Of a DNA stretch of 35,838 nucleotides, positions 1-35,838 are shown piece after piece (positions within the stretch are counted from its first letter, which is position 1; every line of letters starts with the position of its first letter). The position numbers were made by a program, and so were the translations under genes. Below the pieces are notes generated by a model that was not told the DNA's origin, searched no databases, and was given only the letters and a program-made list of their open reading frames with translations. This DNA comes from a virus, in IMG/VR virus record IMGVR_UViG_3300000117_000096, positions 1-35,838 of that record; one strand, 5' to 3'.

Positions 1-3000
1 CATACCTAAACCATCCATAACACTTTCTACTTGGTTAATACCAGCAGCAGGGGATTCTAAGATACTTAACACCTCACGAGGATTGACAAAAGCTCCTGCT
101 TCTAGCTCTATTCTTGTTCCCATATAAGCAGCAAATTGGTATCCCCAATTATCTTTTTTATCTTCATCATCTGCTAGATTATTTAATAAATTAGCCAACA
201 TAAAAGAAGCGGCAATAAACACAATATCTGCCCAAGCTTTTTTGACATTTTCTCTTTCATAATCTTCTAGATTACTCATAGCCATTGTTGTAAAGTTACC
301 TTTATTAGCAATAAGCCCTTTAATAACTTTGTTAAAGAAAGTTTTATGATACCCTTCTTCCATCTGTCCTGTAGAGTAATTATATCCTTTTTCTTTATAC
401 CTAGCTTCAGCACCTGATAATAACCATCCCCTATGCGTAAGGATTAATCTTCCCCATACATTTCGTTGAAAAGCACTTCTATCAAGGTCTGATATTTTAC
501 CGTCTATCTGGTCATTTATTTGACTAGTAGTGTTTTTAACAATGTCTTCTAATTCTGTATTAATTGCAGATTTATATTTATCTTTAATTTTTACTACACC
601 ATTTACAGCTTCATAAGCATCATATAAAGTAGTACTAGTTGACTCCCACTTAGCCTCAACATCCTCTTTATTTTGCATTTCACTTGTTAATTGTTTCTTA
701 GTCATAAATTTTCCGTCTATAAATTTATAACTGTGGTACATAGAAAGCATTACTTTTCCTTTTATTTTATAATCTACTGCTTCATAAGTACTGTAAACTC
801 CTGAATCAAATAATGCTCTACCAAAAGCATTTTTAGTATTCATATTTTTAAATACATCTGTAGTACTTTTACTGATATTATTATATTCAAATAAAAGTGC
901 AACTTTATTAGTTTTCTTTTTAGAACCTATTTGAGATACAATAGCTGGTAAATTTTTCCATATCTCTTTATCTGCCCATAGTTTATCTTTAGAAGAAAAG
1001 TACTTGCCTGTTACAGCCTCTACATTATTGTAAGCAGTACCCATTACAGCATTTGCAGTATGAGTAAAAGGATTAAAAGCAAGGTTATTACGCCTAACAT
1101 AAGAATTAAAAGAGTCTAATATTTTACTTAAATATAAAGGCTTACCTTTAATCATAATATCCTTACCTCTCCACGACATAGGAGACTCAGAAACCTTCTT
1201 TTTACCGTATAAATGAGTATCTAAAAATACATCCATCATTTGATAGGTATTAGTTTCTATACCTTCTTTTTGAACGTCACCTTTCTTATACTTTCTTTCT
1301 CCTAATACTTCTTTTACTATTAACATGTCATCTGCTAAGTCTATTTTAGACTCAAAATTTGCTGCCATGTCATAATAAGCTACGTACATACTAGTAATAT
1401 CGTCAGTTAAGTTAGTCATATCATCTAACTTTCTATTATAGTGAATAGGAACTGCTTTACTCAGTTCGCTGTCACCATATTCAGTATCGTCTTCTTGTCT
1501 TAGACCTGTTTCTTTTACTAATTCTTTTATATTAGAAAATATTCCTTGCTCCTTAGACTTTAATCTGTCAAGTAAATCTTTTCTTATCTGAGGCATAAAG
1601 AATTTACTACGTTGATGTCCTTTAGGTAACATATCAGTAGCCTCTTCTTTTATTTCTAGTAGTTTATTATAATATTCTTTTTGTTTACCTGTTATAGTTT
1701 TAAATACAGGATTTAAATACTTATTAGCAGGAGACTTACTTTGCATATTATAATTTTCTCTATAAAAAGTTTTCCAAAGGTCTGTGTATACTGCACTGTC
1801 TCTATCAGATAAGTATTGTTTATCTATTTCATTATAGTTTTCAGCACCTAATGCTTTTGTAATAGCCTTTTTAGTTTTTTCCATTTCTCCATAAAACTCA
1901 CCATTGTTATATTTAGAAATTAAATTACCTGTTTTTTTACCTTTATTTTTTCCTGTAGTATATTTTTCATAGAATTTACCAAAATCTTTAAACCCTGTTT
2001 GCTCTAGTTCTACATGAATATTAGAAAGTTCCTTACCTTTGCTTAACACTTTTCTTTCAACAGCGTTTTTAGCTTTTTTAAACATGTCATAAACTATATT
2101 TAAAATCTCTTCAGAAGCGTGTCCCATACTTAATAAGTGTCTTCTTATTGGAGAAGTGTCTTTATCAGTCATTTTTAACAACTCTTCAGCTACATTGTTT
2201 CCAGATTTAGTATTTTTTTCTATAATTGCTGCTGCTGTTTTAGCTTTAGTTCTATTATAAAATAATTTAATTTTAGCAATAGTAGAATACACTTCTTCAG
2301 CTGCTTCATACACTGCTCTTCCTTCTTCGGTATTTTGAATATTAATATCATCAGCAAAGAAACCTAATAAATCAGCTAAAGTATTTTCATGAGTAACAAT
2401 AAAATCATTTATATCACGTAAAACAGAAGAACTTAAAACTTCTAAGTCGTTATTAGTTCTATATGCATTAATAATTTCTATAAGACTACTAGCCTCAATA
2501 GCAGCAGTATCAACATAGTAACCTATACCTGCAACAGCTTGTTTATTCATAATAGCAAATTTTATATCTTTAATAGTGTCTTTTATTAAAGATACGTCTC
2601 CTTCTGGAGTAAACTTTCTTTGCAGCTTTTTTAAACGTATTTTAAGTACTTCTAAAGATTTTTCAGCTTTTTCTATAGCTTCATCTTTCTTTTTATTTGT
2701 TTTTTGTTTGTATATTCCTAAATTAACCAAGTTAGCTGTACTTCCTGCTAATTTATTACTTACAATATCTTTTGCTATAGAGCCTGTAATTTCATTTACT
2801 TCTGTTATAAATTCATTTCTATCTATTTTCTTAAATAAACTCTTTATACGGTTCCAAATTCTACCTATAACACCTTTTATCCTATCATTAGTTTCAGTGC
2901 CTGTAAGTTGCTTAGAAACAGCTTTACCAATAGCTTCTTTTTTTATTTTAAGTATATTAGGACCAACTACTTCACCTTTTTTATTTTTTAATTGATAATC

Positions 3001-3603
3001 TACATCGTCTTTATATTCATTATAAGTCTCTCTATAAATAGGAGTTTCTTCTATAATATCTAATAGGCGTTTAACCATTGGATTATTACTTCCTAATAAC
3101 TCTATCGCAATATGAGCAGCCTCCTCTGGTAAAGTACTAAAATCAGCTTCTTTTTTAGATACTAATATAAGCCTATTAGCAATATCAGCAATAGCTACTG
3201 CATCATAGCCTCTTTCTTTAAGTGTTTCTACAAACTCTACAGAAATACCATAGCTTGATAAAAAAGTTTTAAGTTTAGCTTCTAACTCTACGTCAATTTC
3301 TTGCTTGTTTTTATTAGGTTTTTTCTGTTTATAGATACCCTCACCATTCTCAAGATAGTCTTTAGCATAATCTATTTGCTTAAACATCTCGCTATTAGGA
3401 ATAGCTTTTTTACCTCCCTCTTCTTCAAAGAAAAGTTGTCCGTCTACATTATAGTCTTTCTTAGCTTTTATACTAAATTTTCTATTAGCTTGTCTAAACT
3501 TAGGTAAGTTTTTAATACTAAGCGTACTGTCTATTAGACCGTTAGTTCTGAACCATGCTTTAGTAGCTGATTCTGTGTTATTAAATGCACAATTCTTTGC
3601 CAT
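1..3603 (-). CDS. Giant virion internal (cargo) protein, 3' end beyond the window
   Basis: Reading the minus strand from the ATG at 3603-3601 gives 1201 codons with no stop down to base 1, so the gene continues off the window and its C-terminus is missing. It begins MAKNCAFNNTESATKAWF. The start lies 11 bases after the TAA of the RNA polymerase gene, with a weak purine-rich AAAAGA upstream. The protein is Lys/Glu-rich and mostly helical. Residues 150-170 contain LPEEAAHIAIELLG, a Glu-rich stretch around H164 that recalls a zincin-type helix but is not a classical HExxH. A hydrophobic segment (DIVFIAASFMLANLL) lies near residue 1130. Its position last in the cargo cassette, next to the virion polymerase, suggests a packaged internal protein or RNA polymerase-associated subunit. 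That role is inferred; I recognise only the general resemblance to crAss-like giant proteins. Confidence 0.8.
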   Translation of the reverse strand, partial: MAKNCAFNNTESATKAWFRTNGLIDSTLSIKNLPKFRQANRKFSIKAKKDYNVDGQLFFEEEGGKKAIPNSEMFKQIDYAKDYLENGEGIYKQKKPNKNKQEIDVELEAKLKTFLSSYGISVEFVETLKERGYDAVAIADIANRLILVSKKEADFSTLPEEAAHIAIELLGSNNPMVKRLLDIIEETPIYRETYNEYKDDVDYQLKNKKGEVVGPNILKIKKEAIGKAVSKQLTGTETNDRIKGVIGRIWNRIKSLFKKIDRNEFITEVNEITGSIAKDIVSNKLAGSTANLVNLGIYKQKTNKKKDEAIEKAEKSLEVLKIRLKKLQRKFTPEGDVSLIKDTIKDIKFAIMNKQAVAGIGYYVDTAAIEASSLIEIINAYRTNNDLEVLSSSVLRDINDFIVTHENTLADLLGFFADDINIQNTEEGRAVYEAAEEVYSTIAKIKLFYNRTKAKTAAAIIEKNTKSGNNVAEELLKMTDKDTSPIRRHLLSMGHASEEILNIVYDMFKKAKNAVERKVLSKGKELSNIHVELEQTGFKDFGKFYEKYTTGKNKGKKTGNLISKYNNGEFYGEMEKTKKAITKALGAENYNEIDKQYLSDRDSAVYTDLWKTFYRENYNMQSKSPANKYLNPVFKTITGKQKEYYNKLLEIKEEATDMLPKGHQRSKFFMPQIRKDLLDRLKSKEQGIFSNIKELVKETGLRQEDDTEYGDSELSKAVPIHYNRKLDDMTNLTDDITSMYVAYYDMAANFESKIDLADDMLIVKEVLGERKYKKGDVQKEGIETNTYQMMDVFLDTHLYGKKKVSESPMSWRGKDIMIKGKPLYLSKILDSFNSYVRRNNLAFNPFTHTANAVMGTAYNNVEAVTGKYFSSKDKLWADKEIWKNLPAIVSQIGSKKKTNKVALLFEYNNISKSTTDVFKNMNTKNAFGRALFDSGVYSTYEAVDYKIKGKVMLSMYHSYKFIDGKFMTKKQLTSEMQNKEDVEAKWESTSTTLYDAYEAVNGVVKIKDKYKSAINTELEDIVKNTTSQINDQIDGKISDLDRSAFQRNVWGRLILTHRGWLLSGAEARYKEKGYNYSTGQMEEGYHKTFFNKVIKGLIANKGNFTTMAMSNLEDYERENVKKAWADIVFIAASFMLANLLNNLADDEDKKDNWGYQFAAYMGTRIELEAGAFVNPREVLSILESPAAGINQVESVMDGLGM

Positions 3604-3614
3604 ATTCTTTTATT

Positions 3615-6600
3615 TTAACATTCTTCAAAAGGATTGTTAGAGTCATTATCTATGTTTTTCCACTTCTTAAGTTCCTCTGCGTCTAACTCTTCTGTAGGTA
3701 TACCAAAAGCAGCGGAGGCATCACTTGTAGAAGGTTTAGGAGTAGCTACTTGTTCTTCACTTCTATTGTAAAGACTTAAAATAGCTCTTCTATTTCCGTT
3801 TTCTGGTCCCCAGTTCATTATTTTGCCAGTTACACTTGATATAATTTGCTCTTTATTGTTTACTATATAGTCAGTACCTTTAAAAGTAACTTTTTTAGCT
3901 CTTCCTTCTTTAATCGCTAGGTTAGCAAATATTTTATTTCTATCAACACTGTCTGTTTTAAATACCTCTTGTTTTTTAGAGTTAAATATTTTGTTTCCTG
4001 ATATAGTATATAACTGTTTCTTTTTTCCTTTAGGGGTATAAGTAACATTTTTAATAACACTACTTGACACATTAAAATCAAACCCTATTTCCTCTAATAT
4101 TTTTTTATTACTATCTGTATCTTGTACATTATTTAAAGTAATAGGTAACTCTAGACTAATATCTTTTTTACTTGATACCGCACCTCCAGGTACTCCAGTC
4201 ATCGGGAGTCTTAATCCTCCCTTTAGCTCAAGTATTTGCCAACCGTTTGGCAGCTGAGTACCTTTTGCATCAGAATAATATTTTGTAGCTATTAAATTAA
4301 CATTAGGTTGATTTTTAATGTCTATTTTATATCCTTTAATACCAACTGTACCATTTTCTTGATTTCCTTCTATAAATACTTCAAAAGTTTCTAATTTATT
4401 ACTTACTGTAATATCTTCTGGTTTAAAGTCTACAACACTTGTTTCAACCTCAGTAGTTTGCTGTGTTGGTTGTGTGTTTAATTTACCAGTGTCAAACCAT
4501 TCTTTACTAAAAATAATATTAGAAGGAATATTACCAGCTGCATTAAACATTTCAATCATTTCTAACCCTGTATAACCATTTAAAGAAGCTTGTGTAGTAT
4601 TCCTATAAGCTACTTTAAATTCTTTATTAGGATTTTGTTTAGCTACATCATATAAAGATTTAATAGATTCTGTAATTTTTTCAGGAGAAATAGATTGTAA
4701 ACCTCTATTTTCTTTTACTCTTAAATCTTTAGTAGGTAAAGCATAAGCATTACCTTGTAAACCTTCCCCTTGACCATACTTAGCCCCAAATTGGTTTTTA
4801 GCGATTTTAGCAGCTCCTGCACCATGTCTGCCTTCTGGATTACTTCCAAATACAAATACTGTATTAGGTTCTGGAGTTATATTACCTTCATAATATTTAA
4901 CCTCACTAGTTTGTGGTGCTGAAGATTTTAATTGGTCTGCATATTCCTTTGGAAAAACATCCTCTATATCTTCTTTACTTAAAGCAAGTGATTCTATAGA
5001 TACTTTTGCAATATCTGTACTTTGACCTTTCTCAGGATACCACACTTGTATAGGAAGTAAACTAATTGTATCAAATTCAATCTCTTCATTAAGATTTGTT
5101 AATATAGCACTTGCATTTTGTTGTTTACTATATCCATCTGCTTTTGAAGGTTTGCCGTTCCAAGATTTACCTAATTTACCTTCAGGTGTTTGCTTATATT
5201 TATTATTAGGGTCTACTCTTACAGTTTTAAAATCTACCAAATGTTTTTCACCTGTTTTGTGATTTAGAACAACCATGTCCATTTCAGTTGCAATACCATA
5301 AGAAAGTTTTCTATCTTTAGGTGAAGTTATGGCTTTATCTATATCTTTCTGAGAAGCTTGTATATTACTACTTATAAAAAGACCTTCTGTTAAAAACTCT
5401 ATATTATCTAAACTTCCATTTTCATCTTTCCACTGATTTTTATATTCTTCTGCAGTTTCTATTAATTGATTAAAAGCATCTTCAGTTAAGTTTTTTGCTA
5501 TGTCTTTTGTATATTCCAAATCTTTTCCTGCAAAAAAGTCTCTTAAAACTTTATCCGACTTATTACCAATAGGTATAGCTCCTGTATATAGCCCTTCTTC
5601 GTCTTTAAATTCAGAAGGATTAACTATTGAAGAAAGTCCTATGTATCTATTACCGTCTTTATCTTCGTAATATCTATCTTCACCCTTATTTACTAACTCT
5701 ATTTCTTTAGGATTAGAGGTTAAAATTTCTTTAACTTTCTCAGTTGTTATTTTCTTTTGCGAAGGTACAACTTTTTCTCCAATTTTCCTATTGTTTTTCT
5801 TTTTTATTTTGTTTAATTTTTCTCTTCCTTCTGCAGATAAATTATTTTCTGCTTCTTCTATACTTTGCATATGGATAGAATCTTCAAGACCTAAAGATTT
5901 TAACACGTTTTTTAAACTTTCAACACTACCAGAACGCCAAGGAATAACTTCTCCTTCAAAATTAAATTCTATTACATTTTCTTTTACAACAGTTTTTCTC
6001 ATGTGAGAAGTATATTCATCTGTATGTTTTTTAAAGTATTCAAATTCTTCTTCTGATATGTTTACATCGTCTTCTATGTTATTTAAAAATTCTTTGTAAG
6101 AAAGTATTTTAAGTTCGTTTTTAGCATAATTTTTAGCTATTTCAGTAAATGCTTTTCTAGTTTTTAAATCAAGTTTAATAGTTTCATTTAAGTACCCTCT
6201 TTTACCTGCTTTAGCCATAGGATAGTAGTAAGCAACTGTAGGAGTACTTGTAAAAGTATTAAGAAGCATAAGAGACTGATTAGCTCCGTCTTTTATTTTA
6301 ATTACTTTTTTAAATACTTTTTTACCTTCTTTGTTTGTGGTAAAAATATTGCTAAGTTTTAACTCCTCACTTTTACTATCTATTCTTAAAGATACAGGAG
6401 TACCGTTACTGTCTCTTTTAAGATGCAGACGGTCTACATAATCTATATCATCTTTTAAAGTATATACAAAGTTGTATCTATCATAGTTATTACGTAAAAA
6501 AGATAATTTAAAATCATTATAAGCTTCTACATCGTTTTTTCTATCGTCTATCTCTTGTTTAAGAAAGTCTTGAAATTTAAGACCTTTAGAGTCTGTTAAA

Positions 6601-9600
6601 TTACTGAAAAAAGAAATAGGAACTAAGTGATTAAAACTACTAGGAGTAAATACAAATCCGCTATTTAAAAAAGAATATTTAATTAGTTTTTCAGCAAACT
6701 CTTTATACTTAGGATTTTCTAATAGTTCTTCAAAATGTTCTTCTATCTCTTCTTTTTGTTCTGGAGAAAGTTTAGAAGTATTATTAAACTCTAATCTACT
6801 TAAAGAAACAGGTAATGGAACATCATTGTTTATATTAGCAAGTATATCGCTTTCAGTTATTTCTATCTCTTCTGTTACTACATCAAGATTTTTAGTAAAT
6901 ATATTTTCATTTTTTAAATAAGGGTCGTTATTAATTTCTTTCAAAACTTCTGCTGGAAAAGAATACAACATATTTTCCATCTCTTGTTGGTTTGATTGAA
7001 AAAATTCATACCCTGAACCTATATAAGACAGTAAAGAATAATTAATAAACTCTATTTCTTTTTCAGTAAGGTCAAAACCTTTATTTTGCTTAAATTCATT
7101 TTTAATAGCTTTAAAAGGTGTATTTAACCATGGAAAATATTCTTTCATTTTTTCCATAGGCTTAAGAATACCTTCTTCTGTAAAAGCACTTAACATAGTG
7201 TAAGTATCAGAATTAAATAAGTCTGAAACTCCTTGTAATTTTTTATCTAAAATAGCTTCATCATACTTATCTCTAAAGACCTCAGCATTTGCTATAGTAG
7301 GTCCAAACCCTTTAGAATCAGCTCTAGTTGCAGCTACTAAGTTCTGTAAAGATTTAGCGTTGTCTCTATGTGATTCAAATAATCTAAGTACAGCTAGTTG
7401 ACTATTAGCGTCTGCGTTTTCTCCTGCTTCAACCATTTCTGTAAGACCGTGGTACTCTAAGCCTTTGCTTATAAACCTGTCTTCTTGCATGTTTACATAA
7501 ATGTATTTTCCATCCTCAGTAAATCTATCTGTGGCTCCATACTGCATAAGTTCATTAGCGAGTTCTTCTACTATACCGTCATACATATACTCTTTACCTC
7601 CATTATTTAAAAATTCTGAAGATAATCTACGAATAATAGGTTGATTTAAAAACATTGCTATAGTTCTTAAATCAAATCCTGTTCTAATTAAAGCAGCGGC
7701 TACATCAGCAGTAAAAGTATTAATATTTAAATCAGTAAGTACAGGGTCTTTAGCGTTATCAACAGAAGCAGCTAAAAACTGTGCTAATGTGTTGGAGATT
7801 AAAGTCCTGTCTTTTTTAGTACTATTTAAAGTATCTTGACGATTTAAGTTTTTACTAGTCATTCCTCCTAACATCATAGGAAAAGAAAAACGCACATCAC
7901 TATGCTGTAACATAGCATGACTAACATTGTGATTAGCAAAAATACCAATAAGGTCTGCACCATTCATGTTTCTAGAAAATAATTCTAACTGACTAGAAGG
8001 CATGTGCATTTTAATTTTTGAAGAGGCTCTTCCTGAAATAGTGTTTAATTCTTTTTTAAGGTCTTGAAGCTGGATAAAGTTACCTGGAGTTATAATCTCT
8101 TCAGCATGAGCAGGGTCTTGTAATATGCCCTTCATAATCTCAAGCATATAATTATTTCTAGCTTTTTTATCTTTTTTAGTAGGAGTTATGTATTCTATTT
8201 CTTGAAAAGAAGTATAAACCTCATCTACTGCTTGTTTAATATCCTTATTAACACCTTCTAAATTAACTTCAGAAGTCTCTAATACAAGGCTTAATTGTTT
8301 CTTAGTTAAACCTGGAAACTCTTGCTGTATATATTTAGTTAACGCGTCAAACTTTAAATTTACCTTAAATTCAGGCATCATTATATAAAGTTTATCAATA
8401 TCAAAATCTGTACCTGCTCTTTTAGTAATATCAGCAGGTAACATAGCAACGCCCCCTGCTTCTTTAGGAGAAAATCCTACTACTTTAATAATAGGCATAG
8501 AGTATTTATCCTCTGTTGGAATACGGAAACCAATAAGTTCTCTAAGTTTTTCGGGTACTTTACTGATATCTACTTGACCGTCTTCAAGTGTTGGAAAATA
8601 TTCTTTAGACCACCAAGGCAGAATAGCTTCCATTTCTTTAATATACTCTTGTTTCTTGCCCTCTTTATCTGTTCTTTCTCCAAATACCACATTAAGTTCT
8701 TCAGAAAAACCAAAATCAGATAATTGTACAAAAGAACCTCCTTTAATTTTTTGTTTAGTTACTCTATTCTTAAACAAACTAGTCATTAAAGCTTCATTTC
8801 TTTTTGCAGATAAAGGAAAATATAAAGGAAACTCAAATTTTCCTTCTGTATTTAATTCAATAGCATCAAGATATTTTTGTCCTAGACCTCTTTCAAGTAT
8901 TTCGTCCTCAAGTAAAGAAGCTAATTTTTCTCTGTTTTCAGGTTTAAATAGTTCTGCTAATTCATCATACTCTTCGATAACATTAGCACTTACTAGTTCA
9001 TTAAATAACTTAGAAACATCTTCAGACCTTACTTTCTTTCCTTGTATATTGTACTCATAATCTTTTTCAGCTAAATTTGCTAAAATTAATCTTCTTATTT
9101 GAGTACCTACTGTAATAGTAGTATCTACGTGATGCTCAGGAACTGCTAACTGTATTCTATAGTCTTCATTGTTTAATTCAACAAAGTTTTTATCCACTAA
9201 TTTTTTAATATCAACCCCGTCTTTAAATACACTGTTTAAAGGCATTATATTGTGAGCTCCTACCTTAACAGCGGATTCAAACTGAACAGAGCTTACGCCT
9301 TCTTTAAACATATCTAAAATAGTTTCTAGTTTTTTATTACCTTTAACCATTTGAGGTAGTAATAAAAATTCAGAGTTTTTATTTTGTACAGGCACTATAG
9401 TACTATTATTTAAAGTTTTGCCATACATAAAAGGTTTAATAGGCTGTGCAACTAATTGTAGTTGTTCTTCAGTAGCTACTCCTGCTTCTAAATCTGCATA
9501 TGCTGCATCTTCTTTAGTTCCCCATGTGCCCATTCCTCTACGTATACTTCTGTATCTTTTTAAAGAAATATAAGCCTGTGCATCAGTAGCATTTACATCT

Positions 9601-12600
9601 TCATATTGAGCTAATATAGCTTTTGAGTGAACAGAGTCTTTAAGTATTTCTTTGTATTCGTTATATACTTTAGATTTAGCTATTTCATCTTGCAGGTATA
9701 TAGTTTTATAAGTTGCTGAATCCATTTCAGAAATATCTAAAATATTACCAGGATTAGTTATTTGTTTATGTCTTTTAGATAAATCTTCGTCATTTTTATA
9801 AAACGCAGTGTCTCCTGAAAATAGTTGTAGCATTTGTATATTAGCTAAAGTACTATTATAAGCATACGCTTCTACAAAATTAGCAGGATTATTATACCCA
9901 AAATAATCAGAAACACCTGATTCAAAATAAGAAGCTCCTTCTGTTTCTGAAAGTATACGTAAATCTTGTAATTGTTTAGTAGTAGCTTCTATTTCTTTAG
10001 CCATATTTTTAGCAATAACCTCTTTAACTTTTTCTTTATTGCTAATAGCTATGTTTTCAAGCCCTTCAAAATAATGAAATTGCAATCCTTTAGCAGCTGC
10101 TTTTTGTTCTGAAGATATTCCTGACTTTCCTGTTTTATTTTCTCCAGAGTAGTGGTAATTTAAAATAAGTTTATTATCAGGTAAAGTTCTTTGTTCTTCT
10201 TTAACTTTCTTTATTCTTTCAGACTCTTGAAGTGCTACTTGATATAAATGTTCAAGAGATTCTTCAACTGTATACTTTTTAAAAGAAATTAAATTCATTT
10301 GAGGAGCATCTGCTAAAATAGGAGACACATAATAACCCCATTCACTGTTACCTTCGTTAGACCAAAGATTAAGTTCTGCAGCTTTTCTTTCAAAGTCAGA
10401 CATTTTACTGTACTGTACTCCTGTATCTGCACCTTTTTCTTTATACCCATCAAGAACTTTTCTTTGAAATAAATTTCTATTTTCTTTAGATTTAAGAAGT
10501 TCTTTTAACCACAAGTGTCTTTTATAAAATTTATCTTGTTTATAAAAATCAATTACATTTTTATAGTTTTTACCTTTAAGTTTATGAACTAAACTAGATA
10601 TGTGATTAGGAGCTACAGTAGCAAATACTTGTTTACCGTTTACATTAATAAGAGCTTGCTCACTTAAAGTATCTCTATTTTCAATAGCTGCTTGCAGAAA
10701 AGGTCTTAAAGCTTTTGTTTCATTTTGAGTACTAATAGAAAAAGGATTATTTCCTTTTAATATACTTGGAAATACAGTATTTAGAATACCATTTTCTCCT
10801 GTAAAGTAACTAGCAAAAACATCTTCAGCAGGTATAACAACACCGTTTTCTTTCTTTTCCTGAAATAATGACTTAACTTCAGCAGGATTTATTGCTATTC
10901 CTGCTTTGAATAGTTTAGAAGCAATAGTACGAGCGTGATTATTACTTATCTCTCCTTCATTTTTTATTTTTCTTAACGCCCCTTCTATAGATTTTTGAGC
11001 ATTTTCAACATTCTTTTTAGCAGCAGGACTTAGTTTGTTTTTATTATTACGATTATTTAGTATAAACAAACTATTCCACTCAGACATTAAAGTCATATTA
11101 GGATTACGCCTATTAGAGTCTATAAAATTATGTCTAGTTGAAAAACCACCTTTACCAGTGTAGTCTTCTTTTTGTAATAAAAGATATTCTACTTGTTGAG
11201 TAGCCATAGTAGAAAAGAATGCTGCTTTAAATTCTTTGTCTGTTTTTATTAAATCTATAACTTTTTCTGCATAAGGTTTAGATTTAACCATACTCTCTAA
11301 AGTCTCTACCATCTCATCTATAGTAGTATGTTCTTTTAGTCTGCTTTTTAAAGTATTAAAAGCTTCATCAAATGCTATACGTTTTGGGTATCCAAGAGTA
11401 TCAAGTTCTTCTATTAGTTCTCCTTTTTCATTTAATGTAACAGCGTCTAATTTAGCTAAAAAATTCTTTACTTTATAAGTAGTAGTATCTTTAGTAGAAA
11501 GACTTGCTCTACCTACTTGCCAAGCTTCAAAAGATTCCGTTATATCTTCATCTACCTCTAAATTTTCTCCTTCTTGTACGGCTCCTTCTTCTATGCTTTG
11601 TTTAAGAGTGGCTTTTATACCATATTTACGTAAAGAATTAACAGCTTCTTTTAAAAGAGGACCTCCTATTAAACTACCGTCTACGTCTTCTCCTGCTGCT
11701 AAGTTATTTAGTGCTAAAATTAATTGGTCTTCTTGGTATTTATATTCAGCATTATCAGGAAATGCAGCCACATCTTGTTCTACATCTTCTAAAAGACTTT
11801 CTAGTTGACTATAAGCACTGTCTTCATCTGTTCCTAGATATAATTCATGCAAGGAAACTGCTTTAATAATCTCAACGTCTGTCATAGTAGGATTAGCCTT
11901 TGCATAGTCTGCAATAGCATCTAATACAAAAGTATTAATCATATCTATTCTATCTCTCTTTTCAACAGGAGACATTCCAGGGATTTTCCACCTTGTTACA
12001 GGGCTAAAAGTTGGAATTGATTTACGAAGTTTACCTAGAGAGTTTCTACCATAATAACCTTCATTAATCGCTTTAAATAAATCATTAATACCTGAAGAAT
12101 TTTTGCCTGTTATTTGTCTAATAAACCTACCTAGGTTTTTAAATAACCTTTTAATTCCTGCTACTAATCCTTTTTTTGGTGTATTAGAAAGTACGTACTC
12201 TGCAAAATCATCAGCTAAAGCCTCTTCTAGTTCTACTTCTGTTTGTAGTCCATATTGAGCTTGTGCCTCTACTAAAAGAGCTGCTCTTTGCTTTTCATTA
12301 AGATATAAATGAAATACTGCGTGAAAAGCTTCGTGATAAGCTGTACCTTCTCCTGCATTGTTAGCTATATAAGTAGCTGCATTTTTAAAGACGCCCCAAG
12401 CCTCTCTACCTCCTGAATCAGCAATGTTACTAATATCCTCTACTACATACATAGGAACATTAGGTAAATTCTGTTTCATCCAAGCACCTGCTTTAGCTTT
12501 GTCCCATTTTTTATAATCACCGTCTTTTACAGCTATTTTATGTCTTATTGTAGGTTTACCTAGTTTTTTACTTTTTTTAGTTTTTCCACTTTTCTTTCTT

Positions 12601-15600
12601 CTAATAGGTGCTTTATCTGCAGAACTAGTTTTAGTAGCATATTTGTCTTTAGTGCCTTGAGCCCATTCTTCAGCGGCATCTTTAGCAGCTAAACTTTTAA
12701 GTTCTTCAGGGTCAAGTTCTCCCTCTATTTGGCCAAAAGCAGCACTAGCATCACTTTGTTTTTTATTTTTATTTGAATTTTTAGACCTACGTTTAGGAGT
12801 TTCTCTACCTTCTATAGCATTCATTACAAAAGGAACTGAATGCATTGTTGTACCAACAGATAAAGAAGTTTTTACTTTGTCTCCGTCAATAGATTCGTTA
12901 TAGTCTTCTGTATTTATTTCTTTAATACTTACTTGTGCTCTTTTATCTTTTAAGAAATCTAAAAGACTGTTAATATCAAGAGCTTCTGTATAGCCTTGTT
13001 TACCATTAATAAAAGTTTTAACTAAGAACATGCCGTCCTTACCTTTAGCAGGTACTATATCAGCAAATACTATCTTATTTATTTTTTCTTTAATTGCTAT
13101 TTGTTCATCTAATTGATTGTCCCCTACTTCAACAGCATTAAATTCTTCTAGTAAATCCCTTACTTGCTCTAATTCCTGTTCATTGACTTTTCTAGTCATT
13201 ACTCTAACAGGAATATAAGAACCTGAAGCATTTTTTTTAATTGCATATACTGCACCTGCAACAGCTCCTTTAACTGCTTCTACAGTTACTACACTATTAG
13301 GAACTTCAATTACGATAGAATCTACTCTTTTTCTTCCTATACCAAATAACAAAGGTTCTCCTTCTTTTAATGTTTCAGAAACTGCATGTGCTTTTTCAAA
13401 AGAATTAATATTTTTATCTATATGAACTCTTCCAGTTTCTTTGTATCTAACTGTAGTAGAAAAATCAGTTTTAACTATACCTGTTTTATTACCTAAATCT
13501 TGAAGTATAGCTTCTCTAATAGTCTTTAATGACTCATTAGCTTCTTTAGTACCTTCAGCAGTTTTAGAAGTTTTATAAGAAGCAAGTGCTCCTACTACGT
13601 GTCTATTTCCATCTTTATCATAATGCACTAAAGAAACAGGCAGAGCTTCATTTAATCTCCCCTCTTTTATAACACGTTGCATATAAGGAGAGTTTAGCAT
13701 TTCAGTATCTACCTCTAACTCAATAGTATCTCCTTTTTGTAAATTTTCAGTATTTACATGGTCCCAATCTATATTAAAAGGATTTTCTTCCTCCTCCATT
13801 GTAAAGGTTCCATCTTTTTTTCTTTTATATTGATAACCAGTACTTTTTAAAGGGTTACTTTCTTCAGTGTCTTTATATTGAGTACCAAGAACTAAAGAAA
13901 AACTGCCTTCTTTGTCGTCTACTATTTCTACTTCTTCTGAAGGAATTTCTTCTGACTCTATTTCTTCTAGTACTTCTGCTTCTACATTTTTATAGTACTC
14001 TTCTATAATAGGCATTATTTGACCACTAGCTGAAGAAATACTTTGTTCATATATTTCAGAAATAAACGTATCCATAGGAATAATTCTATTTTTTTTATTT
14101 CTAGGAAGTACTCTTGCTCCAAAATGGCTTTCTAACAAAGAAGATAGTTCTTCTTTTTCTTTTTCAAATAACTCAGGATTATCTTCATATCTACTTTGTA
14201 AAGACTCTATAATATTATTTTTATCGTAAGCAGGTACATTTCTTCTAGTTGTATTTGCTGTATCATCAATTTTTTTATTTACTGCGTCTACTGCTTCTGA
14301 AGATGTTTGTTCAGCTTTTTCTCTTGCCGCTTCTAATTCTGCTTCAGTTTCAGCGTTTTCTAAAATTTCATCTATTTGCTTTTTAGCTTCTTTAGCAAGG
14401 TTAGCACGTAAAACTTTCTGAGCTGCGGTATCTGCTTTTTCAAAAGCTGCTGCTCCTTTAGGCGTAACTAATAAATTATATAAATCAATAAACTCTTCTC
14501 TTCTATTTTTAAGTTTAGCAATATCTAATAATAAATCTAAAGCTTCTTTTTCTTTAAGAGTAGCTTGAGTAGGATTATCTGCTTTCCATTGGTTTAACAT
14601 AATCCCTGCTTCTTCCATAAAAGCTTCTGGCTCTACACCTATTCTGGCTCCTTCTTTTGTAGCCTCTACTTTGAGTGTTCCTTCAAGGTCTTTTAAAGCA
14701 TTATAGTCTAGTGCTTTTTCGCTAGAGGAAAGCTCATTTAATTGCCCTACTTTTAAACCTAGTCTATTACCTAGTTTATTACGTTCTTTAGTTTCCTCTT
14801 TAGTAAGTTCTTGGGTTCTTCCTTTCTTTAATAACGCAAGTAAGGGTTTAGAATATTTAGAATATTTAGCTCTATTAGAAATTTCTATTACTTCCGCTTC
14901 ATTTAAATTAGTAATTTCTGATAACTTACCTATTAATTCTTTTTCTCTGATTTCAGTATTAACCATAGTAGAAGCCGCATGTATTAAGGTTTCTTTAACC
15001 GCCTCTGCAGCTCTACTATTAATTTTAGAACTATCTAAAAGATTATCTACTGTGTTTGAATGCTCTTCTATTCTTTTAACTTGTCTAAAAGCTTTATGAA
15101 TCATATCTTTCTTAGTCTCCTCTGTAAAGTCTGTAACACCCTCTACTCTAAACTCGTTATTGAAAGTCTCTAAATCCATCTCAGTCATAGCTTTTAAATC
15201 TGCTACAACCATGTCTAACATATCTGCTTTAGCTCTACTTCTTACATAAGAAAAGAACTGGTCATGCTCTAAGTTTTTAAAAGAAAATATATCATTAGCC
15301 TCTATTGCTTGGTCCATATCTTCTTGAATACCCATGTTTCTTACATAGTTTTCATAAGAAGCTTTTATAGATTTAAAAGCACTAGGGTTTTTAGCAAGTT
15401 CATCTGAAAGTTTTTGAATAGTCTCTCTTTTACTTTTAGCTTCTCTTATAGTTTCCATAAAACCACCAGCCATAGCAAAGTTAGCATCTCTACCAGTAGC
15501 TCCTTTAACCATTCTACGTCCACCTACAGGCACTCCTAATAGCCCTATAAGGAATCCCATACCCATAGAAGTACTACCTTCTGCAGAACCAAAAAACTCT

Positions 15601-17000
15601 TCAGAACCTCTACTAACAGCTTCCATTCCTTTAATAGCAAAAATATTCTCGTTTGCACTGTATTTTCTAGAGTAATAGTCTAATGAAGAATTAGTTGTAA
15701 TACCTTGAGAAGTTTCTTCTAACATCTCTGTTACAGGTGTTTTAAGTACAGTAACAAGCCTGCTAGCAGATTTTTTTAAAAGTCCTTCTTTAGCAGATTT
15801 ACCTAAAGCCTTTCTTTCAGCTTCTTTCATTATTTCTTCTCCAGCTTCTTTTAGTGCTTTACGCTGGCCATTAAACCCTTTCCAAAATACTTTAGGAAAT
15901 TGAATAAGATTACTAGCTCCTAATAAAGCTAAGTTAGTACCATATACTGCCCATTTAGACGCGTCAACACCTTGCTCTATTTTTTCTAAAGCTAATCCTG
16001 ATGGAGGTTTTCCATTAAGAGAAATGTACTCTTGAATTAAAGCTGTTCTCATTTCTTCAGCAGCTCCTCTTGCTTCCATTGAAGCTTCATAGTTAGTACC
16101 AATAAGAAGCCCTCTACCTGTTCCAAGAGCAGCTCTATATTGTTCTATCTGTGCTATTTGCTCACTACCTTCTTTAAGTTTAGCTAAAGTTTTAGCGGCA
16201 TCAGTCCCTTTGTCTATACCTCTAATTGCTTTTACTACTTTACCTGTATTACCTAGTTTGCTCCATATACTTGCACCTTGTTCTGCTAATTTTGCAGTTC
16301 TAGCTGCTTGTATTCCTCCAGCAGTACCTAAACTAGCTCCTGTAATTGCAGTTAATAATAATTCTTGCCCTATAGCGGATGCAGCAAAAGATAAACCATC
16401 TGAAACCTCATCTCCTAATAACTTACCTGGATGATAAGCCATTTTTGCAAAAAACCCTTTATCGTAATACTCATCTTCATTAGTGTAGATAGGCATAGCC
16501 TCATCCATTTTTTTGTCTAAGGACTCAGAAGCATCAAAAATTGGGTTATCCATAATTTGATTTGCGTCCCATGAAAATAAAGCAGCACCTAAACCATAAA
16601 CAGTACCCGCAAGTCCTAATACAGTTCTATTTAAAGTTTTACCTACAAATTTACCTATACCATTAAAAGCTTCTCCATAAGTCTGTTCAGCATCTAGCTG
16701 TTCCATTCTAGCTACTCTAGCCTCTTGAAATCTTTCAGAAGACTTATTAAATAATTGGTCCCAATTAGTATCTCTTCTTAGTTCGTCTTTAAAAATAGTT
16801 TGAACTTCAAAAGGGTCTGATTTTGCGCTAATACTTCCAGATACATCTTGAGGTTTTAATAACTCTCTAGTATCTAAAGTAGTAGTAGAATCTGATGCTG
16901 ATGTAAATTTTCCTAGTCCTTTTTCAAAAACTTTTTGTATTTCTGATTTACTTTCTGACTTTTCTGGAAGATTAGTAAGTGGGTCTAAATTGTCTGCCAT
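3615..17000 (-). CDS. Giant multidomain virion RNA polymerase (crAss-like), fused to cargo, zincin, nuclease and macro-like regions
   Basis: This 4461-residue protein carries DFDID at residues 2865-2869 (context RAGTDFDIDKLY), the metal-binding DxDxD signature of the single-chain virion RNA polymerase of crAss-like phages, which is delivered with the DNA to transcribe early genes. Domains in order: hydrophobic segments at about 127-143, 203-230, 350-368 and 479-494, resembling internal ejection proteins; Glu/Lys-rich coiled-coil stretches to about 1410; a Lys-rich linker with SDASAAFG at 1416-1423; a zincin-like helix HEAFH at 1556-1560 with E1592/E1593 as candidate third ligand; the polymerase region; a PD-(D/E)XK nuclease-like domain (D3908, D3923-F-K3925); a macro-like domain (GSNPEGRHGAGA from 4052); and a second SDASAAFG at 4426-4433. 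From memory, phi14:2 gp66 is roughly half this length. It lies 9 bases after the 768-residue cargo gene. The polymerase call is strong; accessory domain calls rest on motifs. Confidence 0.88.
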   Translation of the reverse strand: MADNLDPLTNLPEKSESKSEIQKVFEKGLGKFTSASDSTTTLDTRELLKPQDVSGSISAKSDPFEVQTIFKDELRRDTNWDQLFNKSSERFQEARVARMEQLDAEQTYGEAFNGIGKFVGKTLNRTVLGLAGTVYGLGAALFSWDANQIMDNPIFDASESLDKKMDEAMPIYTNEDEYYDKGFFAKMAYHPGKLLGDEVSDGLSFAASAIGQELLLTAITGASLGTAGGIQAARTAKLAEQGASIWSKLGNTGKVVKAIRGIDKGTDAAKTLAKLKEGSEQIAQIEQYRAALGTGRGLLIGTNYEASMEARGAAEEMRTALIQEYISLNGKPPSGLALEKIEQGVDASKWAVYGTNLALLGASNLIQFPKVFWKGFNGQRKALKEAGEEIMKEAERKALGKSAKEGLLKKSASRLVTVLKTPVTEMLEETSQGITTNSSLDYYSRKYSANENIFAIKGMEAVSRGSEEFFGSAEGSTSMGMGFLIGLLGVPVGGRRMVKGATGRDANFAMAGGFMETIREAKSKRETIQKLSDELAKNPSAFKSIKASYENYVRNMGIQEDMDQAIEANDIFSFKNLEHDQFFSYVRSRAKADMLDMVVADLKAMTEMDLETFNNEFRVEGVTDFTEETKKDMIHKAFRQVKRIEEHSNTVDNLLDSSKINSRAAEAVKETLIHAASTMVNTEIREKELIGKLSEITNLNEAEVIEISNRAKYSKYSKPLLALLKKGRTQELTKEETKERNKLGNRLGLKVGQLNELSSSEKALDYNALKDLEGTLKVEATKEGARIGVEPEAFMEEAGIMLNQWKADNPTQATLKEKEALDLLLDIAKLKNRREEFIDLYNLLVTPKGAAAFEKADTAAQKVLRANLAKEAKKQIDEILENAETEAELEAAREKAEQTSSEAVDAVNKKIDDTANTTRRNVPAYDKNNIIESLQSRYEDNPELFEKEKEELSSLLESHFGARVLPRNKKNRIIPMDTFISEIYEQSISSASGQIMPIIEEYYKNVEAEVLEEIESEEIPSEEVEIVDDKEGSFSLVLGTQYKDTEESNPLKSTGYQYKRKKDGTFTMEEEENPFNIDWDHVNTENLQKGDTIELEVDTEMLNSPYMQRVIKEGRLNEALPVSLVHYDKDGNRHVVGALASYKTSKTAEGTKEANESLKTIREAILQDLGNKTGIVKTDFSTTVRYKETGRVHIDKNINSFEKAHAVSETLKEGEPLLFGIGRKRVDSIVIEVPNSVVTVEAVKGAVAGAVYAIKKNASGSYIPVRVMTRKVNEQELEQVRDLLEEFNAVEVGDNQLDEQIAIKEKINKIVFADIVPAKGKDGMFLVKTFINGKQGYTEALDINSLLDFLKDKRAQVSIKEINTEDYNESIDGDKVKTSLSVGTTMHSVPFVMNAIEGRETPKRRSKNSNKNKKQSDASAAFGQIEGELDPEELKSLAAKDAAEEWAQGTKDKYATKTSSADKAPIRRKKSGKTKKSKKLGKPTIRHKIAVKDGDYKKWDKAKAGAWMKQNLPNVPMYVVEDISNIADSGGREAWGVFKNAATYIANNAGEGTAYHEAFHAVFHLYLNEKQRAALLVEAQAQYGLQTEVELEEALADDFAEYVLSNTPKKGLVAGIKRLFKNLGRFIRQITGKNSSGINDLFKAINEGYYGRNSLGKLRKSIPTFSPVTRWKIPGMSPVEKRDRIDMINTFVLDAIADYAKANPTMTDVEIIKAVSLHELYLGTDEDSAYSQLESLLEDVEQDVAAFPDNAEYKYQEDQLILALNNLAAGEDVDGSLIGGPLLKEAVNSLRKYGIKATLKQSIEEGAVQEGENLEVDEDITESFEAWQVGRASLSTKDTTTYKVKNFLAKLDAVTLNEKGELIEELDTLGYPKRIAFDEAFNTLKSRLKEHTTIDEMVETLESMVKSKPYAEKVIDLIKTDKEFKAAFFSTMATQQVEYLLLQKEDYTGKGGFSTRHNFIDSNRRNPNMTLMSEWNSLFILNNRNNKNKLSPAAKKNVENAQKSIEGALRKIKNEGEISNNHARTIASKLFKAGIAINPAEVKSLFQEKKENGVVIPAEDVFASYFTGENGILNTVFPSILKGNNPFSISTQNETKALRPFLQAAIENRDTLSEQALINVNGKQVFATVAPNHISSLVHKLKGKNYKNVIDFYKQDKFYKRHLWLKELLKSKENRNLFQRKVLDGYKEKGADTGVQYSKMSDFERKAAELNLWSNEGNSEWGYYVSPILADAPQMNLISFKKYTVEESLEHLYQVALQESERIKKVKEEQRTLPDNKLILNYHYSGENKTGKSGISSEQKAAAKGLQFHYFEGLENIAISNKEKVKEVIAKNMAKEIEATTKQLQDLRILSETEGASYFESGVSDYFGYNNPANFVEAYAYNSTLANIQMLQLFSGDTAFYKNDEDLSKRHKQITNPGNILDISEMDSATYKTIYLQDEIAKSKVYNEYKEILKDSVHSKAILAQYEDVNATDAQAYISLKRYRSIRRGMGTWGTKEDAAYADLEAGVATEEQLQLVAQPIKPFMYGKTLNNSTIVPVQNKNSEFLLLPQMVKGNKKLETILDMFKEGVSSVQFESAVKVGAHNIMPLNSVFKDGVDIKKLVDKNFVELNNEDYRIQLAVPEHHVDTTITVGTQIRRLILANLAEKDYEYNIQGKKVRSEDVSKLFNELVSANVIEEYDELAELFKPENREKLASLLEDEILERGLGQKYLDAIELNTEGKFEFPLYFPLSAKRNEALMTSLFKNRVTKQKIKGGSFVQLSDFGFSEELNVVFGERTDKEGKKQEYIKEMEAILPWWSKEYFPTLEDGQVDISKVPEKLRELIGFRIPTEDKYSMPIIKVVGFSPKEAGGVAMLPADITKRAGTDFDIDKLYIMMPEFKVNLKFDALTKYIQQEFPGLTKKQLSLVLETSEVNLEGVNKDIKQAVDEVYTSFQEIEYITPTKKDKKARNNYMLEIMKGILQDPAHAEEIITPGNFIQLQDLKKELNTISGRASSKIKMHMPSSQLELFSRNMNGADLIGIFANHNVSHAMLQHSDVRFSFPMMLGGMTSKNLNRQDTLNSTKKDRTLISNTLAQFLAASVDNAKDPVLTDLNINTFTADVAAALIRTGFDLRTIAMFLNQPIIRRLSSEFLNNGGKEYMYDGIVEELANELMQYGATDRFTEDGKYIYVNMQEDRFISKGLEYHGLTEMVEAGENADANSQLAVLRLFESHRDNAKSLQNLVAATRADSKGFGPTIANAEVFRDKYDEAILDKKLQGVSDLFNSDTYTMLSAFTEEGILKPMEKMKEYFPWLNTPFKAIKNEFKQNKGFDLTEKEIEFINYSLLSYIGSGYEFFQSNQQEMENMLYSFPAEVLKEINNDPYLKNENIFTKNLDVVTEEIEITESDILANINNDVPLPVSLSRLEFNNTSKLSPEQKEEIEEHFEELLENPKYKEFAEKLIKYSFLNSGFVFTPSSFNHLVPISFFSNLTDSKGLKFQDFLKQEIDDRKNDVEAYNDFKLSFLRNNYDRYNFVYTLKDDIDYVDRLHLKRDSNGTPVSLRIDSKSEELKLSNIFTTNKEGKKVFKKVIKIKDGANQSLMLLNTFTSTPTVAYYYPMAKAGKRGYLNETIKLDLKTRKAFTEIAKNYAKNELKILSYKEFLNNIEDDVNISEEEFEYFKKHTDEYTSHMRKTVVKENVIEFNFEGEVIPWRSGSVESLKNVLKSLGLEDSIHMQSIEEAENNLSAEGREKLNKIKKKNNRKIGEKVVPSQKKITTEKVKEILTSNPKEIELVNKGEDRYYEDKDGNRYIGLSSIVNPSEFKDEEGLYTGAIPIGNKSDKVLRDFFAGKDLEYTKDIAKNLTEDAFNQLIETAEEYKNQWKDENGSLDNIEFLTEGLFISSNIQASQKDIDKAITSPKDRKLSYGIATEMDMVVLNHKTGEKHLVDFKTVRVDPNNKYKQTPEGKLGKSWNGKPSKADGYSKQQNASAILTNLNEEIEFDTISLLPIQVWYPEKGQSTDIAKVSIESLALSKEDIEDVFPKEYADQLKSSAPQTSEVKYYEGNITPEPNTVFVFGSNPEGRHGAGAAKIAKNQFGAKYGQGEGLQGNAYALPTKDLRVKENRGLQSISPEKITESIKSLYDVAKQNPNKEFKVAYRNTTQASLNGYTGLEMIEMFNAAGNIPSNIIFSKEWFDTGKLNTQPTQQTTEVETSVVDFKPEDITVSNKLETFEVFIEGNQENGTVGIKGYKIDIKNQPNVNLIATKYYSDAKGTQLPNGWQILELKGGLRLPMTGVPGGAVSSKKDISLELPITLNNVQDTDSNKKILEEIGFDFNVSSSVIKNVTYTPKGKKKQLYTISGNKIFNSKKQEVFKTDSVDRNKIFANLAIKEGRAKKVTFKGTDYIVNNKEQIISSVTGKIMNWGPENGNRRAILSLYNRSEEQVATPKPSTSDASAAFGIPTEELDAEELKKWKNIDNDSNNPFEEC
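3669..3725 (-). repeat. SDASAAFG boundary motif, copy 2 (C-terminus of the RNA polymerase giant)
   Basis: Residues 4426-4444 read SDASAAFG followed by ELDAEELK, about 17 residues before the protein ends with NPFEEC. This matches copy 1 at 12696-12755 in the first eight residues and in the ELDxEELK part, with the same spacing to within one residue. A C-terminal tag used for packaging or cleavage is possible but unproven. Confidence 0.6.
12696..12755 (-). repeat. SDASAAFG boundary motif, copy 1 (inside the RNA polymerase giant)
   Basis: Residues 1416-1435 begin SDASAAFG and continue to ELDPEELK. The motif sits in a Lys/Arg-rich, probably disordered linker between the N-terminal cargo-like region and the zincin-like domain. 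The same pattern recurs at residues 4426-4444 of the same protein. Two copies about 3000 residues apart at apparent domain borders suggest a boundary or processing signal. Function is inferred. Confidence 0.6.
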
Positions 17001-17009
17001 TTTACGTTT

Positions 17010-19316
17010 TTATAATGATGATACTGTTGCCATAAGGTTTAATCCTATTTGGTCTAATTTTTCTAAAGGTACTATTTCTGGTGTCGTGTCTTCTGGTGCT
17101 GGCTGGTTTTTTACTGCACTAGATTTTGACAAAAATACTTGAACTGTCGCTGCATTTTCTCCTCTTACCACATTTAAATAGTAGCCATTGTCTAAATACA
17201 AAGGTCTTTTGCTTAAATTTTGTCCTGGACTTTTAGATACTTGTGTTGATATATCTGCTTTCAACTCTTTTAGTTCTTTGTATGTATCTGGATATTCCAT
17301 AGCATATCCCCTGTTTAAATATAATTCATCTCCTGTTGCTACATATATTTGTTTATCAGAGTTTTTTATCATTCTATTATAACTTTCTCTAACAGGACCG
17401 TCTTTAGGTTTAAGAGCTAGTCTGTTACCATTAGGGTCTTCTAAGATTGCATATCCATTAGGGCCTCTAGTCGTACCTATAAGTTTAGTGTTTTCTCTAA
17501 AAGAACTAGCACCTTCATTTAATTGATTTAACTCCAATAACTGTATTAAAACTTTTCCGTCTTCTACTGATATTTCCTCATTTTTTATTTTATCAGCTAC
17601 CTCTATAAGCGCTTTAGTAGTTTTTACTGACGCATACTGTTTAGCTAAATCACGTACCTTTTTATTGGCTACTACTAATCGGTTATTTTCATCAGTAACC
17701 ATTATATCCATACCTTCCCCTATATTATCAATCATATTTTCTTTTATGGCCGCTGTTTGAGGAGATAGTTTAAAGTCAGATTCAGTATAATAATCTATCA
17801 TATAGTCTTCTGATTTAGCTTTTCTTTCATTTAAAGTAGTTCTAATCTCTGATAATTTATCTTCATCGTATATGTCTATAATTTTTGAACCATAAACAGG
17901 AGTAAGACCTTTAGATGTTGCATCTGCCCACATGGCATCTTTTTTAGCCTGAGTATCAACATTAACAGTTGTAGTAGCATAATCAGCATCACTAAGAGTA
18001 ACTCTGTCACCGTTTTCATCTAGAAAGCCTACTACAACGTCTTCATTTTCTACAATAAGATTACCATTATCTAGGATTTTTTGAACTTTTTTACCAGACA
18101 CATCTTGTCCTGTAACTTCTGTAACTACTTCTGCATATGTTTTATCCTGTAATATTTTATCATTTTCAGCTTTTTCATATAGTCTTTTTTGCATTCCTAG
18201 TTTAGTTACAGCTGCATTATGATTTGTAGCAAAGTCAGGATTAACTGCTGGCTGGCCTGTATTTGAATCAATTACTACATCTCCATTTTCGTCTCTCAAA
18301 TAATAGGTTTGTAATTCTTCGTTTATAGCGTCTATGTTTGTTTGTGCCTCCGCTAATCTAGCATTAGTTTCACCCATTTCTGCTACAAAACTAACATCAC
18401 TATCATCCCTAGTTATATAAGCACTTGGACTAGAGAGGTGATAAACTTCATTAGCCGCCACTTCATCTGCTTTATCCATAGCTCTAAGTGCAGTAGCATC
18501 GCTAGTTAAACCTCTGTCTCTAGTCTGTTTAGTATAAGCATATTTAGTACCTCCACCAGCCACTGCTGACTTAAAAGCATTAGAACTGTCTAAACCTAAT
18601 CTGTCACCTTCAGCAATATTGTACAATAAGTTTTCATCTCCTCGTGCTAGTTGCATAGCTGCTTGTTGAATTCTTTCATTACTAACAACCTCATTAGTGC
18701 CCTTCTTTTTCCAAATATACCCTTTACCATCAGCCCTAACGTCAGCATAAGCACCTGTTATAGCTTCAAGGTCTGATAGATTATTCTTTACCCAATCAGT
18801 ATAATTATAATTTTGAGCAGCTCTTTGTCCTGCATATGTGTTATAACGACCATACTCACCTCCTTCGCCTATACCTTGATAAGCTTCAGAAGCTTCTCTA
18901 ATTAACCCTTCTATTCTTAAAGGGTCTACTTTTGCATCTTCTAGTTTTTTTCTATAAGCTTGTGCCGCATCATAAGAAGCCTGTAAGGCTCCTATATCTC
19001 CTGAAGGTCCAAATCTTTTCTTAGCTTCTCTCTCAAGATTTTTATATGCAGACCTAGCTTTACCCATGTCTTGGCCATAAAGGTCTGCTATTTTACCTGT
19101 TTCTGTTTCTAACCAGTCTCTAGCTGCTGCAGCTTTTTCATCATCTTTTTGTAAGTTCATGAACTCTTTATCTCCTAAAGCTATTCTTGCAGCGTCAAGT
19201 TTATCTAGCTGTGCTTGTTGAGCTTTTCCTGCAAGTAACATTTCCCTATAAGGCATTGCCGCATAAGTATCTGTTATTAACTGCTGTGCTGGTCTATCGT
19301 ATCTATTTACTGCCAT
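17010..19316 (-). CDS. Virion internal (cargo/ejection) protein
   Basis: The 768-residue product starts MAVNRYDRPAQQLITDTYAAMPY and has an Ala/Lys/Glu-rich helical N-terminal half (about 1-150), with further coiled-coil-like stretches at about 340-410. There is no signal peptide and no clear membrane segment. The general look, a short Pro/Tyr-containing N-terminus followed by long amphipathic helices, fits the cargo proteins that crAss-like phages pack in the capsid or tail barrel. It lies 7 bases after the 641-residue gene and 9 bases before the RNA polymerase gene, so it is probably co-expressed with both. I see no catalytic motif. The structural or internal role is inferred from context and composition; the exact cargo homologue is unknown. 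Confidence 0.7.
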   Translation of the reverse strand: MAVNRYDRPAQQLITDTYAAMPYREMLLAGKAQQAQLDKLDAARIALGDKEFMNLQKDDEKAAAARDWLETETGKIADLYGQDMGKARSAYKNLEREAKKRFGPSGDIGALQASYDAAQAYRKKLEDAKVDPLRIEGLIREASEAYQGIGEGGEYGRYNTYAGQRAAQNYNYTDWVKNNLSDLEAITGAYADVRADGKGYIWKKKGTNEVVSNERIQQAAMQLARGDENLLYNIAEGDRLGLDSSNAFKSAVAGGGTKYAYTKQTRDRGLTSDATALRAMDKADEVAANEVYHLSSPSAYITRDDSDVSFVAEMGETNARLAEAQTNIDAINEELQTYYLRDENGDVVIDSNTGQPAVNPDFATNHNAAVTKLGMQKRLYEKAENDKILQDKTYAEVVTEVTGQDVSGKKVQKILDNGNLIVENEDVVVGFLDENGDRVTLSDADYATTTVNVDTQAKKDAMWADATSKGLTPVYGSKIIDIYDEDKLSEIRTTLNERKAKSEDYMIDYYTESDFKLSPQTAAIKENMIDNIGEGMDIMVTDENNRLVVANKKVRDLAKQYASVKTTKALIEVADKIKNEEISVEDGKVLIQLLELNQLNEGASSFRENTKLIGTTRGPNGYAILEDPNGNRLALKPKDGPVRESYNRMIKNSDKQIYVATGDELYLNRGYAMEYPDTYKELKELKADISTQVSKSPGQNLSKRPLYLDNGYYLNVVRGENAATVQVFLSKSSAVKNQPAPEDTTPEIVPLEKLDQIGLNLMATVSSL

Positions 19317-19323
19317 ATCTTAT

Positions 19324-21249
19324 TTATATATATCTATTACCTCTATAATAAGTATTCCCTGTTAACCTACCTCTATCATCTTGAGAATAACCATAATCAC
19401 CATACATAGCTTGTAAAGTATTTGCTCTTATTTTATCAGCATCACTAAGATTAGCCATCCTTTCTTCATTAAAAACAGCTTGGGATAACCCTGTAGCTGC
19501 TGCTCCTTGGTATGCATTTCTAGCAGCTCTGTTCCTAGCATTAATGTCATCAGTATACATATCTGCTTGGGCTCTTCCTTGACCAAAACCTGAAAGTGCT
19601 TGTGCTTCTTGTCCTATATATTGGTTATCCATATTTTGTTTCATAGCATAAGCTCTAGAATCTGCTCTTTGTTTATTCCTTAGTGCAGAACCTAATGTAG
19701 CTAAGTAAGAAGAAGAGTCTCCACCTGCTGCTTGTCCTATAGAACCTCTCATAGCATTGTAACTTCTTTGATTAGCTTCTATTTCAGGGTCTACATTATA
19801 ACGTCTGCCTCTCATTAAGTCCATAGACTGTTGTTCATAAGGATTATAATAAGTTCCTTTACCTAGTTGTTCTGCTTTTTGAGCACCTCTTATAGTATTA
19901 TAAATAGTAGGTGCATATTTTCCAGCCATTTTTGCATAATCAGCAAATCTAGAACTACTATCACTTCCTCCATTTGGGTCAAAATCAGGAGAAGAAGTAT
20001 AGTTATCATAAGGACCTGCCTCTGATTTAGGAGCACCTGCATCACCTGAAGAGTTTCCGTAGTATAAATCATTTTTTTGAGTATAAGCAGGACTGTTAAG
20101 TTTATTGTATATATCTGACTGTGTTTGGTCATAATTTCCACTCGCTGAACTCTCTCTTGAGCTTGACTGATTATAACTTATAGGATTATTATTTTGCGCT
20201 TGACTACTAGCTGCACTTGGATATACTTCGTCACCTGTAAGATTAGGGTTTTGGTCTGCATCATAATAAGCAGGTTCTCCGTAGTCTTGTCCTGCTAATC
20301 TTCTTCTATTTTGTACATCATTATATCTAGTAAATGCTGTTCTTAATAAATCCTGATGTTCTTCAGGAGTAAATTGAGGGTACTGTCTTTGTATGTCTGC
20401 TAAAGTAGGAGGCGTTGTAGGGCCTCCAAGATAGTATTTAGGAATATTACCACCATAAGCCATGTTCATGCCTCCCATAGTAGGTATCGTTTGCATTACA
20501 TCTGGAGACATTTGAGCCATACTGCCTTCTGCGCCTTCTATCCCTCCAAGTTTCATACCTCCTTGAACTACTTGACCAAGAGCATTTATTGTATTTCTTT
20601 GGTTTTGTTCTTTTTCTTGGTTTTGTTCATAATTAGGGTCATACCTAGATTCCCATAAATCTTTTTGTTCACTTGCACTATTAGTTCTATCATCATATAT
20701 TTGCTCTATGCCTCCTACTACTTGGTTTCCCATTGGACCAAATGCTTTTTTAGCGGCTCCAAAACCTACATCAGTTGCTACTTCTTTAAAATCTGCTCCT
20801 GTACCTACGTTTTCTAGCCCTGCTCCTATACCTCCTGCAAGTGCATTAATTCCTGGTGGCAAATAGTTAGCCGCCATGCCTAAAACTTGTCCTGTTCCTT
20901 GTGCAAGGTCAGCTCCATTAAAGTATTTTGGCATGCCGCCATAGCCATACTGGTGTTGTGCTCCTGGCATCATACTACCATCAGGCATTTGGTGCTGTGG
21001 ACCTGCTGTTGCTTGTCCACTCATACCGTACTTTTCCATTAAAGCAGCATTCTCTTTTTGGAAAGAAGCTTGTTTCATTTGTTCTTGGTGTGCAAATAAT
21101 TGTTCTTTTTTTGCTTCTAGTCTAGGTAACATTTTCTTAGCACTTGCTTTAGCAAATCTATCACCATTTTTAATATCATCTTCAAGTTTACCAATCTTTT
21201 TAGTAATCTTGTCTGCTGCTTGAGCATATGTTAGTTTCTTGTTTGCCAT
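19324..21249 (-). CDS. Gly/Asn/Gln-rich virion internal protein, ejection-protein-like
   Basis: The 641-residue product has a Lys-rich coiled-coil N-terminus (about 1-75). A Gly/Met/Gln-rich region follows with two aromatic-glycine motifs, YGYGGMPKYFNG (101-112) and AYGGNIPKYYLGG (264-276). A hydrophobic Gly/Ala-rich segment lies at about 115-150, a low-complexity Ser/Asn/Asp/Tyr-rich region at about 340-430, and a helical Ala/Arg-rich C-terminal third. The C-terminal third, rich in Ala, Gln, Arg and Tyr, resembles podovirus DNA-ejection proteins in style. Only 2 bases separate it from the 990-residue gene upstream. The glycine motifs are shared with that neighbour, suggesting a common partner or compartment in the virion. 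No enzymatic motif is visible. The role is inferred from neighbours and composition. Confidence 0.68.
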   Translation of the reverse strand: MANKKLTYAQAADKITKKIGKLEDDIKNGDRFAKASAKKMLPRLEAKKEQLFAHQEQMKQASFQKENAALMEKYGMSGQATAGPQHQMPDGSMMPGAQHQYGYGGMPKYFNGADLAQGTGQVLGMAANYLPPGINALAGGIGAGLENVGTGADFKEVATDVGFGAAKKAFGPMGNQVVGGIEQIYDDRTNSASEQKDLWESRYDPNYEQNQEKEQNQRNTINALGQVVQGGMKLGGIEGAEGSMAQMSPDVMQTIPTMGGMNMAYGGNIPKYYLGGPTTPPTLADIQRQYPQFTPEEHQDLLRTAFTRYNDVQNRRRLAGQDYGEPAYYDADQNPNLTGDEVYPSAASSQAQNNNPISYNQSSSRESSASGNYDQTQSDIYNKLNSPAYTQKNDLYYGNSSGDAGAPKSEAGPYDNYTSSPDFDPNGGSDSSSRFADYAKMAGKYAPTIYNTIRGAQKAEQLGKGTYYNPYEQQSMDLMRGRRYNVDPEIEANQRSYNAMRGSIGQAAGGDSSSYLATLGSALRNKQRADSRAYAMKQNMDNQYIGQEAQALSGFGQGRAQADMYTDDINARNRAARNAYQGAAATGLSQAVFNEERMANLSDADKIRANTLQAMYGDYGYSQDDRGRLTGNTYYRGNRYI

Positions 21250-21251
21250 AA

Positions 21252-24224
21252 TTATATGTCTAAATCTTTAAGGAATGATGTATCTACTGTAAGTCTATCA
21301 GAGTATATTTTTTCTCCTCCTGTCATTTTAACTCCACCATTCCCATGAGAGTTACCTACTATTTTACCTGAATTACTAGAGTTAGGAGAAATGTGTCCTC
21401 CTTGTAATGTAGCAGGGTTTCCGCCATCTATTACTTCGCCTCCTTCAGCTTCGTATACTGGTCCACCAGCACCCATCTTAGGAGCGCAACCACCGTATGC
21501 ATAATCTTGCGTTAAATCTTCCTTATAGAAAGGGAATGGGTTACTTCCCATATATCCTCTTTGTCTTATATCTAAAGTTTCTGTAGCAGGGTCATATGAC
21601 CTTTTATCTACATGACGTATGCCTCCACCTTTAGTTTTGTCTAATTGTATTTGTTTTCCTGAAGGAGTAGTTTTTTGATAACCACTCTCTCTACTATATT
21701 GAGAAGGTCCAGTTGTTTCTGTTTCATAAGTGCTTTTATTAAAGCGTCCTTTAGGACCTTTCTCTTTGGTTACTGTTTTAGAACCTTCTGTTCCTCCATA
21801 GTTATCATACTCTACTCTTTTATGGATGTCTCTACCAAAAAGATTTCTTCTTTGAATATCTTTGTATCCTTCTAAATGTCCATATTCATTTGTAGTGATG
21901 TCTTGTGTTTTAACTGGTCCACCATAAGCTTTCTTGCTATATGCTGGATGTTCGTTATATAAAAAAGTTCTAAGTTTTGCAGCACGTTCTCCTTCTTCTA
22001 TAGAGCCGTAAGGGCCTCCCATATGTTCTCCTGTATTGTAATACCTATCAATAGCTTCGTCTTCAGTGTGTTGTTCACCATTCCATACAGTAGGTATAAC
22101 CATCTCTCCTTCTTTAGTTCCTACACCTATTTTATATTCAGACCTTTCTTTACCACTAGCATCAATATAAGAAGGTCTAGTTCCATCAAGAGGTAAATAT
22201 ATATCTCCTTGTGGTTGAGCTAATGGCCCATCATTATTAATAGGTCCTCCATCTCTAAACTCAGGAATCTTTACTGTACGCTCTCTAAACTGTGTAGGCT
22301 TATATCCTGTAGCTTTTATAAATTCCTCTCTAGAGATTCTCTTATTACCAAGGAAGTAATCATTCATATCACCATCTCTAGTATCATCTTGTCTATATGA
22401 ATAGCCTTCAGGTAATTCTACTTTTTCTTTCTTAGGAGTTACTGTTTCTTTAGGTGTTTCTTTAGGTGTTTCTTCTTTCTTTGTATATTTTCCTATATGT
22501 TCTTGATAAGCTTTTTCTGCTTCTGAACCTTTCTTTAAAACTTGTCTAGGTGTATACTTTGTAAAACCTACCTCAGCCATCTCTTTCTTGAGAATGTTTC
22601 TAGCTTCTTCTCTAGCTAATGAAGATGCTGACCGTGGTTTTTTTATAATACTTGTATCAAAAGGAGTACCTGTAACACCGTATTTTTTTACTCTCTCCTT
22701 ACGTTCACTCTCATTTAACATTGACCATGGTGTTATTGCTAAATCATCATAAGCATAAGAGTATACTGCACCTAATTGTCTTTTATCATCTCTTTCTGTT
22801 TCATACATTTCTCCTGCAAAATTAGGCTTTATATTAGGGTGTATGTATTGCATAGCAAAGTCTTTATCTTCACCTCCCTGCTCCTTCCAGTCAGTAGCTC
22901 CTTTAAATACTCCTTTATCAGAATAATAGTCAGACATCTTACCTGATTTTTTATGATAGAAATTCATATTTTCTCCCTTCTTTCTCATTTCCTTCTCACT
23001 ATAATCCATCTCTGCTTGAATAGACCTTGGCTTATCTCGCTTCTCCTCGTTATAATATTTTAACCAATCTTTAAACTTTTCTGCATCAATCTGATTAGGT
23101 CCTTTTTCCCATTTAGATTTTTTTAAACTTTCTATTGCTTTATTATTATTTAATAAAAAAAGACTATCAGCTTTAGTAGGTGTATTATATAAATTGTAAG
23201 GGGGGTCAGTAGGAGGAGTTCCTCCATATGCAAAGTCAGCTCTTACTGTTCTTGTTCCTGTTCTTTTAGGATTAAGTTCAGCAGCTCTAATTCTTTTATA
23301 ATCTTCCATTGTAGGTGCTCCTGGAACAGGATATGTTTCACCTTTACTAGTAGTTGGGTTATATGTATTACCATAATATCTACCATCTGCGCCTCTATAA
23401 CCAAGGTTTAGTTGATAACCTTCTGGTATTCCTTCTTCTATAGGTTGTTTAATAACTTCTCCTGCACTTTGTACCTGATTAGGTACTTGGGTTACACTTG
23501 GTTGAGAAGGTTGCTTAGACCTCATATATTCTTCATACATTCTTGAAGCTTCAGGATTTCTAGCTGTAATTCCTGTTGCTCTGTTATATAGTCCTGCTTC
23601 TTTTAGTTGTTGGTTAAGTAAGTCTCTATTTTCTTTTCTTTTTTTAGAAGCTTCTGAAACCTTTGGTACTGGTTCTTTTGGAAAAGGTAATCCTAAAGCT
23701 TTTAACCTAGAGGCAGGCACACCACTAGTACCATACTTATTAACTCTTTTAATTATTTCAGAATCACTTTGCATATCTGCAGGTGTAATAGCTAATTCAT
23801 CATAACCATAAATACCTACTATATCAAGGGGATTATTTTTAAGCACATATTGATGAAATTCTGTAGGAGTTATCTTAGTATTATACCTAGCCATAGGAGC
23901 GCCTAAATTTAATACATTATTAGCTGTTTCTCTTTGCTCAAAAGTATCACCAGGTAAATCTTTATAATAATAAGAAGGGTCTAATAAAAAGCCTTTATGT
24001 GTATTATCTTTTTGTATTATATGCGTATTCTTTCCCTCCTTATACCTTTCATCAAATTCGTCTCTTTTTCGCTTTAAATAACTTAGTGGGTCTTTTAAAC
24101 TAGGGTCAGGTGTAAAATCATACTCAGTATATAGTTTATAATCACCACTTTTTTTATAGTAGTCGTCTAACTCTCTAGTGCTTTTTAGTAAGCTTAAGCT
24201 GTCTTGTCTAGTTGGGTCTGGCAT
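21252..24224 (-). CDS. Virion-associated protein with an internal duplication and Gly-motif C-terminus
   Basis: This 990-residue protein is the first gene of the cargo cassette. It consists of two diverged copies of one module, about residues 8-335 and 353-660. Both hold the landmark YD[ED]LAITP (141-148 and 492-499), then a KYGxxGxP stretch, PEGY and a [TE]RTV...GG ending. A charged PKETPKET linker lies near 587-600. Residues about 697-760 (PTVWNGEQ, DEAIDRYYNTGEHMG) match a short domain I have seen in other phage virion proteins. Aromatic-GG motifs recur at 331, 656, 766 and 909, and the C-terminus has SHGNGGVKM and KIYSDRL. The ATG at 24224 falls only a few bases from a predicted transcription start. 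No catalytic residues are recognised; a structural or cargo role is inferred. Confidence 0.7.
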   Translation of the reverse strand: MPDPTRQDSLSLLKSTRELDDYYKKSGDYKLYTEYDFTPDPSLKDPLSYLKRKRDEFDERYKEGKNTHIIQKDNTHKGFLLDPSYYYKDLPGDTFEQRETANNVLNLGAPMARYNTKITPTEFHQYVLKNNPLDIVGIYGYDELAITPADMQSDSEIIKRVNKYGTSGVPASRLKALGLPFPKEPVPKVSEASKKRKENRDLLNQQLKEAGLYNRATGITARNPEASRMYEEYMRSKQPSQPSVTQVPNQVQSAGEVIKQPIEEGIPEGYQLNLGYRGADGRYYGNTYNPTTSKGETYPVPGAPTMEDYKRIRAAELNPKRTGTRTVRADFAYGGTPPTDPPYNLYNTPTKADSLFLLNNNKAIESLKKSKWEKGPNQIDAEKFKDWLKYYNEEKRDKPRSIQAEMDYSEKEMRKKGENMNFYHKKSGKMSDYYSDKGVFKGATDWKEQGGEDKDFAMQYIHPNIKPNFAGEMYETERDDKRQLGAVYSYAYDDLAITPWSMLNESERKERVKKYGVTGTPFDTSIIKKPRSASSLAREEARNILKKEMAEVGFTKYTPRQVLKKGSEAEKAYQEHIGKYTKKEETPKETPKETVTPKKEKVELPEGYSYRQDDTRDGDMNDYFLGNKRISREEFIKATGYKPTQFRERTVKIPEFRDGGPINNDGPLAQPQGDIYLPLDGTRPSYIDASGKERSEYKIGVGTKEGEMVIPTVWNGEQHTEDEAIDRYYNTGEHMGGPYGSIEEGERAAKLRTFLYNEHPAYSKKAYGGPVKTQDITTNEYGHLEGYKDIQRRNLFGRDIHKRVEYDNYGGTEGSKTVTKEKGPKGRFNKSTYETETTGPSQYSRESGYQKTTPSGKQIQLDKTKGGGIRHVDKRSYDPATETLDIRQRGYMGSNPFPFYKEDLTQDYAYGGCAPKMGAGGPVYEAEGGEVIDGGNPATLQGGHISPNSSNSGKIVGNSHGNGGVKMTGGEKIYSDRLTVDTSFLKDLDI
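22245..23168 (-). repeat. Internal protein module, copy 2 (residues 353-660 of the 990-residue protein)
   Basis: This module aligns by eye with residues 8-335 (24203-23220) through ordered landmarks: DSL.LL at its start, YDDLAITP, KRVKKYG-like GVTGTP, LPEGY and RERTV...GG at its end. Offsets between landmarks run from 325 to 351 residues, so the duplication is old and has gained indels. It is not a DNA-level repeat. Confidence 0.6.
23220..24203 (-). repeat. Internal protein module, copy 1 (residues 8-335 of the 990-residue protein)
   Basis: First copy of the duplicated module, with landmarks DSLSLL (8-13), YDELAITP (141-148), KYGTSGVP (163-170), IPEGY (266-270) and TRTV...YGG (324-335). The partner copy lies at 22245-23168. 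Confidence 0.6.
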
Positions 24225-24232
24225 AATAATGA

Positions 24233-24264
24233 CAAATATAATAATTAATTACTAACTTTCCAAA
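24233..24264 (-). promoter_or_regulatory. Bacteroidota-type promoter for the cargo/RNA polymerase cassette
   Basis: On the minus strand TTTG (24264-24261) is followed after exactly 20 bases by TATATTTG (24240-24233), matching the Bacteroidota sigma consensus TTTG-N19-21-TAnnTTTG. The expected start point is about 4-7 bases downstream, around 24226-24229. The ATG of the 990-residue gene is at 24224-24222, so the transcript would have almost no leader. The element lies in the longest gap between genes in the window. Confidence 0.65.
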
Positions 24265-24290
24265 TATATCTTGTAATACTTTAAATTAGA

Positions 24291-24530
24291 TTACCATTTA
24301 CCTAATTTACAAGTAGAGTCTTTAGACCTTAATAGGCCTGGTAAAGGACATCCACATCCTGATATAGGTTTGTTATTGTGTATAACTGTTACACGTTTAC
24401 TACAAGTGTTTCCTGAGTTTATAGGACACGTAGAACAATGTACAGCTCTTTCTTTGGCTAGCTTTTCAATTTCTGGAGTTTGGAACACATAATTAGTCCA
24501 ACCATTTAATATTTCTTTTAGTTTACTCAT
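24291..24530 (-). CDS. Small Cys-rich, probably zinc-binding protein
   Basis: The 79-residue product starts MSKLKEILNGWTNYVF and contains seven cysteines, grouped as CSTCP (32-35), a single C in the middle, CGC (about 59-61) and a final C near KLGKW. The pattern looks like a treble-clef or knuckle-type metal site. I have seen similar short proteins (Trp near the start, ERA..C..C, GCGCP, C.LGKW) in other phages of Bacteroidota, without known function. Its start overlaps the stop of the muzzle gene in TAATG, so it is probably translated by re-initiation and made together with the tail proteins. Late expression is inferred from the operon; it could be a virion assembly factor or a small regulator. 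Confidence 0.75.
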   Translation of the reverse strand: MSKLKEILNGWTNYVFQTPEIEKLAKERAVHCSTCPINSGNTCSKRVTVIHNNKPISGCGCPLPGLLRSKDSTCKLGKW

Positions 24531-27500
24531 TATCTTGAAGAGTGTGTAAAGGCAGTAGTGTTAGCATTTAGTAACATTCTATTATTATTATTATTATTAT
24601 AAGTAAAGGTTACTGTCATACTTTTATCTCTAAGTCTGTCTGACTGACCATTGTTTCTTGGTATAGCAAACCTCCAGGCTCTTTCCTTACGTTTAACGTT
24701 AGTGTTTACTACTAATGAAGTAGTTCCAGTATCTTGATAATCAGTTTCACAAAGAACTGTATCAAAAGTTTCTTCTGGTACATCTGCTCCTGCTACAGTA
24801 TTAACTTCTGTTGACCATTCCATATTACCAAACACTTTAGAAGATAAAGGAATAGGGTTTATAACAAACTTAATTATAGAAGGCTTAACAGCCCCAAAAA
24901 ATTCTGCTCTTTTGCCTCTGTTATGTCTATATATATTTTCATTAGTATTTGTTGAAGGAGATAGTAATACGTCATTTTTATAAGCATAAATATTACTAAC
25001 AGAGTCATAAAAACAAGTAAAATAATCTCCTAATTCATGGTAGCCTATTGCATAATAATTAGCGTCTCTATAAACTTCTTCTGAATACGCTGTAGCATTA
25101 GATGTTAAACTTGCTATACCTGTGTAACTAAAAGTATTAGTTACTAAATAATAAGAAATTCTGCCTCCTCCATCGTCATATACTACCCAATCACCTGGCA
25201 CATACTCAAAATCAATTATAGACGCTTCTAGTACATTATGAACGCGTTTACCTCCTAATACTACAAAGACTACTTCATCATTTACATCGTCATAGTAACT
25301 AGTTATACCTTTTAGTTTTAAAGGATTATCTCCGCCCTCTTTTTCGTCTAAAGTAACTAGTCCTTCTAAATTATCTTTAAAGAAAGAATTCATTCCTTTT
25401 AAATCAGAAATAGATTGTAAACCTCCTGAAGATATTCTGTGTGCTTTTTTATTAAGAATGTCTACAAAATAAATAAAACTTCTTGTAGGTACTATACACC
25501 ACTGGTGTTTACATCCTATGTTTGTAGATATATAAGTATAAGACTGTAATACTTCTCCTGTGCCTATTTCTATATTAATATCATCACTGCTTTGTATAGC
25601 AACTCTAGGACTTACACTTACTACAGCTATACCATCATCTTGAAAAGAAAAGAAATTACCGTTATGAGTGATTATTTTATTAATAGGGCCGTACTTACTT
25701 TCTAAATCTATAAACTCTAAAGGTCTAAAAAAAGTCCAACTATCTTCAGGTTCTCCATTTATTTTAGGGTCTGAATTATATATTCTTGTATCAAACTCTT
25801 CATTTTCTATAAAAGTTAAAGGCTTGTTAAAAAAGGTTACAAGATTGTCCTCTACTGAATAAATACTATAATAATTATAATCTTCTCCTAAATCAACAGA
25901 ACCTTGTAAAGTGTCATTACCAGGAGTATTATCAGTATTATCATTTTCGTCTGTAATTCCATTAGCGCCTACAAATTTTTCACTTCTCATAGCAGCATTT
26001 ACTTGAGACTCTACAGCAAAAACAACTGATTTAGATACTTTTCCTGTTACACCGTAACCAGTTGGAACAGCTACAGGAGATTGGTCATCCATTGTTTGGG
26101 TACTAAACTCGTCTGTCCAGTTCCATGCTTTTCTAACTACTTGTTGGTCATATAGACTAATAAAAGTATCGCCTCCATATACGTCTGTTATATTACTAGG
26201 AGAGGTAACTTCTCCGTTTACTACTGAGACATAATGACCTGTAGATATATATTCATTAGAACTTCTATTAGCGTATGTATTTCCATTATACTGTTTAAGT
26301 AAGTTTCTTTTATAATTTACTAATAATAAGTTTTCCCACCCATCAATTAAACTGCCATCAAAGTCTGTTCCTGTATTAAAAACTGCAGGACCAACATTTG
26401 AACTTGCTGTAGGAGGTACTGCATCATGTATAGGATTATCTACTTTTATTAGTAAAGACTTGCCTCCATATCCCCAAAATTCTGGTTTAGCAGTGGCAGA
26501 GTTATCTACTTGTAAAAAAGGAGAACAAGGCTCGTTATGAAAAATAATATCATTATCTATTTCTATAATGCTTTTTTCTTTTAGCTTATAAATATCTTCA
26601 ACATTTACAAGAGTATTTCCTATATAGTTTTTATCAGAACTTTTAGTATCATAATATTTATTAACCTGAATAAAACCTTTGTTTAAAAAATCAGTATCAG
26701 GAGTAAATTGAGTAGACAAAGCAAACACATTAGTAAATAAAGTATCTACAGTTTGTATATAATCACCTGCAGAGTAATCAATAGTGTCTGTTAAAGCATA
26801 ATCAGGAGAAATTAAAGTAAAATAATCTACAGGATATTCTATAGAAGAAAGGGAGTCTTTAACAGTGCTCTGTGTACCATTAGCATTATTAGCATAATCT
26901 CTATGAACGTTGTAACTTCTTTGACTGTTATCTTGTTGAAATAAATATGTTTTGCCGTCCTCTAATAAGGCTAAGGGGGTTCTAATAGAAGGATTCGCTC
27001 CCCCATTTTCATCTACAGTAAATTTAGGCCCAATAGGTATAGCAAGTCCTTGTCCTAAAATACTTCTGTCTTTAATTTTTCTTTCCATCCTAACGATAGA
27101 ATAACCTGAAATTTGTGCGAGTACATCTGCAGGTAAGTTCACTGTAAATGCTATATATACAGTATTTATATTTTGTGAACAAGAAGTAGTAACAGGAAAA
27201 GGTTGTACGTCTTCTATTATTTTACCATTAAATGCACCGTTATTATAGCCAGAAGTCCCATAAACAGCTCTTCCTGCATCAAAAGAAGGAGGTATTTTAA
27301 TATCTGCTATCCATTTAGCAAAACCTGGACTACCTTCTTTATCAAAAAATACTATGCCCATTCTATATATCTCATCTCTTTGATACCCTTTTTTTAAGCC
27401 AAAGGTAATATTATTTTTATAAGAGTCAGCCATAGAAGTAAACTGAGGATAAGTTCTACCCTCTCCAAGGTCTACAGGATTTACTAAAGGAGCATCTATA

Positions 27501-29098
27501 GAGTTATAAAAAGGCATTTTATCAAAACCATTTGAAGTAGCCGCTAAAGTTCTTGTATCAGCTTTAAAAGCGTTAGTTTTTATTTCATAACTTATATTAG
27601 CACCTGTTCCTCCATATATAGAATTACCTTTTCTAAACTTATAAGTATAAAAATCATCATTTATAGCGTTAGCTTCTTCTGGTACAGCAGAAAAATTACT
27701 TTGTACTACGCCATCTATACTAAAGTTATTACTATTAATAGCATGTCCATAAGCTCTAGCATCAAAATCTAAGTCTAAGGATGTTTTTGTTACGTTTCCT
27801 ACAAATAATCTGTTGTCCTTTACTGTTAAAGTTTTGGCTTTAGAAAAAACATTTTTTGATAATAAAAATTCATCAGTAGTAATATCGTAAGCATTTGCCT
27901 CTAGTCCTGTATGAGTAAAAGTAAATATACCATCACTAGGCACTGACTCTATAAGAATAGAGGTTATTGTAGGAGTTGTAGTTCTACTTTTTTTATAAAT
28001 AGCTACTACTTCTATAAAATTAAATTTAGTATCTACATCGTTAATAATGTAAGTAAGCGCATTACCAGTGGTTACACCTGGAGCAGTTCCTAAATACTCC
28101 CAAAAATTAGTAGTGGCTTCTGGTTCAATATTTATAGGCATATGTCTAGAAAGTCTAGAAAAAGCTGTTTCACTTCCTGACAATGTTTTTAGTCTATAAG
28201 CATATTGATATACACCTGTTTTTAAAGCACCTCCTCCACTTAAACTAGTTAGAACAGGTAGACTTCCTTTTACATTAGCAGATAAGTCTAGCTCAGAAGG
28301 AAGTAAACCTAAAGAAGATATAGAAGCTGTATTTAAACTTCTTACTTTATTATAATTATCTGTCCAATATACTTTTTGTATTCCTTCTGTTTCATATCTG
28401 CCTACTGCTTCTATAGGATATTCTGTACTAAAATTTAGTTCATTGTTATATACTAATTCTAAAGTAGGCACTTCACTAATAGAATTATATTTTAAAGTCC
28501 ATACTTGACCCATACTAGTAGGAGTCGATGTTTCATCATTTGTTGTGAATAAAACAAAAGTATCTCTTATTGTAGTCCAGCCTATTACTTTTAAACCTGA
28601 TTGAGCAGAAATAGTAATAGCTAAATTAGCTATATTAGGGTCTGCAGAGGTTAAAAAAACATTAAATGTCGATGTATTATAAATAGTAACACCTTCTGTA
28701 CCTACTGCTGCTGCATATATATTATTGTTGCTATAATGCAAAGTACTATTTATAGCGTCTACTAAAGAATCTCTAAGTTCTGAAGCTGTTGTTCCTACTA
28801 AATTAAATACATCATTAAAAACAGTTCCTCCTATATTAATAGTCAAAGCAAAAGTTGAAGGAAAAGGAGCAGTAAAAGTAGTATCAAAACTCCATACAGG
28901 CTGTGTAGTAGGTATTGTAAAATCTAATTTATTACCTATTGGGTTTAGAGTCCCTCCTAATCCTTGACCTTTTTTATCTGTAAAAGGTCTAAAGTTTTTA
29001 GCATAGTAATAAATATTCTTTTTACTAACTAATTTAGAAAAGTCTTGATTCATACCTCCTTCAAAGGTATTAACTGCTAATGTACTTTGTCTAGCCAT
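24530..29098 (-). CDS. Tail muzzle / tail stabilisation protein (P22 gp10-like, crAss-like)
   Basis: This 1522-residue protein begins with NTFEGGMNQDFSKLV followed by YYYAKNFRP, the N-terminal GGMN...D signature I associate with the muzzle (tail stabilisation) proteins of crAss-like phages. These form the distal part of the short tail and close the channel. The rest is rich in beta strands, Thr, Asn and Tyr, as expected for propeller and sandwich domains, with no membrane segments. The C-terminus carries six consecutive Asn codons (AAT) near residue 1505. It follows the tail-tube ring protein gene in a TAATG overlap and is followed by the Cys-rich gene in the same way. Gene order and length support the call. 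Individual domains cannot be placed without a structure comparison. Confidence 0.8.
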   Translation of the reverse strand: MARQSTLAVNTFEGGMNQDFSKLVSKKNIYYYAKNFRPFTDKKGQGLGGTLNPIGNKLDFTIPTTQPVWSFDTTFTAPFPSTFALTINIGGTVFNDVFNLVGTTASELRDSLVDAINSTLHYSNNNIYAAAVGTEGVTIYNTSTFNVFLTSADPNIANLAITISAQSGLKVIGWTTIRDTFVLFTTNDETSTPTSMGQVWTLKYNSISEVPTLELVYNNELNFSTEYPIEAVGRYETEGIQKVYWTDNYNKVRSLNTASISSLGLLPSELDLSANVKGSLPVLTSLSGGGALKTGVYQYAYRLKTLSGSETAFSRLSRHMPINIEPEATTNFWEYLGTAPGVTTGNALTYIINDVDTKFNFIEVVAIYKKSRTTTPTITSILIESVPSDGIFTFTHTGLEANAYDITTDEFLLSKNVFSKAKTLTVKDNRLFVGNVTKTSLDLDFDARAYGHAINSNNFSIDGVVQSNFSAVPEEANAINDDFYTYKFRKGNSIYGGTGANISYEIKTNAFKADTRTLAATSNGFDKMPFYNSIDAPLVNPVDLGEGRTYPQFTSMADSYKNNITFGLKKGYQRDEIYRMGIVFFDKEGSPGFAKWIADIKIPPSFDAGRAVYGTSGYNNGAFNGKIIEDVQPFPVTTSCSQNINTVYIAFTVNLPADVLAQISGYSIVRMERKIKDRSILGQGLAIPIGPKFTVDENGGANPSIRTPLALLEDGKTYLFQQDNSQRSYNVHRDYANNANGTQSTVKDSLSSIEYPVDYFTLISPDYALTDTIDYSAGDYIQTVDTLFTNVFALSTQFTPDTDFLNKGFIQVNKYYDTKSSDKNYIGNTLVNVEDIYKLKEKSIIEIDNDIIFHNEPCSPFLQVDNSATAKPEFWGYGGKSLLIKVDNPIHDAVPPTASSNVGPAVFNTGTDFDGSLIDGWENLLLVNYKRNLLKQYNGNTYANRSSNEYISTGHYVSVVNGEVTSPSNITDVYGGDTFISLYDQQVVRKAWNWTDEFSTQTMDDQSPVAVPTGYGVTGKVSKSVVFAVESQVNAAMRSEKFVGANGITDENDNTDNTPGNDTLQGSVDLGEDYNYYSIYSVEDNLVTFFNKPLTFIENEEFDTRIYNSDPKINGEPEDSWTFFRPLEFIDLESKYGPINKIITHNGNFFSFQDDGIAVVSVSPRVAIQSSDDINIEIGTGEVLQSYTYISTNIGCKHQWCIVPTRSFIYFVDILNKKAHRISSGGLQSISDLKGMNSFFKDNLEGLVTLDEKEGGDNPLKLKGITSYYDDVNDEVVFVVLGGKRVHNVLEASIIDFEYVPGDWVVYDDGGGRISYYLVTNTFSYTGIASLTSNATAYSEEVYRDANYYAIGYHELGDYFTCFYDSVSNIYAYKNDVLLSPSTNTNENIYRHNRGKRAEFFGAVKPSIIKFVINPIPLSSKVFGNMEWSTEVNTVAGADVPEETFDTVLCETDYQDTGTTSLVVNTNVKRKERAWRFAIPRNNGQSDRLRDKSMTVTFTYNNNNNNRMLLNANTTAFTHSSR
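24581..24600. repeat. (ATT)6 trinucleotide microsatellite in the muzzle gene
   Basis: Six ATT units plus AT on the plus strand encode six AAT (Asn) codons near the C-terminus of the muzzle protein. Slippage by one unit would stay in frame and change only the Asn tract length. Confidence 0.85.
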
Positions 29099-29916
29099 TA
29101 TTGTATTCTTCTATGTTGCTGTTCTCCTAATCCTTTAAAACCTGACTTGTGATGATTAAAACTATGAAAAGTTCTAACTAACATATTTTTTATAGATTCT
29201 AGTTGGTCTACTGAATGTAGTTTTGCTTTATTAGCAGCTTGTCCTACATACCATGCCCATTCTTGTTTAGAATCTTCGTATAACACTCTGTTACCTTGAT
29301 TACTAGGATTTTTACGCCATTCTTTATAATCAATTTTCATTATAAGATAACGAGTAACCGCCTCTCTATATGATTCTTCGTCAGGTATTAAAGGCAGTCC
29401 TTCTTCATCTATAGGAAATTCTAAGTAAGCTATGCATACCTCTCCTTCTTTAACTGATAAAGTAAGACAATCAGAGTTTACTGTATAAGTAATGTTTCCG
29501 CATACAGCGTTATTAAATACTCCTGAGTTAAATTCATTTCCAAAACCGTCTATATAAAAACCAGTACTAACAGCTCCTGTTAAGTTTTGTGCTTGTGTGT
29601 TTGGTAAACCACAACATTCTCCACCTAATAAATAGTGAAAACTATCTGTTGAGTATCTTGCAGCTTGGCCATTAACTAATATTTGTTCTATTTTATGTAA
29701 GTTTGCAGGCAAAGGAGCTTTATAATCTGTAATAGATAAATTAGGGTTATCTTTATGTCCTGTAACTTTTCTTCTATATTGTAAAGGGTGTCCAATTTTA
29801 TTTAAAGCTTCTACAGCCCATTTAATTAAATCCTCATAAACAATAGTGTCTTGAGCCCCAGTATCTGTATAGATACCTTCTATAATCTCTTTAAGGGATA
29901 TGTACTGTCCAATCAT
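29098..29916 (-). CDS. Tail tubular / ring protein (head-tail connector, P22 gp4-like)
   Basis: The 272-residue product starts MIGQYISLKEIIEGIYTDTG and has a helical N-terminus (YEDLIKWAVEALNKIG). A beta-rich middle carries several cysteines (GGECCG near 89-94), and the C-terminal part is helical (YREAVTRYLIMKIDYKEWRK, then a Lys-rich tail). This layout and its place directly before the muzzle gene match the tail tubular or ring-1 protein of crAss-like phages, which sits below the portal and joins it to the muzzle. It overlaps the preceding HU/IHF-like gene by four bases (ATGA) and the muzzle gene by one (TAATG), so equimolar expression by translational coupling is likely. Assignment is by resemblance and order. 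Confidence 0.75.
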   Translation of the reverse strand: MIGQYISLKEIIEGIYTDTGAQDTIVYEDLIKWAVEALNKIGHPLQYRRKVTGHKDNPNLSITDYKAPLPANLHKIEQILVNGQAARYSTDSFHYLLGGECCGLPNTQAQNLTGAVSTGFYIDGFGNEFNSGVFNNAVCGNITYTVNSDCLTLSVKEGEVCIAYLEFPIDEEGLPLIPDEESYREAVTRYLIMKIDYKEWRKNPSNQGNRVLYEDSKQEWAWYVGQAANKAKLHSVDQLESIKNMLVRTFHSFNHHKSGFKGLGEQQHRRIQ

Positions 29917-30389
29917 AAGTAGTAATCTATTTCAAATAAGTTTTTAAGGATATAAGCTAATTCTCTTGACCAATTTCTACAAGGTTTAAAATAATAAAGT
30001 GTGTGATTTTTAACTCTTGATTTTCTTTTATCCCAATATACCTTATATTTATATCCTTTTCTATGTTCGTTTAAATGGTATACTAGTTGTTTCTTTTCTT
30101 TAAGTTCAGGTTTTTCTTTCCACAACTTATTAGTAGCTTTCCAATCAGGTAATAATTTATTAGTATTTTCTAAATTAACTTTTCTTTTACGTATTCTAAA
30201 TACTCCTATATTAGAAGGGAATGTTATCTCTGATGAGTTATACAATACATCTTCTACTAAAAGCTTGTTAAATGTCTTTAAAATAGCTCTGTACTCTTTG
30301 TAAGAGACTTGTAAGCCAGATAATACATCTTTTTTATAGTATTTATATGCGTCTGTAATGGTATAATCAACTGGATTTAATTCTGGCAT
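29913..30389 (-). CDS. HU/IHF-like DNA-binding protein of the crAss-like virion module
   Basis: The 158-residue product has the order of elements of an HU/IHF fold. A first helix (TITDAYKYYKK) is followed by a long second helix (SYKEYRAILKTFNKLLVEDVL) and a strand-turn reading ITFPSNIGVFRIRKRK, which corresponds to the LPGFGTF-x-VRxR region of HU. The C-terminal half is very basic, with many Lys/Arg/Tyr/Trp residues, and could be a DNA arm or a structural extension. crAss-like phages carry IHF-like genes next to the tail tubular gene, which fits this location. It overlaps the preceding gene by TAATG and the following one by ATGA. It may act on DNA during packaging, or may be a ring component of the tail; both are inferred. 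Confidence 0.65.
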   Translation of the reverse strand: MPELNPVDYTITDAYKYYKKDVLSGLQVSYKEYRAILKTFNKLLVEDVLYNSSEITFPSNIGVFRIRKRKVNLENTNKLLPDWKATNKLWKEKPELKEKKQLVYHLNEHRKGYKYKVYWDKRKSRVKNHTLYYFKPCRNWSRELAYILKNLFEIDYYL

Positions 30390-31090
30390 TACTGTATTTG
30401 GTTATTAGAAACATCATGATTAGCATTTCCTGCAGTATCTGTTGGTGCTGCGATTGCTATTCTAAAATTATTTTTATTAATCATTTCTTTTAATGGCTCA
30501 ATCATCCAAGCTGAAATAGGATACTCGTCTTCATCTGAATAACAAGGCTCTCCTGAACAAGTTGAAAATTCTCTTATTTCTTCTGGATTTTCAAATACTC
30601 CATCAATAGCTATTTTTTCTAGTGTAGTTAAAATAGGATTATCTCCTATAAGATAAATATATCCATTATGTAAAAAAGCTTTAACAAATTTTCTAGTAAA
30701 TCTATTAGACCCTGCAAATTGTGCTCTACTGTAAGGTATTAAACTAAAAGGAATAGAACCAACTAGTGCTGGCCCTACCCTTGTAATTAGATTTTTACTA
30801 TGAAGCTCAATAGCATTAGGAATCTTCTGAACTGTGCGCAATACAGTACACCCAGAAGGATTACATGGACATTCTGAAGCATCTATGGGGGCTACGTCTA
30901 CACACCCTAGAGTTTGAATCATGTCTGGATTAATAGACCTGTTCTTTTCTAAATCCCTTCTTATAAGTAAAGCTCTAGTATTATCTACCCAAAACCCTAC
31001 TTGTCTTAAAGAAATATTTTCATCATCAGATTGTTTTCCACCTCTGGCAGAATTTAATAAATCAAATACTAAATGATTTTTTGTTGTCAT
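30389..31090 (-). CDS. crAss-like conserved structural (ring) protein
   Basis: The 233-residue product starts MTTKNHLVFDLLNSARGGK and contains ISLRQVGFWVDNTRALLIRR, a conserved-looking N-terminal helix that I associate with a crAss-like structural protein encoded just before the IHF-like and tail tubular genes. The middle is beta-rich with a cysteine pair (ECPCNPSGC, about 73-81) and a second one (CSGEPC, near 178-183). The start is supported by a good Shine-Dalgarno sequence, AAAGGA about 8 bases upstream, which is unusual in this window. It abuts the exonuclease gene with no spacing. A role as a connector ring or tail protein is inferred from the neighbours; no enzymatic motif is visible. 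Confidence 0.65.
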   Translation of the reverse strand: MTTKNHLVFDLLNSARGGKQSDDENISLRQVGFWVDNTRALLIRRDLEKNRSINPDMIQTLGCVDVAPIDASECPCNPSGCTVLRTVQKIPNAIELHSKNLITRVGPALVGSIPFSLIPYSRAQFAGSNRFTRKFVKAFLHNGYIYLIGDNPILTTLEKIAIDGVFENPEEIREFSTCSGEPCYSDEDEYPISAWMIEPLKEMINKNNFRIAIAAPTDTAGNANHDVSNNQIQ

Positions 31091-32002
31091 TTATCGTCCT
31101 TTTATGAACTTTTTAAAAGCAGTATTAGGTATTACATAATCAGTGCTACATTCTTTGCATTCCATATGCCTTTTAATAGTACCTGCTGCAGTTACTGTGT
31201 TCTTTATATACTTAACATCTTCTGTTCCACATTGAGGACAGCTGTGTTTTCCTTTACCTTTATGTACTCCTACATGTGTATTAGGTTTAATATAATCTTT
31301 AAGTTTATTATATACATCTTCTAAAAGAACTACATCGTGGTCACAATACTCAACCATTTTTGTCATTGCCTCTTTAGACTTATGTAAGATTATATCATCC
31401 CATAGTTTCATTCCTGTAGGAAGTTTATGACCAAAACCTAATACACTGGCTATGTAGTCAAGTTTATTACTTTGGAAGTTAAACATAGATTTAACTTTTC
31501 TTAAAGTGTCTAACGATTTAATATAAGTTCTAAAAGGAATTCCTTGCATTAAACAACGAGTTCTAAGCCATTTTATATCAAACCTATCTCCATTATGTGC
31601 AACTACTTCATCAGCCATTTCCAACTGTTTATTAAAGTCTATAAGTAGTTGTTTGTCACATTGGTTGTCATCCCATTTAAGATTATATACCTTATCTTCT
31701 CCTTCCCATTTCCATGACACGCAAATTACTGCTCTTTCATGAATAATGTCTCCTGGATTTATATTTAAGTTATAACCAGCTCTCCAGGCTTTTACTATGT
31801 TATAACTAGTTTCAATATCAAAAAACATTCTTTTAAAATCATTGTTTCTTTCTTCAATTTCTTTTGTTTCAAAATGTATTTCATTAATGATACTGTCAAT
31901 TTCTTTATAAGTAGATTTAAACTTATCTGCAAGTTTAGCTTTTCCCCATTTAATATATCCTCTATTCTCCTCTAAAAACTTCTTTATATTCTTTCTTTTC
32001 AT
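31091..32002 (-). CDS. DnaQ-like (DEDDy) 3'-5' exonuclease with a C-terminal zinc ribbon
   Basis: The 303-residue product has the three exonuclease motifs of the RNase H-like DEDD family. Motif I is FDIET (D62, E64), motif II is HNGDRFDIKWL (D142), and motif III is Y219-CDH-D223, the Tyr-type (DEDDy) form. These residues would bind two metal ions and remove nucleotides from 3' ends. Residues 1-45 look like a small helix-turn-helix (KLADKFKSTYKEIDSII). The C-terminus has a zinc ribbon, CPQC (255-258) and CKEC (282-285), probably for nucleic-acid binding. It is a stand-alone exonuclease, not attached to a polymerase, and opens the connector operon behind a predicted promoter. Proofreading, DNA-end processing during packaging, or host DNA breakdown are all possible. 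Confidence 0.85.
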   Translation of the reverse strand: MKRKNIKKFLEENRGYIKWGKAKLADKFKSTYKEIDSIINEIHFETKEIEERNNDFKRMFFDIETSYNIVKAWRAGYNLNINPGDIIHERAVICVSWKWEGEDKVYNLKWDDNQCDKQLLIDFNKQLEMADEVVAHNGDRFDIKWLRTRCLMQGIPFRTYIKSLDTLRKVKSMFNFQSNKLDYIASVLGFGHKLPTGMKLWDDIILHKSKEAMTKMVEYCDHDVVLLEDVYNKLKDYIKPNTHVGVHKGKGKHSCPQCGTEDVKYIKNTVTAAGTIKRHMECKECSTDYVIPNTAFKKFIKGR

Positions 32003-32024
32003 AATAATTTGTAAAAATCTAATG

Positions 32025-32056
32025 CAAATGTATATAAAATAATTTACATTTCCTAA
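32025..32056 (-). promoter_or_regulatory. Bacteroidota-type promoter for the exonuclease-connector-muzzle operon
   Basis: On the minus strand TTAG (32056-32053) is followed after 20 bases by TACATTTG (32032-32025). The second element fits TAnnTTTG exactly and the first has one mismatch to TTTG. The expected start near 32020 leaves a leader of about 18 bases before the exonuclease ATG at 32002. It lies in a 57-base gap, one of only two gaps above 20 bases. Confidence 0.5.
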
Positions 32057-32059
32057 TTT

Positions 32060-32488
32060 TTATCTTATTATTTCTGTAATAAAGCCTGCAATTAACTCAC
32101 TTCCTGTTTTGTCTGTGTAAAATAAATAGTCATATCCAGGCAAACTATATACATGATATTCTTTCTTGTCTTTAGCTCTATATACTAGTTCTCCTTCTTT
32201 GTTTACTCTAAGTCCTACAGACATACTACTGTCTCTCATGTTCATCCAGCTATTTATATGTTTTATTTGTATAGTATTCTCTTTTATTAGTTTTTTTATA
32301 TAAGGAAGTTCTTTATTTTCTATTTGTTTTTGATGTTCTAATAAACTAGTAAAATTAGTATAAGTCTCAGTATTACTTATAAAATAAAAAAATATACTAT
32401 TAAAAACAGCTATAGACGCAATTAAAGCTCCTAATTTTTTTCCTAAAGATGTTATTTTTGTAATATCAATAATTTCTTTATTGGGCAT
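32060..32488 (-). CDS. Small membrane-anchored protein, unknown function
   Basis: The 142-residue product has one predicted membrane segment at about 20-38 (LIASIAVFNSIFFYFI), preceded by a short charged N-terminus. A Lys/Glu-rich helical stretch (about 45-80) and a beta-like C-terminal domain with several Tyr residues (YHVYSLPGYDYLFY) follow. There is no lipobox and no clear cleavable signal peptide. It is 5 bases downstream of another small membrane protein with a coiled coil, and the two are probably made together. A lysis role (holin or spanin-like pair) or a membrane partner for the tail would fit, but I recognise no family and the assignment is open. Confidence 0.6.
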   Translation of the reverse strand: MPNKEIIDITKITSLGKKLGALIASIAVFNSIFFYFISNTETYTNFTSLLEHQKQIENKELPYIKKLIKENTIQIKHINSWMNMRDSSMSVGLRVNKEGELVYRAKDKKEYHVYSLPGYDYLFYTDKTGSELIAGFITEIIR

Positions 32489-32493
32489 ACTTG

Positions 32494-32784
32494 TTATTTT
32501 TCTAAGTCATGAATAGCGTTTATAATTCTGATTTCCATTTCTTGCATTTTGCTAGTAATGTCATTAATAGCTGTATCTGCTTTGTCTCTGTTTTCTTTAA
32601 CCTGTTCTTTTAAATTTTCAAGTCTTTTGTGTATAATTTTATTATTAGCTTCAAGTGTTTCAACTCTTTGTTTTAACAAACTAACTGACCCTTTAATAGT
32701 AAACCAAAATCCTAAAGCTCCTGCCCCTGCAAATAATATACTAATTAATGCATTTAATCCAAATGTTAGTCCCTCTGCTTCCAT
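32494..32784 (-). CDS. Small membrane protein with coiled coil (holin- or spanin-like?)
   Basis: The 96-residue product has a hydrophobic Gly/Ala-rich membrane segment at about 8-30 (LNALISILFAGAGALGFWF), then a continuous heptad-type coiled coil to the end (LKQRVETLEANNKIIHKRLENL and on). One membrane span followed by a coiled coil is the build of several small phage membrane proteins, including some holin-like and i-spanin-like proteins, though no family is recognised. It lies between the beta-helix fibre gene and the second small membrane gene, with gaps of 11 and 5 bases. Late expression is inferred. Confidence 0.6.
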   Translation of the reverse strand: MEAEGLTFGLNALISILFAGAGALGFWFTIKGSVSLLKQRVETLEANNKIIHKRLENLKEQVKENRDKADTAINDITSKMQEMEIRIINAIHDLEK

Positions 32785-32795
32785 CTTGTTTATTT

Positions 32796-34148
32796 TTAAA
32801 ATTGAAATCCATTTACTATTAACTCTGAAACAAGCACATCATCTGCGCTATCAATACTTACAAGTACATCAAACACATCACCTTGTGTAGCTGTACCTTG
32901 TATTGACAATCCTATTGGTTGAGCAACAAAAACACCACCAGTGTTTCTAATAGTTGTTTTACCTGTCAACGGTAAAGGTGTTCCGTTTTGTCTAAATTGA
33001 ACTTGTATATTATAAGTACCGTTTATATTTACACCTACTGTAGCATTTAAATTTACACTAAAGTTTCCATCTATTTTAGAATCATACGTAAAACTTCCAT
33101 TTGGACTTGATGTAATAACTCTTTGAGCAACCGGAAAAGTTATTGGATTAGTTGGTCCAACACCACCTACAAAACTTGCATCAGCAATAGGCAAAGAATA
33201 TAAGCCACCTACGGGAGTTGCGCCACTTGTATTTAATGACACTATGTTATCTGTAAGACTTAAAATACTTTTAGCATTACCATTCTGAATACCTTGATTT
33301 GCTTGTACTATAGTGGAGTTCTGAATATCATAATCAAAGTTAGCTACAGCACCCGTTGTTAATCCAATGTTTATTCCCGTATTTGAAGCAATAGTTCCAA
33401 ATCCAATAGTAGCCAAATCACTTATGTTTATGCCATCTTGTGTCTGTTGAGGATGAATAACACAACCGCTTATATTAATAGCACCAAATCCACTGCCACC
33501 TGCATTGTCAAGTAATGCAACCATTGAAGTAGTTGCATAACCAGAAGGCGTAGGTATGCTTGTTTCATCAAACCATCTTACATATTCACAAGAACTGATT
33601 TGTAATTTAGAAACATTCTTAAATTGACAACCAATAGTAGTAGCTTGAACATACCAAACTAAAGTATTCTGAATATCAACCAAGTCAAAACCTTCTATAA
33701 ACCAAACGTCAAAACAGTTTCTAAATTGACAGTTAATAATAGTTAACACCTTATTTCTTCCTGCATTGTAATCTGGCTGGTTGTAATTAACTGCTCTTAA
33801 TAAAACTGTACCTCCTGTATTATTAGTGGAAGATAATTTTATATTTGCTATTTCAAAGCTTTGTTCGGTAATAGTTATAAAGTCACCAACACCAGCTCCA
33901 CCTGTAAAATTTAAGCTATCCTCATCTCTATTCCATCCTATGATAGCTGTACCCGCGTTTGGAATTAATAGTCTATTAGTGCAATTTACTTCTCCTCTTA
34001 TAAAATATGTTGTATTTCCCGTTAAAATTATAACTCCACCAACAGCAGTACCAAAGTCTGACTCTTGAGATACCTCAACCATTTTAGTTGAGTTTATAGT
34101 AGGTGTAAATACTATACTTGAAAATATTCCTGGATTTCTTTCACTCAT
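32796..34148 (-). CDS. Beta-helix tail fibre/spike-like protein
   Basis: The 450-residue product has an N-terminal part (about 20-330) made of short repeated strands rich in Asn, Ile, Thr and Gly (for example NCQFRNC, QNTLVWY, SGCVIHP), as in right-handed parallel beta-helix, pectate-lyase-like fibres. The C-terminal 110 residues (from about 340) are regular beta strands (GTYNIQVQF, GDVFDVLVSID) and look like a jelly-roll or TNF-like trimerisation or carbohydrate-binding domain. There is no signal peptide. It sits in the appendage cassette beside the BspA-like protein and is likely a host-recognition fibre. Whether it has enzymatic activity on a polysaccharide cannot be told; no obvious catalytic cluster was seen. 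Confidence 0.65.
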   Translation of the reverse strand: MSERNPGIFSSIVFTPTINSTKMVEVSQESDFGTAVGGVIILTGNTTYFIRGEVNCTNRLLIPNAGTAIIGWNRDEDSLNFTGGAGVGDFITITEQSFEIANIKLSSTNNTGGTVLLRAVNYNQPDYNAGRNKVLTIINCQFRNCFDVWFIEGFDLVDIQNTLVWYVQATTIGCQFKNVSKLQISSCEYVRWFDETSIPTPSGYATTSMVALLDNAGGSGFGAINISGCVIHPQQTQDGINISDLATIGFGTIASNTGINIGLTTGAVANFDYDIQNSTIVQANQGIQNGNAKSILSLTDNIVSLNTSGATPVGGLYSLPIADASFVGGVGPTNPITFPVAQRVITSSPNGSFTYDSKIDGNFSVNLNATVGVNINGTYNIQVQFRQNGTPLPLTGKTTIRNTGGVFVAQPIGLSIQGTATQGDVFDVLVSIDSADDVLVSELIVNGFQF

Positions 34149-34167
34149 AATTTTTTATTTTTTTTAT

Positions 34168-35322
34168 TTAAGCTTGTCCACCATCTGTTATTGTCCAACC
34201 TCTACTGATCATATTAGCTCTTGCTGTTGCTGGAGCACCTGCTGAATATTGTGAAGGTGTAAAAGTTAAGTAGCTACCAGAAGTGTTATAAGAATCCCAA
34301 GCCAATAATAGTAAATCATAGTTTGTTGTTGAAAATGCTGTTGAACGTAACATTTGGATTGCACTTGATGAAGAGAATGAGTTGAGACTTGTAATTGACC
34401 AACTGCTAATATCTTGATTAAAATTTGTGCAACCATTAAACATTGACGTAAATTTCTGAACTTGAGAAGTGTCATTAAAAGTAATTAAACTGTTAAAACT
34501 GGAACATTGATAAAACATAAACTCCATAGAAACAACACTTGTAGTATCTAAAGTTATTGGTTGATTAAAACTATAACATTGGTAGAACATTCCATAAGTT
34601 GTTGTTACTGAAGATGTATTACTTAATGTAACTGGGCTATTGAAGTTAGTACATTTGTAAAATAGCTGATACAAACTTAGATTTGGCCCACTCACAACAT
34701 TAACAGGTTGGTTAAAATTAGTACAATCACTAAAAGTTTGTTGTAATCCTAAGTTTCCAAGGTTTGGTATTGTCCAGTCAATAGGTTGATTATCGTTATT
34801 AAAGTTTGTACATTTCTTGAGCATTCTGAATGTGCTTGTTACGTTTGACATATCAAAATTAACTAAACCATTAAATAACGTACAAGACTCAAACATTGAA
34901 TTACAGTTGGTGACACTAGAAGAATTAGGAGTATCAGAATAAGCTGCAATCATATTAGAGCATCCAGCAAAAGCAGAATTAAAAGCTTTCCACTCGTTTC
35001 CACCCCATTGGTCAATAGATAAAACTTTTAATTTATCTCCAGAATTAGCAAATCTAATACCTTCAAATGAACCATCTAAAGATATTTGATAGCTTCCACT
35101 TGAAGAATATACGTGCGTTAATTCAGCTTGATTATATGCTGTTATTAAATCTGAATTACCGTCTCCCCAATATACAGTCATATTAGTAGCTCCATTTTGT
35201 AATGGAATAATAAAAGTATCTGAAGCACTGCCTGCTTGAGTAGTATCAATACTCATTTTAAATACAGGGTCTGTAGGTATATTTATCTCAAGTGGGCTAT
35301 TTGTGGCTATTGTAGATATCAT
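34168..35322 (-). CDS. BspA/DUF285-type repeat protein, putative receptor-binding adhesin
   Basis: The 384-residue product has an N-terminal PKD-like domain (VYWGDG at 50-55, VYSSSGSYQISLDG near 71-84). Eight repeats follow with the pattern M/TFxxCxxFN, Cys at 121, 147, 171, 200, 224, 249, 273 and 298, spaced 24-29 residues. This is the BspA-like (DUF285, leucine-rich-like) surface repeat common in Bacteroidota, where it mediates adhesion. A C-terminal stretch GWTITDGG is also typical of the flavobacterial forms. No signal peptide is present, as expected for a virion protein assembled in the cytoplasm. It probably forms part of the fibre and binds the host surface. It may have been acquired from a bacterial surface protein; that is inference. 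Confidence 0.8.
   Translation of the reverse strand: MISTIATNSPLEINIPTDPVFKMSIDTTQAGSASDTFIIPLQNGATNMTVYWGDGNSDLITAYNQAELTHVYSSSGSYQISLDGSFEGIRFANSGDKLKVLSIDQWGGNEWKAFNSAFAGCSNMIAAYSDTPNSSSVTNCNSMFESCTLFNGLVNFDMSNVTSTFRMLKKCTNFNNDNQPIDWTIPNLGNLGLQQTFSDCTNFNQPVNVVSGPNLSLYQLFYKCTNFNSPVTLSNTSSVTTTYGMFYQCYSFNQPITLDTTSVVSMEFMFYQCSSFNSLITFNDTSQVQKFTSMFNGCTNFNQDISSWSITSLNSFSSSSAIQMLRSTAFSTTNYDLLLLAWDSYNTSGSYLTFTPSQYSAGAPATARANMISRGWTITDGGQA
34414..34983 (-). repeat. Eight tandem BspA-like (DUF285) repeats
   Basis: Residues 114-303 of the adhesin hold eight units centred on FxxCxxFN, of 24-29 residues each. Units are diverged at DNA level, and the CTNFN core is the most conserved part. Confidence 0.75.
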
Positions 35323-35324
35323 TA

Positions 35325-35585
35325 TTATACTATTTCTTCTATTGGTTCACTCCATTTGTCGGTTGCCATTAATTCCAAAATTGCGTGGTGGTCGTATGTT
35401 CCTACTGGAATAACAGAAGCATCCGTTATAAATGTAGGTGTATAACCGTTCTCCCACTTAATAACAAATTGCGTATCGTCTAAACTTTTACGAATTGTAG
35501 AAGCTGAACTTTGTGCTATTTGGCTAAAGTCAATTAAGCTAATATCTGTTAGATTAATTACTGCGTATGTTTTTGTGTTGTGCAT
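35325..35585 (-). CDS. Small conserved appendage-cassette protein, unknown function
   Basis: The 86-residue product starts MHNTKTYAVINLTDISLIDF and is rich in beta strands, with no membrane segment and no cysteine. Short proteins with the pattern SLDDTQFVIKWE, then GTYDHHAIL and a C-terminal Trp, look familiar from gene clusters of phages of flavobacteria near fibre genes, but I know no function. It lies 10 bases after the fibre-like gene and 2 bases before the BspA-like gene, so it is probably a chaperone, linker or small component of the host-binding appendage. The start ATG at 35585 is the only reasonable one. Confidence 0.6.
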   Translation of the reverse strand: MHNTKTYAVINLTDISLIDFSQIAQSSASTIRKSLDDTQFVIKWENGYTPTFITDASVIPVGTYDHHAILELMATDKWSEPIEEIV

Positions 35586-35595
35586 TTTTATTATT

Positions 35596-35838
35596 TTAAG
35601 GTGTGTCCGTTACTCTATCCACTAAATCCATATTATAAGATAAAGCGTTATTCTCACTATTTGGTGCTTCTCCTACTCTGTCCTCTATTGTCATTGCGTT
35701 AGATGTACCATTATTGCTCCCTACTGCATCGGGTACAGTCCAAACTCCACCGCTAAATGTAGCTTCTTCGCCCATTTTATAATAGTTAGCCAATCCACTA
35801 ACTGCGGAAACATCAATAGGCTCTCCACTACCATCCCA
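35596..35838 (-). CDS. Fibre-like protein, C-terminal part only (5' end beyond the window)
   Basis: The frame is open from the window edge at 35838 to the TAA at 35596-35598, giving 81 residues. The TTG at 35793 is not needed as a start, because in-frame coding continues upstream (WDGSGEPIDVSAVSGL), so this is the C-terminus of a longer protein. The sequence YYKMGEEATFSGGVWTVPDA, then GTSNAMTIEDRVGEAPNS and SYNMDLVDRV, resembles the end of LamG/concanavalin-like surface proteins and fibres of flavobacterial phages. It is the first gene of the appendage cassette. Its full size and N-terminal domains cannot be seen. Confidence 0.7.
   Translation of the reverse strand, partial: WDGSGEPIDVSAVSGLANYYKMGEEATFSGGVWTVPDAVGSNNGTSNAMTIEDRVGEAPNSENNALSYNMDLVDRVTDTP

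Follow-up and report, generated by a model that had tools for sequence, protein, structure and literature searches.

A single reading frame of 4461 codons

The window analyzed in this study, a linear virus record of 35,838 bases, contains a reading frame of 4461 codons (positions 3615 to 17000 of the minus strand) that begins with ATG and encodes a chain of about 500 kDa. The locus raises the question of whether this chain is genuine and, if so, what is gained by joining a virion RNA polymerase to a cargo protein, a protease-like domain, and further enzyme-like regions. The answer that we consider probable is a virion cargo polypeptide in which the polymerase doubles as a delivery chassis for exchangeable passengers. 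The features of the window are listed in Table 1.

Table 1. Positions of the giant frame, its parts, and the neighboring gene in the window
Feature	Positions	Strand	Basis
4461-aa fused ORF: cargo protein, zincin, virion RNA polymerase, and passenger tail	3615..17000	(-)	ORF analysis, relatives
gp47-type virion cargo protein, residues ~93-880	14361..16724	(-)	blastp to crAss001 gp47
Predicted zincin metallopeptidase-like domain, residues 1498-1623	12132..12509	(-)	HMM, alignment, AF2, profile and fold matches
Crass-like two-barrel (predicted) virion RNA polymerase core, residues 2249-3469; catalytic DFDID at 8394-8408	6594..10256	(-)	6vr4_A, alignment
PD-(D/E)XK-like stretch (D...VDFK), residues ~3808-4030	4911..5579	(-)	40% identity to L015 stretch
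Linker repeat copy 1 beside the passenger, encoding SAPQTSEV	4899..4922	(-)	Repeat pattern search
A1S_2505/phrog_2072 passenger domain, residues 4035-4174	4479..4898	(-)	NF049995 and phrog_2072 profiles
Linker repeat copy 2 beside the passenger, encoding PTQQTTEV	4446..4469	(-)	Repeat pattern search
C-terminal region, residues 4191-4461, 94% identical in L002	3618..4430	(-)	Comparison with L002
gp49-type RNA-polymerase-associated cargo subunit, cut by the contig end	1..3603	(-)	Homology

The 4461-aa frame is genuine and is neither a product of chance nor an assembly join. With the stop frequency taken from the other frames, the absence of stops in 4461 codons by chance has a probability of p~1e-259. 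A single open frame of the contig IMGVR_UViG_3300023198_001063 (L002) matches residues 526 to 3773 of the window protein with 91% identity; the differences between the two fall on codon positions 1, 2, and 3 in a ratio of 193/113/465, with one 1-codon indel and zero frameshifts, and thus the junction is not an assembly join. In the same comparison, the blocks from 1601 to 2200, which span the junction between cargo protein and polymerase, resemble the remaining blocks. A sequencing or assembly artifact that fused two genes, which had been named beforehand as a case against the fusion and for which the metagenomic origin of the contig and the occurrence of both halves as separate genes in isolates could be cited, is extremely improbable, since the independent contig keeps the frame open with its third-position bias across the junction and 33 polymerase ORFs have the same order in frame. 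The single frame of 4461 residues in the original prediction was confirmed, and so were its motif positions, namely, HEAFH at residues 1556 to 1560, DFDID at 2865 to 2869, DFK at 3923 to 3925 (in ATEMDMVV...HLVDFKT), and the GSNPEGRHGAGAA loop at 4052. A near-identity search of annotated phages with the window gave no match.

The giant protein contains two copies of a 20-residue peptide, SDASAAFG...ELDxEELK, one at residue 1416 before the zincin and one at residue 4426 at the extreme C-terminus (window positions 12696-12755 and 3666-3725, minus strand); the duplication is significant in this protein (score of 62, with shuffles reaching <=48). As the peptide does not recur in other fused proteins, we rejected the idea that it is a sorting or cleavage signal of general use.

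The gp47-type protein (or its positional equivalent) and the polymerase are encoded by separate genes in phi14:2, crAss001, Dulem virus 41, and L003. In the retrieved loci, some of which are partial or near-duplicate, the zincin is in frame with the polymerase in 33 of 92 polymerase ORFs, and the gp49-type subunit is fused as well in ten ORFs, the longest of which has 5711 aa. Crass-like virion RNA polymerases (vRNAPs) of "up to ~6000 aa" have been described in a review (PMC10136315), and a PDDEXK domain has been reported for some large crAss transcription proteins (PMC7886860). That one frame joins a vRNAP to a cargo protein, to a zincin, and to other enzyme-like regions therefore holds, but it is not the striking architecture that was anticipated; giant size and fusion are ordinary within the crAss-like group.

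Virion RNA polymerase core

The polymerase part spans residues ~1822 to 3520 and matches the polymerase of phi14:2 (6vr4_A) with an E value of 4.4e-60 (phmmer, PDB); crAss001 gp50 is 31% identical to the window polymerase over 1249 residues. In an alignment of eight phages, including phi14:2, the DFDID motif falls in the invariant GxDxDxDK column, and its assignment to a crAss-like virion RNA polymerase, made at the outset from the motif, is well founded. Because the 6VR4 alignment covers both halves (residues 2256 to 3263), two double-psi beta-barrels are predicted in the single chain.

Three loci, namely, bajarodcaudo virus 1 (L008 15995-16890), cr116_1 (L094 13665-14506), and L022 (11596-12429), have a polymerase gene that is divided close to the catalytic motif. 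In bajarodcaudo virus 1, the split lies at DFDID, and an ORF annotated as an endonuclease sits between the halves. Insertion of homing elements at the active site could account for the three splits. Another polymerase ORF (L061 12321-16385) carries an in-frame SF1/PIF1-like helicase at its end. The gp49-type subunit of L002 (L002 12181-16668) has a 225-aa insertion near residue 90 that is edged by IYKQK/VYKQK repeats and has no counterpart in the window. Elsewhere in the window, a DNA polymerase exonuclease-like gene (31091-32002, minus strand; phrog_403, 8e-57) is located within the structural block.

C-terminal tail and passenger exchange

The tail beyond the polymerase core has 992 aa, compared to 236 aa in crAss001, i.e., it is ~750 aa longer. 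A nuclease had been proposed from the D..DFK motif. The motif D...(D/E)xK is in place, but this stretch of the window gave no Pfam match, and the homologous stretch of L015 matched PDDEXK_1 with an E value of 0.002 and 18.6 bits, below the cut-off of 22. The domain that follows matches NF049995 (A1S_2505) with an E value of 6.6e-30 and 103.6 bits, against a curated cut-off of 45, and phrog_2072 with 1e-32. The loop at residue 4052 had been taken as macro-like. The loop is present and lies within the A1S_2505 domain, for which the searches speak neither for nor against a macro fold: Pfam Macro (PF01661) had no match in this domain or its 55 relatives, PDB profile searches with 8 and 56 A1S_2505 sequences gave no significant macro match, and the chikungunya macro domain (E value of 1.7) and E. 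coli YmdB (hhalign probability of 0.2%) aligned at the same loop without significance. An AF2 model of residues 3690 to 4461, built from seven sequences, had a mean pLDDT of 40 and was too poor for use.

The C-terminal domain of the window protein is an exchangeable passenger that is common to many vRNAPs at differing positions. The polymerases of cr112_1 and crAss001 are 97.3% identical, and apart from A1S_2505, which is cleanly inserted in frame at residue 62 of the cr112_1 protein, they show no large difference. Kolpuevirus "frurule" and cr126_1 have polymerases with 87.5% identity; A1S_2505 sits close to the end of the core in the former, and NADAR sits close to the N-terminus in the latter. 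In L002, the slot that holds A1S_2505 in the window is occupied by a weak GNAT match and DUF7831, and the flanks are ~95% identical; in both contigs, the exchanged part lies between nearly identical linker repeats. Three copies of a 27-nt repeat, the top-ranked repeat family in L002, bound the GNAT-like and DUF7831 modules and encode a P(A/T)QQ(T/S)(T/S)EV-like linker. When the window was searched for repeats by itself, the linker repeats did not stand out; they are prominent in L002 only. The zero chance expectation obtained for the linker repeat is not independent, because the search pattern was derived from the window and L002 sequences. At L002 9749-9751, an in-frame TAA (GAA in the window) ends the giant ORF just before the PDDEXK-like/passenger tail, and the frame is open beyond it. 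This codon may reflect natural truncation, readthrough, or a sequencing error; as it falls between the polymerase and the passenger tail, L002 may not depend on the two being attached.

Among 79 new A1S_2505 relatives on viral contigs, a biased sample since crAss sequences served as seeds, 40 share their ORF with a match to the polymerase profile. With the earlier loci included, 46 ORFs have both A1S_2505 and the polymerase core, and the passenger is C-terminal in 32, N-terminal in 10, and internal in 4. A1S_2505 is up to 86% identical between proteins whose cores share only ~20-22%, but identity contrasts alone could reflect differing rates, since crAss polymerases evolve fast; the pairs that differ by presence or absence are the stronger evidence for exchange. 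Other passengers found with Pfam are ART-PolyVal, cpYpsA SLOG, NADAR, DUF7831, PDDEXK_1, an SF1 helicase, and a STAND-type NTPase. A chain thus contains several unrelated enzyme-like domains in an architecture that varies between relatives, which is the hallmark of polyvalent proteins.

In searches of whole records (43 crAss-like records, plus L002 for DUF7831), 18 of the 19 matches to A1S_2505, NADAR, ART-PolyVal, and DUF7831 lie within polymerase, gp49-type, or fused ORFs, although several of the matches come from one genome and are not independent. The polymerase/cargo ORFs make up 19% of the searched sequence; because the four families were picked as first seen in polymerase/cargo genes, the count indicates exclusivity and does not give a clean p-value. 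The nineteenth match is in a large ORF whose neighbor on that contig resembles the gene for the 1522-aa virion structural protein of the window. One crAss-like contig (that of L017, G023) has four ART-PolyVal matches across three cargo/structural ORFs.

These observations could also be read as neutral drift in a fast-evolving gene, with an ordinary giant vRNAP whose passengers are structural spacers or helpers of the polymerase. Fusion and splitting are indeed frequent, many polymerases have no recognized passenger, and the C-terminal domain of the N4 vRNAP regulates the polymerase (PMC12633501). We nevertheless consider this reading rather unlikely, since the passengers belong to families of enzyme-like domains known from conflict systems (ART-PolyVal, NADAR, SLOG), unrelated phages encode some of these families as free-standing proteins, and each exchange replaces a whole unit while the flanks stay conserved.

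Cargo part and zincin domain

Residues 1 to 1650 correspond to a gp47-type cargo protein, as crAss001 gp47 and its relatives match residues ~93 to 880 (24.8% over 630 aa to crAss001 gp47 with an E value of 3e-22, blastp; E value of 1e-22 for residues ~96 to 880) and residues ~1490 to 1650 match the C-terminal end of gp47-type proteins with 35-43% identity. This protein is encoded by a separate gene in crAss001, Dulem virus 41, and L003. It is a virion cargo protein that is distinct from the channel-forming gp45 (PMC10172136). The N-terminus, which the original prediction described as ejection-protein-like, is thus of virion cargo type, as judged from the gp47 match, but not of the channel-forming gp45 type; hydropathy analysis found zero transmembrane segments in it.

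The HEAFH motif (12321-12335, minus strand) is followed by a second conserved Glu within EEALADDFAEY, and 44 HMM hits of the local set preserve the domain as G-T-x-Y-H-E-A-F-H and then E-E-x-L-A-E/D-x-F. The AF2 model of this region has a pLDDT of >90 over the core. Six PDB profile matches were obtained, all of which are Zmp1/PPEP with weak E values of 0.17-0.28. Foldseek with a 451-residue model listed no significant match, and VIA-align, confined to Foldseek's candidates, gave PPEP, PprI, and lethal-factor-type zincins with Z scores of 5.4-7.3 (PPEP-3, 7.3; PprI, 7.1). Since these several independent signals, each weak alone, agree, we accept a predicted zincin fold for the HEAFH domain, in line with the protease-like character ascribed to the motif from the start.

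The position of this intact zincin, directly before the polymerase and at the end of the gp47-type part, would suit a self-processing polyprotein, in which the zincin cleaves the chain into cargo protein, polymerase, and effectors during or after ejection; zincin processing of multidomain injected polypeptides has been proposed (PMC5512222). However, in the five largest three-subunit fusions (L049, L050, L053, L065, and L066; 5472-5711 aa), which hold three subunits per chain, the zincin is degenerate (YWEAFRR/YWEAMRR), and no other HExxH was found anywhere in the chain; the zincin is therefore not generally required for polyprotein cutting. Moreover, unfused phages keep the zincin at the end of its own protein, where there is no polyprotein to cut. 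We regard self-processing as quite unlikely.

Comparison with known systems

The polymerase of phi14:2 (PDB 6VR4; gp077 in KC821624) has a homologous core with the same GxDxDxDK motif, and a gp076/gp49-type subunit comes after it in the same gene order as in the window. As the original prediction stated, the phi14:2 polymerase is a shorter, separate protein (2180 aa), and it lacks the zincin, PDDEXK-like, and A1S_2505 regions of the window protein. Its gene is overlapped by the upstream cargo gene by one base, whereas the window has one frame. The phi14:2 homologues carry MS/MS-based annotation as virion proteins. The gp47-gp49-gp50 set of crAss001, all found in virions by mass spectrometry (PMC10172136), represents the same three protein families as the window; in crAss001, they are encoded by three genes, with gp47 on the opposite strand, while the gp47 and gp50 types form one chain in the window.

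Similar to the window protein, polyvalent proteins are giant multidomain chains with an RNA polymerase, a zincin, and exchangeable enzyme domains, and their injection is expected; they include N4-like vRNAPs fused to zincin-like MPTases (PMC5512222). Their polymerases are of the T7/N4 type, whereas that of the window is of the unrelated crAss type, with two predicted barrels. The crAss phages are mentioned neither in that paper nor in the NAD-ADPr survey. The giant crAss-like vRNAPs reported previously are of the same size class, some with PDDEXK, and neither passenger exchange nor NAD/ADP-ribose-type domains were found in those reports (PMC10136315; PMC7886860). In P23-45, too, an RNA polymerase with homology to cellular RNAPs is part of a larger virion protein, of 5002 aa (PMC10770324); unlike that of the window, it is fused to the tape measure protein of a long-tailed phage. 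No report of a crAss-like polymerase fused to an ADP-ribosyltransferase was found in open-access full text. The crAss polymerase, its giant size, and PDDEXK are already known, as is a zincin beside the virion polymerase in N4; the gain, loss, and replacement of passenger domains within an injected polymerase appear to be new and undescribed.

Proposed delivery of the passengers

The frame links a gp47-type cargo protein, with the predicted zincin at its C-terminal end, to an early-gene RNA polymerase of the gp50/phi14:2 gp077 type, and an array of passengers makes up the C-terminus. The giant chain would be packaged in the capsid, ejected before the DNA in a partly unfolded state, and refolded inside the host, where the polymerase would begin early transcription, as in the model for crAss001 and phi14:2. 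We infer packaging and injection of the window protein from its homology to the virion proteins of these two phages detected by mass spectrometry. The small enzyme-like domains (A1S_2505 here; GNAT/DUF7831, NADAR, ART-PolyVal, SLOG, and others in relatives) are gained, lost, and swapped at the linkers with the core undisturbed. With the polymerase as a delivery chassis, the passengers would enter the cell among the first proteins, ahead of any phage gene expression, and may act at once on host defence or on ADP-ribose/NAD-type molecules. Such roles are suggested by the family names (ART, NADAR, SLOG) and by the argument that NAD/ADP-ribose-type domains of this kind are virion-packaged (PMC9503650).

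A broader version, toward which we are somewhat less than evenly inclined, is that the polymerase and its cargo partners form a general exchange platform. Conflict enzymes (A1S_2505, DUF7831, NADAR, ART, SLOG, and GNAT) would then travel between phages as cassettes via recombination at linker repeats and, delivered before expression, would re-arm phages against host defence through the head or tail of the polymerase.

Among the viruses of the human gut, the crAss-like phages are the most abundant, and, to our knowledge, few of their anti-host functions are known. The pairs crAss001/cr112_1 and "frurule"/cr126_1 are natural polymerase pairs that differ mainly by one passenger domain. Since "frurule" and crAss001, two of these four phages, are grown in the laboratory, the chassis idea is directly testable. 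If the polymerase carries exchangeable effectors, the place to look for anti-host functions of these phages would be inside the giant cargo genes, in which standard annotation conceals them.
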